A DNA stretch of 64,000 bases. Source: Streptosporangium brasiliense. Its GTDB lineage: Bacteria > Actinomycetota > Actinomycetes > Streptosporangiales > Streptosporangiaceae. Below the pieces are notes generated by a model. The model saw only the letters and a list, made by a program, of their open reading frames with translations, did not search any database and was not told where the DNA came from. Positions 1 to 64,000 of the stretch are shown piece after piece (positions within the stretch are counted from its first letter, which is position 1; every line of letters starts with the position of its first letter). Where the stretch lies: contig NZ_JAUSRB010000002.1 of assembly GCF_030811595.1 (NCBI RefSeq), positions 992,001-1,056,000 of the forward strand, written 5' to 3'. Made by a program: the position numbers and the translations under genes.

Positions 1-231
1 GGCGCGTCGCTGAGGTCGGCGAGTGTGTTGGGTACGGCGGGTGCGCGGTGCGGCTACGGCCCGGGGCGCCGCCGGCCGGGACCGGCGCCCACGCCGCACG
101 CCCGGCCGGCGTGCGGCAGAGGGCCGGGTACGGCGGCGCGGCGCGCCGCCGCTTGATACCCATAAGAACAATTCGGCAGTGATCTGGAGTGAGCGACGCT
201 CGATGTGTGAGCGGCTGGTAGAACGCTGGGT
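1..231. other. Non-coding GC-rich leader region
   Basis: I see no convincing gene here; the open frames are GC-rich shadows. A short self-complementary stretch at about 131-151 (CGGCGGCGCG against CGCGCCGCCG) could be a terminator of something to the left. The less GC-rich bases 155-175 directly after it may hold the promoter of the Scr1-type regulator. Confidence 0.4.
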
Positions 232-1071
232 GTGGAGGATCGACGGGATCGCCTGCGGGCGTTGGGTGAGCTGTTGCGGCGGCTGCGTAAGGATGCTGGA
301 CTGACCGGTAAGGATCTGGCGTTGCGGGCTGGGGTGGCGCAGCCGACGATCTCCCGGATCGAGACGGGGCAGCTTCTTCCGGTCCCGGAGACGGTTGATC
401 GGCTCGTCGAGGCGCTGGACCTGGACGAGGTAGGCCGCAGGGAGTTGGATGCTCTGCTCGTACGGCTGCGCGATGAGGTCTCCCGCCTCAAGGGCGGGCT
501 GGCCGGCCGGGAGTCGGCGAACGCTGCGCGGCTGCGGTCGGCTCGTCGGGTGGTGTCGTTTCAATCGGCAATGATCCCGGCGCTGTTGCAGACGGCGGAG
601 TATGCCCGGCTTGCCTTGGCCTTCGGGCGGGATGTCGACGAGGATGATGCGGCCAAGGCTGCGGCGGTACGGGTGGAGGCGCAGGCCGTCCTGTTCGAGT
701 CGGGGCGTGAGTTCTCGTTCGTGCTGACCGAGGGCGCGGTTCGGACGTGGCCGGGGTCGCCGGCGTTGATGCGGGCGCAGCTTGATCGGCTGGTGCAGGT
801 TTCGACGCTTCCGCATGTCGGGCTCGGGGTGGTGCCGTGGTCGACGGAGGCGCCGGGGTTCCCGTTGCACGGGTTCACGGTCTATGACGGGTCGGTGAGC
901 GTGGTGGAGAGCCTGACCGGCGATCTCACGTTGAGCGAACCAGGGGAACTGGCCGCCCATGGGGAGACTTTCGAGGCGTTCGCGGCGGCGGCTGTGTACG
1001 GCGAGGAACTACGGGATCTTCTGGGGCAGATCGGTGCCGACTATCAGGAGTTGGCGGCCCGCTTGAGCTAA
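232..1071 (+). CDS. XRE-family helix-turn-helix regulator, Scr1/DUF5753 type
   Basis: A 279-residue cytoplasmic transcription factor. Residues about 9-62 form an XRE-type helix-turn-helix (LGELLRRLRKDAGLTGKDLA, then TISRIETGQ). Residues about 105-275 match the ligand- or partner-binding domain usual in actinomycete Scr1-like regulators (PALLQTAEYARLAL, then LGVVPW, then an F-x-V-Y-D-G motif). In Streptomyces such proteins often pair with a small DUF397 protein; none is encoded beside it here. The GTG start gives the full HTH, with no upstream alternative that adds conserved residues. It is the leftmost gene of the element seen in the window, so it may be the element's repressor or only cargo. 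Operator sites are not known, but the CCCCCTAGACA boxes downstream are candidates. Confidence 0.85.
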   Translation: MEDRRDRLRALGELLRRLRKDAGLTGKDLALRAGVAQPTISRIETGQLLPVPETVDRLVEALDLDEVGRRELDALLVRLRDEVSRLKGGLAGRESANAARLRSARRVVSFQSAMIPALLQTAEYARLALAFGRDVDEDDAAKAAAVRVEAQAVLFESGREFSFVLTEGAVRTWPGSPALMRAQLDRLVQVSTLPHVGLGVVPWSTEAPGFPLHGFTVYDGSVSVVESLTGDLTLSEPGELAAHGETFEAFAAAAVYGEELRDLLGQIGADYQELAARLS

Positions 1072-1137
1072 GTGGCGTATTTATGCGTCGAATAGCTTGA
1101 GTGTCTTCTGGATTCGCTCATACGCTGACGGCATGCA

Positions 1138-1156
1138 TGTATAGTCCCCTAGACAT
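1138..1156 (+). promoter_or_regulatory. Probable promoter -10 with copy of the CCCCTAGACA box
   Basis: TATAGT at 1140-1145 fits an actinomycete -10 hexamer. The box CCCCTAGACA follows directly (1146-1155) and ends 13 bases before the ATG of the ATPase gene. A protein bound here would cover the transcription start. The same box recurs before the HTH gene and, three times, before the Pra-like gene. Confidence 0.5.
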
Positions 1157-1168
1157 CGGAGTTTCCCC

Positions 1169-1576
1169 ATGTCGCCGTCACGCATCTCCCGCACCTTCCT
1201 CGGCTCTCCTGCCTCGATCACCGAAGCCCGCCGGTTCATCACCGCGTTTCTCCGCAACTGGCCATGCGTGGACGACGCTGAGCTCATCGTCAGCGAGCTG
1301 GCCACGAACGCGGTTCGGCACTCCGACAGTGGCCGATTCGGGGGCCGCTTCACTGTCTCCATCGAGACCAGGAACAGCTGGCTGTGGCTCAGCGTCCTGG
1401 ACGAGGGCGGTCCCCGCTCTCCTCGGGCACTTCCGCCTCTCACGAGCGCCGAAAACGGGCGTGGGCTGATGCTGGTCGGTGAACTCTCGGCGGCCTGGGG
1501 TGTCACCGGAGACGACAAGGGGCGCATTGTCTGGGCTGTCCTGAAGACGCTCCCTGAAGCAGCGACACGGCGATGA
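1169..1576 (+). CDS. RsbW-like GHKL ATPase (anti-sigma kinase-like)
   Basis: A 135-residue single-domain GHKL ATPase. The N box is SELATNAVRHS (E43, N47), the G1 box is LDEG (D78), and the G2 box is ENGRGLML (about 95-102). Length and motifs match the stand-alone RsbW/SpoIIAB-like proteins abundant in actinomycetes. Those bind sigma factors or phosphorylate STAS antagonists; the substrate here is unknown and no STAS protein is encoded nearby. It overlaps the next gene by ATGA, so the two are translationally coupled. A sigma-like HTH protein and a PP2C-like protein follow within 1.3 kb, which suggests a partner-switching module carried by the element. The start is the ATG just after the CCCCTAGACA box; no strong ribosome-binding site precedes it. 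Confidence 0.85.
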   Translation: MSPSRISRTFLGSPASITEARRFITAFLRNWPCVDDAELIVSELATNAVRHSDSGRFGGRFTVSIETRNSWLWLSVLDEGGPRSPRALPPLTSAENGRGLMLVGELSAAWGVTGDDKGRIVWAVLKTLPEAATRR

Positions 1577-1842
1577 GCTGCATCGCTCCACACGTTGCGC
1601 CGCTCCAGGCGACCCATGAACGGCTGGCCTGGCTGGAACTGCGCAACGACGACCGCTATCGACTGATCGCGTGGACCTGCGACTGCCGGGCGGTCGTCTA
1701 CGAGCTGCGCAGCTCTGGCGGAGCGTTCTTCGTCCACCGAATCGTCCAGGGCAGGCCCCGCACCATCACCGAGACCGGCCGGACCCGCGCGGCCGAAGCT
1801 CACAAACTATGGCTGACCATCCTGCTGGGCCAGGCCCGATGA
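1573..1842 (+). CDS. Small hypothetical protein coupled to the ATPase
   Basis: An 89-residue soluble protein of unrecognised family. Its ATG overlaps the ATPase stop (ATGA), so the two are probably co-translated and may be partners. A Cys-rich patch (TCDCRAVVYELRSSGGAFFVHRIV, about residues 35-58, cited only for its position and its pair of cysteines) precedes a charged C-terminal helix. It has no signal peptide or membrane segment. A role as adaptor or inhibitor of the ATPase is only inference from position. Other open frames across this stretch lack overlap logic and conserved composition. Confidence 0.6.
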   Translation: MSCIAPHVAPLQATHERLAWLELRNDDRYRLIAWTCDCRAVVYELRSSGGAFFVHRIVQGRPRTITETGRTRAAEAHKLWLTILLGQAR

Positions 1843-1909
1843 CGAGGGGTGTACCGCGACGGCGCTCGGCGATCCGTGCAGTTCACCCGAAAACCGGCGA
1901 ACCGCTCAA

Positions 1910-1959
1910 ACCCCTACCGTCAAGGGGGATAGACGACATTTCGTCTAGGGGGCTAGACT
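1910..1959 (+). promoter_or_regulatory. Inverted-repeat operator built from the CTAGAC box
   Basis: GTCTAG at 1943-1948 and CTAGAC at 1953-1958 form a perfect inverted repeat around GGGG. TAGACT (1954-1959) fits a -10 hexamer 23 bases before the start codon. A degenerate copy, GGGGGATAGAC (about 1924-1934), lies just upstream, and CCCCTA at 1911-1916 pairs with GGGGG behind it. The layout suggests a repressed or activated promoter for the HTH/PP2C-like gene pair. Confidence 0.55.
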
Positions 1960-1982
1960 CGGCGAAGTACCACCGAGGGGAA

Positions 1983-2831
1983 ATGACCGTGCCACCGAGT
2001 GACCTTGAGCGGATCGCCGCCATCGAAGACCCGTACCAGTTGATCCGGGTCACAACCGAACGGCTCAGCGCCGCCCAGCAGGAGGTCACCGAGCTGGCCC
2101 GGATGCGCCGCCGCGTCATTCAGGAGCTGCACGCACAAGGCGTCTCCTATGCCCAGATCGCCGAACAGGCCGGCCTCTCGCGTGGTCGCATCCACCAGAT
2201 CAAGCACACCGGACCCGCCCCAGAAGGTGCATTCCTCGGCATAGGCGCAGTGACGGTGGTGACCCCGCTACGGCTCGACCCGGAGCGCAACCGCCCCATG
2301 CTGGCCCTGGACGACATGCGCTCCGGCAAGCGCTTGGAAGATCTCGCACGCTCCTTCGGGCTCACCGTCGCCTCCGACAACGTCTCGGTCGACGGGCAGG
2401 TCGACCTCAACCGGCCCGGCCTGCTCGTCATCTGCGGCCCCCGGATGTCCGCGGCGATGCGTACCGCCTACGACACCGATCCAGTGATCACCTGGGAACG
2501 CGACGACCTCGGCTGGCTGCTCCGCGACACCCGGACCGGCGTCGCCTACCGCTCCGGTAGCCAGGTCGACCCCCCACAGCCGACCGACTCGGCCTACCTC
2601 GGCCGCCTGCCCCGTCCGGACGGCAACGGTACGTTCCTGGCGATCGCGGGCATCCATCCGAACGGCTCGCTCGGCGTGGTCGACCTGCTCGCCTCCGAGG
2701 TCGCCACCATCTGGGGGCAGGTCGGCGACAAACGCTTCTCCACCGTTGTCGGCGTTGAATACGACCCTGCCACCGGGGAACCGGTCCGTACGCAACTGGC
2801 CAGCCCGCTCTATCGGCACGAGGACGACTGA
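1983..2831 (+). CDS. Sigma-70 region-4-like HTH protein with an uncharacterised C-terminal domain
   Basis: A 282-residue protein. Residues about 40-75 are a sigma-region-4-like helix-turn-helix (RRRVIQELHAQGVSYAQIAE, then AGLSRGRIHQIK). A region-2 domain is absent, so it is not a complete sigma factor. Residues about 100-240 form an unrecognised globular domain: LLVICGPRMS (147-156), a W-E-R-D-D-L-G-W segment, then AYLGRLPRPDGNGTFLAIAGIH. The GPR loop and the closing G-T-F-L-A-x-A-G-I-H strand look like a ligand-binding or sensor fold, but I cannot name it. The ATG was chosen because a GAGGGGA ribosome-binding site lies just before it and the 100 codons upstream in frame look like read-through of other genes. 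The PP2C-like gene begins one base after its stop. Confidence 0.72.
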   Translation: MTVPPSDLERIAAIEDPYQLIRVTTERLSAAQQEVTELARMRRRVIQELHAQGVSYAQIAEQAGLSRGRIHQIKHTGPAPEGAFLGIGAVTVVTPLRLDPERNRPMLALDDMRSGKRLEDLARSFGLTVASDNVSVDGQVDLNRPGLLVICGPRMSAAMRTAYDTDPVITWERDDLGWLLRDTRTGVAYRSGSQVDPPQPTDSAYLGRLPRPDGNGTFLAIAGIHPNGSLGVVDLLASEVATIWGQVGDKRFSTVVGVEYDPATGEPVRTQLASPLYRHEDD

Positions 2832-2832
2832 C

Positions 2833-3651
2833 GTGCGACTCAGCCTCGCCACCGAACCCGCCTCTTCTGACCGGGCGAACGAGGACTTCATCGGTGCCAC
2901 CCCTGACGCGGTCGTCCTCCTGGACGGCGCCGGCACCCCCGCGGATCTGGAATCGGGCTGCTCCCACGGTGTCGCCTGGTACTCCCACACCCTCGGCTCG
3001 ACTCTCCTGGCCGGAATGACCCAGCGCGCCGACTCCCTGACCGAGATCCTCGCCGCCGGCATCAAGGCGACAGCCTCGATGCACGACTTCTGCTGCGACC
3101 TCTCCCACCCCGGCTCGCCTTCGGCCACCGTGGTCATGCTCCGCCGTACGGCCGGCACCCTGGACTGGCTCGTGCTGGCCGACTCCGTGCTCGTCCTCGA
3201 TGTCCTCGACGCCGACCCCATGGTCATCTGTGACGAGCGGCAAGCCCTGACCGGTAGCCGCTACCGAGCTTCGATGGACGCCGCTGTTGGGGGGACTCCA
3301 GAACACCTCCAGGCCCTCAGCCGCTATATGGACGCCATGCGCGCGCACCGCAACGTCAACGGGGGATTCTGGGTCGCCGCGGTTGATCCTCTCGCCGCCG
3401 AACAGGCATTGACCGGAACGGTGCCGATCGATCGGGTACGGGCTGCCGCGATCCTGAGTGACGGAGCATCCCGGCTCATCGACCGCTTCCACCTGGCTAC
3501 CTGGCCGCAGGCACTCGACATCCTCGACCAGGACGGCCCCGAGGAACTGATCCGCCGGGTCCGCGAGGTCGAACACGGCGATCCGGACGGCTCCCGCTGG
3601 CCACGCGGGAAGATCTTCGATGACGCCACAGCCGCCTACTGCCGCATCTGA
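2833..3651 (+). CDS. PP2C-like Ser/Thr phosphatase-family protein
   Basis: A 272-residue cytoplasmic protein with the PP2C metal-site skeleton: D13-x-x-N-E-D18, D31-G-A-G34, SATVVML (97-103), SDG (209-211) and a closing F-D-D-A-T (262-266). The first motif replaces the usual G-x-x-R-x-x-N-E-D, and the overall sequence is divergent, so activity is likely but unproved. The GTG start sits one base after the preceding stop, meaning tight coupling with the HTH protein. Together with the RsbW-like ATPase it supplies the kinase and phosphatase arms of a partner-switching circuit. A membrane protein gene converges on it from the other strand, 3 bases away. Confidence 0.78.
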   Translation: MRLSLATEPASSDRANEDFIGATPDAVVLLDGAGTPADLESGCSHGVAWYSHTLGSTLLAGMTQRADSLTEILAAGIKATASMHDFCCDLSHPGSPSATVVMLRRTAGTLDWLVLADSVLVLDVLDADPMVICDERQALTGSRYRASMDAAVGGTPEHLQALSRYMDAMRAHRNVNGGFWVAAVDPLAAEQALTGTVPIDRVRAAAILSDGASRLIDRFHLATWPQALDILDQDGPEELIRRVREVEHGDPDGSRWPRGKIFDDATAAYCRI

Positions 3652-3654
3652 CCT

Positions 3655-4242
3655 CTACTCCACCCACCACCAGCCGTCCCCGAGGGCGCGGACCGGAATG
3701 CCCAGATCGCCGGCAGCGGTCTGGATGATCATCCTAGAATCCGGCGGACCTGGTAGATAGGCGATCCCGGCACCGGTTTCTGCACGCCAATCCTCGAACA
3801 CGGGAAGGTAGAGGACGTCTCCCTGATCCCAGGCCTGGCCGTCCTTCGACAGATACTTCATCCACCAAGGGACAACGAGCGGCTCATGATTGTCGTGAGC
3901 GGCGGCAAGTGCGGCGAATTCGTCTCGATGCAGCCAGAACTGACTGTCCACGTAGACGGTTTTCCAGTCGGTCGCCCAGACGGCGGCACCAAGGGTCACT
4001 GCGCTCACCAGTATGACGAAGGCTCGGATGTAGGCCTTGAGTGAAAGGTGCGACATCACCGCGGCGAAGGACCATAGAACGGCCCACAGCCAGGACACCG
4101 AGAGGGCAAGCCCTGCCAACAGCCAGCTCACCCTGAACAACGGTATCCACAGGTAGGAAGTGGCTGTCAGCAGGAGCCATCCGAGCGACGCCATGAAGAG
4201 CGTCCACCTGGACCACTGGGCGGTTTTCATCACGGGAAGCAT
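3655..4242 (-). CDS. Hypothetical membrane protein
   Basis: A 195-residue protein of unknown family. Three hydrophobic segments cover about residues 13-33, 37-62 and 70-90. A soluble, Trp-rich C-terminal part (about 95-195) with WWMKYL and GDGWWWVE follows, probably on the outer face. It is read against its neighbours and converges on the PP2C-like gene with a 3-base gap. An internal ATG four codons on is a possible start. Single-gene membrane proteins next to AICE transfer genes sometimes act in entry exclusion or in mycelial spreading (Spd proteins); that is only a suggestion here. Confidence 0.6.
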   Translation of the reverse strand: MLPVMKTAQWSRWTLFMASLGWLLLTATSYLWIPLFRVSWLLAGLALSVSWLWAVLWSFAAVMSHLSLKAYIRAFVILVSAVTLGAAVWATDWKTVYVDSQFWLHRDEFAALAAAHDNHEPLVVPWWMKYLSKDGQAWDQGDVLYLPVFEDWRAETGAGIAYLPGPPDSRMIIQTAAGDLGIPVRALGDGWWWVE

Positions 4243-4377
4243 GGGGCGCAGCCTCGTGGAGGAAGGAAGCCGTCACCAGGCTTTCAGGGAAACTTTCACA
4301 CCTTTTGCACGCTTTCTTCACCATGTCCGGCGACCTTCACGGATCGGCGGCCATGAAAATTCCCGTCGCGCGTTTAC

Positions 4378-4470
4378 CCCCCTAGACAGTTGGGGGAGAC
4401 CTCCTCTATCTTCATCTGCATAGCCCCCTAGACAGCTCGCCTTGCGGAACGGCCGCAAATGTCTAGGGGG
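4378..4470 (+). promoter_or_regulatory. Triple CCCCCTAGACA box with nested hairpin before the Pra-like gene
   Basis: CCCCCTAGACA occurs at 4378-4388 and 4424-4434, and its exact reverse complement TGTCTAGGGGG at 4460-4470. The second and third copies form a perfect 11-bp inverted repeat. Inside its 25-base loop lies a second inverted repeat, TTGCGG (4442-4447) with CCGCAA (4453-4458). The ribosome-binding site GAAAGGA (about 4477-4483) and the ATG at 4492 follow, so an RNA hairpin would end 7 bases before it. It could be a DNA operator, an mRNA switch, or both, acting on the likely master activator of the element. Confidence 0.7.
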
Positions 4471-4491
4471 GTGGACGAAAGGAACATCACC

Positions 4492-4926
4492 ATGGCCATC
4501 CAGGGCCCCATCCCCGTCAGCTTCGACCAGGTCTTCCCGCACGGCTGCTACATCGTCGGCGAGGTCGAGCAGGTCAAGGACTTCGACGCCTCCGCCAAGG
4601 GGCGCACCGTCTACGCCAAGGACAAGACCACCGGAGAGCCGGTGTGGCAGGTCGCCGTCATGGACGCCGACCCCACCGTCAAGGCCGGCCAGAAGACCGT
4701 GTCGGTCAAGATCCTCTCGGCGGTGCAGCCGGTTCCCCCGGCGCCGCTTCCCGGCCTGCCGTTCGTCCCGGTCGAGTTCGACGCCATGACCGTCACGCCG
4801 TACGTCGGCCAGACCACCGGCCGCCTGGCCTGGTCCATCCGGGCCCGCGCGATGCGCGCTCCCCGCACCGCCACGGCTCCGGCCAAGCAGACCACCGCAG
4901 CGGCCGGCAAGGAGGCGGCGGCATGA
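4492..4926 (+). CDS. pra: Pra-like activator of element replication, integration and excision
   Basis: A 144-residue protein resembling the AICE proteins annotated as plasmid replication, integration and excision activator. Typical segments are the N-terminal V-x-F-x-x-V-F-P-H-G-C-Y-x-V-G, then D-F-D-x-S-x-K, then the conserved middle PVWQVAVMDADP and the end FVPVEFDAMTVTPYV. In pSAM2, Pra turns on the rep-xis-int operon; the same role is inferred here from family and position. The Ala/Thr-rich tail is poorly conserved. The ATG was chosen because GAAAGGA precedes it by 8 bases; an in-frame ATG 33 bases upstream lies inside the hairpin and is less likely. It overlaps the next gene by ATGA. Expression is probably governed by the triple box upstream. 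Confidence 0.8.
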   Translation: MAIQGPIPVSFDQVFPHGCYIVGEVEQVKDFDASAKGRTVYAKDKTTGEPVWQVAVMDADPTVKAGQKTVSVKILSAVQPVPPAPLPGLPFVPVEFDAMTVTPYVGQTTGRLAWSIRARAMRAPRTATAPAKQTTAAAGKEAAA

Positions 4927-5249
4927 GCGAGCACATCCCCTACACCCACGCCTCGGTATCCCTCGACGAGCACGGCACCCAGCTCAACGTCTCCTTCCAC
5001 ACCCCGGAGGTGTCGGTCGCGGTGCTGGGCGCTCAGCGGGAGCGGCCGTTCCTGAGCCTGTCCACCGCTGAGGCCACCGTGACGATCACCACCACCGGCG
5101 CGGGGCCGGTCACCGAGCAGGACGTCACCCTCGCCCGGAAGATCGCCGACGCCGCCGCCCGCTACCTGGCCGACTGCGAACGGCTGCACACCGAGCGCAG
5201 GGCCGCTTCTGCGGCTTCCGACGTAGATCGTCACGGCGAAGCGGCGTGA
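4923..5249 (+). CDS. Small hypothetical AICE protein
   Basis: A 108-residue soluble protein between the Pra-like and TraB-like genes, overlapping the first by ATGA. It shows alternating beta-type segments (QLNVSFHTPEVSVAVLG, ATVTITTTG) followed by a C-terminal helix with many charges. Proteins of this size are common at this place in AICEs, but I do not recognise the family. No membrane segment argues against an Spd role. Confidence 0.65.
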   Translation: MSEHIPYTHASVSLDEHGTQLNVSFHTPEVSVAVLGAQRERPFLSLSTAEATVTITTTGAGPVTEQDVTLARKIADAAARYLADCERLHTERRAASAASDVDRHGEAA

Positions 5250-5332
5250 CATTGGCAGGGCCGCCAGAAGGTGCAACTTCCGGCGGCCCCTGGTTCTCCC
5301 CCGACTCCACATCAAGGAAGGCCCTCAGCCTA

Positions 5333-6745
5333 ATGTTCAGAAAACTGCCCGGCGACGAGGCGCACCACCTCGTCTCCACCACCCCCGACACCGCCGTGGT
5401 CTTCCGCCCGGCCGTGGTCACAACCCCGGCGATCGTCACCATCGTCATCTTCGCCTGGCGGCTGCTGGCCGGCGCCGTACGCCTGCTCTGGCGGCACCCG
5501 ATCGCCGCGGCCATCGTCGCCGCTCCGTGCGTGCTGGCCTGGCTGTACGGCTGGCGCGTCGCCCTGATCGTGGCCACCCTCCCCGTCTCGGCTCTCGTCC
5601 CCTGGGCGCTGTTCGACCGGCCCTCGTTCAACGCCTGGATCGGCTGGCGGCTGCTGGCCTGGTGGCGGCTGGTGTGGGTCTACCGGCGGCACTGGCAACC
5701 GGTAATGATCATTTCCGGATTGGGGCGGCACGTGCGCGGCCGCGACTACCTGCCCCGCCTGGTCAAGGTCTCCTGCACCTCGTGGGCCGACCTGGTCACC
5801 GTGCAGATGCTCACCGGCCAGGCCGTCACCGACTGGTCCGACCGCATCGACCACCTGGCGCATGGGTTCGGGGCGCGCTCGTGCCGCGTCTCGGTCGCTC
5901 GGGCTGGCCGGCTGCTGCTCATCTTCCCCCGACACGACCCCCTCGCCACCCCGCTCGCGGCCGTACCGATCCCCGAGGAGGCATCGGTGGGGCCGGTGGA
6001 GATCGGCACCTGCGAGGACGGCACCCCCTGGCGGCTGAAGGTCCACGGCACCCACATCCTGGTCGCGGGCGCCACCGGGGCGGGCAAGGGCTCGATCATC
6101 TGGTCGACGATCCGCGGCCTGTTGCCCGCCGTGCGCGCGGGCCTGGTGCAGGTGTGGGCGCTGGATCCCAAACGGATGGAGCTGTCCTTCGGCCGACCCC
6201 TGTTCGGCGACCGGTACGCGGCGAGCCCGGCCGACTGCGCCGATCTGCTGGAGGCGGCCGTGGCGGTGATGCAGGAGCGGGCCGACCGGTTCGCCGGGCT
6301 CCAGCGCAACCACACTCCGACCGTCGAGGACCCGTTTGTCCTGGTGGTGGTCGACGAGGTGGCATTCCTGACCGCCTACCAGTCCGACAAGGGCCTCAAG
6401 CTGCGTATCTCGGCCGCGCTCGCGACCCTCACCACGCAAGGGCGGGCGGTCGGCGTCGGCGTCTTGGCCGCACTCCAGGACCCGCGCAAGGAGGTCATGA
6501 ACATCCGCAACCTGTTCCCCGACAAGATCGCGCTCCGGCTCGACGAGTCCGAGCAGGTGGACATGGTCCTCGGTGATGGGGCCCGCGACCGGGGCGCGCT
6601 GGCCGATCACATCTCGCCGATCCCCACCCAGGGGGCCGGCGTCGGCTACGTGCGGCTGGAGTGCTCGCCCGATCCGGTCCGGGTCCGCGCGGCCTATGTC
6701 TCCGATGCCGACATCCGTGCGATGGCCGGGCAGGTGACGGCATGA
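5333..6745 (+). CDS. TraB/FtsK-SpoIIIE-like DNA translocase
   Basis: The conjugative pump of the element, about 470 residues. Hydrophobic segments in the first 110 residues anchor it in the membrane. A motor domain follows, with Walker A GATGAGKGS (about 244-252) and Walker B VLVVVDEVAFL (about 335-345), then an arginine-rich FtsK-like core (LTTQGRAVGVGVLAALQDPR). In Streptomyces elements one such hexameric protein moves double-stranded DNA between hyphae after binding clt repeats. A GTG 87 bases upstream overlaps the previous stop and would add 29 Gly/Pro/Ser-rich residues; I prefer the ATG with AAGGAAG before it, but either is possible. Its stop overlaps the next ATG. Confidence 0.88.
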   Translation: MFRKLPGDEAHHLVSTTPDTAVVFRPAVVTTPAIVTIVIFAWRLLAGAVRLLWRHPIAAAIVAAPCVLAWLYGWRVALIVATLPVSALVPWALFDRPSFNAWIGWRLLAWWRLVWVYRRHWQPVMIISGLGRHVRGRDYLPRLVKVSCTSWADLVTVQMLTGQAVTDWSDRIDHLAHGFGARSCRVSVARAGRLLLIFPRHDPLATPLAAVPIPEEASVGPVEIGTCEDGTPWRLKVHGTHILVAGATGAGKGSIIWSTIRGLLPAVRAGLVQVWALDPKRMELSFGRPLFGDRYAASPADCADLLEAAVAVMQERADRFAGLQRNHTPTVEDPFVLVVVDEVAFLTAYQSDKGLKLRISAALATLTTQGRAVGVGVLAALQDPRKEVMNIRNLFPDKIALRLDESEQVDMVLGDGARDRGALADHISPIPTQGAGVGYVRLECSPDPVRVRAAYVSDADIRAMAGQVTA

Positions 6746-6942
6746 GGGTCTGCTTCTACGGCACCGACGAGGAGATCACCCGAGTGTGCGAGCGGCCCTT
6801 CCTGGCCGTCCTGGGGCTCCGTCACCCTCAGCCCGTCCTGGCCTTCGAGCTGTTCGACATCAAGGTCAACACCGACCCCTACGGCACCGTCGTCCGCCTG
6901 TCCGCCGAGCTGTCCGAAATGGAGGGGAGCGAGCGTGACTGA
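6742..6942 (+). CDS. Small hypothetical protein between traB and rep
   Basis: A 66-residue protein whose ATG overlaps the translocase stop and whose end overlaps the Rep start by 8 bases, so it is embedded in the transfer-replication operon. It is acidic, with a mixed alpha/beta look (FLAVLGLRHPQPVLAFELFD). I do not recognise the family. Tight coupling on both sides is the main support that it is translated. Confidence 0.62.
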   Translation: MRVCFYGTDEEITRVCERPFLAVLGLRHPQPVLAFELFDIKVNTDPYGTVVRLSAELSEMEGSERD

Positions 6943-8596
6943 CCCGACCGGCCGCGGCCTCTCCCGCGCCGAACGGCAGGCCATGCCGGTGGCGCTGGAC
7001 GTCGCGGTGGAGATCGCCAAGCACAACGGCGTGTGCATCCGCCCGGTGGTCCTGCGCAGGTTGGACATCCATACCGGCACCACCGAGGACGTCAACGTCC
7101 CATGCGGAACCACGCTGGAGGCCAAGTGCCCGCCGTGCGCCAAGCGCAACCGCTACCTGCGCATGGCCCAGTGCCGGGAAGGCTGGCACCTGGACGCCGA
7201 ACCCTCCACCACCCCGGATGAGCCGAATGAGGAACAGCGCTGGCTGGTGGAGTTCCGCGCCGACATGCAGGCCCAGCGCGATGCCGCCGACAAGGCCGGC
7301 GACGACACCACCGATCTCGACGCGGTGCTCGCCGGGCTGGATGAGGAGATCAACGCCGCCGGGATGCGGGGCACCCTGCTCGGCCGTACCACCGCCAAGC
7401 GCACCCGCTCGACGAGGCGGCGCCAGGACGCCCCCGACCTGCCCAGGAGGGTCCGGCGGAACACCACGCTCGGGCGGACCTTCACCGGCTCGGACGGGGC
7501 CACCTACCGGCCGTCGCTGTTCATCACCTTGACTCTGCCCTCCTACGGCCGTGTCCGCGCCGGGCAAGGCGTGCCGGTCGATCCGGACGCCTACGACTAC
7601 CCGCGGGCTGCTCGGGACGCGCTGCACTTCTCCAAGCTCGTCGACCGCTTCGTGCAGAACCTCCGCCGGGTGGCGGGCTATGACGTGCAGTACTTCTCCT
7701 CCGTCGAACCTCAAAAACGGTTCGCGCCGCACCTGCACATGGCCGTACGGGGCACCATGCCACGCGCCGAGATCAAAGCGATTGCCGCCGCGACCTATCA
7801 CCAGGTGTGGTGGCCATCGGTCGATGAAGTGCGCTTCGAGGGCGAGCACCTGCCCGTCTGGACCGAGCGGCCTGAACGCGCGGAACCGTACCCGGACGGC
7901 CAAGACGGCGACTACCTCGACCCGGTCACCGGCGAACTCCTGCCCACCTGGCATGAGGCGCTCGACCGGCTCGACGCCGACGACGAGGCCGAACCACTGC
8001 ACGTGGTCCGCTTCGGCCCCCAAGTCGACGTGCAAGGTGTCCTCGCCGGGACCCCGGACGCCGATCAGTGCATCCGCTACCTGAGCAAGTACCTGACCAA
8101 GAGCCTCGGTGACACCCTCGACGCCGACGACCCCGCGCGCCGGGATCACGCGGCCCGGATGATCGAGGCGCTGCGCTACGAACCGTGCTCTGCGGCCTGC
8201 CCGAACTGGCTGCGCTACGGCGTGCAGCCCAAGAACGCCAGGGCGGGCATGAGTCCGGGCCGGTGCCGGGGCAAGGCACACAAGCCCGAACACCTCGGCT
8301 ACGCGGGCCGCCGCGTCTTGGTCTCCCGCAAGTGGTCCAACAAGACCCTGGCCGAGCACAAGCGCGACCGCCGTACCTGGGCCCTGGAAGCGCTCGGCCT
8401 GGCCGACGAACCCACCGACCCGCACCGCTACGTCTGGAAGCCCGTCCCGGCCGGCGACGACAACATCCCCTCCCTGGCCCTGCGGCTGCTGCGCATGGTC
8501 GCCGAACGCCAGCGCTGGCGGGCAACCCTGCTGGCCCTGGAGGCCAGAGCCACCGGACAAGACCTTTCGGCAGTCGAGTTACAGGAGGCAGCGTGA
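6935..8596 (+). CDS. repSA: RepSA-type rolling-circle replication initiator
   Basis: A 553-residue initiator of element replication. A Cys-rich finger near residues 55-85 (P-C-G-T, then C-P-P-C) precedes the HUH nickase core: motif I LFITLTLPS (about 195), the metal-binding APHLHMAVRG with H-x-H (about 263-268), and the catalytic-tyrosine motif RYLSKYLTK (about 381-389). The C-terminal part holds further Cys pairs (CSAACP, then GRCRGKAH). The length fits RepSA of pSAM2-like elements. It nicks a double-strand origin, usually inside or near its own gene; I did not locate that origin. GTG start; coupled to the genes on both sides. Confidence 0.88.
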   Translation: MTDPTGRGLSRAERQAMPVALDVAVEIAKHNGVCIRPVVLRRLDIHTGTTEDVNVPCGTTLEAKCPPCAKRNRYLRMAQCREGWHLDAEPSTTPDEPNEEQRWLVEFRADMQAQRDAADKAGDDTTDLDAVLAGLDEEINAAGMRGTLLGRTTAKRTRSTRRRQDAPDLPRRVRRNTTLGRTFTGSDGATYRPSLFITLTLPSYGRVRAGQGVPVDPDAYDYPRAARDALHFSKLVDRFVQNLRRVAGYDVQYFSSVEPQKRFAPHLHMAVRGTMPRAEIKAIAAATYHQVWWPSVDEVRFEGEHLPVWTERPERAEPYPDGQDGDYLDPVTGELLPTWHEALDRLDADDEAEPLHVVRFGPQVDVQGVLAGTPDADQCIRYLSKYLTKSLGDTLDADDPARRDHAARMIEALRYEPCSAACPNWLRYGVQPKNARAGMSPGRCRGKAHKPEHLGYAGRRVLVSRKWSNKTLAEHKRDRRTWALEALGLADEPTDPHRYVWKPVPAGDDNIPSLALRLLRMVAERQRWRATLLALEARATGQDLSAVELQEAA

Positions 8597-8787
8597 GCAA
8601 GAGCCGCGACCAGCTCATGACCGTTCCGGAGATCCTCGACGAACTCGGCGGGGTGTCACGACGAACCTTCTACCGCTGGCGGGAGATCGGTCATGCTCCC
8701 CAAGGTCTCAAGCTCCCGAACGGTGAGATCCGCATCTGGCGCAGCGAGTTCACCGCCTGGCTTGAGACTCTCCGGGAGGCGGCGTGA
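8593..8787 (+). CDS. xis: Excisionase (MerR/AlpA-like small HTH)
   Basis: A 64-residue DNA-binding protein: a helix-turn-helix (LMTVPEILDELGGVSRRTFY), a wing (NGEIRIWRSEFTAWL) and a short tail. This is the standard actinomycete Xis layout. It bends the attachment sites so that the integrase excises the element. The GTG start overlaps the Rep stop and the gene overlaps the integrase start by 4 bases, so Rep, Xis and Int are made from one message, as in pSAM2. Confidence 0.88.
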   Translation: MSKSRDQLMTVPEILDELGGVSRRTFYRWREIGHAPQGLKLPNGEIRIWRSEFTAWLETLREAA

Positions 8788-10148
8788 ACACCTCCTACGA
8801 CGTGAAGTTCTGGGAGATCCGTCGGAACGAGACGAGCAAGACGCCGTCCTACGTGATCCGCTGGAAGGTCGGCGGTCGCCAGAAGTCGAAGACCCTGCGG
8901 ACCAAGGCTCTCGCCGAGAACTTCCTGTCGGACCTGCGGCAGGCGGCCAAGCGGGGTGAAGCCTTCGACATGGAGACCGGCCTCCCGCTCTCCATGCTCC
9001 AGGCCAAGAGCGCCCGGACGATCTTCGAGTTCGTACGGGCCTACATCAACATGAAGTGGCCTCACGCAGCGGCCAAGAGCCGGGACAGCATGTCCGACGC
9101 GCTCTCAACGGTGCTCCCCGCGCTGGCCAAGGATCGGCCTGGCCGTCCTGACGCCGAGAGTCTGCGGGCTGCGCTCCGTAAGCATGCGCTCCTCCCCGCC
9201 GGTAAGAGGCCCGATGCTCCTCATGAGATGGCGCAGGCGATTCGGTGGCTTGAAAGCGCCTCACTGGACTTGGCTGACCTGAGAGAGACCAAGGTCGTAC
9301 GACTGGCGCTCGACGCGCTCGCCCTCCGACTCGACGGCAAGGCCGCGGCCCCGAACACGATCGCCCGTAAGCGGGCGGTTCTCCATGCCGTGCTGGAGTA
9401 CGCGGTGGAGCTGGAAGAGCTGGACGCCAACCCGTTGCACAAGGTCAGATGGAAACCTCCCAAGACCACTGAGACCGTCGACCCGCGCGTGGCGGTCAAT
9501 CCGCGGCAGGCTCGGGAACTCCTGACCATGGTCACCTACGTGGGTGGGCGTGGCCGGGGCCGGCGGCTCATGGCGCTGTTCGCCTGCATGTACTACGCGG
9601 CGCTGCGCCCGGGTGAGGCGGTCGGCCTGCGTCTCCAGGACTGCCACCTGCCCGCGAAAGGCTGGGGGCGGTTAACAGTCGACGTCTCCCGGCCCGAGGT
9701 CAACAGGCAGTGGACGGACAGCGGGGACGCCCACGAGGAACGGGGTCTCAAGCACCGTGGCAGTGCCGACGTCCGTCCGGTGCCGATCCCTCCCGAACTC
9801 GTGAAGATCCTCCGGCAGCACATCGACGAGTACGGCACCGGCGCGGACGGGCGCATCTTCCGCAGCGAGCGGGGCGGTGTGATCGCCTCGACGGCCTACA
9901 CCGAGGTCTGGCAGGACGCGCGGACACTCGCCCTCACTCCAGCTCAGGTCGCCTCGCCCCTCGCCCGGCGGCCGTACGACCTGAGGCACGCGGCGGTCTC
10001 GCTGTGGCTCAACGCGGGCGTCTCAGCTCCCGACGTGGCCGAGCGGGCGGGCCATGGCGTGGACGTCCTGCTGAGGGTCTACGCCAAGTGCCTCGACGGA
10101 CAGAAAGAGATCGCCAACAAGCGGATCAGTGACGCGCTGACCGCATGA
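8784..10148 (+). CDS. int: Tyrosine site-specific integrase
   Basis: A 454-residue tyrosine recombinase. An N-terminal arm-binding part, a core-binding SAM-like domain (about 75-225) and a catalytic domain follow in order. Catalytic residues visible are R275 in ALRPGE, R401 and H402 in YDLRHAAVS (the usual first His of the HxxR box is Tyr, as in many actinomycete integrases), H421 in RAGHG and the nucleophile Y433 in RVYAK. It directs insertion into the tRNA-Tyr gene 233 bp downstream. GTG start overlapping the excisionase stop. A strong hairpin follows the gene. Confidence 0.95.
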   Translation: MNTSYDVKFWEIRRNETSKTPSYVIRWKVGGRQKSKTLRTKALAENFLSDLRQAAKRGEAFDMETGLPLSMLQAKSARTIFEFVRAYINMKWPHAAAKSRDSMSDALSTVLPALAKDRPGRPDAESLRAALRKHALLPAGKRPDAPHEMAQAIRWLESASLDLADLRETKVVRLALDALALRLDGKAAAPNTIARKRAVLHAVLEYAVELEELDANPLHKVRWKPPKTTETVDPRVAVNPRQARELLTMVTYVGGRGRGRRLMALFACMYYAALRPGEAVGLRLQDCHLPAKGWGRLTVDVSRPEVNRQWTDSGDAHEERGLKHRGSADVRPVPIPPELVKILRQHIDEYGTGADGRIFRSERGGVIASTAYTEVWQDARTLALTPAQVASPLARRPYDLRHAAVSLWLNAGVSAPDVAERAGHGVDVLLRVYAKCLDGQKEIANKRISDALTA

Positions 10149-10166
10149 GACGCACGCCGCACAATC

Positions 10167-10192
10167 AGGGTCCCGGACACCACCGGGACCCT
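10167..10192 (+). terminator. Hairpin terminator after the integrase
   Basis: AGGGTCCCGG (10167-10176) pairs perfectly with CCGGGACCCT (10183-10192) around a 6-base loop, 19 bases after the integrase stop. No long T-run follows, as is common in actinomycetes. It marks the end of the rep-xis-int message. Confidence 0.75.
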
Positions 10193-10339
10193 TCGGCGTT
10201 CCAGGGCCGGTTCTCGCCCGTACGGCACTCGGAAAGCCCGGTGCCACCTGGGAAAACGGCCTCAAGATCATTGCGCGTATATTGCGCGACCACCGACATC
10301 GAGCCGCTCAGGGCGGCATCTGGCTGCACACCCCGGAAA

Positions 10340-10365
10340 AGCAAAAGAGGCCCCTAAGGGCCTCT
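10340..10365 (-). terminator. Rho-independent terminator of tRNA-Tyr
   Basis: AGAGGCCC and GGGCCTCT (10346-10365) form an 8-bp stem with a 4-base loop. Read on the minus strand, the stem is followed by TTTTGCTTTT, a good T-rich tail, 17 bases after the encoded CCA end of the tRNA. Confidence 0.85.
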
Positions 10366-10381
10366 GAGCTGCCAGTTTGGC

Positions 10382-10430
10382 TGGTGGCAGGTGCAGGACT
10401 TGAACCTGCGTAGGCTGAGCCGACGGTTTT
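10382..10430. other. Likely attachment site (attR) in the tRNA-Tyr 3' half
   Basis: AICE integrases of this type recombine within the 3' part of a tRNA gene, and the element restores that part. The segment from the CCA end through the T arm to near the anticodon stem is the expected identity region. The exact core cannot be set without the left copy, which lies outside the window. Confidence 0.55.
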
Positions 10431-10466
10431 ACAGACCGCTCCCTTTGACCACTCGGGCAACCTGCC
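10382..10466 (-). tRNA. tRNA-Tyr (anticodon GTA), CCA encoded
   Basis: The acceptor stem is GGCAGGT with ACCTGCC and discriminator A, followed by an encoded CCA (10384-10382). The anticodon loop is CTGTAAA, giving anticodon GTA. The T loop is GTTCAAGTC. A long variable arm (class II) fits bacterial tRNA-Tyr. The gene is read towards the integrase and its 3' half is the likely attachment site of the element. Confidence 0.95.
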
Positions 10467-10853
10467 GCGTCATCCGCTTGAGGCGGCGACAGGAAGAAGA
10501 ATAGCGGACTTCCGGGCGTGACGTGACATCGGCGGAGACCGCCTGTCGACAGGCTGCCGCACCTGTACTTCTGAGGCTTGTGCCTGCACCTGGCGGGGAG
10601 CTGCGGGGGCGGAAGGGCGGGCGGGGAGCTGGGGAGGTTGAAGGCTCCGGGGTGGGGGGCGCCCGTCACCCGGGTGGGATGGCTTCCCCGGAGGCGGGCG
10701 AGGGTGAGCGTCGTGCCGCGCGGGGGACACGGGTCGGCACCAGCCGTAGAGGCTCCATCGACACCGCCATCTGAGCGTTGACGGTCACGTTCATCATGAG
10801 CCGATAGGCGAAGCGCTAGGGTCGGCATGAGAGCTAGAAAGGATAGTCGACGC
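10467..10853. other. Intergenic region between tRNA-Tyr and yajQ
   Basis: I see no gene; open frames in it are composition shadows. A candidate tRNA -10 on the minus strand (TATTCT, 10503-10498) lies about 32 bases before the tRNA 5' end. The middle is G-rich on the plus strand (about 10580-10740). The last 30 bases hold the yajQ ribosome-binding site. Confidence 0.5.
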
Positions 10854-11348
10854 ATGGCCGACAGCAGTTTTGACATCGTCAGCAAGATCGACCATCAGGA
10901 GGCCGACAACGCGCTGAACCAGACGGTCAAGGAGGTCGGGCAACGATTCGACTTCAAGGGCACCGGCGCGTCCATCGCCTGGTCGGGCGGCCAGAAGGCT
11001 GTCGAGATCAAGGCCAACAGCGAGGAGCGCGCCAACGCCGTCCTTGACGTGTTCAAGGACAAACTGATCAGGCGAGGGCTCTCGCTCAAGATTCTGGACG
11101 CGGACGAGCCCAAGCTGTCCGGCAAGGAGTACCGCCTGGTGGTCACCCTCAAGGAGGGCATCGACCAGGAGCACGCCAAGAAGATCTCGAAGATCATCCG
11201 GGATGAGGGGCCCAAGGGGGTCAAGGCCCAGATCCAGGGTGAGGAGCTGCGGGTGAGCTCCAAGAAGAGGGACGAGCTGCAGGAGGTCATCGCCCTGCTC
11301 AAGGGCAAGGACCTGGAGATCGCCCTGCAGTTCACGAACTACCGCTAG
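10854..11348 (+). CDS. yajQ: YajQ-family nucleotide-binding protein
   Basis: A 164-residue cytoplasmic protein matching YajQ over its whole length, with two RNP-like alpha/beta repeats. It starts [17 protein letters not shown], contains the R-F-D-F-K-G motif and ends with V-I-A-L-L-K and the characteristic L-Q-F-T-N-Y-R terminus. Some YajQ proteins bind cyclic di-GMP and act with a LysR-type regulator; whether this one does is unknown. The ATG has an AGAAAGG site 14 bases upstream; an in-frame start nine codons earlier lacks one. It is the first chromosomal gene after the element. Confidence 0.95.
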
Positions 11349-11513
11349 AAACGGGCGGCCGAGGCCCTGACCTGCAGCTTCAGGGTCAAGCCCGGCACAA
11401 TAGGCACATCCGGGGCACACGGCCGGCGACGCATGTCTCCGCCTGTGCCCCGGCCGCTCCCCGGCGGAGCCCGCAGGCGGCGGTGCGGACGACCACGCGG
11501 AGCGGGTCCCGTT

Positions 11514-11795
11514 CCTGAATGCGCTGGCGCCGGGCCATGCGGCGCCCGACCGGCTGAGGCCGGTGTACAGCATCCGTCCCGGTGAGGCCATGCACGACGC
11601 CTACCCTGTTGAGGCCATGTGCGACTCTCGACCGGCTGAGGCCGGTGTACGGCATCCGTCCCGGTGAGGTCATGCACGACGCCTGCCCTGTTGAGGCCAT
11701 GTGCGGCGCCCGACCGGTTGAAGCCTGTGCGCGGCATCCGTCCCCGGTGAGGTCAGCGTACGGAGGTGAGGTCGGCGTACGGAAAATTGCGCGGC
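11514..11795. repeat. 82-bp tandem repeat, about three copies
   Basis: Copies begin at GACCGG on 11548, 11630 and 11712, exactly 82 bp apart; the last is degenerate, and a partial copy end precedes the first. Each unit is itself made of three related pieces of about 31, 26 and 25 bp sharing TGAGGCC(A/G)TG. No coding, no flanking transposase. Confidence 0.85.
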
Positions 11796-12032
11796 AGTCC
11801 GGCCCCTCTCCCAGCGGGTGGACAGCGGCAGGGCGCAACGGGCGGCGGGGCACCGGGCACAGCCGGGTACGGCGGCGCCTGGCGGTGCGGCTCTCAGCGG
11901 CCCAGCACCGTGATCACCGACATCCCGCACATCACGATGGCGGTGGCCGGCTCACGGGCCATCGGTGATCAGACATGGCTCCCCTGTGACGGCGGACGGG
12001 AGCACACCATGGGAACGTGTCTGATTCGTGAC

Positions 12033-12060
12033 GCAACCTTTCGCACCTGAGCCGCATCTA
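12033..12060 (+). promoter_or_regulatory. Candidate ECF-sigma promoter
   Basis: GCAACC (12033-12038) and CATCTA (12055-12060) are separated by 16 bases, a spacing and sequence pair typical of extracytoplasmic-function sigma promoters in actinomycetes. The start of transcription would fall a few bases before the GAAAGGA ribosome-binding site (12071-12077). Confidence 0.4.
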
Positions 12061-12083
12061 CCGAGGTGACGAAAGGAACGCCG

Positions 12084-13088
12084 ATGAGACCCACACGTGG
12101 ATTCGCCGTCCTGGCGATCGCGGCAGCGGCCGCCGCGATGATCACAACTCCGGCGGATGCGAGGACGGGAGCCGCATCCGACGATTCGGTCCGGTACGCC
12201 TGGATCAAGGCCTGCCCCAAGCCCAAGAAGGACTACAAGATCCCCTGTGGCAACTGGACGCTGGCCATGCGCAGCGGGAAGACCATCAAGCTGACCGACG
12301 CGCGGGTCAATCCCAAGCAGGCCGGCGGCAAGGTGGACAAGGAGTCCAGCGCCCTGTTCGCGGTCAGCGGTGACGGCCGGTCCGTGAACTACATCAAGGG
12401 CGACAAGCTTGTCGTCCGCGATGTGAACAGCGGAAAGGTCCGTCCGCTCCCCGGCCGGGCGGCCAAGCTGCCCAAGGGCATCGGCCAGGGCGAAGTGGAC
12501 ACCACGCTCTCCCCCGACGGCTCGATCGCCGTGGTCGACTATTTCGACGACGCCGAGAAGCTGCCCAGCCTGGTCGCCAATCTGAAGACCGGCAAGGTGG
12601 TCGAGCTGCCATCGAAGAACAGCGTGATGAGCTTCAGCCCCGACGGGCAGCACCTGCTGACCGGCCGGTTCACCGATGACAACATCACCGAGTTCGCGGT
12701 CTTCGATGCCGAGGGGCGTGAGACCTCAAGCCAGGTCGTCCCCCAGATCGTGTCCAACAACGCGCCGATCGCGCTGGCCGATGACGGGACCACCGTCACG
12801 CTGATCATCACCGGCGGTTCGGGCAAGGTGCGGCTGCGCACCTACGACCTGGCCTCGGACACCGTCTCCGACCCGGTCCCGCTGGGCACGCCCAAGGGCG
12901 AGAGCGCGCAGCGCCTCTACTGGGACGCGGCCGGCACCCTGACGCTCTGGACCAGCACCGGCGACGAGGAGGGCACCGTCGTCTCCGCGGTGAAGCGGAG
13001 AGTGAACGCCGAGACCGGGGCCACGCGCAAGCTCGACTCCTTCAGGGTCAGGAGCGACCCGTGGACCTGGTGGCTACCCGGCGAATGA
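12084..13088 (+). CDS. Secreted TolB/WD40-like beta-propeller protein
   Basis: A 334-residue exported protein with a Sec-type signal peptide (R-P-T-R, hydrophobic 8-20, cleavage near TTPADA-R). The mature part has repeated four-strand blades with the TolB-like S-P-D-G/S-G-D-G turns: FAVSGDGRSVNYIKG, TLSPDGSIAVVDYF and MSFSPDGQHLLTG. Two Cys (C-P-K-P and P-C-G-N-W) near the mature N terminus may form a disulphide. Function is unknown. A divergent paralogue lies 1 kb downstream and shares the start W-x-K-A-C/CVCAPW region, the I-K-L-x-D-A-R-V segment and the blade layout. ATG chosen for its ribosome-binding site 7 bases upstream. Confidence 0.75.
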   Translation: MRPTRGFAVLAIAAAAAAMITTPADARTGAASDDSVRYAWIKACPKPKKDYKIPCGNWTLAMRSGKTIKLTDARVNPKQAGGKVDKESSALFAVSGDGRSVNYIKGDKLVVRDVNSGKVRPLPGRAAKLPKGIGQGEVDTTLSPDGSIAVVDYFDDAEKLPSLVANLKTGKVVELPSKNSVMSFSPDGQHLLTGRFTDDNITEFAVFDAEGRETSSQVVPQIVSNNAPIALADDGTTVTLIITGGSGKVRLRTYDLASDTVSDPVPLGTPKGESAQRLYWDAAGTLTLWTSTGDEEGTVVSAVKRRVNAETGATRKLDSFRVRSDPWTWWLPGE

Positions 13089-13109
13089 ACAAGGAACTAT
13101 CTTCCCCTT

Positions 13110-13685
13110 ATGGGGAAAATTCATGACAAAATTAACGATCGGCTGCGCGCGTTCATCGGAGCGCAGCCGGTCTATTTTGTAGCGACCGCTCCCGAGCAGG
13201 GCGGACACGTCAACGTCTCCCCCAAGGGATACGCCGACACCTTCGCCGTCCTCGACGACACCACGGTGGCCTATCTGGACCTGGACGGCAGCGGCGTGGA
13301 GACCATCGCCCACCTCCGCCAGAACGGCCGCGTCACGGTCATGTTCTGCGCCTTCTCGGGTCCCCCCAACATCCTCCGCCTGTACGGCACCGGCCGGGTC
13401 GTCGTTCCGGAAGACCCTGACTTCCCCGAACTGATCAAGAGCTTCGGCCCGCACCCCGGCGTCCGGTCGATCATCGTCGTCGACTGCGACCGCATCTCCG
13501 ACTCCTGCGGCTTCTCGGTGCCGTTCATGTCCTTCGAGAAGGACCGCACCCTGCTGGACGAGTGGGCGGAGCGCAAGGAGGTCCAGCAGAAGCGCGCCTA
13601 CCGCGCGAAGAACAACCGCGAGAGCATCGACGGCATCCCCGGCCTGTCTCCGGAGGAGACCGATCCGGTCGTCCAGCATTCCTGA
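13110..13685 (+). CDS. Pyridoxamine 5'-phosphate oxidase-family protein
   Basis: A 191-residue flavin/F420-type split-barrel protein. The N-terminal part has Q-P-V-Y-F-V-A-T-A and the P-K-G-Y segment; the middle carries Y-L-D-L-D-G-S-G-x-E-T, which with R-V-T-V-M-F-C forms the cofactor-binding barrel; the C terminus is helical. This subgroup (PPOX, general stress FMN-binding-like) usually has no proven substrate. The gene follows the propeller gene by 21 bases and may share its message. Confidence 0.82.
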   Translation: MGKIHDKINDRLRAFIGAQPVYFVATAPEQGGHVNVSPKGYADTFAVLDDTTVAYLDLDGSGVETIAHLRQNGRVTVMFCAFSGPPNILRLYGTGRVVVPEDPDFPELIKSFGPHPGVRSIIVVDCDRISDSCGFSVPFMSFEKDRTLLDEWAERKEVQQKRAYRAKNNRESIDGIPGLSPEETDPVVQHS

Positions 13686-14145
13686 AACCCGCCAGCTCCC
13701 TCGCGCCCGCGGCGGGCGGGAGGGGCCTGCCTGCCTCGTTCCTCTCCCTTTCTCGTTCCTCGCTCCCGTTCCTTGCCTCGCGCTCCCTGCCCCGCGCCCC
13801 CTCCTGCCTCCTGCCCGCTCCCGCTGTCTGCCTCGCCCCCCTCCCTGTTTCCTCCTCGCTCCCGCTCTCGGCCCCCGCTTCCTACTCACTCCGGCTCCCG
13901 GCTCCCGCTCCATGGCCTGTCCGTGGTTTCGGCGCTCACGCTCCATCCCCCACCCACCCCCTCGGCGGCCTCACAGCGCTCACCCTCCGGCCGCGATCTC
14001 GGGGTACTCACCCCTCCGTACGCGATTCCGTGACACTGGCGGCCGCACCGGTGGCAGGCCCGTCGCGGCGCCTGCAGTGGCCGGTAAGTGGCGCGTACAG
14101 TGGCCGGTAATGATGTCCCCCTGTCGATGAGCTCAGGGGGCCTCG
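13686..14145. other. Intergenic region with a long pyrimidine-rich tract
   Basis: From about 13726 to 13910 the plus strand is almost entirely C and T (repeats of CTCGTTCC, CTCCCGCTC and similar). A near-perfect hairpin at 13698-13723 (CCCTC..GCCCGC with GCGGGC..GAGGG) probably ends the PPOX message. At 14075-14110, CAGTGGCCGGTAA occurs twice, about 24 bases apart. I see no gene. Confidence 0.6.
14117..14140 (+). promoter_or_regulatory. Hairpin covering the ribosome-binding site
   Basis: CCCCCTG (14117-14123) pairs with CAGGGGG (14134-14140), and AGGGGG is the only Shine-Dalgarno-like sequence before the ATG at 14146. The stem could keep translation low until opened. The core also begins like the element's CCCCCTAG box but lacks AGACA, so I do not count it as a copy. 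Confidence 0.45.
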
Positions 14146-15063
14146 ATGAGCCTGCTCCGCCGACCGGCCGTTCTCGTCGCCGTGCTGGCCGTACTCACCG
14201 TGGTCATGAGGGCGGAGGCCCCTGCGCGGGCGAGGGCGGAGCCGGAGGCGGGAGGGGCCTCGGTCCGCTATGCGGGGCTGGCCGGCTGCGTCTGCGCCCC
14301 CTGGACGCTCTGGACCTGGAGCGGCCAGGTGATCAAACTCGCTGACGCCCGGGTGTTCGCGTCGAAGGCGGGTAAACAGCGGGCGCCGCTGGCCCTGTCA
14401 CCGGACGGGGAATATGTCGCTTATTTCCGGCGCGGAGACCGGGCGCTCGTCATCCGGAACATGTCCACCGGCCAGGTACGCGAGGTCCCCGGGATGCAGT
14501 GGTCGCGCAAGCTGCGCTCCACGCGGATCGACCTCGCCCCGGCCGGACGTTACGTCGTACTGGGCAGCGGGCGCGACGACAGGGTGCTCGACGCCTACAG
14601 CGGGGAGAGCTCGGTGGTGCCGCCGGGACTGCGGCCGTGGAGCTTCAGCTCCGACGCCGGACTCATGCTCGCCGTGGACGACGAGTTCAGGGCGGGGATC
14701 TACGCGATCTCCACCCTGGCCGAGAAAGGACGTGTCCCCGTGGGGGGTGCGCTCAGCCCGGACGGCGCGACCGTCGCCCACTTCACCGACGACGACTCGG
14801 CCATCAGCCTGTGGGACGTGGCCGCGGGCCGGGCCGACGGGCAGCCGATCGCCCTGCCCGCCGGGCAGATCCCCACCCGGCTCCGCTGGGGCGGCTCCGG
14901 CCACCTCGACCTGCAGACGGTCGCCCGCAGGGGCGAGAAGAGGAGCGAAACCGTCTACACCTGGCATCGGGTGGACCAGGGAACGGGGCACCTCCAGGTG
15001 GTGGACACCTTCGCCGTGCCCGACTCGGTCCACAACCCGATCGTCGCCGGGCTCAGCCCGTGA
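14146..15063 (+). CDS. Secreted beta-propeller-like protein, paralogue of the gene 1 kb upstream
   Basis: A 305-residue exported protein: signal peptide (hydrophobic about 8-22, VLVAVLAVLTVVM), then propeller-like blades with S-P-D-G-E-Y, A-P-A-G-R-Y and S-P-D-G-A-T turns. The segment VIKLADARVFASKAGKQRAPLALS matches the upstream paralogue in order and spacing. A Cys pair (GCVCAPW) stands where the paralogue has its cysteines. Function unknown. It converges on htpX with a 6-base gap. Its ribosome-binding site lies in a hairpin. Confidence 0.72.
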   Translation: MSLLRRPAVLVAVLAVLTVVMRAEAPARARAEPEAGGASVRYAGLAGCVCAPWTLWTWSGQVIKLADARVFASKAGKQRAPLALSPDGEYVAYFRRGDRALVIRNMSTGQVREVPGMQWSRKLRSTRIDLAPAGRYVVLGSGRDDRVLDAYSGESSVVPPGLRPWSFSSDAGLMLAVDDEFRAGIYAISTLAEKGRVPVGGALSPDGATVAHFTDDDSAISLWDVAAGRADGQPIALPAGQIPTRLRWGGSGHLDLQTVARRGEKRSETVYTWHRVDQGTGHLQVVDTFAVPDSVHNPIVAGLSP

Positions 15064-15069
15064 TCGGCG

Positions 15070-15921
15070 TCAACGGCGGTAGCCGGCCATCCGCTCCAGC
15101 CGGGCGACGCGCTCGGCGGTGGACGGGTGGGTGGAGAACAACCGGCCCAGTCCGGCACCCCGGAAAGGGTTGGCGATCATGAGGTGAGAGGCGGAGGCTA
15201 TCCGGCCGTTCTCCGGGAGCGGCAGCTGCCGGGTGCCCATCTCGATCTTCCTCAGCGCCGAGGCGAGGGCCAGCGGGTCACCGGTCAACCGGGCACCGGA
15301 CTCGTCGGCCTGATATTCGCGGGACCGGGAGATGGCCATCTGGATCATCCCGGCGGCGACCGGACCGAGCACCATCATGAGCAGGGCGCCGATGAAACCG
15401 GGGCCCTCGTCGTCGTCTCCGCCGCCGAAGAACAGGCCGATGTAGCCCAGATAAGTGATCATGGTGGCCAGCGCGCCGGCCACGGAGGAGACCAGGATGT
15501 CCCGGTTGTAGACGTGGGACAGCTCGTGCCCTATGACACCTCGCAGCTCGCGCTCGTCGAGAAGCTGGGTGATGCCGTAGGTCACGCACACCGCGGCGTT
15601 GCGAGGGTTGCGGCCGGTCGCGAAGGCGTTGGGCTGCATCGTCGGCGAGACGTACAGCCTGGGCATGGGCTGGCGGGCCTCGGTGGACAGCTCGCGCACG
15701 ATCCGATAGAGGGTCGGCTGCTCGACCTCGCCCACCGGCCGGGCGCGCATGGCGGACAGGGCGATCCGGTCGGAGAAGAAATAGGCGACGCCGTTGGTCA
15801 CCAGCGCGATCAGAACCGCGATCTGCACGCCGACGCCGCCCCCCAGCCACGCCCCCACCGCGATGATCACCGCGGACAGTGCGCCGAGAAGGACCGCGGT
15901 ACGCAGACCGTTGTGGTGCAC
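15070..15921 (-). CDS. htpX: HtpX membrane zinc metalloprotease
   Basis: A 283-residue M48 protease for quality control of membrane proteins. Two N-terminal membrane segments (about 7-27 and 30-50) precede the zinc motif HELSH (132-136) and the third ligand E202 in S-R-E-Y-Q-A-D. Two further hydrophobic segments lie at about 143-165 and 174-197. Length and order match HtpX. Its C-terminal [10 protein letters not shown] motif is also typical. It is read in the direction of the nuo genes and begins 75 bases after nuoN ends. Confidence 0.95.
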
Positions 15922-15995
15922 TGCACCCCCCTTTCGGTTGATGCTGATTCACCAGTGCCAACGTCTCCGGCCAGGCCGAACGTTCCCGAAAGCGT

Positions 15996-17723
15996 TCAGC
16001 CGGGAGTGACGAACATCTCCGGCAGGAGGTCGAGCACCACCTGCGGGGCGATCGAGAACACCACCGCGACGGCCCCTGCCAGCGCGATCGCCACACCCAC
16101 CGGCACCCATCGGACACGGCCGCCCGCCGCGGGGACCTCATCACCGGCGCCGCCGCCCGCCGCCGCGGAGCCGCCCTCCGCCACACCGGCGCCCGCCCCG
16201 GCGGAGACACCGGTGGCCTCGGTCACCGGGACGGGGGTGAAGATCCGCGCGGCCCAGGCGACGTAGTAGTAGAGCCCGATGACCGTGTTGACGGCCATCA
16301 CCACCGCCAGCCAGGCTCCGCCTCCGTCGACGATCTCCCGGAACACCACGATCTTGGCGAACAGCCCGGCCAGCCCCGGGGGCAGACCCGCCAGGCAGAT
16401 CAGGAAGAAGGCCAGGGCCAGCCCCGCCGCCGGATTACGGGACACCAGACCCCGGTAGTCGTCCAGCTCGCTCCGGACACCGCGCCGCGAGACCAGCATG
16501 ACCACCGCGAAGGCCCCGAGGTTCATCGCCGCGTAGAAGACGAGGTAGGCGACCGAGGCGCTCATCGCCTCGTCGTCACGGACTCCGAGTGGGGCGAGGA
16601 TGTAGCCGGACTGGGCGACCGAGGACCAGGCGAGCAGACGTACGGCATGGCGCTGGCGCAGGGCCAGGAGATTACCGACGGTCATGGTCAGCGCGGCGAT
16701 GATCGCGACCAGCGGAGCCCAGAGAGTGATCTGCGCCCTCAGTCCGGCGACCAGGATGAGGATCAGCCCGGCGAACCCGGCGGCCTTCGAGATCACCGAC
16801 AGCAGGGCCGCAACCGGGACCGGGGCCCCCTGGTAGACGTCGCCCGCCCACGCGTGGAACGGGACCGCCGCGACCTTGAAGGCGAACCCGGCGAGCACCA
16901 GTACCACGGCCACGGTGAGCACCGGCGGCAGGTCGTAGGCGATCGTCAGCGTGGCGGTGTAGGCCCCGGAGGCCGCCGGCTGCGCCTCCGGACCGACCAC
17001 GGGACCCGCGACGGGCCCGCGCAGCGCCTGGGCGAGCCGGTCGAGGTAGACGGTCCCGGTCATGCCGTAGAGCAGGGAGACGCCGAAGAGCATCACCGCC
17101 GTGGAGACCACGGAGACCAGGAAGAGCTTGACCGCCGCCTCCGAGCTCCGGCCGTCGTAGCGTCTGAGGGCGGTGAGCGCGAAGACCGGCAGCGAGACCA
17201 GCTCCAGCGCGACCACGAGCATGACCAGGTCTCGGGAGGCGGGCAGGGCGACCGCGCCGGCCAGCGTGCACAGCAGCAGGAAGTGCCACTCGCCGACGGG
17301 GATGTCACCGGAGGAGAGCTCGGCCATCGACAGCAGCACCACGATGACCCCGGCGGCCAGCGCGAGCCCGGCGAAGATCAGCGTGAAGTCGTCGACCACG
17401 AACGAGCACGGCGCCGGGGCGGCGCCGCCCGCACCGGCCGGCCCCGATCCGGACGTCCCGGGGGCCGGCGCGCCGAGGCCCACACCAACGGGGCCGGGGA
17501 GTCCGGGAGGCACGCAGAAGGTCCGCATCGGGGCGCCGCCCCGCACGGCCTGCGAGACCACCACGCCCAGGGCGCCCAGCACCCCGGCCAGGGTGACCCC
17601 ACCGAGTGCGGGGCGCGCGTACGGCCTGCGGGGCAGGAAGGCGTCGAGGAGCAGCACGAGTCCGGCGGTGAAGGCGAGGACCAGCAGCGGCGCGACCGCG
17701 TAGTAGTCGATCGACTGGATCAC
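15996..17723 (-). CDS. nuoN: Complex I antiporter-like subunit N
   Basis: A 575-residue proton-pumping membrane subunit of NADH dehydrogenase/complex I with about 14 membrane helices. Key family regions are the E in helix 5 (VVALELVSLPVFAL), the central FKVAAVPFHAWAGDVYQGAP with the pumping Lys and His, and LAWSSVAQSGYILAPLGV. Two low-complexity loops enlarge it: a Gly/Pro/Ala stretch around residues 65-105 and a Gly/Ala stretch near 520-550. The ATG overlaps the nuoM stop. It is the last gene of the nuo run. Confidence 0.93.
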   Translation of the reverse strand: MIQSIDYYAVAPLLVLAFTAGLVLLLDAFLPRRPYARPALGGVTLAGVLGALGVVVSQAVRGGAPMRTFCVPPGLPGPVGVGLGAPAPGTSGSGPAGAGGAAPAPCSFVVDDFTLIFAGLALAAGVIVVLLSMAELSSGDIPVGEWHFLLLCTLAGAVALPASRDLVMLVVALELVSLPVFALTALRRYDGRSSEAAVKLFLVSVVSTAVMLFGVSLLYGMTGTVYLDRLAQALRGPVAGPVVGPEAQPAASGAYTATLTIAYDLPPVLTVAVVLVLAGFAFKVAAVPFHAWAGDVYQGAPVPVAALLSVISKAAGFAGLILILVAGLRAQITLWAPLVAIIAALTMTVGNLLALRQRHAVRLLAWSSVAQSGYILAPLGVRDDEAMSASVAYLVFYAAMNLGAFAVVMLVSRRGVRSELDDYRGLVSRNPAAGLALAFFLICLAGLPPGLAGLFAKIVVFREIVDGGGAWLAVVMAVNTVIGLYYYVAWAARIFTPVPVTEATGVSAGAGAGVAEGGSAAAGGGAGDEVPAAGGRVRWVPVGVAIALAGAVAVVFSIAPQVVLDLLPEMFVTPG

Positions 17724-19333
17724 GGCGCCCCCAGGAGGGTCTGGGCCACCGGGTCGGTGACGAGGAGGAGCGCCTTCGGCCAGAGGCCGAACAGCAGGAT
17801 GAGCACGACCAGCGGCACCCAGGCGGCCAGCTCGTAACCGGTGACGTCTCGCCGGCGCGAGCCCCCGGCGCCCGGCGCGCTCTCCGGCCGGCCGCCGCCT
17901 CCCCCGCCCACGGCGGCGAGCACCGGGGCATGGACGGTCTCGACGGGCCGGCCGTGAGTGACGCGGGAGAGCATGACCAGGAAGTAGGCGGCGGTCAGGA
18001 CGGTCCCGAGACCTCCGACGGCCATGAAGGTCAGATAGAGCGGGCGGGACAGGCCCGTAGCCGGCTCGAAGGCGCCGAAGAGGGCCAGCATCTCGCCCCA
18101 GAAGCCCGCCAGGCCGGGCAGTCCGAGGGAGGCGACACTGGCGAAGGTCAGCAGGGAGCCGAGACGCGGCAGGCTCGACAGCATGCCGCCGCCGAGCGAG
18201 GGCATGTCGGCAGTGCCGTAGCGGTCCTTGATCGCGCCGGCGACGAAGAACAGCAGGGCGGTGATCAGGCCGTGGGCGATGTTGCCGAACAGGGCGCCGT
18301 TGAAGCCGACCGGGGTGAGCGTGGCGAAGCCCAGCAGGACGAAGCCCATGTGACCGATGGAGGAGTAGGCGATCATCCGCTTGAGGTCGCGCTGGGCGAG
18401 GCAGGCGAGGGAGCCGTAGACGATGCCGATCACCGCGAAGGCGCCGAGCCAGGGCGCCACGGCGGCGGCGCCGTCAGGCAGGACCGGGATGGCGATGCGG
18501 GCGAAGCCGTAGGTGCCCATCTTGAGCAGGACACCCGCGAGGAGCACCGAGCCGACGGTGGGCGCCTCGGTGTGGGCGTCGGGCAGCCAGGTGTGCAGCG
18601 GCCACATCGGGGTCTTGACCGCCAGCCCGAGGCCGACGGCGACGAAGGCGAGGACCTGCACCGAGGAGGACATCCCGGTCCCATGGGCGCGGGCAAGGGC
18701 GATCATGTCCAGGGTGCCGGTCTGCGCCCAGATGAGGAGCAGGCCGAGGAGCAGCACGACGGAGCCGAGCAGTGTGTAGAGGATGAACTTGATCGCCGCC
18801 GCCCGCCGGGCGCGCCCGCCCCAGACGGCGATCAGGAAATACATCGGGATGAGCACGACCTCGAAGAACACGAAGAACAGCAGCAGGTCGAGGGCGAGGA
18901 ACGTGCCGACCATGCCCACTTCGAGGACGAGCAGCGTGAACACCAGGGCCCGGGGCCGGTTGCCGCCGGCCGTGGACCGCAGCAGCTGGCCGGGCCCGTC
19001 GGCCCGGCCCCAGCACAGGTAGACGGAGCAGAGGAAGGTCAGCAGCGTGGTCAGCACCACCAGCGGCAGCGAGATCCCGTCCACGCCGAGATGGAACCTG
19101 AGGTCCAGCCCCGGGACCCAGGCCAGGTCCGTCGAGAACTGCACCCGGGCCGCTCCGCCGTAGTCGAAGGCGGCGGCCAGCACCACCGACAGCGCGAACG
19201 TGACGCCGGTTACCGCCAGGGCGTGCACCCGGAGCAGCCGTCTACCGGCCGCGACGTCCGTCCTGGACGGTGCGAGCAGCACGGCGGCCCCGGCCAGCGG
19301 CACCCCGAGAAGCGCGATCAGCACCCAGTTCAT
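17720..19333 (-). CDS. nuoM: Complex I antiporter-like subunit M
   Basis: A 537-residue membrane subunit with about 14 helices. Visible signatures are FFEVVLIPMYFLIAVWGG with the helix-5 Glu, KTPMWPLHTWLPDAHTEAPT with the pumping Lys and His, and YSSIGHMGFVLLG. A Gly/Arg-rich loop (GGGGGGRPESAPGAGG) interrupts the region before the last helix. The ATG overlaps by ATGA the stop of the small proline-rich gene, not that of nuoL, and the stop overlaps the nuoN ATG. Confidence 0.94.
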   Translation of the reverse strand: MNWVLIALLGVPLAGAAVLLAPSRTDVAAGRRLLRVHALAVTGVTFALSVVLAAAFDYGGAARVQFSTDLAWVPGLDLRFHLGVDGISLPLVVLTTLLTFLCSVYLCWGRADGPGQLLRSTAGGNRPRALVFTLLVLEVGMVGTFLALDLLLFFVFFEVVLIPMYFLIAVWGGRARRAAAIKFILYTLLGSVVLLLGLLLIWAQTGTLDMIALARAHGTGMSSSVQVLAFVAVGLGLAVKTPMWPLHTWLPDAHTEAPTVGSVLLAGVLLKMGTYGFARIAIPVLPDGAAAVAPWLGAFAVIGIVYGSLACLAQRDLKRMIAYSSIGHMGFVLLGFATLTPVGFNGALFGNIAHGLITALLFFVAGAIKDRYGTADMPSLGGGMLSSLPRLGSLLTFASVASLGLPGLAGFWGEMLALFGAFEPATGLSRPLYLTFMAVGGLGTVLTAAYFLVMLSRVTHGRPVETVHAPVLAAVGGGGGGRPESAPGAGGSRRRDVTGYELAAWVPLVVLILLFGLWPKALLLVTDPVAQTLLGAP

Positions 19334-19692
19334 GCTCCGGCCACCTCACCCAGGACCAGGCCCAAGATCGTGATCGAGCCCCGGACCGAGGTCGGGGTCG
19401 ATCTCAAGCTTGGGGTAGAGCTCAGGGCCGAGGCCGGGGTCCGGCCGCCGCTCCCGGAGGGCGGGATCGGGAAGGGGCCTGTCGCCACCGGCCGGACCGA
19501 CGGCGGGGCCGGGAACCCGGCCATCGCTACCCGGATCGGGGACGGCACCGCGATGGCGGCCGGGAACGGCGGCAGGGGGAAGGTGCCTGTCGCCACCGGC
19601 CGGACCGACGGCGGGAGCGGGAACCCGGCCGTTGCCACCTGGCTCAGGGGCGGCACCGCGATGGCGGCCGGGAACGGCGGCGGGGGGCTCAT
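19330..19692 (-). CDS. Proline-rich 120-residue protein between nuoL and nuoM
   Basis: An unrecognised small protein. Its ATG overlaps the nuoL stop (ATGA) and its TGA overlaps the nuoM ATG (ATGA), so it fills the gap exactly and should be translated by coupling. The first 80 residues hold two 36-residue repeats beginning PFPAAIAVP and containing PPSVRPVATG, matching two 108-bp DNA repeats. The last 40 are Ser/Thr-rich and end in a hydrophobic helix-like tail (SITILGLVLGEVAGA). No signal peptide. Alternative view: an expanded spacer that happens to stay open; the exact double overlap and the in-frame repeat length argue against that. No homologue is known to me. Confidence 0.55.
   Translation of the reverse strand: MSPPPPFPAAIAVPPLSQVATAGFPLPPSVRPVATGTFPLPPFPAAIAVPSPIRVAMAGFPAPPSVRPVATGPFPIPPSGSGGRTPASALSSTPSLRSTPTSVRGSITILGLVLGEVAGA
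19470..19688. repeat. Two 108-bp direct repeats
   Basis: CCTGTCGCCACCGGCCGGAC begins at 19478 and again at 19586, and similarity continues through the whole 108-bp unit with a few changes (GCGATGGCGGCCGGGAACGG closes each). The period is a multiple of three, so the repeat is preserved in the proline-rich frame on the minus strand. Confidence 0.85.
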
Positions 19693-21611
19693 CCGAAGAT
19701 CACCGCCCCGACCGCGATGAGGAGGACCCCGGCGAGCAGACCGGTGACGTAGAGCTGGGCGTTGCCGTTCTGTATCAGGCGTGCCAGGCCCGACAGCCCC
19801 ACGGTGGCCCGGCCCGAACCGCGCACCGCACCGTCGACCACGCGGTCGTCGGCGCGGGTGACCAGGCGGGCGAGGCCGAGCACGGGCCGGACGAACAGCG
19901 CGGCGTAGGCGGCATCGACGTAGAAGGCCTGCTCGCAGGGGACACGGAACGGGCCGAGCACGCGGGCCGGATCGCCCAGCGGGTCGCCGCGCCACATCGC
20001 GTAGACCACGCCGGCGCCCAGCAGCGCCAGCACGACGCTGAGGACGGCCGTGCCCCAGTGGACGTCGGCGATGCCGACCAGGCCCAGGAGCAGGGCGGGG
20101 ACGGCGAGGACGACGATGGGCCAGCGCATGGTGGCCGGCGCCTCGCGGGTGTCGGCGGCATGCGCCGTGCCCGGCTCCGGCTCGGGGAGGGCGATGACAC
20201 CGCGCTCCCCGAAGAAGGTCCGCAGCCAAGCACGGGTGGCATAGGCGCCGGTCACCGCGACCGTGGCCAGCGCGCAGCCGTACAGCAGCAGGGCCGCCGC
20301 GTCGGTGAGCGGCCCCGCGGACAGCGCGTGCTCGATGGCCACCAGCACCTCGTCCTTGCTGAAGAAGCCGCTCGCCGGGGGCAGGCCCATCAGGGCGGCG
20401 AAGCCGATCGTCATCGTGACGAAGGTGACGGGAAGCTGCTTCCGGAGCCCTCCCATCGCGCTCATCAGGTTGGAGCCGACCGCGTGGATCACCGCTCCGG
20501 CGCAGAGGAAGAGCAGGGCCTTGAAGGCGCCGTGGGTGACCAGGTGGAAGATCGCTGCGCTCTCGGACCCGGCGGCCAGGGCACCGGCCATGTAGGCGAG
20601 CTGGCTGATCGTGGAGTAGGCCAGGACGCGTTTGAGGTCGTCCTGTGCCAGGGCGGCCAGGGCCGCGCCGAGCATGCCGAGTGCGGCGAGCACCGCGAGC
20701 ACGTCCAGGGTGGGACCGGAGCCGAGGAAGACGGGGTAGAGGCGGGCGACGATGAAGATGCCGGCCGCCACCATGGTGGCGGCGTGGATGAGGGCGCTGA
20801 TCGGGGTCGGGCCGGCCATCGCGTCGGGGAGCCAGACGTGCAGCGGCACTTGGGCGCTCTTTCCGGCGACCCCGGCGAGCAGCAGCATGGTCGCGGCGAT
20901 GACCGTGCCGGAGGACATCTCCGGAACCTTGGCGACGACGTCGGCGATCCTGAAACTGCCGGCCGCCGTGCCGAGCACGAATACGCCGAACAGGAAACCC
21001 ACGTCGCCGATCCGGGTGACCAGGAACGCCTTGACCGCCGCCCGGGAGTTGGCCCGTTCTTCCCACCAGTGCCCGATCAGCAGGTAGGAGCACAGCCCCA
21101 TGATCTCCCAGCCCACGTAGAGGACGAGGAGGTCGGCCGCATACACCACCAGGAGCATGGCGCTGGTGAACAGGCTGATGAACGCGCTGTAGGACGGGTA
21201 GCGCCGGTCGTCGCCCAGGTAACCGACCGAGTAGATCTGCACAGCCAGCGCGACCACCGTGACCAGCACCGCGACCGAGGCGGCGAGACCGTCGACGAGC
21301 AGCCCGACGGAGATCGGCACTGAGCCCGTGTCGATGACGCCGAGCGTGCCGGTGACCCCGGACGGCCCGGCGGACCCGGTGGGGAACGGCCCGCCCCGAC
21401 CTCCACCCGCGCCGGCCCAGCCGGCGTAGGCCAGCCAGGCCGCGAGCGCCGTGGAGATCGCGGTGGGCACGATCGCGATCCAGGCGGCCCGGCGGCCGGC
21501 GGCCACGTCGGCGGCTCCGTCCCGGAGACCCCCGGGGAACCGGGATCCGAGGAGCCCGGCGGCCGCCGCGACGAACGGCAGCAGGATGACGAGAGCGGCA
21601 ACAGTGATCAT
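19689..21611 (-). CDS. nuoL: Complex I antiporter-like subunit L
   Basis: A 640-residue membrane subunit, the largest pump of complex I. Signatures are [20 protein letters not shown] with the helix-5 Glu, [20 protein letters not shown] with the pumping Lys and His, and [17 protein letters not shown]. The usual C-terminal amphipathic arm follows at about 540-600, and the last helix ends in AVGAVIFG. The ATG overlaps the nuoK stop. Its own stop overlaps the start of the small proline-rich gene. Confidence 0.95.
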
Positions 21612-22165
21612 GGCGTGTCACCCGGTCCGGTGGCCGTTTCGGACGCGACGTGGCCGAGGCCGGGACCGGTGACACCACCGTGGGATCCGGCGGCGTCCCG
21701 CCTCCGCGCCGGGTCCTGAGCCGGGTGCCGCCCTTCGGCCGGACTCTGAGGCTGTGAGCCGTCCTGAGCCGGGTCCTGGCCCAGTGGCGGGGTGGACCCG
21801 CCCTGGTCCTGGTCCTGGGCCTGACCCTGGGCCGGAGGGTGGGGCCGGTCGGCGCCGGTGGGTTCGGCGAGAGCGCGCAGACGGTCGAGATCCACGGTCT
21901 GGCGGTTGCGGTAGAGCGCGAGGATGATCGCGAGGCCGAGGCCCACCTCGGCGGCGGCGATCACGATGACGAACAGGGTGAGGACCTGGCCGCTGTGCAG
22001 CCGGTCACGCAGCCACACGTCGAACGCGACCAGGTTGAGGTTGACCGCGTTGAGCATGAGCTCGACGGACATCAGGACGAGGATCGTGTTGCGGCGGGCG
22101 AGCACGCCGTACACGCCGATGGAGAACAGCAGCGCCGAGACGACAGCCGGATAGACGACGTGCAA
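21608..22165 (-). CDS. nuoK: Complex I subunit K with a long hydrophilic tail
   Basis: The first about 100 residues are a normal NuoK with three membrane helices: [17 protein letters not shown], the conserved Glu of [17 protein letters not shown], and the second Glu in [17 protein letters not shown]. About 85 further residues form a tail rich in Gln, Asp, Pro and Gly ([12 protein letters not shown]), absent from usual NuoK. The TTG start follows a GGGAGGG site by 8 bases and sits 2 bases past the nuoJ stop; no ATG or GTG is available before the first helix. The stop overlaps the nuoL ATG, so the tail is real coding sequence unless a frameshift exists. Confidence 0.9.
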
Positions 22166-22167
22166 CG

Positions 22168-22704
22168 TCAGTCCCTCCCCCGGATGTCGGTGCGGGACAG
22201 GACGATGGCGCCGATCAGGGCCGCCAGCAGGAGGACCGAGAGCGCCTCGAACGGCAGCACCCAGTTGCGGAAGATGCTGGAGCCGAGATCCTTGGCCGAA
22301 CCCCGGCCGGGCTCCAGGGGCATGTAGGCCATGCGGAAGCCGTCGATCACCACGGTGACCAGCACGACGGCGGTGGCGATCGCCACCGCCGCGGCGGCCG
22401 GCCGGTTGCGGCTGTCGAGGTCGGCGGTCCTGCCGATCGGGGCACGGGTGAGCATGATGCCGAACAGGAGCAGGACGACGATCGCGCCGACGTAGATCAG
22501 GACCTGGACCCAGGCGACGAACTCGGCCGTCAGGATCAGGTAGCTCCCGGCGAGCGCGCCGAAGCAGACGACCAGCCAGAGGGCGGCGTGAACGAGTTGC
22601 CTGGTGGTCACCACCAGCAGCGCCGACCCGACGGCCACCGCGCCCAGCAGCAGGAAGACGATCTCCTGCCCGGTCGGCGACAGATAGGACGGCACCTCGG
22701 TCAC
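22168..22704 (-). CDS. nuoJ: Complex I subunit J
   Basis: A 178-residue membrane subunit with five helices. The conserved third helix with its pi-bulge is seen as [25 protein letters not shown]. The ATG overlaps the nuoI stop by ATGA, and nuoK follows after 2 bases. Confidence 0.95.
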
Positions 22705-24218
22705 TTCTCCTCCTCGGGCTCTCCGCTCGGATCCGTGGAAGAAGTCTGCTCCGGGCGACCCGCCTCCGGGGGCGCGCCACCCCCGCCTGTGGACGACTTC
22801 TCGACAGATGGCTTGCCTGTGGATGAATCGTCCTTCTTGGGGAGCGCTCCCGGTGGCCGGATGGCCCGGACGTTCGCGTGCCCCGCCGAGGCGGTCCGCG
22901 CGGGCCTCGGCGGCCTCCGGCCGGGCGGCGGCTCCGCCGCGCGGGGTCCGTCCGCCGGGCCGCGCGCCGCAGTGGCGTCCGGTGCGGCCCCCGGTGGGGT
23001 GACTCCGGAGGCGGTGGTTCCGGAGGCGGCGGTCCCAGGCGCGACGCCGCCCGGTCCACCGGCCCCGGAGGCGGCGGTCCCAGGCGCAGTACCGCCCGGT
23101 CCGACGCCCTTGGAGGCGGCGGTCCCAGGCGCGATACCGCCCGGTCCACCGGCCCCGGAGGCGGTGGTCCCAGGCGCGATACCGCCCGGTCCACCGGCCC
23201 CGGAGGCGGTGGTCCCAGGCGCGGTACCGCCCGGTCCGGCAGCCCTGGAGGCGGTTTCTCCCGGGCCTCCCCGTGTGTGGGGCGGGCCCGAGGGCGTGTC
23301 GGAGGAGCCGGGGGACGTAGCCGGCGTGCCGGTCGAGCCGCCGGCCTCAGCCGGGACCGCCGGACCGGCCGGCCCGGAGGACGCTCCGGGCTCCGGCGCA
23401 GCCGTGCCGGCCCCGCCCGTCGCGCGGCCCGCCGTACCGGCGCCGGGAGCGGAGTCCTCCGGTGCCGAGGATGGGCCGGAGACCGGCCGGGGCCCCGTCG
23501 CGCCGGAGGCCGGGACGGGGCCGACCGCACCGGGATCCGTCCCGGCGGCGCCGGGGGCGGTCCTGATGCCGGCCGCACCGCGACCCGCCTCATCAGGGGC
23601 GGTGGAAGTCGCATCAGGCTCCGTCGGGCCGGCCCCGGGGGCGGCGGGAGCCACGCCACGGCCGGCCGCACCGGCGCCCGGAGCGGTGCGGGCCGTGCCC
23701 GGGGTCCTTGGGGCCGGGCCGGGACGGGAGGCGGCGGCGAGCTCCTTCGGGGGATCGGCGTTGGGCTCGTGGGCGGGGGGCGGGGGGACCGTCTGGACCC
23801 AGGCGGCCAGCTTGTCCTTCTCGTGGACGAGGTTGCGGATGTCGCCTTCGGCGTATTCGAACTCCGGGGACCAGAAGAGGGCGTCGAAGGGGCAGACCTC
23901 GATGCAGATCCCGCAGTACATGCACAGGGAGAAGTCGATCGCGAAGCGGTCGAGCACGTTGCGGGCGCGGGGACGGCCGCCCTCGGGGGCGGGGAGGGTC
24001 TCCTTGTGGGAGTCGATGTAGATGCACCAGTCGGGGCACTCGCGGGCGCAGAGCATGCACACCGTGCAGTTCTCCTCGACCAGGGCGATCACCCCCCTGC
24101 TGCGCGGGGGCAGGTCCGGCCGAACTTCGGGGTATTGCTGGGTCACCGATCTGCTCAGCATGTGGCGGAGGGTTACGGAGAGCCCCTTCGCCAACCCCAC
24201 TCCTGGTATCCGTCCCAC
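22701..24218 (-). CDS. nuoI: Complex I 8Fe-ferredoxin subunit I with a 340-residue low-complexity extension
   Basis: Residues 1-150 are a typical NuoI: an amphipathic start, [10 protein letters not shown], then two 4Fe-4S motifs, [12 protein letters not shown] (with a further Cys) and [12 protein letters not shown], carrying clusters N6a and N6b. Usual NuoI is about 160-220 residues; this one is 505. The extension is rich in Pro, Ala, Gly and Thr, contains five tandem 15-residue repeats of the form GPGG(T/I/V)APGT(T/A)AS, and ends in an acidic tail ([10 protein letters not shown]). It stays in frame to the ATGA overlap with nuoJ. The ATG start lies in the divergent region with the kinase gene, next to two DnaA-box-like sequences. 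Confidence 0.9.
23025..23252. repeat. 45-bp tandem repeats inside nuoI, about five copies
   Basis: Five successive units of about 45 bp contain ACCGCCCGGTCC and GGAGGCGG(C/T)GGTCCCAGGC on the plus strand. They encode the 15-residue Gly-Pro-Ala-Thr repeats of the NuoI extension. The near-identity of neighbouring copies suggests recent slippage. Confidence 0.8.
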
Positions 24219-24293
24219 AACTCAACATCATGACGCATGGGGGTGCGCTCGGGAATGCGGTGGTCCGCACGGAAGGATGATCCCCGAGCTCCC

Positions 24294-24319
24294 ACGGTTA
24301 TCCACAACGGTTATCCACA
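24294..24319. promoter_or_regulatory. Two perfect DnaA-box sequences in tandem
   Basis: ACGGTTATCCACA is repeated exactly, back to back (24294-24306 and 24307-24319). Each unit contains TTATCCACA, the classic 9-base DnaA box. They lie between the divergent nuoI and kinase genes, in a locally AT-richer stretch. Confidence 0.6.
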
Positions 24320-24407
24320 GTCTGTGTGTTCGATTAACGGGTCTTAACTGCGGAACCGATATGGAAGGAGACTGCAAGCGGCTTCAGAAATACGTATTGT
24401 TCGCGAC

Positions 24408-25853
24408 ATGTCCCACCAGTACGGTCCCGCCTGGCACCCCCAGCCGCCCCCACGCTCCAACACGGGGTGGAGCGTGGTGTGGACGCTGGTGCCCCTGTTC
24501 ACCTGCGGTGTCGGCACGCCGTTCATCATCGGCCACGCCGCTCGCAGGCTGCGGAGCGTCCCGCTGGCCTTCGCCGCCGCCCTCTACGGCCTCGGCATCG
24601 GGGTGTTCCTCATCGGCGCGGGGACCTACGGAGACTCCGATCTGATCCCGACCTGGCTGGACGTCCTGACGACGATCGGGCTGTTCGGCAGTTGGATCGG
24701 CGGCCTGGGCCACGCGCTGATCATCAGGGGCGCGGTGTTCCGGCAGCGCACGCCGTCGGCGCCGTTCCCCGCCCCGGCTCCGACCCCCGTCCCCTTCCCC
24801 GCCCCGCTCCCGGGTCCCGCCTCGGCCGCGCCCGCCCCGCTCCCGGGCCCCGTCCCGGCCGTGCCGTACCCGACCGGCCCCACCGCGCCCTCGTCGAGGC
24901 CCGCGCCCCGGCCCCAGCCCCATCACACCCAGCCCCAGAACCAGCACGGCCGCACGCACTACGACCAGACCCGTCATGGCCAGACCCAGCACGGCCAGAT
25001 CCGTCACGGCCAGACTCAACACGGCCAGACCCGGCACGGCGCCCAGCCGTATGACGCCCGGCAGAGCGGCGCCCAGACGCCCCAGGGCTGGCTGGGGCCG
25101 TACCGGCTGATCGGCAGCCTGGGCAGGGGCGGCCAGGGAACGGTCCATCTCGCGCTCACCCCCCAGGGGCAGAAGGTCGCGATCAAGGTTCTGCACGAGC
25201 ACTTCACCGGCAACCAGGTGGTCCGGGACCGGTTCCTGCGGGAGGTGGAGGCGACACGCAGGGTGGCGACGTTCTCCACCGCGCGGGTGCTGGACGTCAA
25301 CATCAACGACGACCAGGCTTACGTCGTCAGCGAATACGTGGACGGAGTCTCCCTTGAGCAGCTCGTCCGCGACCAGGGCCCGCGCACCGAGGACGGGCTG
25401 ACCCGGCTGGCCCTGGCCACGGCGGGCGCGCTGGCCGCGATCCACCGGGCGGGCGTGGTGCACCGGGACTTCAAGCCGGCCAACGTGCTGATCGGCGCCG
25501 ACGGGCCACGGGTGATCGACTTCGGCATCGCCCGCGCCCTCGACCAGGTCACCGCGACCTCGGGCAACATCATGGGCACCCCCGCCTACATGTCCCCCGA
25601 GCAGCTCGCCGGAGGCACCGTCGGACCGGAGACCGACGTGTTCAGCTGGGCGGCCACCATGATCTTCGCCGCCTCCGGCCGCGTGGCCTTCGGCGAGGAC
25701 ACCATCCCGGCCATCCTCAACAGGGTGATCAACCACCACCCCGACCTGTCGGCCCTTCCCCAGTCGCTGCGCCCGCTGGCCTCGGCCTGCCTGGAGAAAC
25801 AGCCCGGCAACCGGCCCACGGCCGCCGACATCATGCTGCGGATCGTGAACTAG
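24408..25853 (+). CDS. Membrane-anchored Ser/Thr protein kinase with C-terminal catalytic domain
   Basis: A 481-residue kinase. Three membrane helices (about 21-44, 53-74, 85-106) come first, then a Pro-rich linker and a His/Gln-rich repeat of the form HGQT (about 179-211). The catalytic domain is about 231-480: glycine loop GRGGQGTV (239-246), K260 in VAIK, HRDFKPAN (352-359), DFG (371-373) and SPE (396-398) in place of APE. All catalytic residues are present. The order, membrane part first and kinase last, is the reverse of PknB. The usual extracellular PASTA domains are absent. It is read against the nuo genes. A possible -10 (TATTGT, 24395-24400) only 7 bases before the ATG suggests a leaderless message. 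Its stop overlaps the converging gene by 4 bases. Confidence 0.9.
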   Translation: MSHQYGPAWHPQPPPRSNTGWSVVWTLVPLFTCGVGTPFIIGHAARRLRSVPLAFAAALYGLGIGVFLIGAGTYGDSDLIPTWLDVLTTIGLFGSWIGGLGHALIIRGAVFRQRTPSAPFPAPAPTPVPFPAPLPGPASAAPAPLPGPVPAVPYPTGPTAPSSRPAPRPQPHHTQPQNQHGRTHYDQTRHGQTQHGQIRHGQTQHGQTRHGAQPYDARQSGAQTPQGWLGPYRLIGSLGRGGQGTVHLALTPQGQKVAIKVLHEHFTGNQVVRDRFLREVEATRRVATFSTARVLDVNINDDQAYVVSEYVDGVSLEQLVRDQGPRTEDGLTRLALATAGALAAIHRAGVVHRDFKPANVLIGADGPRVIDFGIARALDQVTATSGNIMGTPAYMSPEQLAGGTVGPETDVFSWAATMIFAASGRVAFGEDTIPAILNRVINHHPDLSALPQSLRPLASACLEKQPGNRPTAADIMLRIVN

Positions 25854-26788
25854 GGCACCGCGTCGCGGACCCGGGCCGTCAGGTCGAGATACTCCTCGAC
25901 GCTCAGCGCCCGGGTCCGGAGCTCCAGACCGTTCCGTACGGCGAAGCGCTCCACTTCCCCGGGGTCCCAGTCCCCGGGCAGGTGGAGCAGCCCCGCGCCG
26001 ACGATCAGCCCGCTCACCCCGGGCTCCGCCGAGTAGAGCAGCAGCTCGGAGGCGTCGATCTCGCGGGTCCGGCGCGCGGTCTCCAGCAGCAGCCGGCCGT
26101 GCACGGCCACCAGGCGGCAGTGCGGCTCGCCCCGCCGCTGGATCACGCGGGCGTCGGCGATCCGCCTGCGGGTCCGGTGCCGGCCGATCCCGACGACGAC
26201 GGCGGCGCCGGCGACGGTCAGCCCCGCCAGGACCAGGGCGGCGACACCGAGCGGGCCCATGCCCCGGGTGACGTCACGGCCGGGGTGCGTCATGTTGAGG
26301 ACCACCAGCGTCGCGAAGGCGGCGCCGTAGGCGAGCACCAGCCACATGAGCCCGTAGAGGAGCTGCTCACGCCACCAGATCCTGGGCGAGCCCATGGGGG
26401 GCCGCAGGCTCCTGACCCCCGGCACGCGCAGCCGCGGCAGCGGCGGGGGCGGGCGGCGCCAGGTCACCACGTGCCACCCCGGCGACCTGCGGGCGAGTGC
26501 GATCCGGGCCTCCTCACCCGTGGCGAAGCGCCGCAGCTCGAAGCCCAGGCCGTTGTCCCGGGCGAACGTCTCCACCTCCTGGCGCGAGCGGGAGCCCGGT
26601 GCCTGCAGCAGCACCATGCCGGACTCGTCCAGCACCGCCAGGCCGTATCTCGTCCTGCCCCTGCCCGGATAGCCGAACAGCAACAGTGTGCTCACCCGGT
26701 GCGGGCCGGCGAGCGGCAGCCGTACCGGCGGGTGCTCCGGCACCTCGACGACCAGATCGTCGTCGTCCACGGCGAGCGCGAGGGTCAT
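25850..26788 (-). CDS. Hypothetical membrane protein with two membrane helices
   Basis: A 312-residue protein of unrecognised family. An N-terminal soluble domain (about 1-115) and a C-terminal one (about 215-312) flank two helices near 143-167 and 180-203. The two soluble parts share E-V-E-x-F-A-x-x-N-G-L motifs (QEVETFARDNGLGFELR and GEVERFAVRNGLELRTR), so an internal duplication is likely. It sits between nuoH and the kinase and converges on the kinase with a CTAG overlap. It may be a substrate or sensor for the kinase; that is inference. Confidence 0.65.
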   Translation of the reverse strand: MTLALAVDDDDLVVEVPEHPPVRLPLAGPHRVSTLLLFGYPGRGRTRYGLAVLDESGMVLLQAPGSRSRQEVETFARDNGLGFELRRFATGEEARIALARRSPGWHVVTWRRPPPPLPRLRVPGVRSLRPPMGSPRIWWREQLLYGLMWLVLAYGAAFATLVVLNMTHPGRDVTRGMGPLGVAALVLAGLTVAGAAVVVGIGRHRTRRRIADARVIQRRGEPHCRLVAVHGRLLLETARRTREIDASELLLYSAEPGVSGLIVGAGLLHLPGDWDPGEVERFAVRNGLELRTRALSVEEYLDLTARVRDAVP

Positions 26789-26972
26789 GCGGTCCGTCCT
26801 TGGCCTGTGATGTCACCTACGGGCACTCCTCCTTGCCCGGCGTACGCGCTTCGAACGTGCCCGGCGTGCGCGTTTCCCGCGTCGGTCCATCATGTACGGC
26901 GGTGCGGGGTGGAGCGCGACCCGCCACGCCCGCAGGGGCCGCGGGCGGCTCCCGGAGACCTCGGACAGGCTC

Positions 26973-27047
26973 GGACCAGCCCGTGAGGGGCTTTCCCGGA
27001 CCAGCCCATGAGGGGCTTTCCCGGATCAGCCCGCGAGGACTTTGACG
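26973..27047. repeat. 25-bp direct repeat, three copies, ending inside nuoH
   Basis: Units start with GGA(C/T)CAGCCC at 26973, 26998 and 27023. The first two are nearly identical (one change); the third is more diverged and contains the nuoH stop and last codons. The repeats therefore look like duplications of the 3' end of nuoH. Confidence 0.8.
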
Positions 27048-27979
27048 ACCCCCGTCAGCGCGAGCTGGACCAGCGCCAGCGGCACCAGGCCGACCCAGGC
27101 GAGCTTCTGGAGCTGGTCCTCGCGGAGCCGGGGGAAGCTCACCCGGACCCAGATCACCACGAACACCAGGGCGGAGACCTTGATGAGCATCCACACGGGT
27201 CCGGGCAGGAGGGGCCCGTGCCAGCCGCCCAGGAACAGCACGGCGGTGAGCGCGGAGATCACGATGATCCCGGCGTATTCGGCCAGCATGAACAGGGCGA
27301 ACCTGATCCCCGCGTATTCGGTCATCGGACCCATGATGATCTCGGAGTCCGCGATCGGCATGTCGAACGGCGGGCGGCGCAGCTCGGCGAGCCCGGCGAC
27401 GAAGAAGATCACGCCGCCGATCGCCTGCCAGGGCAGCCACCACCACTGCCAGGACTCCACGATGCCCGGCAGGGAGAGCGTGCCGGCGGCCATGGCGACG
27501 CTGGAGGCCGCCAGGACCAGCGGCAGCTCGTAGGACATGAGCTGGGCCGCCGAGCGTATCCCGCCCAGGACCGAGTATTTGTTCCCCGACGACCAGCCGG
27601 CCATGATCGAGCCGAGCACGCCGATCCCCATCACGGCCAGGACGAAGAACAGGCCCGCGTCCAGGTCGACCCCGACCAGGCCGGGGCCGATCGGGATGAC
27701 GACCATCACCACGAGGTAGGGGATCAGCGCCACCGCGGGCGCCAGGGCGAAGACCCGGCGGTCGGCGGCGGCCGGGATCACGTCCTCCTTCTGGGTGAAC
27801 TTGATCCCGTCGGCGATGAGCTGGGCCCAACCGTGGAAGCCCCCGGCGTACATCGGGCCGAGGCGCGCCTGCATGTGCGCCATGACCTTGTGCTCGGCCT
27901 GCCCGGCGATCAGCGGCAGCACGAGGAAGGCCACGACGATCCCCACCAGCCGGACGGCGACGTCGAGCACCCCGGCCAT
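27026..27979 (-). CDS. nuoH: Complex I subunit H
   Basis: A 317-residue membrane subunit that forms the quinone tunnel. Signatures include E-H-K-V-M-A-H-M-Q-A-R-x-G-P, the acidic loop WAQLIADGIKFTQKEDVIP, and the ELRRPPFDMPIADSEI and EYAGIRFALFMLAEY segments. The ATG follows GGGAGG by 4 bases; a TTG four codons upstream is an alternative. It is the last gene of the nuoABCH group; nuoD, E, F and G are missing between C and H. Confidence 0.94.
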   Translation of the reverse strand: MAGVLDVAVRLVGIVVAFLVLPLIAGQAEHKVMAHMQARLGPMYAGGFHGWAQLIADGIKFTQKEDVIPAAADRRVFALAPAVALIPYLVVMVVIPIGPGLVGVDLDAGLFFVLAVMGIGVLGSIMAGWSSGNKYSVLGGIRSAAQLMSYELPLVLAASSVAMAAGTLSLPGIVESWQWWWLPWQAIGGVIFFVAGLAELRRPPFDMPIADSEIIMGPMTEYAGIRFALFMLAEYAGIIVISALTAVLFLGGWHGPLLPGPVWMLIKVSALVFVVIWVRVSFPRLREDQLQKLAWVGLVPLALVQLALTGVVKVLAG

Positions 27980-28003
27980 CACGCCTCCCAAGCGTCGGAC
28001 ACC

Positions 28004-28564
28004 TCAGCCATCACGCCCCCAGTCGGCGGGCACGCCGGGCGGGAGGGTCTTGCGGCGGCTCGGCGAGCCGTGGTCGGACTCACCGGGCTCCTTGGCCCCC
28101 GGCCACGCCTTGGCGACCCGGGCGGCCAGCACGAAGTCCTTGCGCAGCGGGAAGCCCTCGAAGCCGTCGGGCAGCAGCAGCGGGACCAGGTTCGGATGCC
28201 CCTCGAAGATCACTCCGAACATCTCGAAGGTCTCGCGCTCGTGCCAGTCGGCGCCCCGGAAGACACCGACCGCGCTGGGCAGCCGGGGGTCGGCGCGGGG
28301 GACCCGGGTGCGCAGCAGCAGGTGCCCGCGCGACGCGGGGGCGAACACGTGGGCGACGACGAAGAACCCGTCCGGCGGGTCGTCCACGGCGGTCAGCCAG
28401 TCGAAGAACTCGTAGCCCTCGGCCCGGACGGACTCCAGCAGGCCGGTCCAGTCGCCCGCCTGGACGTCCACCGTGATCTCGCCGAACGACTCCGACACCT
28501 GCGCGCGCGTGCCGTACCGCTCCTGGACCGCGGCGACACCGGGCCGCCCCTCACCGCTGCTCAT
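28004..28564 (-). CDS. nuoC: Complex I subunit C (30-kDa type)
   Basis: A 186-residue peripheral subunit. The family signature is ADWHERETFEMFGVIFEGHP, followed by L-L-L-P-D-G-F-E-G-F-P-L-R-K-D-F. It is not fused to NuoD, whose gene should follow but does not. The ATG has GAGGAGCC 8 bases upstream. nuoB precedes it by 20 bases. Confidence 0.95.
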   Translation of the reverse strand: MSSGEGRPGVAAVQERYGTRAQVSESFGEITVDVQAGDWTGLLESVRAEGYEFFDWLTAVDDPPDGFFVVAHVFAPASRGHLLLRTRVPRADPRLPSAVGVFRGADWHERETFEMFGVIFEGHPNLVPLLLPDGFEGFPLRKDFVLAARVAKAWPGAKEPGESDHGSPSRRKTLPPGVPADWGRDG

Positions 28565-28584
28565 CTGCTCGGCTCCTCGCGGGA

Positions 28585-29082
28585 TCAGACATACCGGTCA
28601 CTCAGGTTCTCCGCGGCGATCTTCTCCTGGAGCATCATGATGCCGTGGAGCAGCGCCTCGGGCCGGGGCGGGCAGCCGGGGACGTAGACGTCCACCGGGA
28701 TGATCTGGTCGACGCCCTTGGTCACGCAGTAGGAGTCCCAGTAGGGGCCGCCGGAGTTGGAGCAGGCGCCGAAGGAGATCACGTATTTGGGGTCGGGCAT
28801 CTGTTCGTACAGCCGCTTGACCGCCGGGGCCATCTTGTCGGTCACCGTGCCCGAGACGATCATCAGGTCGGCCTGCCGGGGGCCGTTGGCGAACGGGATC
28901 ACCCCGAACCTGATGAAGTCGTGCCTGCTCATCGAGGTCGCGATGAACTCGATCGCGCAGCAGGCCAGGCCGAAGTTGAACGCCCACAACGAGTAGCGCC
29001 GCCCCCAGTTGAGGACGAAACGCATGGGCTTGGGAGCCAGCCGGGAGGCCGGCCCCACCGTGGGCATCGGAAGATCCGCCAT
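28585..29082 (-). CDS. nuoB: Complex I subunit B (cluster N2)
   Basis: A 165-residue subunit carrying the last cluster before quinone, N2. Ligands are the vicinal Cys pair in [10 protein letters not shown], the Cys of [10 protein letters not shown] and the Cys of [10 protein letters not shown]. The conserved R-F-G and [10 protein letters not shown] segments are intact. In normal complex I the quinone head-group site lies between NuoB and NuoD, yet no nuoD is present here. The ATG chosen has GGAG 10 bases upstream; an ATG three codons earlier is directly behind that site. Confidence 0.95.
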
Positions 29083-29125
29083 GACACCCATTCTCCTTCA
29101 GTGCCGATGGTCCCGCCCGCCCGGC

Positions 29126-29497
29126 TCAGGTCCAGGCGAGCACACGCTTACGCCAGGCGTAGAGGATCCCGAGCGCGATGAAGCCCAGGAAGACGAACAT
29201 CTCCACCAGGGTGGTCATCCCGAAGCCGGGGGCGGCGAAGACCGTCGCCCAGGGGAAGAGGAAGACCGCGTCCACGGCGAAGACCACGTAGAGGTAGGTG
29301 AAGACGTAGTAACGGACCTGGGACTGGGCCCAGTCGGCGCCGACCGGGTCGACGCCGCACTCGTAGGTCAGCAGCTTCTCGGGGGTCGGGCGGTGGGGGC
29401 GGAGCAGCCGGTTGACCGTCAGCGCCCCGGCGACGATCAGCGCTCCGATCGTCAGCAGCGCGAGGACGACCCCGTAGGAGCCGAAGTATCCGCCCAT
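29126..29497 (-). CDS. nuoA: Complex I subunit A
   Basis: A 123-residue membrane subunit with three helices. Signature regions are K-L-L-T-Y-E-C-G-V-D-P-V-G, the R-Y-Y-V-F-T-Y-L-Y-V-V-F-A-V-D-A-V-F-L-F-P-W region with its conserved acidic residue, and the final helix. First gene of the nuoABCH run, with GAGGAGG just before the ATG. Its promoter lies in the 170-bp region shared with the divergent deacetylase gene. Confidence 0.94.
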   Translation of the reverse strand: MGGYFGSYGVVLALLTIGALIVAGALTVNRLLRPHRPTPEKLLTYECGVDPVGADWAQSQVRYYVFTYLYVVFAVDAVFLFPWATVFAAPGFGMTTLVEMFVFLGFIALGILYAWRKRVLAWT

Positions 29498-29652
29498 GGA
29501 TCCTCCTCACGAGGACCCCGCCGGACGGAGCCCTCTCCCCCCAGCTATAGCAGTGTCCACCGTCCACGTCACCTGGTGGAGCGGCCAAACCGGATCCGGC
29601 CAAAACCTCTTCCCGATTAATCCCAAAGATCGGCAAAAGTGCACATATCGCG

Positions 29653-29668
29653 TTTACTGTGTCAGGCA
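29653..29668 (+). promoter_or_regulatory. Possible -10 of a leaderless message
   Basis: TTTACT (29653-29658) lies 9 bases before the ATG of the lipoprotein gene, and no ribosome-binding site is seen. Transcription would begin at or very near the start codon. Confidence 0.35.
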
Positions 29669-31182
29669 TGCCTAAATTGCGATTCGCCGGAGGAATCGCG
29701 CTAATTGCCGCAGCGGTAGCCGGATGTGGCACGGCCGCCACCTCCCCCAGCGCGGAACACCCCCTTCCCTCTGAACCCACGATGATCAACTACGCGGACC
29801 CCTCGGCGGTCCACGGGCTGAGCGTCCGGAACCTGAGCGGAGGTGACTCCGGCGACCGGCGCGTGCACGTCGCCTACCCCTCGGTCGACGGCGCCCCCCG
29901 CCTCACCGAGAAGCTCCGCCGGACGGTCACCGAGCAGCTCGACCGGTTCACCAGGGACACCTCCATGAACCACGCCCTCCCCCATCCGGAGTTCAACGTG
30001 GACTGGCAGCTCACCGCCGCCTCCGACCAGGTGCTCGGCGTACGGCTGCGCATCGGCGAATCCCTCGGGAACGGCTGGTCCGAGGCCCGCACCACCGTCT
30101 GGTACGACCGGGTGGACAGTCGCGCCCTGGACTCCGCCGCCCTGCTGAGGGACGACGCCGCGCTGGCCGAGCTGGCCCGGCTCGTCAGGGAGCGGCTGGC
30201 CGTCCAGGGGCCGCGCGTGAACCCGCACGCGATCAAGCCGGGCCCGCGGCAGTTCGACTCCCTCGGCTTCAACCCACGCGGCGACCTCGTCGTGGAGTTC
30301 GACGACTCCCAGGTGGCCGGCGGGTCCATGGGTCGGGTGGCGGTCGCCGTCCCGGCCTCCGAGGCGGAGCCGCTGCTGTCGGCGACGGGGATGCGGGCAC
30401 AGCGGGCGGCCAGGGCCGCGCAGACACCGCCGCCGGGGTCGGAGGAGTTCATCGAGGCGGCGAGCACGACCGAGCCCCCGGCGCGGAGTTCCAAGGCGGG
30501 CGAGGTGGACTGCGCGAAGGCCAAATGCATAGCGCTGACCTATGACGAGGGGCCGGGGCCCCACACCGGACGGCTGCTGGACGCCCTCGCCCGCGAAGGC
30601 GCCAGGGCGACCTTCTTCAGCGTCGGCTCCAACGCCTCCGCCCGCCCCGAACTGCTGCGGCGGATGCGGCAGGAGGGGCATCTGGTGGCCAACCACACCT
30701 GGTCCCACCGCGACCTGACATCCCTGCCCGGCAGCAAGGTCGCCGACCAGCTCAACCGCACCCAGTACGCGATAACCCAGGCGATCTGGCAGGTCCCGAC
30801 ACTGATGCGCCCGCCGTACGGCGCGAGCAACATCCAGGTCGCCGCGGTGGCGCGCAGGATGGGCCTGTCGGTCGTGCGGTGGAGCGTCGACACCGAGGAC
30901 CAGGGCGACCCCGACCCCGGGGCCATCGCCGACCGGGCCGTCTCCCGGGCCAGGCCCGGAGCGATCGTCCTCATGCACGACGTCCACGGCGCGACCGTGG
31001 ACGCCACCCCCCAGATCTTGCGGCGACTGAAGGAGAAGGGCTACACCTTTGTCACGGTCCCCGAGCTGTACGGCCCGCGCGGGATGCAGCCGGGCGGGAC
31101 CTACGACTCGGCCGCGTCCGGCGGCGGTCCGGGCAGGACGGGCAGCCTCGCCCGCGCGCTGGAGAAGCAGGCAGTGCCATAA
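29668..31182 (+). CDS. Polysaccharide deacetylase lipoprotein (RsiV-like plus NodB domains)
   Basis: A 504-residue exported lipoprotein. The lipobox is AVAGCG, with Cys near residue 21. A DUF3298/RsiV-like domain spans about 45-235. A NodB catalytic domain occupies about 280-470: TYDEGPGPHT (D293, E294), NHTWSHRDL with the metal ligands H343 and H347, RPPYGASN and LMHDVHG. The second acid of the usual TFDDGP motif is Glu. Likely substrates are peptidoglycan or surface glycans. It is divergent from nuoA and upstream of the korAB leader region. A GTG three codons earlier is an alternative start. Confidence 0.88.
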   Translation: MPKLRFAGGIALIAAAVAGCGTAATSPSAEHPLPSEPTMINYADPSAVHGLSVRNLSGGDSGDRRVHVAYPSVDGAPRLTEKLRRTVTEQLDRFTRDTSMNHALPHPEFNVDWQLTAASDQVLGVRLRIGESLGNGWSEARTTVWYDRVDSRALDSAALLRDDAALAELARLVRERLAVQGPRVNPHAIKPGPRQFDSLGFNPRGDLVVEFDDSQVAGGSMGRVAVAVPASEAEPLLSATGMRAQRAARAAQTPPPGSEEFIEAASTTEPPARSSKAGEVDCAKAKCIALTYDEGPGPHTGRLLDALAREGARATFFSVGSNASARPELLRRMRQEGHLVANHTWSHRDLTSLPGSKVADQLNRTQYAITQAIWQVPTLMRPPYGASNIQVAAVARRMGLSVVRWSVDTEDQGDPDPGAIADRAVSRARPGAIVLMHDVHGATVDATPQILRRLKEKGYTFVTVPELYGPRGMQPGGTYDSAASGGGPGRTGSLARALEKQAVP

Positions 31183-31202
31183 CCTGCGGCTATGAGCACA
31201 TA

Positions 31203-31230
31203 GCCGGAGGCGATGAGGACGGCCTCCGGC
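31203..31230 (+). terminator. Hairpin after the deacetylase gene
   Basis: GCCGGAGGC (31203-31211) and GCCTCCGGC (31222-31230) form a perfect 9-bp stem with a 10-base loop, 21 bases after the stop. There is no T-run. Confidence 0.6.
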
Positions 31231-31237
31231 CGGGACA

Positions 31238-31243
31238 TATAGT
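31238..31243 (+). promoter_or_regulatory. -10 hexamer for the leader peptide
   Basis: TATAGT lies 8 bases before the GTG of the short leader frame, which places the transcription start at or next to the GTG. No convincing -35 is seen. Confidence 0.45.
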
Positions 31244-31251
31244 TAGGCATC

Positions 31252-31341
31252 GTGACGCCAACTGTCCTCTTCGGCCGCCTGCACGTGGACCTGTGCCGGC
31301 TCGCGGCCGGGCTGTGTCGGGCCAACCGCTCGCGATCGTGA
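31252..31341 (+). CDS. Cys-containing actinomycete leader peptide (29 residues)
   Basis: The GTG frame encodes a 29-residue peptide with the core RLHVDLCRLAAGLCR. It resembles the short actinomycete frames annotated as putative leader peptide, with the pattern (R)-x-H-V-D-L-x-R-x-x-x-x-L-C-R, often found upstream of sulfur-metabolism genes. The -10 just before it suggests a leaderless message, as in mycobacterial cysteine-responsive attenuators. Two Cys codons near the end would let ribosome stalling report cysteine supply. The next gene on the strand, 270 bases on, is korA, whose partner is an iron-sulfur enzyme. A link between the two is inference; the frame may instead be a relic of lost sulfur genes. 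Confidence 0.62.
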   Translation: MTPTVLFGRLHVDLCRLAAGLCRANRSRS

Positions 31342-31455
31342 CCTCCACGCAGGCCACCCACCCGTCCGTCCGGGCAGTTCCGGCGACGCGGCGTCCCAGC
31401 TCCTGATCGACGGCAGCCGAGGCTGTATGACGCGCGCCATACCCCCCTTGGGCGA

Positions 31456-31555
31456 AACGCGGAAGACACCAGACGGAGCACTAAAGATCGCACTCGTCTG
31501 CATCCAAAGGATCTAGCAACGCGGAAGACGATGCGTCACCCTGAGGGATCTAGCA
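31456..31555 (+). repeat. Two interleaved direct-repeat pairs upstream of korA
   Basis: AACGCGGAAGAC occurs at 31456-31467 and 31518-31529. GGATCTAGCA occurs at 31509-31518 and 31546-31555. TAGCAT at 31551-31556 could serve as the korA -10. Paired sites in front of a promoter suggest a regulator-binding region. Confidence 0.45.
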
Positions 31556-31610
31556 TGGAAATGACAAGCAACCAGCAACGGCGCGTCGCCGCGTCGAGGA
31601 GGTCTGAGCT

Positions 31611-33464
31611 GTGACCAAGCAGGTTCAGCAACTCGACCGCGTGATCATCCGGTTTGCCGGAGACTCCGGTGATGGAATGCAGCTGACCGGTGATCGCTTC
31701 ACGGCGGGAACGGCGGAGTTCGGCAACGACCTGTCGACCCTGCCCAACTTCCCGGCCGAGATCCGCGCCCCCGCAGGGACCCTGCCGGGCGTGTCGAGCT
31801 TCCAGCTGCACTTCGCCGACCATGACATCCTCACGCCGGGGGACGCCCCCAACGTGCTGGTCGCGATGAACCCCGCCGCCCTGAAGGCCAACCTCGGCGA
31901 CCTGCCGCGGGGGGCCGACATCATCGCCAACACCGACGAGTTCACCAAGCGCAACCTCCAGAAGGTGGGCTACGACGGCAGCCCCCTGGAGGACGACACG
32001 CTCGCCGAGTGGCGCGTCCACCCGGTGCCGCTGACCTCGCTGACCGTCAAGGCGCTCGAAGGCTTCGAGCTGTCCAAGAAGGACGCCGAGCGCTCCAAGA
32101 ACATGTTCGCCCTCGGCCTGCTGAGCTGGCTCTACCACCGGCCGACCGAGGCGACGATCCAGTTCCTGGAGACCAAGTTCGCCAAGAAGCCCGACATCGC
32201 CAAGGCCAACATCGCGGCCTTCCAGGCGGGCTGGAACTACGGTGAGACCACCGAGTCCTTCTCGGTCTCCTACGAGGTCAAGCCGGCCAAGCTCGCCCCC
32301 GGCGTCTACCGCAACATCTCCGGCAACCAGGCGCTCGCCTACGGCCTGATCGCCGCCTCCGTCCAGTCGAGGCTGCCGCTGTTCCTCGGGTCCTACCCGA
32401 TCACCCCGGCCAGCGACATCCTGCACGAGCTGTCCAAGCACAAGCGGTTCGGCATCCGCACCTTCCAGGCCGAGGACGAGATCGCGGGCGTCGGCGCGGC
32501 CCTCGGCGCCTCCTTCGGCGGGGCGCTGGGCGTCACCACGACCTCCGGGCCCGGTGTGGCGCTGAAGGCCGAGACCGTCGGCCTGGCGGTGACCACCGAG
32601 CTGCCGCTGATCGTGGTGGACGTGCAGCGCGCGGGGCCGAGCACCGGCATGCCCACCAAGACCGAGCAGACCGACCTCCTCATGGCCATGTACGGCCGTA
32701 ACGGCGAGTCGCCGCTGCCGATCGTGGCGCCGGCCACCCCGTCCGACTGCTTCGACGCGGCCATCGAGGCGGCCCGCCTCGCGGTGAAATACCGCACGCC
32801 GGTCATGCTGCTGTCCGACGGCTACCTGGCCAACGGCTCCGAGCCGTGGAAGGTGCCGAGCAAGGCCGAGCTGCCCGACATCGCCACCGAGTTCGCCACC
32901 GGGCCCAACGGCGAGGACGGCGTGACCTTCCTGCCGTTCAAGCGCGACCCCGAGACCCTGGCCCGTCCCTGGGCCATCCCGGGCACCGCGGGCCTGGAGC
33001 ACCGGATCGGCGGCATCGAGAAGGCCGACGGCACCGGCAACATCTCCTACGACCCCAACAACCACGACCGGATGGTCCGGCTCCGTCAGGCCAAGATCGA
33101 CGGGATCGCCCAGGACATCCCGCCGCTGGAGGTCGACGACCCCGACGGCGACGCCCGGGTGCTGGTCATCGGCTGGGGCTCCACCTACGGCCCGATCGCG
33201 GCGGCCGTACGGCGGATCAGGAAGTCCGGCGGCAAGGTCGCCCAGGCCCACCTGCGGCACCTCAACCCGCTGCCGGCCAACACCGGCGAGGTCCTGCGGG
33301 CCTACGACAAGGTGCTGCTCCCCGAGATCAACCTCGGTCAGCTCGCGCTGCTGCTGCGTGCGCGGTTCCTGGTCGACATCATCAGCTACAACCGCGTGCG
33401 CGGGCTTCCGTTCAAGGCCGAGGAGCTGGCCGGCGTGATCCAGGACGTGATCGACAGTGAGTGA
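31611..33464 (+). CDS. korA: 2-oxoacid:ferredoxin oxidoreductase, fused gamma-alpha subunit
   Basis: A 617-residue subunit. The gamma domain (about 1-190) begins with VIIRFAGDSGDGMQLTGD; the alpha domain (about 215-600) has SYPITPASDILHEL and TTTSGPGVALKAE. With KorB it converts 2-oxoglutarate (or another 2-oxoacid) and CoA to the acyl-CoA, reducing ferredoxin. The layout matches actinobacterial KorA, which supports 2-oxoglutarate as substrate. The GTG start follows GAGGAGG by 8 bases. It overlaps korB by 8 bases. Confidence 0.95.
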   Translation: MTKQVQQLDRVIIRFAGDSGDGMQLTGDRFTAGTAEFGNDLSTLPNFPAEIRAPAGTLPGVSSFQLHFADHDILTPGDAPNVLVAMNPAALKANLGDLPRGADIIANTDEFTKRNLQKVGYDGSPLEDDTLAEWRVHPVPLTSLTVKALEGFELSKKDAERSKNMFALGLLSWLYHRPTEATIQFLETKFAKKPDIAKANIAAFQAGWNYGETTESFSVSYEVKPAKLAPGVYRNISGNQALAYGLIAASVQSRLPLFLGSYPITPASDILHELSKHKRFGIRTFQAEDEIAGVGAALGASFGGALGVTTTSGPGVALKAETVGLAVTTELPLIVVDVQRAGPSTGMPTKTEQTDLLMAMYGRNGESPLPIVAPATPSDCFDAAIEAARLAVKYRTPVMLLSDGYLANGSEPWKVPSKAELPDIATEFATGPNGEDGVTFLPFKRDPETLARPWAIPGTAGLEHRIGGIEKADGTGNISYDPNNHDRMVRLRQAKIDGIAQDIPPLEVDDPDGDARVLVIGWGSTYGPIAAAVRRIRKSGGKVAQAHLRHLNPLPANTGEVLRAYDKVLLPEINLGQLALLLRARFLVDIISYNRVRGLPFKAEELAGVIQDVIDSE

Positions 33465-34503
33465 TCTTGCAAACGGCAGGGGCCTGTCCCTGGTCCCGAA
33501 GTCCGACGTCAAGCTGGGCATGAAGGACTTCAAGTCCGACCAGGAGGTCCGCTGGTGCCCGGGATGCGGTGACTACGCCATCCTGGCCGCGGTCCAGTCC
33601 TTCGTCCCCGAGCTCGGCCTCAAGCGCGAGAACATGGTGTTCGTCTCGGGCATCGGCTGCTCCTCCCGCTTCCCCTACTACATGAACACCTACGGGTTCC
33701 ACTCGATCCACGGGCGCGCCCCGGCGATCGCGACGGGCCTGGCCACCTCGCGTCCCGACCTGTCGGTGTGGGTGATCACCGGTGACGGCGACTCGCTGTC
33801 CATCGGCGGCAACCACCTGATCCACGCGCTCCGCCGCAACGTCAACCTGAACATCCTGCTGTTCAACAACAGGATCTACGGTCTGACCAAGGGTCAGTAC
33901 TCCCCGACCTCCGAGATCGGCAAGATCACGAAGTCCACCCCGATGGGCTCGCTGGACAAGCCGTTCAACCCGATCTCGCTGGCGATCGGCGCCGAGGCCT
34001 CGTTCGTGGCCCGGACCATCGACTCCGACCGCAAGCACCTGCAGTCGGTGCTGCGCGAGGCCGCCGAGCACCGGGGCACCTCCCTGGTCGAGATCTACCA
34101 GAACTGCAACATCTTCAACGACGGCGCCTTCGAGCAGTTGAAGGACCCGGAGCTGCGTGACGACATCACGCTGCGCCTGGAGCACGGCCGGCCGATCGTC
34201 TCGGCCTCCAAGGCCGCGCGACGTGCGGCCGACGGCGGCATCGAGGTCGTCCCGAGGTCGGAGGTGAGCGAGGACGAGATCCTCGTCCACGACGCCCACC
34301 GCGCCGACCCGTCCCTGGCCTTCGCGCTGTCACGGCTGGACGAGCCCGCCTTCGAGCACGTCCCGATCGGCGTCTTCCGCAGTGTGGACCGCCCCTCCTA
34401 CGACGAGCTGATGGCCGAGCAGCTCCAGGAGGCCGTCGGCGGGCGCGGCCAGGGCGACCTGGACGACCTGCTGCTGTCCGGAGACACCTGGCGCATCGGC
34501 TGA
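33457..34503 (+). CDS. korB: 2-oxoacid:ferredoxin oxidoreductase, beta subunit
   Basis: A 348-residue subunit binding thiamine diphosphate and one 4Fe-4S cluster. Cluster ligands are in WCPGCGDYA, GIGCSSR and QNCNIFND. The cofactor motif is ITGDGDSLSIGGNH with a following N-x-N-I-L-L-F-N-N-R-I-Y-G-L-T-K-G-Q-Y-S-P-T. GTG start, coupled to korA. A strong terminator follows at once. Reduced ferredoxin from this enzyme could feed the nearby NADH-module-free complex I. Confidence 0.95.
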   Translation: MSDLANGRGLSLVPKSDVKLGMKDFKSDQEVRWCPGCGDYAILAAVQSFVPELGLKRENMVFVSGIGCSSRFPYYMNTYGFHSIHGRAPAIATGLATSRPDLSVWVITGDGDSLSIGGNHLIHALRRNVNLNILLFNNRIYGLTKGQYSPTSEIGKITKSTPMGSLDKPFNPISLAIGAEASFVARTIDSDRKHLQSVLREAAEHRGTSLVEIYQNCNIFNDGAFEQLKDPELRDDITLRLEHGRPIVSASKAARRAADGGIEVVPRSEVSEDEILVHDAHRADPSLAFALSRLDEPAFEHVPIGVFRSVDRPSYDELMAEQLQEAVGGRGQGDLDDLLLSGDTWRIG

Positions 34504-34520
34504 CGGAGGCGCGACGACGA

Positions 34521-34559
34521 CGATGGGGCCGCTCGGATGAGCGGCCCCATCGCTTTTTC
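34521..34559 (+). terminator. Rho-independent terminator after korB
   Basis: CGATGGGGCCGCTC (34521-34534) and GAGCGGCCCCATCG (34539-34552) make a perfect 14-bp stem with a 4-base loop, followed by CTTTTTCT. The strongest terminator in the window. Confidence 0.93.
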
Positions 34560-34707
34560 TCCCGGACAGTCGGATATGGGCTGCCGTGGCGCGTGGGACA
34601 AGAGAAGATGAGAACGCGTGGGCCCGTCCGGAACCAGGGCCCGCCAGCCAAGCACGCCGGCTACAGCGTCCGAGACGACTCGTCAGACACACGAGGAGAA
34701 CCCGCCC

Positions 34708-35703
34708 GTGCTCACCGTCCCCGCACTCGAAGACCCGCATGCCCAGCGACAGCAGGACCGCCACTGGTACGGCTCACAGGTGCTCGTGACCGGTGCCACC
34801 GGATTCATCGGAGCCCGGCTGGTGGAGCGCCTGGGCTCGCTCGGAGCACAGGTGCACGCGGTCAGCCGCAGCCCCCGGGAGGGGGCCGGCCACGGCGAGA
34901 CCTGGCACGTCGCCGACGTCAGCGACGCCGGCGCGGTCGAGGACCTCGTCCGTTCCACCCGTCCCGCCGTCGTCTTCCACCTCGCCAGCGAGGTCGCCGG
35001 CGCCAGGGACCCGCAGCTCGTCCGGCCGATGCTGGACAGCAACCTCGCCAGCGTGGTCAACCTGCTGACGGCGGTCGCCGGCAGCCCGGGCACCCGGGTG
35101 GTGCTCGCCGGATCGCTTGAGGAGCCCCGGCCGGCCGAGGGCGAGACCGCGCCGTCCTCGCCCTACGCGGTCGCCAAATGGGCCGCCAGCGGCTACGCGC
35201 GGATGTTCCACCACCTCTGGGACGTCCCCGTGACGACCCTGCGCATCGGGATGGTCTACGGACCGGGCCAGCACGACACCAGGAAGCTGGTCCCCTACGT
35301 GACGCTCTCGCTGCTCCGCGGCGAGGCGCCCAGCCTCAGCAGCGGGACCCGCCAACTGGACTGGGTCTACGTCGACGACGTGGTCGACGCCTTCCTCGCC
35401 GCGGGCATGACCCCGGAGGCGGCCGGCCTGAGTCTCGACATCGGCACGGGCACGCGGACGTCCATCCGGGACACCGTGGAGCTGCTGGGCCGGATCATCG
35501 GCGGCCCGGCGCGGCCCCGGTACGGCGCGATCTCCGACCGCCCGCTGGACAGCGCCCGGATCGCCGACATCGCCCCCGCCGCCGAGGTGCTCCGGTGGCG
35601 CCCCGTCACCGGGCTGGAGGAGGGCCTCCGGCTGACCACGGCCTGGTACGCCGAGCGCCTGCGGCGGGACGGGACCGCCACGGCGGCGGGGACGGCACCG
35701 TAG
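34708..35703 (+). CDS. NAD-dependent epimerase/dehydratase
   Basis: A 331-residue extended short-chain dehydrogenase. The NAD-binding motif is TGATGFIG (about 28-35), the catalytic pair is in SPYAVAK (Y-x-x-x-K), and VYVDDVVDAFLAA is the typical substrate-side segment. Usual roles are epimerisation or dehydration of nucleotide sugars. It opens the polysaccharide locus after the korB terminator. The GTG has GAGGAGAA 7 bases upstream; an in-frame ATG 30 codons earlier gives an Arg/Thr-rich, unlikely N terminus. Confidence 0.87.
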   Translation: MLTVPALEDPHAQRQQDRHWYGSQVLVTGATGFIGARLVERLGSLGAQVHAVSRSPREGAGHGETWHVADVSDAGAVEDLVRSTRPAVVFHLASEVAGARDPQLVRPMLDSNLASVVNLLTAVAGSPGTRVVLAGSLEEPRPAEGETAPSSPYAVAKWAASGYARMFHHLWDVPVTTLRIGMVYGPGQHDTRKLVPYVTLSLLRGEAPSLSSGTRQLDWVYVDDVVDAFLAAGMTPEAAGLSLDIGTGTRTSIRDTVELLGRIIGGPARPRYGAISDRPLDSARIADIAPAAEVLRWRPVTGLEEGLRLTTAWYAERLRRDGTATAAGTAP

Positions 35704-35728
35704 CCCGCCACCGTGGCGGCGGGGGCGG

Positions 35729-35812
35729 CACCGTAGCGAGGGCGCCGTAGCGAGAGCGCCGTAGCCAGAGCACGGTAACCAGAGCGTCGTGGCGAGAGCA
35801 CGGTAACCAGAC
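35729..35812. repeat. 14-bp tandem repeat, six copies
   Basis: Six units of 14 bp with the form C(A/G)CCGTAGCGAGAG (variants CACGGTAACCAGAG) run from 35729 to about 35812, starting 26 bases after the epimerase stop. Several copies end with a GAG before the next C. Non-coding; it may also act as a weak transcription barrier. Confidence 0.88.
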
Positions 35813-35939
35813 ACCACGCCCATACCGGCGGAGGGCACGCTGTAACGGGACGCCATGGAATCCGATATCAACCGAGGGCCCGGCTCCGTGCGCGCCGCCC
35901 TCCGGTAACCGGGACGCCGGATCAGAAACGAGGGCACTG

Positions 35940-36605
35940 GTGGATTCGGTCGTCAACCTCACGGTGCACGGCATCGGCCCGACCAGCCGCGAGCTCGACC
36001 CGGGCGAGGACACGACCTGGGTCAGCGTGGAGCAGTTCGAGCAGGTCCTCGACGCGGCGGTGGGCCGTCAGGACGTCCGCATCACCTTCGACGACGGCAA
36101 CGCCTCGGATGTGGAGATCGCCCTCCCGCGGCTGCTCGAACGCGGCCTCACCGCGGAGTTCTTCGTGCTGGCCGGACTCCTCGGCGAGCCGGGCAGGCTG
36201 GACGCCGACGGGGTGCGGGAGCTGGTGGCGGCGGGCATGCGGGTCGGCTCGCACGGCTGGGCGCACCGCGACTGGCGGCGGCTGGACGGGGAGCAGGCCG
36301 AGGAGGAGATCGCCGAGGCCAACCGGCTCCTCACCGAGCTCACCGGGCGGCGGGTGTCGAGGGTGGCCATCCCGTTCGGCTCCTACGACCGGCACGTGCT
36401 CGGCAGGCTGCGGCGGGCGGAGGTGACCCGCGCCTACACCAGCGACGGGGGCCGCGCCCGGCCCGGCACCTGGCTCCAGCCGCGCAACAGCCTGCGCCAC
36501 GACATCGACGCCACCTGGGCCCCGCAGGTCATGGACGGCACTCCGCCGCTGCCGCTCCGCGTCCGCCGGGTCGCCGCGCGGGCCTTCAAGCGCGCCCGCG
36601 GGTGA
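35940..36605 (+). CDS. Polysaccharide deacetylase-family protein
   Basis: A 221-residue NodB-type protein. The metal-site motifs are ITFDDGN (about 48-54) and GSHGWAHRDW (about 101-110); a conserved R-V-A-I-P-F-G-S-Y segment follows. It has no signal peptide, so it probably acts on a cytoplasmic or lipid-linked sugar. GTG start with no clear ribosome-binding site (CGAGGG is 10 bases upstream). Part of the glycan locus. Confidence 0.83.
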   Translation: MDSVVNLTVHGIGPTSRELDPGEDTTWVSVEQFEQVLDAAVGRQDVRITFDDGNASDVEIALPRLLERGLTAEFFVLAGLLGEPGRLDADGVRELVAAGMRVGSHGWAHRDWRRLDGEQAEEEIAEANRLLTELTGRRVSRVAIPFGSYDRHVLGRLRRAEVTRAYTSDGGRARPGTWLQPRNSLRHDIDATWAPQVMDGTPPLPLRVRRVAARAFKRARG

Positions 36606-36719
36606 CGCCTCCGCCTCCCCCTCGGCCGGGCTCGCGGCCCGCGACCCCTACGCGTCCCGCGACCCCTACGGGACTTGGAACGTGGTAACGACACCGCCGC
36701 CCCCGGCGATGACGAATAT

Positions 36720-37643
36720 ATGACACCTGGTACCCCCCGGATCGCCATAGTGATCGTCACCTACAACAGCGCGGAGGTACTGGAAGGCTGTCTGCGCTCC
36801 CTCGCCGAGGGGGCACGGGGCGTGCACCTCGCCGGCGTCGTCGTGGCCGACAACGCCTCGAAGGACAGCACGCTCAAGATCGCCGGTGAGGTGACCGGAC
36901 TACCGCTCCAGATCGTCCAGCTCGGCCGGAACGCCGGCTACGCGGCGGCGATCAACGCGGGCGTCGCGGCGCTGGACCTTCAGGACATCGACGCGGTGTA
37001 TGTGATCAATCCCGACTGCAGGCTGCGGCCCGGCTCGATCCTCCCGCTCGCCGAGGCCCTGCGCCGGCCGGGGCGCGGCATCGCCGTACCCCGCATGGTC
37101 AACCCGGACGGCAGCCTGCAGCCCTCGCTGCGCAGGACGCCCACGGTGCGCCGGGCGCTGGTGGAGGCGATGATCGGCGGAGACCTCGCGGGCCGGATCG
37201 GCACCCTCGGCGAGCTGGTCACCGACCCCCGGGAGTACGAACGGCCCGGCGTCGCGGCATGGGCGACCGGTGCCGCCATGTTCCTGTCGGCGGACCTCAT
37301 CAGGGAGATCGGTCCGTGGGACGAGTCCTTCCTGCTCTACAGCGAGGAGACCGAGTACGCGCTGCGGGCCGGCGACCGGGGCTGGGCGCTCTGGTACGAA
37401 CCGGCGTCGGTGATCGAGCACATCGGCGGCGACTCGGGTGTCAACCCCACTCTCGCCGCGCTGCTCACCGTCAACAAGGTCAAGCTGTTCCGCAGGCGGC
37501 GGAGCACCCTGGCCTGGCTCGTCTACTACTTCGCGGTCGCCCTGGGCGAGGGGGTGCGCGCGCTCGCGGGGCGCCGCACCTCAAGGGCGTCGATCGTGGC
37601 GCTGCTCAGGCCGTCGCGCCGGCTCCAGAAGCTCGCGGACTGA
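36720..37643 (+). CDS. Family 2 glycosyltransferase (rhamnosyltransferase-like)
   Basis: A 307-residue GT2 enzyme. It begins IAIVIVTYNSAEVLEGCLRSL, then ADNASKDST, LGRNAGYAAAINAGV, the nucleotide-metal motif as VINPDCRL, and FLLYSEETEYALRAG near the acceptor site. This resembles WbbL-type rhamnosyltransferases. A TTG 15 codons upstream is a possible start, but the ATG begins right at the conserved strand. The acetyltransferase-like gene follows by 26 bases. Confidence 0.9.
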   Translation: MTPGTPRIAIVIVTYNSAEVLEGCLRSLAEGARGVHLAGVVVADNASKDSTLKIAGEVTGLPLQIVQLGRNAGYAAAINAGVAALDLQDIDAVYVINPDCRLRPGSILPLAEALRRPGRGIAVPRMVNPDGSLQPSLRRTPTVRRALVEAMIGGDLAGRIGTLGELVTDPREYERPGVAAWATGAAMFLSADLIREIGPWDESFLLYSEETEYALRAGDRGWALWYEPASVIEHIGGDSGVNPTLAALLTVNKVKLFRRRRSTLAWLVYYFAVALGEGVRALAGRRTSRASIVALLRPSRRLQKLAD

Positions 37644-37669
37644 CCAGGCGACCGGCGAGAGGAACGACC

Positions 37670-38920
37670 ATGAGCATGCCCGCGAGCCAGGTGCCCGGCG
37701 GGCCGGAGGCGCCCGAGCCCGCCCGGCCCTCGACGGCACGGACGGAACCGGCGGAACCGGGAACGCGGACGGCACACCCGGAACCGGCGGAAGCAGGAAC
37801 GCGGGCGGCAGGGGCGGGGCGGACGGCACGCCCGGGACCGGCCGCGCCGACGGCGCGGACCGTCCGGACGGTCCGGACGGCCGGTTTCGACGCGCTCACC
37901 GCCGAGGAGCTGGACGCCTGGCATCTGCTGCGGGCGGCCAACCCGCTGCTGGACAGCCCCTACTTCCACCCCGGCTTCGCCGCGGCCGTGCACGCCAGCG
38001 GGCGCGAGGTCCGGGTCGCCGTGGGCCGGGACGGGGCGGGCGAGGTCTGCGCCCTGCTGCCGCACCACCGCGAGCGGTCGCTGATCAGGCCCGCGGGCTG
38101 GCCGGCGGCGGACTTCCAGGGGCCTGTGCTCGCCGCGGGCACCTCCCTCCCCCCGCTGGCCCTGCTCACCGGCGGGGTCCGCGCCTTCGCGTTCGACCAC
38201 CTGGTCGAGAGCTGCGCCGACTTCGAGCCGTGGGTGGAGTCCCGGCGCCCGTCACCGTTCCTGGACGTCTCCGGCGGCCTGGAGGGATATCTGGGCCGGG
38301 CCTCACGCAGCGGCAAGGACAACATGGGGCAGGCCCGCCGCCGCGCCGCGAAGGCCGAGCGGACCCACGGCACGGTGCGGTTCGCGGCCGACGTGGTCGA
38401 CCCCGAGATTCTGGACCGGGTGGTGGAGCTCAAGCGCGCGCAGTACGCCGCCACCGGCGCCAAGGACTATTTCGCCGGACCGGACCGCCGTGACCTGCTG
38501 ACCCGGCTGCTGCACACCCGCGATTCCTCATTCGGGGGCGTTCTGTCCACTCTGCATGCCGGCCCCCATCTGGTCGCGGCGCATTTCGGAATACGTTCGG
38601 AGAACGTGCTGCACTGGTGGTTCCCGGTCTACGACCCGGCTTTCGCCGGGCTCGCCCCCGGCTGGATGCTGCTGCGCGAGCTCGTCTGCGCCGCTCCCGC
38701 TCTCGGCGTCACGCGGATCGACCTCGGGCGGGGTGACGACGAGTACAAACGGCGCGCCAAGACGGGCGAGACGCCGGTGTGCCAGGGGATGGTGACCCGG
38801 AGCTCGGCCCGGCAGACGCTGCGGCGGGCCCGGGACTCCATGGTCGCCACAGCGAAATCATCCGCATTCGGCCCTGGTTTGCGCCATATCGCGCGAAAAA
38901 TACGCACATTACGTCAGTAA
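37670..38920 (+). CDS. GNAT-fold protein of the CelD/FemAB-like type
   Basis: A 416-residue protein. A low-complexity start (about 1-70; EPAEPGTRTA-type repeats) precedes a double GNAT fold with A-W-H-L-L-R-A-A-N-P-L-x-D-S-P-Y-F-H-P, the N-M-G-Q-A-R-R-R segment and a C-terminal LGVTRIDLGRGDDEYKRRAKT motif typical of the Acetyltransf_6 (CelD/BcsL) family. Such proteins acylate polysaccharides or add amino acids; the donor is unknown. ATG with GAGAGGA 6 bases upstream. Follows the glycosyltransferase closely. Confidence 0.84.
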   Translation: MSMPASQVPGGPEAPEPARPSTARTEPAEPGTRTAHPEPAEAGTRAAGAGRTARPGPAAPTARTVRTVRTAGFDALTAEELDAWHLLRAANPLLDSPYFHPGFAAAVHASGREVRVAVGRDGAGEVCALLPHHRERSLIRPAGWPAADFQGPVLAAGTSLPPLALLTGGVRAFAFDHLVESCADFEPWVESRRPSPFLDVSGGLEGYLGRASRSGKDNMGQARRRAAKAERTHGTVRFAADVVDPEILDRVVELKRAQYAATGAKDYFAGPDRRDLLTRLLHTRDSSFGGVLSTLHAGPHLVAAHFGIRSENVLHWWFPVYDPAFAGLAPGWMLLRELVCAAPALGVTRIDLGRGDDEYKRRAKTGETPVCQGMVTRSSARQTLRRARDSMVATAKSSAFGPGLRHIARKIRTLRQ

Positions 38921-39069
38921 TCACGCCCGCTCTTCCGGGGGCGGTCACTTCTCGAAATCGTAACGATCGCAGGAAATCATCCGACTAACGGGTGATCCGG
39001 GCAAGGCTTTGGAAAACGCCTCCTGCCCCGCAACCCAGCCGGCAAGTGACGCGATGGAGGCAGCGCACA
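38921..39069. promoter_or_regulatory. Leader region with inverted repeats
   Basis: ATCGTAACGAT (about 38958-38968) is palindromic, and ATCATCCG pairs with CGGGTGAT around a 5-base loop (about 38977-38997). A 70-base stretch follows before the dehydrogenase ATG. It may be an operator region; I could not match it to a known riboswitch. Confidence 0.35.
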
Positions 39070-40386
39070 ATGAGAATCAGCGTGTTCGGGCTCGGCTACG
39101 TCGGCTGCGTCTCCGCGGCCTGTCTCGCGGCCAGCGGACACCAGGTGATCGGTGTCGACGTCAACCCCACGAAGATCGACCTCATCGCCCGCGGCCAGGC
39201 GCCGGTCGTCGAGGAGCGGATCGGCGAGCTGACCGCCGAGGTCGTGCGGAGCGGCGCGCTGCGCGCCACCGCCGACGTCGCCGGAGCGATCGGCGAGACC
39301 GAGATCTCGCTGATCTGCGTGGGCACGCCGTCCGCGCCGAACGGCAGCCTGTCCACCACCTACCTGGAGCGGGTGGCCGAGCAGATCGGCCAGGCGCTGG
39401 CCGGCAAGAGCGGACGGCACACGATCGTCTTCCGTAGCACCATGCTCCCCGGCACCTGCGCCGACCTGCTCATCCCGATCCTGGAGCGGGCGTCCGGGCT
39501 ACAGGCCGGGACCGGCTTCGGCGTGGCGGTCAACCCGGAGTTCCTGCGCGAGGGGACGAGCGTGCGCGACTTCTTCGAGCCGCCCAAGACCGTCATCGGC
39601 GAGTTCGACACCGCGAGCGGTGACGCGGTCGCCGCGCTGTACGAGGGTCTGCCGGGAGAGGTCTTCCGGGTCCCCATGGCGGTGGCCGAGATGACCAAGT
39701 ACGCCGACAACGCCTTCCACGGCCTGAAGATCAGCTTCGCCAACGAGATCGGGGCGATCTGCCAGGCGCTCGGGCTGGACTCGCACCGGGTGATGGACGT
39801 CTTCCTCGCCGACCGCAAGCTCAACATCAGCCCGGCCTACCTGCGGCCGGGCTTCGCCTTCGGCGGCTCCTGCCTGCCCAAGGACCTGAGGGGCCTGGTC
39901 TACGCCGCCCGGCGGGCCGACGTCTCGGTGCCGCTGCTGTCGCACGTCCTGCCCTCCAACGAGGACCACCTGCGGCGCGCCTTCGAGCTGGTGACCGCGG
40001 CCGGCAGCCGCCGGGTCGGGCTGTTCGGGCTGTCGTTCAAGCCGGGCACCGACGACCTGCGGGAGAGTCCGCTGGTCGAGCTGGCCGAGCGCCTCCTGGG
40101 CAAGGGATACGACCTGCGCATCTACGACGCCAACGTCTCGCTGTCACGCCTGATGGGCGCCAACCGCGACTACATCGAGAGCAGGCTGCCGCATCTGGGC
40201 GACCTGCTGAGCAACTCCGCCGACGACGTGCTCGCGCACGCCGACGTGTGCGTCATCGGTTGCAAGGACCCGGCCGTGCTGAGCGCGCTCGACGGCGCGG
40301 GAGACCGTACGATCATCGACCTCGTCCGCCTTCCCGACGCCGAGACGCGCCGGGCACATCCTGGATACGTGGGCCTTGGCTGGTAA
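39070..40386 (+). CDS. UDP-glucose/GDP-mannose 6-dehydrogenase-family enzyme
   Basis: A 438-residue NAD-dependent enzyme that oxidises a nucleotide hexose at C6 to the uronic acid. It starts MRISVFGLGYVGCVSAACLA (Rossmann motif). The central domain has AEMTKYADNAFHGLKISFANE. The catalytic Cys is C268 in FGGSCLPKDLR, and the C-terminal substrate domain begins with LFGLSFKPGTDDLRESP. The motif set is closest to GDP-mannose dehydrogenase, so the donor may be GDP-mannose. It overlaps the next glycosyltransferase by 11 bases. Confidence 0.92.
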   Translation: MRISVFGLGYVGCVSAACLAASGHQVIGVDVNPTKIDLIARGQAPVVEERIGELTAEVVRSGALRATADVAGAIGETEISLICVGTPSAPNGSLSTTYLERVAEQIGQALAGKSGRHTIVFRSTMLPGTCADLLIPILERASGLQAGTGFGVAVNPEFLREGTSVRDFFEPPKTVIGEFDTASGDAVAALYEGLPGEVFRVPMAVAEMTKYADNAFHGLKISFANEIGAICQALGLDSHRVMDVFLADRKLNISPAYLRPGFAFGGSCLPKDLRGLVYAARRADVSVPLLSHVLPSNEDHLRRAFELVTAAGSRRVGLFGLSFKPGTDDLRESPLVELAERLLGKGYDLRIYDANVSLSRLMGANRDYIESRLPHLGDLLSNSADDVLAHADVCVIGCKDPAVLSALDGAGDRTIIDLVRLPDAETRRAHPGYVGLGW

Positions 40387-41554
40387 AGCACTCATCCTCG
40401 TCGAGAACCTCTCCGTGCCGTTCGACCGGCGGGTGTGGCAGGAAAGCACCACACTGCGCGACGCCGGCTGGGACGTGCACGTCATCTGTCCCCAGGGCAC
40501 CAGACGCGACACCGAGCCGCGCGTCGAGATAGACGGGGTGAAGATCTACCGATATCCGCTGCGGGCGGCGACCGGCGGCCCGCTCGGCTACCTGCAGGAG
40601 TACGGCTCGGCGCTGTGGCACACCTTCCGGCTCGCCCGGCGTGTCGGGCGGGTGGACGTCGTGCACGCCTGCAACCCGCCGGACCTGCTGTTCCTCGTGG
40701 CGAGAATGCTCAAGCGGCGCGGCGCGCGGTTCGTGTTCGACCAGCACGACCTGGTGCCCGAGCTCTACCTGTCCCGCTTCGACCGCGGCAAGGACTTCCT
40801 CTACCGGGCCGTGTGCCGGCTCGAACGGCTCACCTACCGGGCGGCCGACGTGGTCATCGCGACCAACGAGAGCTACCGCGAGGTCGCGATCACCCGGGGC
40901 GGCAAGCGGCCCGAGAAGGTGTTCGTGGTGCGCAGCGCGCCGGCGGTCGAGCGCTTCCACCAGGTCCCCGTGGAGGAGGGGCTCAGGCGCGGGAAGCCGC
41001 ACCTGCTGTGCTACCTCGGCGTGATGGGCCCGCAGGACGGCGTGGACTACGCCCTGCGGTCGCTGGCCAAGCTCCGCGACGACCTGGGCCGCACCGACTG
41101 GCACGCGGTGTTCGTCGGCGCCGGCGACACCTTCGAGGACATGATCGCTCTCTCCCGCGAGCTGGGCCTTGCGGACTCCGTCGAGTTCACCGGCCGGATC
41201 CCGGACGAGGACCTGCTGCGCTACCTGTCCGCGGCGGACGTGTGCCTCGCGCCGGACCCGCTCAACCCGCTCAACGACGTGTCCACCATGAACAAGATCA
41301 TGGAGTACATGGCGATGGGCCGCCCGGTCGTCTCCTTCGACCTCCGGGAGGCGAGGGTCTCGGCCGGGGACGCCGCCGTCTACGCGCCGGCCAACGACGA
41401 GTCGGAGTTCGCCAAGCTGGTCGCCCGGCTGCTCGACGATCCGCAGGAGCGGCACCGGATGGGCGAGATCGGCAGGGCCCGGGTCACCGGCCCGCTGTCC
41501 TGGGAACGCTCCAGGGTCGCGCTCCTGGCCGCCTACGAGGCCGCCCGTTCCTGA
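40376..41554 (+). CDS. Family 4 glycosyltransferase
   Basis: A 392-residue GT-B enzyme. The N-terminal domain has LILVENLSVPFDRRVWQES and VFDQHDLVPELYL, and the C-terminal donor domain has L-C-Y-L-G-V-M-G-P-Q-D-G-V-D-Y and the signature PLNDVSTMNKIMEYMAMGRPVVS with its E-x7-E-like pattern. TTG start, coupled to the dehydrogenase by an 11-base overlap, which suggests it may use the uronic acid product. A methyltransferase gene follows. Confidence 0.9.
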   Translation: MAGKALILVENLSVPFDRRVWQESTTLRDAGWDVHVICPQGTRRDTEPRVEIDGVKIYRYPLRAATGGPLGYLQEYGSALWHTFRLARRVGRVDVVHACNPPDLLFLVARMLKRRGARFVFDQHDLVPELYLSRFDRGKDFLYRAVCRLERLTYRAADVVIATNESYREVAITRGGKRPEKVFVVRSAPAVERFHQVPVEEGLRRGKPHLLCYLGVMGPQDGVDYALRSLAKLRDDLGRTDWHAVFVGAGDTFEDMIALSRELGLADSVEFTGRIPDEDLLRYLSAADVCLAPDPLNPLNDVSTMNKIMEYMAMGRPVVSFDLREARVSAGDAAVYAPANDESEFAKLVARLLDDPQERHRMGEIGRARVTGPLSWERSRVALLAAYEAARS

Positions 41555-41609
41555 GACCTGAGTGACAAGCGCCTGTTCCTTGGCGCCGAGTGAGAAAGGG
41601 ACCACCGCC

Positions 41610-42371
41610 ATGAGCGTGCTCATCGAGACCATGTCCACCGCGGAGGCCGCCTCCCTGGTGGAGGGCTGCGTCGACGCGGGCACGGCAGCCGTGACCGGGC
41701 TGCTGGAGGGGGTGCGGCGGTCCTACGCGTGGTTACGCCGCAGCAGCGTCCAGCTCCTGTTCGAACGCCGGTACGGCGTGCGGACCGCGGAGGTCGTGAG
41801 CCTCGACGAGTTCGGGCTCGGCCACCAGGAGCGGGTCTACTATTCGGCGGCGAACTGGCAGACCCTGCGGCGCACGCTGCCCCTGCGCGACGTCGGCGAG
41901 CACGACGTGTTCATCGACCTCGGCTCCGGCATGGGCCGCATGGTGCTGGAGGCGGCGTCGCGATACCCGTTCCGGAAGGTGATCGGCGTCGAGCTGTCCG
42001 AGCAGCTCAACGACATCGCCCGGGAGAACATCGCCAACACCCGCCTCCGCCTGCGCTGCGCGGACATCGACCTCGTCCGGTCCGATGTCCTCGAATACGA
42101 GATCCCCGACGACGTGAGCGTGGTGTTCCTCAACAACCCCTTCCGGGGCGAGATCTTCGCGGCCGCGATCGAGAAGCTGCTCGCGACCGTGGACCGGAAC
42201 CCGCGCCCGGTCACGGTGATCTACTTCAACCCGGTCGAGGAGGCGTTCCTGCTGGGCACCGGCCGTTTCCGCCACCTCCGGACGGTGACCCGGGGCCGGA
42301 GGGCCCCGGAGGACGACAGCCCGTTCGGCACGGTCCGGGTGTATGCGATCACCGAGCGGGCCGGTGCCTGA
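41610..42371 (+). CDS. Class I SAM-dependent methyltransferase
   Basis: A 253-residue enzyme. Motif I is DVFIDLGSGMGRMVLEAA, followed by VIGVELSEQLNDIARENI (acid at the end of strand 2) and VVFLNNPFRGEI at strand 4. The N-terminal 90 residues are helical and family-specific. The acceptor is unknown; it may be a sugar of the glycan. The ATG has GAGAAAGGG 10 bases upstream; an earlier in-frame ATG lacks one. Confidence 0.85.
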   Translation: MSVLIETMSTAEAASLVEGCVDAGTAAVTGLLEGVRRSYAWLRRSSVQLLFERRYGVRTAEVVSLDEFGLGHQERVYYSAANWQTLRRTLPLRDVGEHDVFIDLGSGMGRMVLEAASRYPFRKVIGVELSEQLNDIARENIANTRLRLRCADIDLVRSDVLEYEIPDDVSVVFLNNPFRGEIFAAAIEKLLATVDRNPRPVTVIYFNPVEEAFLLGTGRFRHLRTVTRGRRAPEDDSPFGTVRVYAITERAGA

Positions 42372-42621
42372 CCGTACCGACCGCACAGCAGCCCGCACGG
42401 CCGGCCGTACCGAGCGCACGGCCTGTACGGCCGGCCGTACCGAGCACACGGTCACCGTGGCCGACCGCATCGCCCGCACGGCCGCCGTGGCCGGCCGTAC
42501 CGACCGCACGGCCGCCGCTACGCCCGGCGGGACCGCCCGCACGGGCGGCGCCGACCGCGTGGGCGGCGCCGACCGCGTGGGCGGCGCCGACCGCGTGGGC
42601 GGTGCGGTGGGTCCGGGCGGG
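42372..42621. repeat. Repeat-rich spacer between converging genes
   Basis: Three exact copies of an 18-bp unit (GGGCGGCGCCGACCGCGT) lie at 42543-42596. Before them, ACGGCCGGCCGTACCGA recurs with variations (about 42395-42510). No gene is evident, though frames stay open through it on both strands. Confidence 0.8.
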
Positions 42622-43527
42622 TCATCCGCCCGGCTGCGCCCGGCTGCCGGCGTCCGTGCCCCACTGGACCTGGCCACCGCGCCGAGCCCGCACCCGGGTC
42701 AGTGCCCGGTCCATGAGCAGGACGGTGAGATAGCAGACCGCGTCGGACGGGCTCACCTTCCGCCCCGCCACCAGGGCGCCCAGGGAGCTCAGCCGCAGGC
42801 GGCCCTCGGCGGCGGACCGGCCCAGCTCGGCGAGCTGCCGGTTGCCCAGGCGCACCCGCACCCGCCGGTTCAGGTGCGCCGAGACGGTTCTCGCCGGGCG
42901 GACCAGCGACCGGGCCTCGGGCACCACCACCCGTTCGTGGGGCGCGAAGCTGCCGTGCACCCAGCCGTCGTCGGAGATCACATCCGGCAGGGGGAAGACC
43001 CTGGCGTGCCCCCGCTCGGTGAGAACGTAGACGCCGACCCCCGCCAGTGCCCGGAACGGCGCGATCAGCTGGTCGTGCACCCGGTGCATGCGCCGGGCGA
43101 TCCAGCCGACCCCGTCCAGGTCCAGCACCGGGACCGGGGCGCAGGCGAGCACGCCGGGCCGGCCGGCGGCGGCCACGAGGGCGCGCACCGACTCCGCGCT
43201 CAGCTCGACGTCGGCGTCGAGATACACGCGGGGGAAGGTCCGGCAGACCTCGTCGCCGAGCCTCAGGGCGTTGGCCTTGCCCGGGACCGGCGTCTCCACG
43301 ACCCGCACACCGGCCCGCCTGGCGACCTCCGCCGTGCGGTCGGAGCACGCGTTCGCGACCACCACCACGTCGAACTCGCCCGGCGCCGTCCCCGCGAGCA
43401 GCCGCCGCAGGCCGGCCGCGACGACGGCCTCCTCGTTGTGCGCGGGCACGACGACGCTGACAACCGGCCACCGCTCGCCGGACCGTCCGGGGTCCGGCGG
43501 AACGTCCTCATCCGCAGCGTCGTTCAC
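42622..43527 (-). CDS. Family 2 glycosyltransferase
   Basis: A 301-residue GT2 enzyme: V-S-V-V-V-P-A-H-N-E-E-A-V-V, V-V-V-A-N-A-C-S-D-R-T, G-K-A-N-A-L-R-L-G-D-E and the D-x-D motif in RVYLDADVELS. A D-D-G-W-V segment near 195 is the likely acceptor base region. The GTG has GGGAGGC 6 bases upstream; a longer open frame upstream is anti-sense to the epimerase-like gene and is ignored. Divergent from that gene by 54 bases. Confidence 0.88.
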   Translation of the reverse strand: MNDAADEDVPPDPGRSGERWPVVSVVVPAHNEEAVVAAGLRRLLAGTAPGEFDVVVVANACSDRTAEVARRAGVRVVETPVPGKANALRLGDEVCRTFPRVYLDADVELSAESVRALVAAAGRPGVLACAPVPVLDLDGVGWIARRMHRVHDQLIAPFRALAGVGVYVLTERGHARVFPLPDVISDDGWVHGSFAPHERVVVPEARSLVRPARTVSAHLNRRVRVRLGNRQLAELGRSAAEGRLRLSSLGALVAGRKVSPSDAVCYLTVLLMDRALTRVRARRGGQVQWGTDAGSRAQPGG

Positions 43528-43581
43528 CGCAACGCCTCCCGCTCGCCTCTGCCGACTCGCCTCTGAGAAAAGGATGACCCG

Positions 43582-44145
43582 ATGAGAGTAGAACGGACCA
43601 AAATCGACGGGGTGCTGTTGTTCATTCCGACGCCACACCGTGACGACCGGGGGCTGTTCACCAGGACCTTCGACAAGGCCGTCGCCGAGGAGGCCGGGCT
43701 GGACCCCGCGGCGTTCGTCCAGGACAGCCAGTCGCGCTCGCGGCAGGGGACGGTCCGCGGGATGCACGGCCGCTCCGGCCGGGGCGAGGCCAAGCTGGTG
43801 CGCTGCGCGCGCGGAGCGGTGCAGGACGTGCTCGTCGACGCCCGTCCCGGCTCGCCCACCTTCGGTGAGCAGACCTCCGTGCTGCTCGACGACGAGACGT
43901 TCGTCACCCTCTACGTGCCCCCCGGGCTGCTGCACGGTTTCCAGGCCCTGACCGAGCAGACCGACGTCTGCTACCGCATCGACCGGGAGCACGACCCGGC
44001 CGAGGACCTCTCCGTCCGCTACGACGATCCCGAGCTGCGGATCCACTGGCCGCTCCCGGTGACGGCGATCAGCGGACGGGATCTTTCTGCGGGATCATGG
44101 GCACAGCTGCGGGACCGGCTCCGCGGTCCGGACGCGATGGAGTGA
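43582..44145 (+). CDS. dTDP-4-dehydrorhamnose 3,5-epimerase-like cupin
   Basis: A 187-residue RmlC-family cupin: P-x-x-D-D-R-G-x-F-T-R, the catalytic His in V-R-G-M-H-G, V-Q-D-V-L-V-D-A-R-P-G-S-P-T-F-G and PPGLLHGF. It acts on 4-keto deoxy-sugar nucleotides. A second RmlC homologue near the window end differs clearly, so the two probably serve different sugars. ATG with AAAGGA 9 bases upstream. Confidence 0.88.
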   Translation: MRVERTKIDGVLLFIPTPHRDDRGLFTRTFDKAVAEEAGLDPAAFVQDSQSRSRQGTVRGMHGRSGRGEAKLVRCARGAVQDVLVDARPGSPTFGEQTSVLLDDETFVTLYVPPGLLHGFQALTEQTDVCYRIDREHDPAEDLSVRYDDPELRIHWPLPVTAISGRDLSAGSWAQLRDRLRGPDAME

Positions 44146-44151
44146 ACGACA

Positions 44152-45048
44152 ATGCGATGGGTGAGTCTGGCCGCCGCCGTCTCAGCGATCACCATGATGT
44201 CCCTGGCGGGATGCACCTCCTCGGCCGAGAGCCCGCCGGGCAGGCCCACCGGCACCCCGATCGAGCCCACGGCCGCCTCCCGCTGCCCCGAGTATCCGAC
44301 CCCGGCCTGCACCGGCGTGCCGCCCGGCACCAGGCTGACCGCGCTGGCCCTCAACGAGGACGGCGCCGCCTACCGGGTCAGGACTCCCGGAACGGTGCTG
44401 GACGGCGTGCACATCCCGGGCGACCTGCTGATCCACGCCGCCGACGTCACGGTCAGGAACAGCCGGATCGACGGGCTCGTCATCAACGCCGACGGGCCCA
44501 AGACCTACCGCTTCACCATCACCGACTCGACCATCGGACCCGCCAAGGGCTGCCAGACCCTGCCCGGCATCGGACAGGACAAATACACCGCCCTGCGCGT
44601 GCACATCCGCGGCCACGGCGACGGCTTCCGCGCCTCCGGCGACGACGTCGTCATCCGCGACTCCTACGCCGCCCTGTGCTCCAACCCGGGCGACCATTCC
44701 GACGGCATCCAGACCTACGACACCGGCAAGGGCCTGATCTTCGACCACAACACCATCGACCAGCGCGGCGCCAAGGACGTCACCGCTCCGATCTTCCTCG
44801 TGGACAAGCAGATCGTCGACGCGGTCATCACCAACAATCTGATCATGGGTGGCACCTACAGCATCCAGCTACGGAACGGGCGCGGAAAGCTGGTCATGCG
44901 CGGCAACAAACTGGTCGACAAGTCATGGGTTTACGGTCCGGTCGATTCGGAATGCAAGGCGATCGACTGGGCCGACAACTCGCTGGTGACGATCGATCAG
45001 AACTACCGCGTCACCTCGACCGTCGGCCCACTGAGCTGCGTGGGGTGA
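44152..45048 (+). CDS. Secreted right-handed beta-helix lipoprotein
   Basis: A 298-residue exported protein with a signal peptide and lipobox (MMSLAGC). The rest is a right-handed parallel beta-helix with short repeated coils such as V-T-V-R-N-S-R-I-D-G, T-I-T-D-S-T-I and F-D-H-N-T-I. Such folds bind or cleave polysaccharide; no lyase catalytic set is obvious. The C-terminal about 245 residues are nearly the same as those of the next gene, including about 290 bases with only a handful of mismatches by eye. Starts 6 bases after the epimerase-like gene. Confidence 0.82.
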   Translation: MRWVSLAAAVSAITMMSLAGCTSSAESPPGRPTGTPIEPTAASRCPEYPTPACTGVPPGTRLTALALNEDGAAYRVRTPGTVLDGVHIPGDLLIHAADVTVRNSRIDGLVINADGPKTYRFTITDSTIGPAKGCQTLPGIGQDKYTALRVHIRGHGDGFRASGDDVVIRDSYAALCSNPGDHSDGIQTYDTGKGLIFDHNTIDQRGAKDVTAPIFLVDKQIVDAVITNNLIMGGTYSIQLRNGRGKLVMRGNKLVDKSWVYGPVDSECKAIDWADNSLVTIDQNYRVTSTVGPLSCVG

Positions 45049-45274
45049 CCTTCATATCAGCTTTTCCGCATTGTTGGCGCATCATCGGAGATGCCCGTCG
45101 CGCTTGAGAGGGCGAGTAAACGACATAGTCCGATAATCGTCATTGAAAACTCTTATAGCCAATACCCGCAAAACTGATGCGTATCTATGACCTCAGCCGC
45201 AACAATGGCCTCTGCGCGAGGACCAAACGGACACATTGTCGAGCCGACCGCAGATCGGCGCGGAGGTCAGAGAG
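45049..45274. promoter_or_regulatory. AT-richer promoter region before the second beta-helix gene
   Basis: Bases 45110-45195 are unusually AT-rich for this genome and include TTATAG (about 45151), a possible -10 element. The ribosome-binding site GGAGG (45262-45266) lies 8 bases before the ATG. Confidence 0.4.
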
Positions 45275-47182
45275 ATGACCAGTACACGCCCCCCACGCCG
45301 GGGTGGAGCCAGCGAAGGCGGACCACCCCGCCGCCGGCGGACGCAACCGGGGCTGGCGGCAGTCCTGGGTGTGGCCCTCGTGGCGGCGGCCGTCCCGGCT
45401 GTCTGGTTCCTCACCCGTGACGGCGCCACCGTGGAGCAGACGGCCGCGGAGCAGCCCGCGCCCGCCGCCAGGCCGTACAAGCCCAAGGAGACGAGCTTCT
45501 GGTCGACCGACACGCGGGTGAAGGCATCACCCCGTGCGGACCGCACACCCGTCGAGCTGGGCATGCGCTTCACCGCGGCCCACAGCGGCTGGGTGACGGG
45601 GGTCCGGTTCTACAAGGCCCGCGGCGACAAGGGCAAGCACACCGGGAGCCTGTGGAGTGCGGGCGGCAAGCGGCTGGCGCGCGTCACGTTCGCCGGAGAG
45701 AGCGCCGCGGGCTGGCAGGAGGCCCGCTTCGCCTCGCCGGTCCAGCTCAAGGCCAAGCAGATCTACACGGTCTCCTACCACAGCGCAGGCGGCAACTATG
45801 TCGGCAGCACGGGCTTCGACTCCGCCCGCTCCGGCCCGCTGACCACGGCCTCCCGTAACGCGGGAGTCTTCGGGTACGGCACGAGCGCCTTCCCGCGCCG
45901 GTGGAACCCCAAGGGTTACAACTACTGGGTGGACGTCATCTTCAAATGGCGCGACCGCTCTCCGGCACCCGGGACCACGCAGTCGCCCCAGCCGTCGCAG
46001 CCGACGGCACCGGAGCGGACGCCGGCCGACACGCCCACTCCGGGCGTCACCTCCTCCGGCACCGACCAGACTCCCGGCACGGGTCCGAGCGAGACGGGCG
46101 GCACGGGTCCCAGCCCGAGCACGAGCGGCGAGGGCACCCCGACCCCGAGCACGAGCGACAGCACGGATCCCAGCCCGAGCGCGAGCGACAGCACCGGCCC
46201 CAGCCCGAGCGCGAGCACCACCGAGCCGGGCACGCCGACGCCGACCTCGACCCCGGAGCAGACGCCGACCCCGAAAGTGACACCTACCTCGACCCCGAAG
46301 GTGACACCGACCCCGAAGGTGACACCAACCTCGACTCCAAAGGTGACACCGACCCCGAAGGTGACGCCGACGCTGACCGCGGGGCCGACGCTGACTCCCG
46401 ACCCGGGTAACGGCGGTTGCGCGGCCCACCCGACCCCGGCCTGCACCGGCGTGCCGCCCGGCACCACGCTGACCGCGATGACCCTCAACGAGGACGGCGC
46501 CGCCTACCGGGTCACCAAGCCCGGCGCCGTGCTGAACGGTGTGCACATCCGGGGTGACCTGCTGATCCACGCCGAGGGCGTGACCGTCAAGAACAGCCAG
46601 ATCGACGGGGGCGTCATCAACGCCGACGGGCCCAGGACCTACCGCTTCACCATCACCGACTCGACCATCGGACCCGCCAAGGGCTGCCAGACCCTGCCCG
46701 GCATCGGACAGGACAAATACACCGCCCTGCGCGTGCACATCCGCGGCCACGGCGACGGCTTCCGCGCCTCCGGCGACGACATCGTCATCCGCGACTCCTA
46801 CGCCGCCCTGTGCTCCAACCCCGGCGACCACTCCGACGGCATCCAGACCTACGACACCGGCAAGGGCCTGATCTTCGACCACAACACCATCGACCAGCGC
46901 GGCGCCAAGGACGTCACCGCACCGATCTTCCTGGTCGACGACCAGATCGTCGACGCCACCGTCACCGACAACCTCGTGATGGGCGGCACCTACAGCATCC
47001 AGCTGAAGAACGCACGCGGAAAGCTGGTCATGCGCGGCAACAGGCTGGTCGACAAGTCATGGCTCTTCGGACCGGTCGAGGCCGACTGCAGGTCCATCGA
47101 CTGGGCCGACAACTCACTGGTGACGATCGACCAGAACTACCGGATCACCTCGACCGTCGGCCCGCTGAAGTGTGAAGGCTGA
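45275..47182 (+). CDS. Membrane-anchored DUF4082 plus beta-helix surface protein
   Basis: A 635-residue protein: cytoplasmic Arg-rich start, membrane helix (about 27-46), a DUF4082-type beta-sandwich (about 74-224; ELGMRFTAAHSGWVTGVRFY, Y-T-V-S-Y-H-S-A-G-G-N-Y), a long Pro/Thr/Ser linker (about 227-390) with G-P-S-E-T and T-P-K-V-T-P-T repeats, and the beta-helix (about 395-635) shared with the preceding gene. DUF4082 modules are often carbohydrate-binding. It may bind the glycan made by this locus at the cell surface. It looks like a fusion of a DUF4082 module to a copy of the neighbour's helix. Confidence 0.85.
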   Translation: MTSTRPPRRGGASEGGPPRRRRTQPGLAAVLGVALVAAAVPAVWFLTRDGATVEQTAAEQPAPAARPYKPKETSFWSTDTRVKASPRADRTPVELGMRFTAAHSGWVTGVRFYKARGDKGKHTGSLWSAGGKRLARVTFAGESAAGWQEARFASPVQLKAKQIYTVSYHSAGGNYVGSTGFDSARSGPLTTASRNAGVFGYGTSAFPRRWNPKGYNYWVDVIFKWRDRSPAPGTTQSPQPSQPTAPERTPADTPTPGVTSSGTDQTPGTGPSETGGTGPSPSTSGEGTPTPSTSDSTDPSPSASDSTGPSPSASTTEPGTPTPTSTPEQTPTPKVTPTSTPKVTPTPKVTPTSTPKVTPTPKVTPTLTAGPTLTPDPGNGGCAAHPTPACTGVPPGTTLTAMTLNEDGAAYRVTKPGAVLNGVHIRGDLLIHAEGVTVKNSQIDGGVINADGPRTYRFTITDSTIGPAKGCQTLPGIGQDKYTALRVHIRGHGDGFRASGDDIVIRDSYAALCSNPGDHSDGIQTYDTGKGLIFDHNTIDQRGAKDVTAPIFLVDDQIVDATVTDNLVMGGTYSIQLKNARGKLVMRGNRLVDKSWLFGPVEADCRSIDWADNSLVTIDQNYRITSTVGPLKCEG

Positions 47183-47257
47183 GCTGATGAAGGCTTGGCC
47201 GATGAAGGCTGAGCTGTGAGGGCTGAGTCCGAAGTGTGAAGCCGAGGGTGCGGACGG

Positions 47258-48655
47258 TCAGGCTCCGGTCTGACCACCCGTGCCACCGGATCCGCGCAAC
47301 AGCTCCATGGTGGTGCGGACGCGCCAGGACGGCCAGGACGCGCCGGGGGCGCGGGGACGGACCGCGGCTGACTCGGTGACGCTGCGCAGCAGCGACCCCG
47401 CGGCACCGATCAGCAGGAACGCCAGCCCGGTGACGATGGCGAAGGACAGCAGGTCGAAGGTCGCCGCCCCGATCAGCGGGACCACCATGCAGGCGGCCAG
47501 GGTGAGACCCAGGTCGCGAGTGCCGGGGTCGTTGCTCAGGTGGCGCGCCCGGAGCCCCGCGTACATCGCGCACACGAACATCCCGACGATCGCCCCGATG
47601 CCGATCAGGCCGGTCTCCACCGTGGACAGGATGTACTGGTTGTCGAAGACCTGATGTTTCGGGGCGTACCACGTGCCCGCGCCACGGCCCAGCCACAGGT
47701 GCTTGGCGATCTCGTGGGCGGCGACCTCGTAGTCGTGGGTGCGGTAGCGGATGCTGTCGTCGTTGCCGAAGTTCGCGAACAGGCCGTAGAACGTGCCCAG
47801 CAGCCCCGGAACCATGATCCTCATCAGGACCAGGAAGACGGCGACGACTCCCAGGGCGTACAGCCGCCGCCGGGCGGGCCAGCCGAGGAACAGGATGACA
47901 CCGACGCCGGCCAGCCCGAGCACCGCGGACCGCGAGACCGAGAACATCAGGCCCATCCCGATCAGCCCGGAGCACACCCACCACCGCAGGGCGGGCTCGG
48001 CGCGTTCGCCGGCCTGGAACCCGTAGTGGACGGCGATCGGCAGGAGCATCGCGCACACGACGCCGAACTCGATGGGATGGCCGGTCGTCCCGGCGACCCG
48101 GCGGAAGTCGGAGCGCGCGGTGATGAACCCGTCCTCGGAGGTGTAGCGGAGGCCGGGGATCTGCATGTATTGGGTGAGGTCGAGGTCGAACAGGAACTGG
48201 CAGGCGCCGATCACCGCGATGACCGAGCCAGCCACCACGAGGGCCTGGAGCACGAAGTCGAGGCGTGCGACGCCGCGGACCCCGTCGCACATCATGAGCG
48301 CGATCCCGGCGTTGGCCACCAGCAGGACCAGGGCGTGGTCGGCGAGGTTGAGCTCGTCGGACGGCATGTAGCCGTAGGTGGCGTAGCCGTAGGTGGCGAG
48401 CATCGCGGTCAGGAAGACGAACAGCGCGGTGCGCACCGGGTTGCGCCCCTTGGCCATCCCCAGCGTGAGGGTGAGGTGCGCGCACAGCCACAGCAGGGCC
48501 GCGGCGAGGGCGATGAGGCTGGCCGGCGTGATCGACAGGGGCAGCGCCCGGAAGACCATGCGGGCCGGGACGATCAGCAGGGTCACGGCGAAGATCCCGG
48601 CCAGGGTCGCGCCGTCGGCACGCCGGCGGGCCGGCAGGACGAGTTTGGCCACCAT
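47258..48655 (-). CDS. O-antigen ligase/polymerase-like membrane protein
   Basis: A 465-residue protein with about 11-12 membrane helices. A large extracytoplasmic loop near residues 315-375 contains R-Y-R-T-H-D-Y-E-V and LGRGAGTWYAPKHQ, resembling the O-antigen ligase (Wzy_C) loop with its conserved R and H. It could polymerise the lipid-linked repeat or ligate it. It follows the Wzz-like gene by 3 bases. The 75 bp after its stop contain short GAAGGCTGAG(C/T)-type repeats. Confidence 0.85.
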   Translation of the reverse strand: MVAKLVLPARRRADGATLAGIFAVTLLIVPARMVFRALPLSITPASLIALAAALLWLCAHLTLTLGMAKGRNPVRTALFVFLTAMLATYGYATYGYMPSDELNLADHALVLLVANAGIALMMCDGVRGVARLDFVLQALVVAGSVIAVIGACQFLFDLDLTQYMQIPGLRYTSEDGFITARSDFRRVAGTTGHPIEFGVVCAMLLPIAVHYGFQAGERAEPALRWWVCSGLIGMGLMFSVSRSAVLGLAGVGVILFLGWPARRRLYALGVVAVFLVLMRIMVPGLLGTFYGLFANFGNDDSIRYRTHDYEVAAHEIAKHLWLGRGAGTWYAPKHQVFDNQYILSTVETGLIGIGAIVGMFVCAMYAGLRARHLSNDPGTRDLGLTLAACMVVPLIGAATFDLLSFAIVTGLAFLLIGAAGSLLRSVTESAAVRPRAPGASWPSWRVRTTMELLRGSGGTGGQTGA

Positions 48656-48658
48656 GGG

Positions 48659-49423
48659 TCAGTGCCTCGCAACCGGGCCGTCGGCGGGCGACCGGCCGTT
48701 GAGAGCGGCCCTGACCGGCGTGGGATCCGCCTCCGGGAGCGCGCCGGTGTGGTCCGGGATGCCGGTCCGGCCGCGGAGCCTGCGCCTGTGGAAGAAGCTC
48801 TCGGCCATGAACGTGGCGCACAGACTCGCCACGACGCCCACGCCCGCGGCCGCCGCGACGGCGCGCAGTTTCCGGCCCCGCTGCGCCATCGGGGTGGTCG
48901 GCGGCACCGCCTCGTAGGTGGTGATGTAGGTCGCTATGGGGGCCCGCACCACCTTCTGCCGGTGGTCCAGCTCGGCCTTCGCCCGCACGATGACCCGCTT
49001 GACGATGTCCTGCGCACCGGCCGCCGAGGACGCCTCGCCCTCGATGAACAGGAACGGTCCAGTGGCGAGCGACTCAAGGTTGTTGCCGCCGTTGGTGACC
49101 TTGAAGCCGAAGTCCCCGCCGTCCGTCACGCCGAGTTCGGCCGCCATGTCCGAGGTCCCCATCGCCGCGATGAGGATCGAGGCCGAGATGCTCAGCCCGT
49201 GGTCGAAGTTGAGCATGGGGTTGGTCAGGCCGTTGGGGATGTCGGGGTTGGTCGGCAGGCTCCCACCGGTGGTCGGCGTGGTCAGGATGAGGACCGCGCT
49301 GGAGGTGTAGGTCGTCGGGATCGTCGAGTAGATGCCACCGGCGGCGGTCAACGACAGCGCGAATATCGGCAGGAAGATGTACCAGCGGCGGAAAACGACA
49401 AGGACCGTTCCCCAGAAGTCCAT
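48659..49423 (-). CDS. Wzz-like chain-length determinant protein
   Basis: A 254-residue protein with a membrane helix at each end of a periplasmic-type domain (helices about 17-36 and 200-222). No kinase domain. The middle shares T-T-P-T-T-G-G-S-L-P-T-N-P, then N-G-L-T-N-P and an S-A-S-I-L-I segment with a second Wzz-like protein encoded 1.1 kb away. Such proteins set polymer length. ATG with GGGGAGGAAG upstream. It is paired with the polymerase-like gene. Confidence 0.84.
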   Translation of the reverse strand: MDFWGTVLVVFRRWYIFLPIFALSLTAAGGIYSTIPTTYTSSAVLILTTPTTGGSLPTNPDIPNGLTNPMLNFDHGLSISASILIAAMGTSDMAAELGVTDGGDFGFKVTNGGNNLESLATGPFLFIEGEASSAAGAQDIVKRVIVRAKAELDHRQKVVRAPIATYITTYEAVPPTTPMAQRGRKLRAVAAAAGVGVVASLCATFMAESFFHRRRLRGRTGIPDHTGALPEADPTPVRAALNGRSPADGPVARH

Positions 49424-49628
49424 GCGCGCTTCCTCCCCGAACCTGACGGCGGGCGACCGCACAGAAGCCCGCTAATGGTCATCGCCCGGACCGGGGCGAG
49501 GCGTTACTCGGAATTGGAACGGGCCCGAGGTTGCGCTGAACGCCCGCCGTAACGGAGCAATTGATGTGACGATACTGATTGGGGGTGTTTCATGACCACT
49601 GATCCCGCATGACTGGAGCCCACCGTCC

Positions 49629-50504
49629 ATGACCGAGCTGGCCGTCATCACCCCGAGCCACGGGCCCGACGCGGAGCTGTTCGCCGATCTGCACCGGTCG
49701 GTTCTGGAACACACCTCGGACGAGACCGTGCACCACGTGATCATCTCTCCAGTCTGGAAGAGCGTCTTCGCCAAGTACGCCGGGCCGCGCTGCCGTATAT
49801 GGACCTACGGGGAGCTCCTTCCGAAGCGCTACTTCCGCCTGGCCCCCTACCACCTGTGGGCCAACTCCCGCAGGCCGTGGCCCCCGGTCCGGGGCTGGGT
49901 CATGCAGCAGACGCTCAAGATCGCCCTTGCCGGCCGGCTCGACGCGGACGCCGTGATGATCGCCGACTCCGACGTGGTGCTGGTCCGCCCGACGACCGTG
50001 GAGAGCTTCACCGCCGACGGGCGGCTGTGCCTGCACCGGGAGGAGAAGGGGGTGACCGCGGACATGGAGCGGCACGTCCTGTGGCACCAGGTCTCCCGCG
50101 AGCTGCTCGGTCTCCCCCCGGCGCCGCCGCCTCCGCTGACCGACTACGTGACCGCTCTGAACTTCTGGACCCCGGCCACCGTCCGCGCCATGCAGCGGCG
50201 GGTGAGCGAGACCACCGGGCGAGACTGGCTGGACGCCTTCAACTCCCGCCTGCACATCTCGGAGTTCATGCTCTACGGCGTGTTCGTCGACGAGGTCCTG
50301 GGCGAGGACACGCCGCCCCCGCCTTCCAACACCACGATCTGCCACAAGAACTGGCAGCGGACCCCGCTGGACCGCGAGGGGGCCATCGCGTTCGCCGACC
50401 GGCTGGGCCCCGAGGCGGTGGCGATGATGATCTCGGCGAAGTCGGAGACCCCGGCGGACGCGCGGCGGGCCGCCATCGAGCGGTGCGCTCAGATCACCGG
50501 ATGA
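49629..50504 (+). CDS. DUF6492-type glycosyltransferase-like protein
   Basis: A 291-residue GT-A-like protein: ELAVITPSHGPDAELFADL at the start and D-A-V-M-I-A-D-S-D-V-V-L-V in the middle, giving a D-x-D sugar-nucleotide motif. A C-terminal H-I-S-E-F-M-L-Y-G-V-F-V-D and I-C-H-K-N-W are conserved in DUF6492. The family is found in surface glycan clusters. It is divergent from the first Wzz-like gene and converges on the second. Confidence 0.8.
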   Translation: MTELAVITPSHGPDAELFADLHRSVLEHTSDETVHHVIISPVWKSVFAKYAGPRCRIWTYGELLPKRYFRLAPYHLWANSRRPWPPVRGWVMQQTLKIALAGRLDADAVMIADSDVVLVRPTTVESFTADGRLCLHREEKGVTADMERHVLWHQVSRELLGLPPAPPPPLTDYVTALNFWTPATVRAMQRRVSETTGRDWLDAFNSRLHISEFMLYGVFVDEVLGEDTPPPPSNTTICHKNWQRTPLDREGAIAFADRLGPEAVAMMISAKSETPADARRAAIERCAQITG

Positions 50505-50552
50505 CCGCGGGCCGCCCGCCGGGCGGCCACGGACAGGACGCCGCGGACCCGC

Positions 50553-51473
50553 TCACTTCTCGTGGTCGTCGCGGCCGCTGGCCCGCATGAACACGATGGT
50601 GTCGCCGGCCTCGTCGTCCCGGTGCGCGAACGGCTCGTTCTCGATCAGGACGACGAGCGGCTCGGAGTCGTCTTGGAACGGTCCTTCGGCGGACTCTCGC
50701 ACATCCGTGCGCGGGTAGACGGTCAAGGGGGGGTCGACGGGGTCGGGGACGGAGAGCGCGGCCGACCCCGGCCCGCCGCGCCCGCCCGCGGGAGCCGGCG
50801 CGGGCGCGGGATCGGCGGAGCGCCCGCCCCTGCGCATCTGGGTCGCGGCGTAGGCGATGGTGATGCCGGCCAGGAGCACGAGGAACAGGGTCCCGCCGGC
50901 GGCCGTCAGCTTCCCCGAGAGTTTGGCCTCGGGGGTGGAGGAGGGCACCACGTCGACGATCGATATGAAGGTGGAGCGCGGGGCCTTGAGCGCCTGCTGG
51001 CGGTTGGCCAGCTCCCGGCGGACGCGCTGCTTGGCCTTGAGCACCACGTCCTGGGCGGTGGCGGCGGACCTGCTCTGGACCTCCACGTAGACGAACGGGC
51101 CGTTCGTGCTGATGCCCAGCAGGTTCGGGTTGGTGCGGCCGTCGTTGATCGTGATCTCGGTGGTGCCGTCCTTCACCACGCCCAGCTCGGCGGCGACCTC
51201 GGGGGCGTTCATGGAGAGGATGAGGATGCCGGCCGTGACCCGCAGACCGTCGCTGAACTGAAGCAACGGGTTCGTCAGCCCGAGCGGCTTGGTCGGGTCG
51301 GACGGGAGCGTTCCACCGGTCGCGGGGGTCGTCAGCACCATGGACGCGGTCGACACGTAGGAGGTGGGCATCAGGAAGAAGACCAGGGTCGCCGCGGCGA
51401 GCGCGAGTGCGGCCAGGGGAGGGCCGATGGTTCTACGCTTGACGAGCCCGAATATGGCCTTCCAGAAGTCCAT
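50553..51473 (-). CDS. Second Wzz-like protein
   Basis: A 306-residue paralogue of the Wzz-like protein 1.1 kb away (N-terminal M-D-F-W, T-T-P-A-T-G-G-T-L-P-S-D-P, N-P-L-L-Q-F-S-D-G-L). Helices are near 17-36 and 189-210. The cytoplasmic tail is longer (about 95 residues), Pro/Ala-rich then acidic, and could be a regulatory or phosphorylation site for an adaptor kinase. No kinase domain. Confidence 0.83.
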   Translation of the reverse strand: MDFWKAIFGLVKRRTIGPPLAALALAAATLVFFLMPTSYVSTASMVLTTPATGGTLPSDPTKPLGLTNPLLQFSDGLRVTAGILILSMNAPEVAAELGVVKDGTTEITINDGRTNPNLLGISTNGPFVYVEVQSRSAATAQDVVLKAKQRVRRELANRQQALKAPRSTFISIVDVVPSSTPEAKLSGKLTAAGGTLFLVLLAGITIAYAATQMRRGGRSADPAPAPAPAGGRGGPGSAALSVPDPVDPPLTVYPRTDVRESAEGPFQDDSEPLVVLIENEPFAHRDDEAGDTIVFMRASGRDDHEK

Positions 51474-51671
51474 ATTTCTCCGCCCCTAATTTATGACGGG
51501 GCACCGCAACCCCCCGAGACATACGACCAACTACCCATCGGCGAGCGCGGACCTCCCGTTACAGCAGCCGGACACCGGGCAGGCCACGTCGCATTCCCTC
51601 ATCGGATGTTACGTCTGGTGACGATACAGCGATAGACCCGTCGATAGGCCAAAAAGGGGGAGATGCGAGCG

Positions 51672-51697
51672 CCCCCATCACCTCAAGATGGGGGTTT
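51672..51697 (+). promoter_or_regulatory. Hairpin directly before the acyltransferase start
   Basis: CCCCCATC (51672-51679) pairs with GATGGGGG (51687-51694), followed by TTT. The GGGGG would be the ribosome-binding site for the ATG at 51703, so the stem would hide it; it may also act as a weak terminator. Confidence 0.45.
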
Positions 51698-51702
51698 GTC
51701 GG

Positions 51703-52929
51703 ATGAAATCACCCGAAAGGGATGTTCGGGATGGTCCAGCCGGCGATCAGGGGCGGGCGGCCGGAGACTCCGGCGGGCCGGTCGGGCGGGCGGCCGGAGA
51801 GCGCGGCAGGCTGGCGGGCCTGGACGGGATCCGCGGCGTCGCGGCCCTGTTCGTCATGGTGCACCACTGCTGGTTGATGGCCTTCCCCGGATACCCGGCC
51901 GACACCGGCCCGGGCTGGCTCGGCTGGCTGCTCTACGGGCACATCGCGGTGGTGGTGTTCATCGTCCTGTCGGGCTTCTCGCTGGCCGTCTCCCCCGCGC
52001 GGTCAGGATGGCGGCTGGGCGGCATGGGCCGGTTCGCCCAGCGCCGCGCCTGGCGCATCCTGCCGCCCTACTGGGCCGCGCTGGCGTTCAGCCTGGTGAT
52101 CGCCTGGACCCTGGTCCCCCAGCCGGGAGAGGGACCGCCCACCGCCAAGTCGGTGGCCGTCTACGGCCTGCTGCTGCAGGACCTCTTCGGCGCGCCGAGC
52201 CCCAACGGAGCCTTCTGGTCCATCGCCATCGAGGCCCAGCTCTACCTCGTCTTCCCGCTGCTGCTGCTGGTCCTGCGCAGGGCGGGCGCGGCCGTGATGC
52301 TCGGCGCCGTCACCGTGATCGTGGTGGCGATCGGCCTGCTCGCGCCCGCCGTGCCGGCCGTGGGCATGCTGATGCGGCTGACGCCCCAGTTCGCCGTGCT
52401 GTTCGCGGTGGGCGTGGTCGCCGCGGGTGTCATCGCCGCGGGCGACCGCCTGCGGCGGCTGCCCTGGCACTGGCTGGCGCTGCTCGCCGCCGTCCCGGTG
52501 CTCGCGGTGATCGTCGTGCGGGGCTCGGTCTGGACGGTGGGGAACTACTTCTGGATCGACATCGCGCTCGGTCCCGCGGTCGGCCTGCTGCTGGCCGCGG
52601 TGGCGACGGGCCGTCCGGCCTCCCTGGTCCGGCTGCTGGACCTGCGGCCGTTCCGGAGCCTGGGTTCCTTCTCCTACACGCTCTACCTGATCCACGCCCC
52701 GATCGTCGTGGCGATCTACCAGCTGGTCGTCGCGCCGAACGTGCCCGGGGGCCTGCCCGCGTTCCTGACCGCGCTCGTGCTGGCCGTACCGGTGGCCCTG
52801 CTGGCGGCCCGGACGTTCGCGTCGCTCTTCGAGCTCCCCTTCCAGCGGCACCGCAGCTGGCCCGCGCTGCGCGAGGCGGCACGGGCCAGACTGTCACGGA
52901 TGCGCGCGGCCGTACGTCCCGCGCCGTAG
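51703..52929 (+). CDS. Acyltransferase family 3 membrane protein
   Basis: A 408-residue protein with about 10 membrane helices. The OafA/NodX-type motif is R-L-A-G-L-D-G-I-R-G-V-A-A-L-F-V-M-V-H-H with its His, then R-R-A-W-R-I-L-P-P-Y-W, FWSIAIEAQLYLVFPLLL, and F-S-Y-T-L-Y-L-I-H-A-P near the end. It O-acylates a surface glycan. An in-frame ATG five codons upstream falls inside the hairpin. Converges on the 2OG-oxygenase gene. Confidence 0.88.
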   Translation: MKSPERDVRDGPAGDQGRAAGDSGGPVGRAAGERGRLAGLDGIRGVAALFVMVHHCWLMAFPGYPADTGPGWLGWLLYGHIAVVVFIVLSGFSLAVSPARSGWRLGGMGRFAQRRAWRILPPYWAALAFSLVIAWTLVPQPGEGPPTAKSVAVYGLLLQDLFGAPSPNGAFWSIAIEAQLYLVFPLLLLVLRRAGAAVMLGAVTVIVVAIGLLAPAVPAVGMLMRLTPQFAVLFAVGVVAAGVIAAGDRLRRLPWHWLALLAAVPVLAVIVVRGSVWTVGNYFWIDIALGPAVGLLLAAVATGRPASLVRLLDLRPFRSLGSFSYTLYLIHAPIVVAIYQLVVAPNVPGGLPAFLTALVLAVPVALLAARTFASLFELPFQRHRSWPALREAARARLSRMRAAVRPAP

Positions 52930-52945
52930 GCGGCGGGCGGGGCCG

Positions 52946-53842
52946 TCAGCTCACCCGCGCCAGCGCCTCGGCCTCGTACTCCAGCGCCAGCTCCTCCGGC
53001 ATCGGGTCGAGGTCGGTGCAGCGCACGAAGTCGCGCAGGGTCGTGCCGGTGCACGCCGCGTCCACGTTGGCCGCGCCCCGGCGCGCCCGCACGTCGTCGA
53101 TGTTCACGGTCCGGAAGTCGATGCTGAAGCGGGTCCTGCCCGAGGTGTTGGGGACCGTCGAGTGCAGCTGCGCGCCGGAGAACAGCATCACCCCGCCCGG
53201 CTCGGGCACCACCCGCACCTGCGGGTCGAGCTCGACCGGCTCCTCGGGCCTCGGCTGCTCCCTGGTGTCGCTGCGCACGTGCTGGGCCGCGCTGAGCCGG
53301 CTGGTCCGGTTCCACTCGGCGTAGTCGTAGCGCGCGCTCCCGTTGCGCACGGGGCGGTCGAAATACTTCGGGTGGAAGGCCATCACGTTCTCCGGCACCA
53401 CCGGATAGATCGGGATCCACCAGTTGAGCTGGTTGAACGGCGCGGAGTACCAGCAGTCGCGGTGCGGGTGGAAGGCGTAGGAGATCCCGGAGGTGAGGTA
53501 GTCGTTGGAGGTGGATGTGCGCAGCCGGGGGACGTCGAAGTAGGTCCGGTCGAGCGGGCAGCCGAGATCGGCGAGGACGGCCGGCAGCAGCTCCTTGCAC
53601 CGGGGGTGATGGATGAACCTCGGCTTGAGCCCGGCGAGCAGCGCCGCGAACTCCTCGACCGGCATGTCGAACTGCGCGGTCTCCGGGTCACGGCCGCCGA
53701 ACGCCTCGCTGATCAGCTGATGGGCGAGGCCGACGAGCTCCTTGGAGGCCGGTGTCGCGGAGTAGGTGAACACCTTCCCCTCGTAGAGCAGGCCGCGCCG
53801 GGTGTCGTCGTCCACCACGCTGTTGGAAAAGACGGTGGTCAT
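52946..53842 (-). CDS. 2OG-Fe(II) oxygenase-like (PhyH-type) protein
   Basis: A 298-residue soluble protein. A candidate iron-binding set is FHPHRDCW (H-x-D pattern from H-P-H-R-D) with the distal His in SGAQLHSTVPN and the oxoglutarate-binding Arg in TRFSIDFR. This is a double-stranded beta-helix of the phytanoyl-CoA dioxygenase type. Homologues are found in natural-product and glycan clusters as hydroxylases; the substrate is unknown. Read in the direction of the other genes from here to 62.6 kb, 17 bases from the acyltransferase end. Confidence 0.75.
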   Translation of the reverse strand: MTTVFSNSVVDDDTRRGLLYEGKVFTYSATPASKELVGLAHQLISEAFGGRDPETAQFDMPVEEFAALLAGLKPRFIHHPRCKELLPAVLADLGCPLDRTYFDVPRLRTSTSNDYLTSGISYAFHPHRDCWYSAPFNQLNWWIPIYPVVPENVMAFHPKYFDRPVRNGSARYDYAEWNRTSRLSAAQHVRSDTREQPRPEEPVELDPQVRVVPEPGGVMLFSGAQLHSTVPNTSGRTRFSIDFRTVNIDDVRARRGAANVDAACTGTTLRDFVRCTDLDPMPEELALEYEAEALARVS

Positions 53843-53937
53843 CCTGAACGCTCTCCTTGTTCACGACTTGTTCACGACTGATGCGACTGATGCGACTGAT
53901 GCGGTCGTGCGCCGGGCACGCGCACGGTGGTTCATGA

Positions 53938-54858
53938 TCAGCTTCTGCCCGACGGGCGCCCGGCGGCCCGGCCGGGCAGGAGCAGCCCGGTGCCCAGCCG
54001 CACGAGCTTTCGGCTGCGATGCGACACCGTCCGCCACTGGCGGCGGGCGTACATCCGGTGCGCGGCGGCGTACGCGCGGCGGCGCTGCTCCTCGGTGAGG
54101 GGGGCCTCGCCCAGCCAGCGCAGGATCTCGCGGTACTGCAGGGTCGAGGAGAAACGCGCCTGCCAGGCGGGCACGCCGAGGCGGCGTCCGACCACCCCGA
54201 TGCGTTCGTGCTTCCAGTTACGGTGGGCCAGCACCTCGGGCACGTGGCCCCACGGCCCGGCCAGCGCGAGCTTCGCCGCGAAGACCTCGTCCTCGCGGAG
54301 CATGTTGCGCCGGGGGATGCCGACCACGGAGGCCCGGCGCATCAGGCCGTACAGGGGATCGATCAACAGGTGGCTCTCGTTGAGCATGCGCAGCATCTCG
54401 GCGAACCGCTCGGCCGGGTCGTCGGACAGCAGGCCCCCGCCGTCGTAGACGCCGGTGCTGGTGGTGCCGTCGGGGTCGGTGTAGGCCACCTGCGTGGTGA
54501 CCAGGATGAGGCGCTCGTCCTGGGCGAAGGCGCTCAGGGAGCGGGAGACGCAGGCGGGGTCCAGCCGGTCGTCGTCGCCCACCCAGCGGAAGAACGTCCC
54601 CCGGGCGATCCGCCCCGCGTGCACGAAGTTGTTGAGCAGCCCCACGTTGTGCGGCTGCCGGTGGTAGACGACCCGGTCGTCGGAGCGCGCCAGCTCCCGG
54701 CAGAACTCCTCGGTGCCGTCGGTGGAGGCGTTGTCACAGATCACCAGCTCGATGTCCGTGTGGTCCTGCGCCAGGACCGACCGGACCACGCCGTCCAGCC
54801 TCTCGGCGCCGTTGCGCACCGGCAGTCCGATGGACACCAGGGTGTCGGAGTCAAGCAT
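53938..54858 (-). CDS. Family 2 glycosyltransferase
   Basis: A 306-residue GT2 enzyme: SIGLPVRNGAERLDGVVRS, VICDNASTDGTEEFCRE, N-V-G-L-L-N-N-F and the metal motif in FFRWVGDDDRLDP. The C-terminal part is Arg-rich. The ATG has GGAGAAGGAAA upstream; a longer in-frame start lies inside the flippase gene. Located 17 bases after the flippase gene, so co-transcribed with it. Confidence 0.9.
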   Translation of the reverse strand: MLDSDTLVSIGLPVRNGAERLDGVVRSVLAQDHTDIELVICDNASTDGTEEFCRELARSDDRVVYHRQPHNVGLLNNFVHAGRIARGTFFRWVGDDDRLDPACVSRSLSAFAQDERLILVTTQVAYTDPDGTTSTGVYDGGGLLSDDPAERFAEMLRMLNESHLLIDPLYGLMRRASVVGIPRRNMLREDEVFAAKLALAGPWGHVPEVLAHRNWKHERIGVVGRRLGVPAWQARFSSTLQYREILRWLGEAPLTEEQRRRAYAAAHRMYARRQWRTVSHRSRKLVRLGTGLLLPGRAAGRPSGRS

Positions 54859-54875
54859 CCGGTTTCCTTCTCCAG

Positions 54876-56423
54876 TCAGCGAGAGCGTAAGGGGATCAGC
54901 TCGGTCACCCTGCCGCCCAGCTGCCTGAGCACCGCCTGCGGCACGACGACGAAGACGTAGGCGAGCAGCCCCGTGCCGCCCGCCACGCACAGTTGGACCA
55001 GCGGGACGCCACGGGTGACCTGGGCCAGCGACAGCATGACGGCCACCGCGAGCACGCCGCCCAGCAGCGGGCGCACCAGGGCGGAGGCGACCGGGGCGAG
55101 GACCACTCCCGCCCGGTGCAGGGCCAGCGTCGCCAGCGGCAGGGCGACCAGGACGGCCACCGCCGCGTGCCCGATCGCCGCGCCGCGGATGCCGTCCAGC
55201 CGCGCGCCGGCCGTCAGCACGGGCAGCAACGTCACGGCCCAGCCCAGGTTGAGCCAGACGGTGGACTTGGTCGCGCCGAGGGAGGCCAGGACGTCGAAGG
55301 CCAGGGCGGTCAGCATCCGCACGGCCATCACGATCGCCAGGAAGCGCAGCACCTCGGCGGAGGGCGCCCAGCGCTCGCCGTACAGGAAGACCACCAGCGC
55401 GGGAGCGAGGGTGCCCATCATCACCGCGATCGGCAGCACGATGGACAGCAGCAGCGGGACCGCCCGCTGCACGCCCAGCGACAGTGACCGCGGATCCTCC
55501 TCCGCCAGCCGCGAGAAGCTGGGCAGGGCGACGTAGCGGACGGCCGTGCCGATCAGGCCGGGCACCCAGCTCGAGATGTTGAAGGCCAGCAGGTAGAGGC
55601 CGAGCAGGGTGGGCCCGAGGGCGTTACCGACGATGACGGAGTCGGCGTTGAGCAGCACGCCCTCGATGCCGAGGCTCACGCACAGCGGGAGTCCGAAGGT
55701 CAGCAGCCGCCTGACGACCGCGCGGTCGAGGCCGATCCGGATCCGCAGCTTCGCGAAGGCGACCACCAGCACCCCGGTGACCACGGTGCCCGTGAGCTGG
55801 CCCCAGGCGAAGCTGAAGGCCCCGGCGCCCCCGGCGGCGAGCGTGATGGAGACCGTGGCGTTCACCAGGAAGCCCACCAGGTTGGCCTTGGTGAGCTTGT
55901 CCTGCTCGAACCTGCGCAGCAGCGCCGCGCTGCGCACGGCGGTCAGGCCGTAGACGACGTTGGTGGCCGCGAGCACCCGGATCACCCAGGTGGCCTCCTC
56001 GCTCCCGGACAGCTGCGCGAAGAACGGCGCGATCACCCAGAAGATCCCGTACAGGACGCCGCTGGACACGATGGCCACGACCGTCGCCGTGGGCGCCATG
56101 TCCTCAAGCCTGCCCCGCCACTGCACGGTCGCCGCGATGATGCCGGCGTCGTTGATGTGGACGACGAGCTGGCTGGCCGCCAGCGCGATGGCGAAGACGC
56201 CGAAGTCCTCCGGTACCAGCAGGCGGGCGAGGACCAGGCTCATGGCGAACGAGCCGACTTTCATCGCCAGGTTGCCCAGCACGCTCCAGCGCAGCCCGCG
56301 ACCGGCCTGGCGGCCGATCTCCCCGACCCGGCCGTTCTCCCCGTCCGGGGAGGCGGCCGGACCGGGCGGCCCGGACTCCGGGTCCGTGCCCGTCGCCGGC
56401 TCCGCGCCCTGTCTGTCTTCCAT
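54876..56423 (-). CDS. Oligosaccharide flippase (Wzx-type)
   Basis: A 515-residue membrane protein with about 14 helices of the polysaccharide transporter (MATE-like) superfamily. It opens GLRWSVLGNLAMKVGSFAMSLVLARLL and E-D-F-G-V-F-A-I, the usual first helices. The N-terminal 40 residues are hydrophilic and Gly/Pro-rich. It moves the lipid-linked repeat across the membrane for the polymerase and Wzz-like proteins. Confidence 0.9.
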   Translation of the reverse strand: MEDRQGAEPATGTDPESGPPGPAASPDGENGRVGEIGRQAGRGLRWSVLGNLAMKVGSFAMSLVLARLLVPEDFGVFAIALAASQLVVHINDAGIIAATVQWRGRLEDMAPTATVVAIVSSGVLYGIFWVIAPFFAQLSGSEEATWVIRVLAATNVVYGLTAVRSAALLRRFEQDKLTKANLVGFLVNATVSITLAAGGAGAFSFAWGQLTGTVVTGVLVVAFAKLRIRIGLDRAVVRRLLTFGLPLCVSLGIEGVLLNADSVIVGNALGPTLLGLYLLAFNISSWVPGLIGTAVRYVALPSFSRLAEEDPRSLSLGVQRAVPLLLSIVLPIAVMMGTLAPALVVFLYGERWAPSAEVLRFLAIVMAVRMLTALAFDVLASLGATKSTVWLNLGWAVTLLPVLTAGARLDGIRGAAIGHAAVAVLVALPLATLALHRAGVVLAPVASALVRPLLGGVLAVAVMLSLAQVTRGVPLVQLCVAGGTGLLAYVFVVVPQAVLRQLGGRVTELIPLRSR

Positions 56424-56484
56424 GTCTTACCTTTCACAGCCAGCCCGCCGGGCCGCCGGCGCCGTCTCGGCGGCGGCGGTCGGG

Positions 56485-57558
56485 TCAGGCGGGCTCCTCG
56501 ATCCGTTCCAGCCAGATCTCCCGCCAGAACGGGATGAACTCACGCGGGCAGCTGACGGTGTAAGCGCCCGCGCAGACGACGCCCTCCAGCACGATGCACG
56601 GGGACTTCATCTGGAGCATCCGGCCGGTCTTCTCGTCGATGCACCGATCGACCCGCGAGAGCACCCGCGCCGTCTGCCCGCAGTAACGCGACATCTCCTC
56701 CTCGAACCCCATCCCGCGGTTGAGCAGGTCCTGGTTGAGGGTTTTGACGATCTCCTCCTTGGACTTGATCCGGACGAGCTCTCCCGGCCGGAGGTCGAGG
56801 GTGACGCTCGGCGTCGCGCCGACGAGCCCGCCCTTGACGAACCCCCACCGGAGGCCGCCCCTGATCCGCAGCCAGCTTGGCAGCACCCGTCCGCTCCGGT
56901 CCTGAAAGCGGTTGAAAAGCCCGACGAGAAAGGCGCGGAGCGCGAAGAACATGCCCGCGTTGCCGGTGCGCACATCCATGACGTACTGCCGGACGTCCTT
57001 GAACGGCAGGCAGGTGGGCGCGGCCCGCAGCAGCTCGGTGGCCTGGCAGGAGAAGCGCTCCTCCCCGTCCGGACCGGGCTCCTTCCGGGCGGCGACCTCC
57101 AGGATCGGCAGGAGGGGCCGGCCCGCCGCGAGGCCGCCCGGACCCGCGGCCCCGGGTCCGCCGCCGGAGGCCGCGGGGTCCCGCGGGGCGGACGGGGCGG
57201 TCGCCGGGGGGTCGCCGGGCTCCACCCGCTTGAGCCACGCCTCCTTCCAGTACATCAGGCAGGCCGTCTGGCAGCCGCCGTGCGCCTGGCCGCCGCAGCG
57301 CGCCCCGGTCAGGTGCACGGCGCGCTCCATCCGCCGCATGCCGGTCCGGCTGATCGTGTCGCAGAGCTTGTGGGCGACCTTGTGCACGGTGAGCCGCTGC
57401 CCGCAGAAGGCCAGCATCTCCGGCATGAAGGGCAGCGCGTCCAGCTCACCCCTCTCGTCCAGCGTGGCCATGATCTCGGCCTCGCTGAGCACCTCGACCA
57501 GCTCACCGACCCGGAGGTTGAGCGCCCCGGCACCCATGACGGTCTGGACCTGCGTCAT
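56485..57558 (-). CDS. Duplicated four-cysteine protein of unknown function
   Basis: A 357-residue soluble protein built of two copies of a 98-residue module (about 15-112 and 255-352) with a Pro/Gly/Ala-rich and helical middle. Each module starts with G-E-L-V and E-I-x-x-T-L, then (F/Y)CGQ, a second Cys, and a pair eight residues apart followed by W-x3-W: C52, C66, C88, C96, W104, W108 in the first; C293, C306, C329, C337, W345, W349 in the second. Four conserved Cys per module suggest zinc or iron-sulfur binding. Its ATG overlaps the stop of the aminopeptidase-like gene. I do not recognise the family; zinc-based scaffold or sulfur-transfer roles are guesses. Confidence 0.7.
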   Translation of the reverse strand: MTQVQTVMGAGALNLRVGELVEVLSEAEIMATLDERGELDALPFMPEMLAFCGQRLTVHKVAHKLCDTISRTGMRRMERAVHLTGARCGGQAHGGCQTACLMYWKEAWLKRVEPGDPPATAPSAPRDPAASGGGPGAAGPGGLAAGRPLLPILEVAARKEPGPDGEERFSCQATELLRAAPTCLPFKDVRQYVMDVRTGNAGMFFALRAFLVGLFNRFQDRSGRVLPSWLRIRGGLRWGFVKGGLVGATPSVTLDLRPGELVRIKSKEEIVKTLNQDLLNRGMGFEEEMSRYCGQTARVLSRVDRCIDEKTGRMLQMKSPCIVLEGVVCAGAYTVSCPREFIPFWREIWLERIEEPA

Positions 57559-58844
57559 TTCCCCTTCTCCTTGAGCAGTCCTGCACCACGCAGGGCCTGT
57601 GCCGCATCCGCCACGGCGGCGAAGGGCAGGTTGGACCGTTCCGCGATGTCCAGCAGGCTGTGCTCCTCGTCGGAGAGGTTCAGCACCCACAACATCGCCA
57701 TCTGCGCCTGCTTGGTGTCGCTGCGGCCGCCCAGCGACCCGTACAGGCCCCGCCGGCCGAGCTGCGGCTCGCCGTACGGGCTGAGGTTGACGTAACGCCG
57801 GTTGCGCTCCAGCACCCGCGTGATCTCCCAGCAGGTCTCCAGCGTGTCGGCCATCGCCTCGGGTGAGACGAAGTCCGGGTTGTCCGCCGAGGTGTGGTAC
57901 TCCGGGTAGCCGGCGTACGGCGTGCGGGTCAGCGAGCCGACCGGCATGTCGAAACCGGGCGAGCAGAACTGCCGCTCGTCGTAGCCGTACGGTGAGAAGT
58001 CCACGATCTCGTGCTCGCGCCCCGAGGTCCGCAGGACGTGCCGGACCACCTGGTCGATCTCCGCGTCCCCGCGCCTGCTGCGCTTGTAGGTCAGCGTGCC
58101 GCTGTCTCCGGCGCAGGCCAGCACGAGCCCGTGCTTGACCCTCTCGGAACGCTCCCGGTTGCGCGCCAGCCAGGTGATCGCGCCGATCGTGCCGGGCATG
58201 AACAGGAAGCGGTAGGTGTAGTACGGGTCGGTCCCGGCCAGCCGCCGCGCGAGCTCGGCCGCCACGGCGACGCCCGCCAGGTTGTCGTTGGCCAGCGAGG
58301 GATGGCAAACGTGGCAGGAGACGAGCACCTCCTCGGAGACCTGCCCCGGCACCACGTGCTCGCCGTAGGTCAGGTGACCGTCGGCGAGGGTCGAGTCGAT
58401 CCTGACCTCGTAGTCGCCCTCCGGCAGGCCCGCCAGGGTGCTCTCCCGCAGGCAGAAGCCCCACGTCTCGGCGTAGTAACTCGTCCGGTAGGGGATCAGG
58501 TCGGGCTGCTCGGGCAGGGTGTGCAGGTGGGGGCGGAGCTCCCGCAGGGACATGACGGCCGACACCGGGACGCTGTAGCCGACGACGTGGAGGTTGGACT
58601 CGGCGAAGTCGACCACCCGTGTGCCCGAGGCGTCCTTGACGTAGGCGTCACGGATGTTCCACTCCTTGGGCACCGTCCAGTCGAGGACCTCGGTCCCCGT
58701 CGGCACCTCGTGGATCCGCAGGGGGACCGACTCGCCGACGATCTCCAGAGTGCGGCGCACCCCGTCGCCGGTGATGCTCCGGCACAGCGGGTAGAGCCGC
58801 TCGACCAGGGCGTGCATCTGACGCCCCACGGTCTCAATCGTCAC
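57555..58844 (-). CDS. DUF4910-type aminopeptidase-like protein
   Basis: A 429-residue protein. A start region (about 1-110) of the DUF2172-like type precedes an M28-like domain with [17 protein letters not shown] (H, D and N near the metal site) and [12 protein letters not shown] at the end of it. A winged-helix-like C-terminal part (about 355-425) follows. Members occur in polysaccharide clusters and may process amide or ester bonds of modified sugars rather than peptides. GTG start; it overlaps the epimerase end by 11 bases and the duplicated-Cys gene by 4. No signal peptide. Confidence 0.8.
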
Positions 58845-59877
58845 CGGCGACCGCCCCGCGCGGGCGCAGCGCGCCATCGACGCTGCCCTCGGCACGCCGG
58901 GCCGACAGCCGGGCGAGCCTGGTGAAACGGTGCTGGAAGTCGTGCTCGGTCAGGCCGTGCCGCTGGTACGCCTCGACCAGCTCGACCGCGCCCTCCTTGA
59001 CCGTCCAGCGCGCCTGGTAGCCGGGCAGCGCGGCGCGGATGCGGGAGAAGTCCACCCGGTAGGAGCGCGGGTCCGCCCCGGCCTCACCGGTGATCACCAG
59101 CTCGGAGCCGGGCACCGCCTCGACGACCTCGGCGGCGATCTCCGCCACGGTCACGTTGTTCTCCTCGGTGCCGACGTTGAACGCCCGGGCGTGCACGACC
59201 TCCCGGGGGGCGGCCAGGGCCAGGACGAACGCCTCCGCGATGTCCTCGGCGTGCACCAGCGGCCGCCACGGGGTGCCGTCGGACAGCACCCGCACCGTGC
59301 CCGACAGCAGCGCGTGCCCGACGAGGTTGTTCAGCACGATGTCCGCCCGGAGCCGGGGCGAGAACCCGAACGCGGTGGCGTTGCGCAGGAAGACCGGGGT
59401 GAAGTCGCCGTCGGCCAGCTCGGCCAGGTCGTCCTCGACCCGGACCTTGGACTCGGCGTAGGGGGTCACCGGGCGCAGCGGCGCGTCCTCACCGACCAGG
59501 CCGTCGCCGCCGGAGGCGCCGTAGACCGAGCAGGTGGAGGCGTACAGGAACCGGCGCACGCCCGCCTCGCGGGCCAGCCGGGCCAGGCGCACCGACGCGT
59601 GGTGGTTGATGTCGTAGGTGAGCTGGGGCGCCAGCGAGCCGAGCGGGTCGTTGGAGAGCGCGGCCAGGTGCACCACGGCGTCCACCCCCGCCAGCTCGCC
59701 GGCGGTGACGTCTCGCAGGTCGACCGGGTGACCGCGGGGGTCGTCCGGCGTGGGACCCAGAACGCAGTCGGCGAACAGCCCCGAGTCCAGGCCGATCACC
59801 TCGTGGCCCGCCTCGGCGAGCGCCGGAGCCATCACACTTCCCAGGTAGCCCTGGTGCCCGGTCAGCAGTACGCGCAT
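58834..59877 (-). CDS. NAD-dependent epimerase/dehydratase
   Basis: A 347-residue extended SDR. The cofactor motif is [12 protein letters not shown] (G-x2-G-x2-G, His in the second position), the catalytic part is ASTCSVYG then P-Y-A-E-S-K (Y-x-x-x-K), and the substrate lobe has [21 protein letters not shown]. The ATG chosen has GGAGG 9 bases upstream; an ATG three codons earlier overlaps the previous stop. Together with the nucleotidyltransferase and C-methyltransferase it suggests a CDP- or dTDP-deoxyhexose. Confidence 0.9.
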
Positions 59878-59882
59878 CCGGT

Positions 59883-60560
59883 TCATCCTCCAGCCAGATC
59901 GAGAGTCAACTTGTTGACGTGGAACGCCTCCGCGTAGCGCGCATGGCACTCGATCCCGCGGATGCGCGCCAGCCCGAGGAACGCCTCACGGTCGTACCAG
60001 GGACGCCGCCGTTGTGAGGGGTAGTGCTGTTGGAGCAGGGTCACCTTCGCCTCCGCCACCTCGGGGGTGAGCGGCTGGTAGACCGACGGCCGTCCGAGAT
60101 CGCCGTCCCACTTGACGATCTCGTAGCCGAGCACCTGGTGGTCGCGGAAGGCCGTGGGCACCAGCCGGGCCAGCCCGCGGTGGTCCTGGTGGGCGTCGCC
60201 GGGGTGCGGCGCGAACATCAGGTCCGGGTCGGTCCGCGCGCGCAGTTCCTCCACGGCGCCCTTCGCCTCGTCCCAGTGCGCGGGCAGCCGCCCGTCGGGC
60301 AGCTTCAGCACGGTGAGCCGCAGGTCGGCGCCGGGACAGAAGGCGGTCAGCGCCGCGTGCTCCTCGTCCTCCCGCTCGGTGCCGCCGCCGGAGAGCACCA
60401 GCGCGTCCACCCGGACGCCGGGGTGTGCCGAGCAGACGGTCAGCAGGCTGCCGCCCGCGCCGATGGCGATGTCGTCGCAGTGGGCGGCGAGCAGCGCGAC
60501 GCTCCGCACCCCGCCGCTCCCGGCTGTCCCGCCCGCCCTGGCCGGCCGAAATCCGATCAT
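59883..60560 (-). CDS. PIG-L family deacetylase-like protein
   Basis: A 225-residue LmbE-like protein. The zinc motif is [15 protein letters not shown], with Cys in place of the usual Pro in A-H-P-D-D-E; and it has Ile where the Glu of the motif is expected. The second motif is [17 protein letters not shown]. The family removes N-acetyl from sugars. The ATG overlaps the nucleotidyltransferase stop; a longer in-frame start upstream lies inside that gene. Confidence 0.86.
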
Positions 60561-61351
60561 GCCGGCTGCCCCGCGGGCTCCCGCTCCCACAGCGCCCACG
60601 GCCGCTCGCCCCGCGAGTACGCCTCGTCGAGGGCGACCCGCTCCTTGACCGTGTCGGTCGGCCGCCAGTATCCGCGGTGCGGGTAGGCGAGCATCCGGCC
60701 GCGCTTGGCGAGCTCGGCGCAGCCGTCGGCGACGAGGTCGCCGCCCGGCGGGATGTGGTCGAAGACCTCCTGGCGGAGCACGAAGTATCCGCCGTTCACC
60801 CAGAGCGGCATCTGGCTGACCGGGGTGATCCCGCCGACCATCCCGCTCTCGCCGAGCTCCACGCAGTGGAAGGTGTCCGACGGCGGGACGACCATCATGG
60901 AGGCGCCCGCGTCGGACGCGGCGAAGCGGTCGATGATCTCCGGCAGCGGCGCGTCGGTGAGCACGTCGGCGTAGTTGGCCAGGAACATCTCCGCGCCGTC
61001 GAGGTGGTCGCGGACCCGGCGCAGCCGCTCGCCGATCGGCGACTCGATCCCGGTCTGCACGAAGGAGATCGACCAGTCGGAGATGTCGGTGGACAGCAGC
61101 TCGACCCGGCCGCCGCGCAGGACGAAGTCGTTGGAGATGGTCTCCTGGTAGTTGAGGAAGAAGTCCTTGATGTGGTGCGCTCCATAACCGAGGCAGAGAA
61201 TGAACTCCGTGTGCCCGAAGTGCGCGTAGTAGCGCATCACATGCCAGATGAGCGGCCGGGGGCCCACGAGCTGCATGGGCTTGGGCACGTCACCGGGGGT
61301 GCCGGTGCGCATCCGCGTTCCGTATCCGCCGCAGAAGAGCACGACCTTCAC
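60557..61351 (-). CDS. Sugar-1-phosphate nucleotidyltransferase (RfbF-like)
   Basis: A 264-residue enzyme close to glucose-1-phosphate cytidylyltransferase: VVLFCGGYGTRMRTGTPGDVPKPMQLVGPRPLIWHVM (signature G-G-x-G-T-R and the P-K-P-M Lys), then F-I-L-C-L-G-Y-G-A, FLANYADVLTD with the metal Asp and W-V-N-G-G-Y-F-V-L. It makes the activated sugar for the genes beside it. The GTG overlaps the methyltransferase stop. Confidence 0.9.
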   Translation of the reverse strand: MKVVLFCGGYGTRMRTGTPGDVPKPMQLVGPRPLIWHVMRYYAHFGHTEFILCLGYGAHHIKDFFLNYQETISNDFVLRGGRVELLSTDISDWSISFVQTGIESPIGERLRRVRDHLDGAEMFLANYADVLTDAPLPEIIDRFAASDAGASMMVVPPSDTFHCVELGESGMVGGITPVSQMPLWVNGGYFVLRQEVFDHIPPGGDLVADGCAELAKRGRMLAYPHRGYWRPTDTVKERVALDEAYSRGERPWALWEREPAGQPA

Positions 61352-62586
61352 GGGTTCACCTCGACGATCTCCAGGCTGGGGATGGGGAAGACCAGCCGGC
61401 CTCCCCATGTGTGTACGGAGGACAGCTGGCCGGTGAGCTCCTCGCGGAGGTTCCACGGCAGGACCAGCACGTAGTCGGGCCGGTCCTCGGCGATCCGCTC
61501 CGGCGGCAGGATCGGGATCCGCGTGCCGGGGGTGAACCTGCCGTGCTTGTAGGGGTTGCGGTCCACTGTGTACGACAGCAGGTCCGGGCGGACCCCGCAG
61601 TGGTTGAGCAGCGTGTTCCCCTTGCCGGGGGCGCCGTAGCCGACCACCGTCTTGCCCTGCTCGGCGGCCTCGACGAGGAACTTCAGCAGCTCCCGCCGGA
61701 CCCGGGCCACCCGGGCGGCGAACTCGGTGTATCCGGCCAGCTCGTGCAGGCCCGCGGCCTTCTCCGCGGCGAGCACCCGGTCCACCCGCTCGCCCGGCTC
61801 GCCGGCCGCCTCCTGCGGCCGCGCCCACAGGCGGATCGAGCCGCCGTGGGTCGGCAGCAGCTCGACGTCCACGAGGGACAGCCCGCCGGAGGCCAGGGCA
61901 CGCTGCGCGGAGGCGACCGTGTAGTACTGGAAGTGCTCGTGGTAGATCGTGTCGTACTGGTTGTGCTCCATCAGGGTGAGCAGGTGCTGGACCTCGATGG
62001 AGACCCACCCGTCGTCGGCCACGAGCGCGCGCAGGCCCTTGGTGAATCCGATGACGTCGGGGATGTGGGCATAGACGTTGTTGGCCACCACCAGGTCGGC
62101 GGGCCCGTGCTCGGCACGGACCGCGGCGCCGGTCTCGGGGCCGAGGAAGGCCGTCAGGGTCGGCACGCCCTTCTCCCTGGCCGCCTCGCCGACGTTCTTC
62201 GACGGCTCGACGCCCAGGCACCGGATCTCCCGATCGACCACGTGCCGCAGCAGGTATCCGTCGTTGCTGGCCACCTCGACCACGAACGAGTCGCCGTCCA
62301 GCCCCAGCCGGTCGACCGCCCCGGCCACGAACTCCCGGGCGTGCTCCACCCACGAGGTCGAGTACGACGAGAAGTAGGCGTACTCGGTGAAGGTGTCCTC
62401 TGGCGTGATCAGCGGCGGGATCTGCGCCAGCCAGCAGTCGGTGCAGACCCGCAGGTGCAGCGGGTAGGTGGTCTCGGGCTCATCGAGCTGCTCAGCGGTG
62501 AGGAACCGCTCGCAGGGCGGTGTCGCGCCGAGGTCGACGACGCTGGCGAGGCTCGGGGAGCCGCACAGCCGGCAGGTTGTCATCAA
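61348..62586 (-). CDS. Sugar C-methyltransferase (zinc-binding, class I)
   Basis: A 412-residue enzyme with three parts: an N-terminal zinc-binding domain (CRLCG then C-T-D-C-W), a SAM domain (FVVEVASNDGYLL, G-V-E-P-S-K-N) and the C-terminal domain of the NDP-hexose C-methyltransferase type (VVGYGAPGKGNTLLN). Catalytic residues near YYHEHF-like YHEHFQYY are present. Such enzymes add C-3 methyl to 4-keto sugars, as TylC3. First gene of the minus-strand operon running to 56.4 kb. Confidence 0.93.
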   Translation of the reverse strand: MMTTCRLCGSPSLASVVDLGATPPCERFLTAEQLDEPETTYPLHLRVCTDCWLAQIPPLITPEDTFTEYAYFSSYSTSWVEHAREFVAGAVDRLGLDGDSFVVEVASNDGYLLRHVVDREIRCLGVEPSKNVGEAAREKGVPTLTAFLGPETGAAVRAEHGPADLVVANNVYAHIPDVIGFTKGLRALVADDGWVSIEVQHLLTLMEHNQYDTIYHEHFQYYTVASAQRALASGGLSLVDVELLPTHGGSIRLWARPQEAAGEPGERVDRVLAAEKAAGLHELAGYTEFAARVARVRRELLKFLVEAAEQGKTVVGYGAPGKGNTLLNHCGVRPDLLSYTVDRNPYKHGRFTPGTRIPILPPERIAEDRPDYVLVLPWNLREELTGQLSSVHTWGGRLVFPIPSLEIVEVNP

Positions 62587-62596
62587 TACACTCCCT

Positions 62597-62613
62597 AGCC
62601 GCGGAACGCGGCT
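62597..62613. promoter_or_regulatory. Perfect inverted repeat in the divergent promoter region
   Basis: AGCCGCG and CGCGGCT flank GAA, 11 bases before the methyltransferase start and about 100 before rmlC. A stem-loop in the methyltransferase leader or a repressor site; the two genes share this 127-bp region. Confidence 0.45.
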
Positions 62614-62713
62614 CGACCGGTCTCCATAAAGATCATTTCATCGAGCGCGAACCCTAGGATTTCGCCCGATACTTCGGCGGTGTTACACGGGTCCGCTGTG
62701 GCATGCTTCGGCC

Positions 62714-63337
62714 ATGGAACCCCTCAGCATCGCCGGAATCTGGTGCCATACGCCTCGTATCCACTCCGACCCCCGCGGCGCGGTCCTGGAGCTGTACCGC
62801 TCCACCGATCTGGAGCGATCCATCGGCCATCGGCTGGATCTCGCCCAGGCCAACGTCTCGGTCTCCAAGCGGGGCGTCCTGCGGGGCATCCACTTCGCCG
62901 ACGTCCCGCCTGGCCAGGCCAAATACGTCACGTGTGTCTCCGGGGCCGTCCTCGACGTCGTCGTGGACATCCGCGTCGGCTCCCCCACCTTCGGGCGGTG
63001 GGAGGCCATGCGCCTGGACGACGAGTCCCGGCGCGGCCTCTACGTCGCCGAGGGGCTGGGCCACGGGTTCATGGCGCTCAGCGAGCAGGCCACGGTCGTC
63101 TACATGTGCTCGCAGCCCTACGCCCCCGGGCGCGAGCACGGCGTCCACCCCTTCGACCCGACCCTCGCGATCGACTGGCCCGCCGGGGTGGAGCCGATCC
63201 TGTCGGACAAGGACGCCGCCGCCCCCAGCCTCAAGGAGGCTCTGGACGCGGGTCTGCTGCCCGACTACCGCGCCTGCGTGGCCTACTACGAGGACCTCGC
63301 CTCTCCCGAGGGCCGGCCGGCCGCGCCTAGCAGTTGA
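62714..63337 (+). CDS. rmlC: dTDP-4-dehydrorhamnose 3,5-epimerase
   Basis: A 207-residue cupin enzyme of dTDP-L-rhamnose synthesis. Motifs are D-P-R-G-A-V-L-E, NVSVSKRGVLRGIHF with the catalytic His, V-V-V-D-I-R-V-G-S-P-T-F-G, YVAEGLGHGFMALSE and Y-A-P-G-R-E-H-G-V-H-P-F-D-P. Closer to genuine RmlC than the cupin near 43.6 kb. It converges on rmlD with an 11-base overlap. Confidence 0.92.
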   Translation: MEPLSIAGIWCHTPRIHSDPRGAVLELYRSTDLERSIGHRLDLAQANVSVSKRGVLRGIHFADVPPGQAKYVTCVSGAVLDVVVDIRVGSPTFGRWEAMRLDDESRRGLYVAEGLGHGFMALSEQATVVYMCSQPYAPGREHGVHPFDPTLAIDWPAGVEPILSDKDAAAPSLKEALDAGLLPDYRACVAYYEDLASPEGRPAAPSS

Positions 63338-64000
63338 CGAGCACATCGGATTCCCGTAGCGCCTCGCGCCAGTCCCGCATCGGCGGCAGTCCCGCCCGGT
63401 CCCAGCGTTCGTGTCCCAGCACGCTGTAGGCCGGCCGCGACGCGGGACGCGCGAACTCCTTGGCCGGCACCGGGTTGATCCGGTCCGGGTCCGCGCCCAG
63501 CAGCGTGAAGATCTCCCTCGCGAAGCCGTACCAGCTCGTCTGACCCGCGCCGGTGGCATGGTAGATCCCCGGCGGGGGGCCGGTCCGCCCCATCTCGACG
63601 AGCCCCGCGGCCAGGTCGCCGGCCCAGGTGGGCGGGCCTATCTGGTCGTCGACGACGTCCAGCACCGGGCGGGTCCGCTCCAGACCGGCGATGGTGCCGA
63701 CGAAGCTCTTGCCGGCCGCGCCGTACAGCCAGGCGGTCCGCACGACGTAGCCGGTCTCGGGCAGCACCTCCAGCACGGCGCGCTCGCCGGCGAGCTTGGT
63801 GCGCCCGTAGGCGTTGACCGGGCAGGGCCGGGCGTCCTCGCGGTAGGGGTCCACCCCGCTCCCGTCGAAGACGTAGTCCGTGGAGGGGTGGATCATCCGC
63901 GCGCCGAGGCGCCCGCACGCCTCGGCCAGGGCCCGCACCCCGTGCCCGTTGACGGCCAGCGCCTCGTCCTCACGCGTCTCGGCGTCGTCCACCGCCGTCC
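63327..64000 (-). CDS. rmlD: dTDP-4-dehydrorhamnose reductase (partial, runs off the window)
   Basis: The last about 224 residues of an RmlD-type short-chain dehydrogenase. Visible are I-H-P-S-T-D-Y-V-F-D-G (catalytic Thr/Asp region), NAYGRTKLAGE (Y-x-x-x-K), RTAWLYG and P-T-W-A-G-D-L. It reduces the 4-keto sugar to dTDP-L-rhamnose. The N-terminal NAD-binding strand lies past base 64000. It overlaps rmlC tail to tail. Confidence 0.92.
   Translation of the reverse strand, partial: TAVDDAETREDEALAVNGHGVRALAEACGRLGARMIHPSTDYVFDGSGVDPYREDARPCPVNAYGRTKLAGERAVLEVLPETGYVVRTAWLYGAAGKSFVGTIAGLERTRPVLDVVDDQIGPPTWAGDLAAGLVEMGRTGPPPGIYHATGAGQTSWYGFAREIFTLLGADPDRINPVPAKEFARPASRPAYSVLGHERWDRAGLPPMRDWREALRESDVLVNC

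Follow-up and report, generated by a model that had tools for sequence, protein, structure and literature searches.

Organization of the element

The window, i.e. the whole 64-kb stretch of DNA that was analysed, contains a tyrosine integrase (8784-10148, + strand; Phage_integrase 27.8 bits, cut-off 27.1), a RepSA replication initiator (6935-8596, +; Pfam RepSA, 1.3e-101) and an FtsK/TraB-type transfer protein (5333-6745, +; Pfam FtsK_SpoIIIE, with NCBIfam TraB at E 1.9e-11, below its cut-off), the gene set of an AICE. As in an AICE, integration is at a tRNA gene: a 35-bp att repeat (10400-10434) lies inside tRNA-Tyr (10382-10466, -), and its twin is found 14.6 kb leftward, with its beginning 4.2 kb outside the left end of the window. 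The Pra-like activator gene (4492-4926, +) was recognized by its resemblance to a plasmid protein annotated as 'plasmid replication, integration and excision activator' (44% identity over 76% of the length); its product has no family match in Pfam or NCBIfam.

An Scr1-type regulator with an XRE HTH and DUF5753 (232-1071, +; Pfam HTH_31 and DUF5753) is followed by an RsbW-like HATPase_c_2 protein (1169-1576, +; Pfam HATPase_c_2), hereafter called the ATPase. An 89-aa ORF without Pfam family (1573-1842, +) overlaps the end of the ATPase gene and probably shares its operon. The next gene (1983-2831, +) encodes a 282-aa HTH protein, the repressor proposed below, whose start, judging from relatives, may be the GTG at 1989. 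The GTG of a PP2C-like phosphatase gene (2833-3651, +) stands 1 base past the HTH stop, so that the two genes probably form one operon. PP2C_2 scores 17.2 bits, below its cut-off of 24, and loose PP2C motif patterns are present in most of the 95 relatives (N[EQ]D in 90, [LM][ST]DG in 90, DG[AV]G in 77 and D[DN][AS]T in 78). A Trp-rich 195-aa ORF on the opposite strand (3655-4242, -) has no Pfam family, is matched in few relatives only and, judged by eye, is probably membrane-bound.

A box and its palindrome

The box CCCCTAGACA occurs exactly four times in the window, at 1146 (+), 4379 (+), 4425 (+) and 4460 (-), ahead of the ATPase gene and pra. The expected count is 0.04 and four copies were reached in 0/100 shuffles; the preliminary description, which had reported the box, was right about its existence and its coordinates. 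The 9-mer CCCCTAGAC contributes an extra copy at 1943 (-), ahead of the HTH gene. With one mismatch allowed, the pattern is at chance level in the window (13 found, 16 expected), and the signal thus resides in exact copies of the box and in the palindrome to which it belongs: CCCCTAGACA is one half, comprising an arm and the centre, of an imperfect 16-bp palindrome GTCTAG-N4-CTAGAC with the consensus GTCTAGGGCCCTAGAC. The element holds six such palindromic sites: the ATPase gene has one, the HTH gene two and pra three. Copies at all three genes had been noticed before; the palindrome itself and the second HTH-gene site (1919-1934) had been missed.

In the whole 10.5-Mb genome the exact 9-mer is found 14 times, five of these inside the 3.3 kb of the window that hold the sites described here. 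The palindrome with at most one mismatch has two sites, both in the element, and with at most two mismatches 40 sites, six of them in the element. The reversed patterns are far commoner (119 versus 14 for the 9-mer, 266 versus 40 for the palindrome with at most two mismatches), indicating that the rarity of the box is partly a scarcity of CTAG-containing words in this genome. The clustering of the sites is not accounted for by this scarcity. The genome-wide search, one of two tests that could have refuted the preliminary reading, found a box that is not scattered through the chromosome. Its description as private holds within this genome and not beyond it, as the box is common to related elements in many genera. 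Among titles and abstracts, mainly of the open literature, we found no published account of it; at least one of five box strings is contained in 328 papers, and none of the 20 titles listed from these concerns actinomycete elements.

Position of the sites relative to the promoters

The two predicted operators of the HTH gene lie 24 bp apart. TAGACG (1930-1935) of the distal site GTCAAGGGGGATAGAC (1919-1934, +; 10/12 matches) fits a -35 as read from the sequence, and 18 bp past it TAGACT (1954-1959) of the proximal site GTCTAGGGGGCTAGAC (1943-1958, +; 12/12) fits the -10. The best palindrome of the element is the one in the HTH gene's own promoter. At pra, TAGACA (4383-4388) of the predicted operator pra-1 GTTTACCCCCCTAGAC (4372-4387, +; 10/12) fits the -35, followed after 18 bp by the -10 TATCTT (4407-4412, +); this was the sole promoter-like match of the scan, which yields 0.5 matches in shuffles. 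The predicted operator pra-2 GCATAGCCCCCTAGAC (4418-4433, +; 10/12) is at the expected transcription start and pra-3 GTCCACCCCCCTAGAC (4461-4476, -; 10/12) within the expected leader. A possible ATPase promoter (1097-1126, +), missed by the promoter scan, can be read from the sequence as a -35 TTGAGT (1097-1102) and, after an 18-bp spacer, a -10 TACGCT (1121-1126). The predicted operator GTATAGTCCCCTAGAC (1139-1154, +; 11/12) starts 18 bp past the beginning of TACGCT. The earlier claim that the copies overlap -10 elements is borne out for the proximal HTH-gene site; pra-1 fits a -35, pra-2 and pra-3 lie at and after the expected start, and the ATPase site is past the possible -10. The left arms are degenerate at the pra and ATPase sites, which makes asymmetric binding or a partner protein possible.

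Conservation in related loci

From 120 related loci, 95 distinct ones (1.14 Mb) were kept after dropping L083 and duplicates. They contain 403 sites with at least 10/12 matches, compared to 17, 22 and 31 in three simulated sets. Ahead of the HTH gene the palindrome is found in 93/95 loci, and ahead of the ATPase gene, at the same position as here, in 89/92. The promoter geometry is conserved as well: the -10 of the HTH gene reads TAGACT in 85/93 relatives and fits TAnnCT in 92/93, tandem HTH-gene sites keep the 24-bp spacing in 28/28, and at pra TAGACA is followed by TAnnnT at a spacer of 17 or 18 in 70/72 relatives. In 89/90 relatives a TAnnnT lies 15-30 bp before the predicted ATPase-gene operator, and a -35 matching at least 4/6 bases was seen in just 48/89. 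Because the loci are related, these counts and the permutations below treat events that are not independent.

The HTH protein and its predicted operators

In Pfam the HTH protein matches Sigma70_r4 (26.1 bits, cut-off 24.1), and NCBIfam sigma70-ECF scores 21.7 bits on the same stretch (cut-off 42.9). Pfam shows region 4 only and no sigma region 2, which sets the protein apart from sigma-70 factors, and the lack of a GntR or UTRA domain in Pfam sets it apart from the KorSA type. KORA scores 19.6 bits, below its cut-off of 26.7 and short of membership in the KorA/TrfB family; judged by sequence, the inverted repeat predicted to be its operator, placed at the -10 of the HTH gene, is of the KorA type. 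The recognition helix of KorA has the pattern GLxRG...Q, and the HTH protein has the same pattern. Its structure model (pLDDT 86.9) retrieved nothing from the PDB with Foldseek at E <= 0.001 (best E 0.018, BcsB). A sequence search of solved structures gave mostly HTH or designed helical proteins for the N-terminal part and few matches, at E 0.37 or worse, for the C-terminal part; KORA-domain chains of known structure gave weak matches to the family profile (E about 0.1). No relative was found in the phage collection.

Paralogues with other recognition helices have different palindromes of similar plan ahead of their own genes, for example with arms GTTTAG for helices SKGRITQ/TKGRVTQ and GTAAG for SRARLSQ. 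In loci L260-L262 the arms are of the CTAGAC type and the G/C centre is missing; L252, L267 and L268 show no clear palindrome. The latter three and eight close relatives were dropped, and in the 34 loci kept, helix similarity correlates moderately with operator similarity when C-terminal identity is held constant (partial r 0.305, 0/5000 permutations), and more weakly in pairs less than 45% identical (r 0.234, 30/5000 permutations). A blind half-site finder, used as support only and run without L265 (stop inside the match) and L269, which were dropped beforehand, recovered the arm for many loci and not all: GTCTAG was absent from the four best in 6/9 close relatives, and nothing useful was obtained for L261 and L262.

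pra promoters near an HTH gene and elsewhere

The pra switch described in the available literature is the GntR-type KorSA. In the available text of PMC8584621, KorSA of pSAM2 and SCO3932 are element-encoded GntR-UTRA regulators with sites in their own and the pra promoters, KorSA represses pra, and the SCO3932 motif is AC[TC]T[AG]TT[GC][TG][GT]ACG. We sampled 30 pra loci, six beside an HTH gene and 24 elsewhere; elements that have the HTH gene and those that lack it carry homologous pra genes. Three sites are present in 6/6 loci of the first class, while 23/24 of the second have no site and the remaining one has a single weak 10/12 match without CTAGAC. In related elements, the other comparison that could have refuted the preliminary reading, the box precedes pra, in this sample only where an HTH gene is near. 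A GntR-UTRA (KorSA-type) gene lies 115-648 bp upstream of pra in 7/8 scanned loci with no HTH gene nearby; in L303, from the same class, the ORF scanned upstream of pra showed no family. The genome of the element holds three other pra copies, none with the box: two have GntR-UTRA upstream, and for the third (L306) the scanned ORFs gave neither regulator. Visual inspection showed no box within 182 bp ahead of the Pra relative of pMR2 (44%), which was placed in neither class. A Streptomyces gene at the pra position is weakly similar to Pra (E 0.036).

Proposed switch and alternative readings

Taken together, the HTH protein (1983-2831) is most probably an autoregulated KorA-like repressor that reads the box palindrome and replaces KorSA as master switch. 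The sites, their conservation, the link to the HTH gene, the helix-operator covariation and the promoter geometry are established at the level of sequence; binding, repression, the dimer and the signal are what we infer. The box would be the strong half of an operator, and the repressor has an HTH similar to KorA and to sigma region 4. Its dimer would bind GTCTAGGGCCCTAGAC-like palindromes at three promoters, covering both -35 and -10 of the HTH and PP2C operon, sitting directly past the transcription start of the ATPase operon and, at pra, occupying the -35 itself with one site and the start site and leader with two more. With the repressor on the DNA, pra would be off, and with it replication, excision and transfer. 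A signal, perhaps via the ATPase and the phosphatase, would lower repressor activity, and the three operons would open together. The HTH protein would occupy the place of the GntR-type KorSA in pSAM2-like elements.

The idea of one dedicated regulator, put forward in the preliminary description, is supported, and the evidence favours the HTH protein over the Scr1-type regulator (232-1071) because the best palindrome is in its own promoter, the altered operators of paralogues are related to the helices, and L142 retains the boxes with no Scr1 match and with a gene lacking a Pfam family upstream of the ATPase gene. That the Scr1-type regulator binds the box is improbable, even though its gene adjoins the ATPase gene, is matched in most loci and is preceded in some by a site (11/12, 152-201 bp upstream of the Scr1 match in L067, L118 and L120; 10/12, 25 bp upstream in L156, L157 and L161). 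In the window no box stands ahead of the Scr1-type gene of this element, the seven paralogue loci tested show operators of their own type and no Scr1 match within flanks of about 2-6 kb, and the correlation of operator type with the HTH helix argues against Scr1 as the binder.

Slightly less probable still is a reading in which the box is no operator, only a core-promoter element that the genes have in common and that a special sigma factor recognizes. TAGACA and TAGACT do occupy -35 and -10 positions and the HTH is sigma-region-4-like, but the symmetry of the palindrome extends past the promoter hexamers, pra and ATPase sites lie downstream of the expected transcription start, the HTH protein has no match to another sigma region, and the box is absent from 24/24 pra promoters away from the HTH gene (one of which has a weak match without CTAGAC). 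We assign the lowest probability, a very small one, to an HTH protein that binds the box and activates pra. Three consecutive pra sites could recruit polymerase, and some mobile-element regulators both activate and repress; however, the sites extend over the -35, the start site and the leader as predicted here, and they stand where other elements carry a GntR-UTRA gene of the kind of KorSA, a repressor of pra.

Comparison with known systems

The proposed repressor shares with KorSA/SCO3932 that it is element-encoded, with predicted sites at its own and the pra promoters and the same place in the circuit; it differs in belonging to an unrelated family, in its operator and in its extra predicted targets, the ATPase and PP2C operons. 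KorA of RK2/RP4 (TrfB family) is described in the available sources as autoregulated, with the operator GTTTAGCTAAAC, an inverted repeat at -10 regions. The half-sites are alike (GTTTAG for KorA, GTCTAG here), as are the inverted repeat at the -10 and the autoregulation, here proposed, whereas KorA has 101 aa with its own dimerisation domain and the RP4 arms have no spacer. ArdK of R388/pKM101 is, in the available text of PMC9723621, a KorA relative that represses conjugative-plasmid promoters, whose recognition motif is said to be identical to the one sigma 70 uses for the -35 box, and whose operator partly overlaps the -35. Both ArdK and the HTH protein are KorA-related or KorA-like regulators with a site overlapping the -35 (predicted for the latter); ArdK differs by its 102 aa, its direct repeats TTGACA and its Gram-negative plasmids.

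The proposed switch would be a second, exchangeable one for pra in a common kind of conjugative element, with a defined operator and the HTH protein as named candidate regulator, linked to two possible carriers of the signal, the phosphatase and the ATPase. The paralogues offer a natural series of helix-operator pairs. More broadly, we see an even chance that these proteins are a new, wide family of actinomycete mobile-element repressors, many of them carrying sigma-factor annotations. In this reading, an HTH similar to sigma region 4 would recognize a palindrome with one arm serving at the same time as -35 or -10, the arms would change with the recognition helix and so insulate co-resident elements, and a kinase-like ATPase and PP2C under the same operator would form a signalling loop that sets off conjugation. 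Of the plasmid records listed, 15/20 are labelled 'sigma-70 family RNA polymerase sigma factor', and our analysis suggests that plasmid genes so labelled encode repressors.

The putative operator and its distribution in the genome

The box CCCCTAGACA has four copies in the window, at 1146(+), 4379(+), 4425(+) and 4460(-) (expected 0.04), and the 9-mer CCCCTAGAC has one further copy, at 1943(-), ahead of the HTH gene (1983..2831, +), where there are two 17-nt repeats at a distance of 24 bp, one containing GTCTAGGGGGCTAGAC. Every boxed place fits GTCTAG-N4-CTAGAC: the actual unit of the box is this 16-bp palindrome. Six sites (putative operators, hereafter operators) lie in the element: one at the RsbW-like ATPase gene (1169..1576, +), two at the HTH gene and three at the activator gene pra (4492..4926, +). 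In the whole genome (10.5 Mb) the exact 9-mer occurs 14 times, five of them in the element region; some of the other nine, inspected by eye, likewise stand ahead of possible genes (e.g. L012), so that the 9-mer alone is not exclusive to the element. The reversed 9-mer, used as a control, occurs 119 times versus 14 for the true one, and words of this type are thus rare in the genome as such. Allowing up to two mismatches, the palindrome was found at 40 genomic places and the reversed pattern at 266. The single place with no mismatch and the single place with one are both within the element, as are four of the 38 with two.

Conservation of the sites

Relatives of the HTH protein (E <= 1e-10) were found in 50 of 150 sampled Streptosporangiaceae genomes, and a profile search for its family at E <= 1e-15 matched 132 of 345 genomes of the order, some of these through the HTH part alone. 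The corresponding counts were 32 of 394 genomes for the class and 7 of 396 for the phylum. Neighbourhoods were compared for loci from Streptosporangiaceae together with 80 loci, the best of 188, from named genomes, among them Streptosporangium, Microbispora, Nonomuraea, Actinomadura, Nocardiopsis and Streptomyces. Most share the gene order Scr1 - ATPase - HTH - PP2C, commonly continuing into pra - tra - rep, and have palindromes at equivalent positions. The 95 distinct loci hold 403 sites matching at least 10 of the 12 arm bases, compared with 22, 31 and 17 in three simulations. A site precedes the HTH gene in 93/95 loci; for the ATPase gene this holds in 89 of the 92 with enough upstream DNA. 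Among loci lacking a standard site, weaker forms are present in L065 (ATPase) and L175 (HTH), and in L079 the DNA upstream appears to have been replaced; in L121 an ATPase match was not found. At a looser threshold, the downstream pra arrangement comprises three sites in 68 loci and two in 5, the remaining 22 having none by the criterion or being too short.

An extra palindrome lies 5.0-6.3 kb past the HTH start in 16 (e.g. L173, L176) of 28 loci of Streptomyces or near relatives, several of the 28 being incomplete. It is directly upstream of rep in the inspected loci, and replication may therefore be repressed directly in these Streptomyces loci. Sites also occur upstream of the match to Scr1, the XRE/DUF5753 regulator (232..1071, +): an 11/12 site at 152-201 bp in two Actinomadura loci and one unclassified locus (L067, L118, L120), and a 10/12 site at 25 bp in three Streptomyces loci (L156, L157, L161). 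The minus-strand ORF 3655-4242, which separates PP2C from pra, has matches in few relatives only, and this slot seems variable.

Position of the putative operators relative to promoter elements

Among 72 pra loci picked for a pair of sites spaced 41-49 bp, 70 have TAnnnT after the TAGACA of the first site, at a spacer of 17 (29 loci) or 18 (41 loci), with hardly any at other spacers. At pra of the window, TAGACA-18-TATCTT was the sole promoter-like match of the scan (0.5 in shuffles). With this geometry the pra box probably doubles as operator and -35 element. The proximal arm at the HTH gene, taken together with the base that follows it, is TAGACT in 85 and TAnnCT in 92 of 93 loci; where two sites are present they are 24 bp apart (28/28), the -35 to -10 distance when the spacer is 18 bp. 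For the ATPase gene, 89/90 loci have TAnnnT 15-30 bp upstream of the operator, and a -35 of at least 4/6 bases is present in 48/89.

pra loci with and without an HTH neighbour

A search for pra gave matches in 122 of 200 Streptosporangiaceae genomes, and the 30 loci retrieved as sequence were compared. In six of them, by genome searches, an HTH gene lies no more than 8 kb from pra, a count that would miss neighbours on another contig of a draft genome; all six have three sites. Among the 24 loci without this neighbour, 23 have no site; the remaining one shows a lone 10/12 match that lacks CTAGAC. Upstream ORFs were scanned in eight of the 24 (a ninth, L301, was too short), and seven encode a GntR-UTRA protein 115-648 bp upstream of pra; the ORF scanned in L303 had no family. 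The three further pra copies of the same genome (L304, L305, L306) all lack the site; two have a GntR-UTRA regulator, and at L306 neither this nor an HTH regulator was among the ORFs scanned. In pSAM2 the role at pra is filled by the GntR-UTRA regulator KorSA, according to excerpts of PMC8584621 and PMC3218068. Boxless pra promoters (L275-L303 without HTH) show, by eye, other repeated words, ACTTGT, ACTCGACA and similar, which are possibly GntR operators.

An AICE of 14.7 kb integrated in tRNA-Tyr, the element extends 4.2 kb beyond the left edge of the window; five of the 19 ORFs of at least 80 aa listed around this left part were scanned and none had a Pfam family, so that no GntR was seen among them.

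The probable reader of the operator

Distant paralogues of the HTH protein (34-38% identical, seven compared) have imperfect palindromes directly upstream of their own genes, mostly with a G/C-rich centre and with arms that differ when read by eye: GTTTAG (L183, L264), GTAAG (L181, L246), GCTAAG (L240, L241), GCAA-type (L180, L247) and CTTTAG (L253-L255, a subgroup with a different C-terminal part). Across 34 loci, which are related by descent, operator similarity correlated with helix similarity (r 0.355, 0/5000 permutations), also with C-terminal identity held constant (0.305, 0/5000) and for pairs below 60% (0.286, 3/5000) and 45% identity (0.234, 30/5000). No Scr1 match was found beside the paralogue genes in seven loci scanned. 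The own-type operators, the correlation and the lack of Scr1 beside these genes favour the HTH protein as the putative reader of the operator. Most likely, the HTH protein would repress pra and two operons, that of the ATPase and its own, which includes PP2C. Relatives of the PP2C-like protein (2833..3651, +) keep, by loose pattern match, N[EQ]D and [LM][ST]DG (90/95 each), DG[AV]G (77/95) and D[DN][AS]T (78/95); with these patterns kept, involvement of reversible phosphorylation is a fair guess rather than a result.

In Pfam the HTH protein (282 aa) scored 26.1 with Sigma70_r4 (cut-off 24.1) and 19.6 with KORA, short of the cut-off of 26.7; sigma region 2 had no match. Its AlphaFold model (pLDDT 86.9) shows an HTH together with a long helix and a C-terminal domain of alpha/beta type, for which a solved relative at E <= 0.001 was not found. 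Excerpts of PMC2680271, PMC4889941 and PMC9723621 give GTTTAGCTAAAC as the KorA target and describe promoter hexamers bound by KorA and its relative ArdK.

In the L253, L254 and L255 proteins (~270 aa) the similarity to the HTH family lies mainly in the first 80-90 residues; they have the helix SPGRISQ or TPGRVSQ and TTTAG-type palindromes ahead of their own gene. Relatives also occur on plasmids, mostly of Streptomyces (L271 and others); the 20 listed are 34-42% identical, and 15 of these are annotated as sigma-70 factors.
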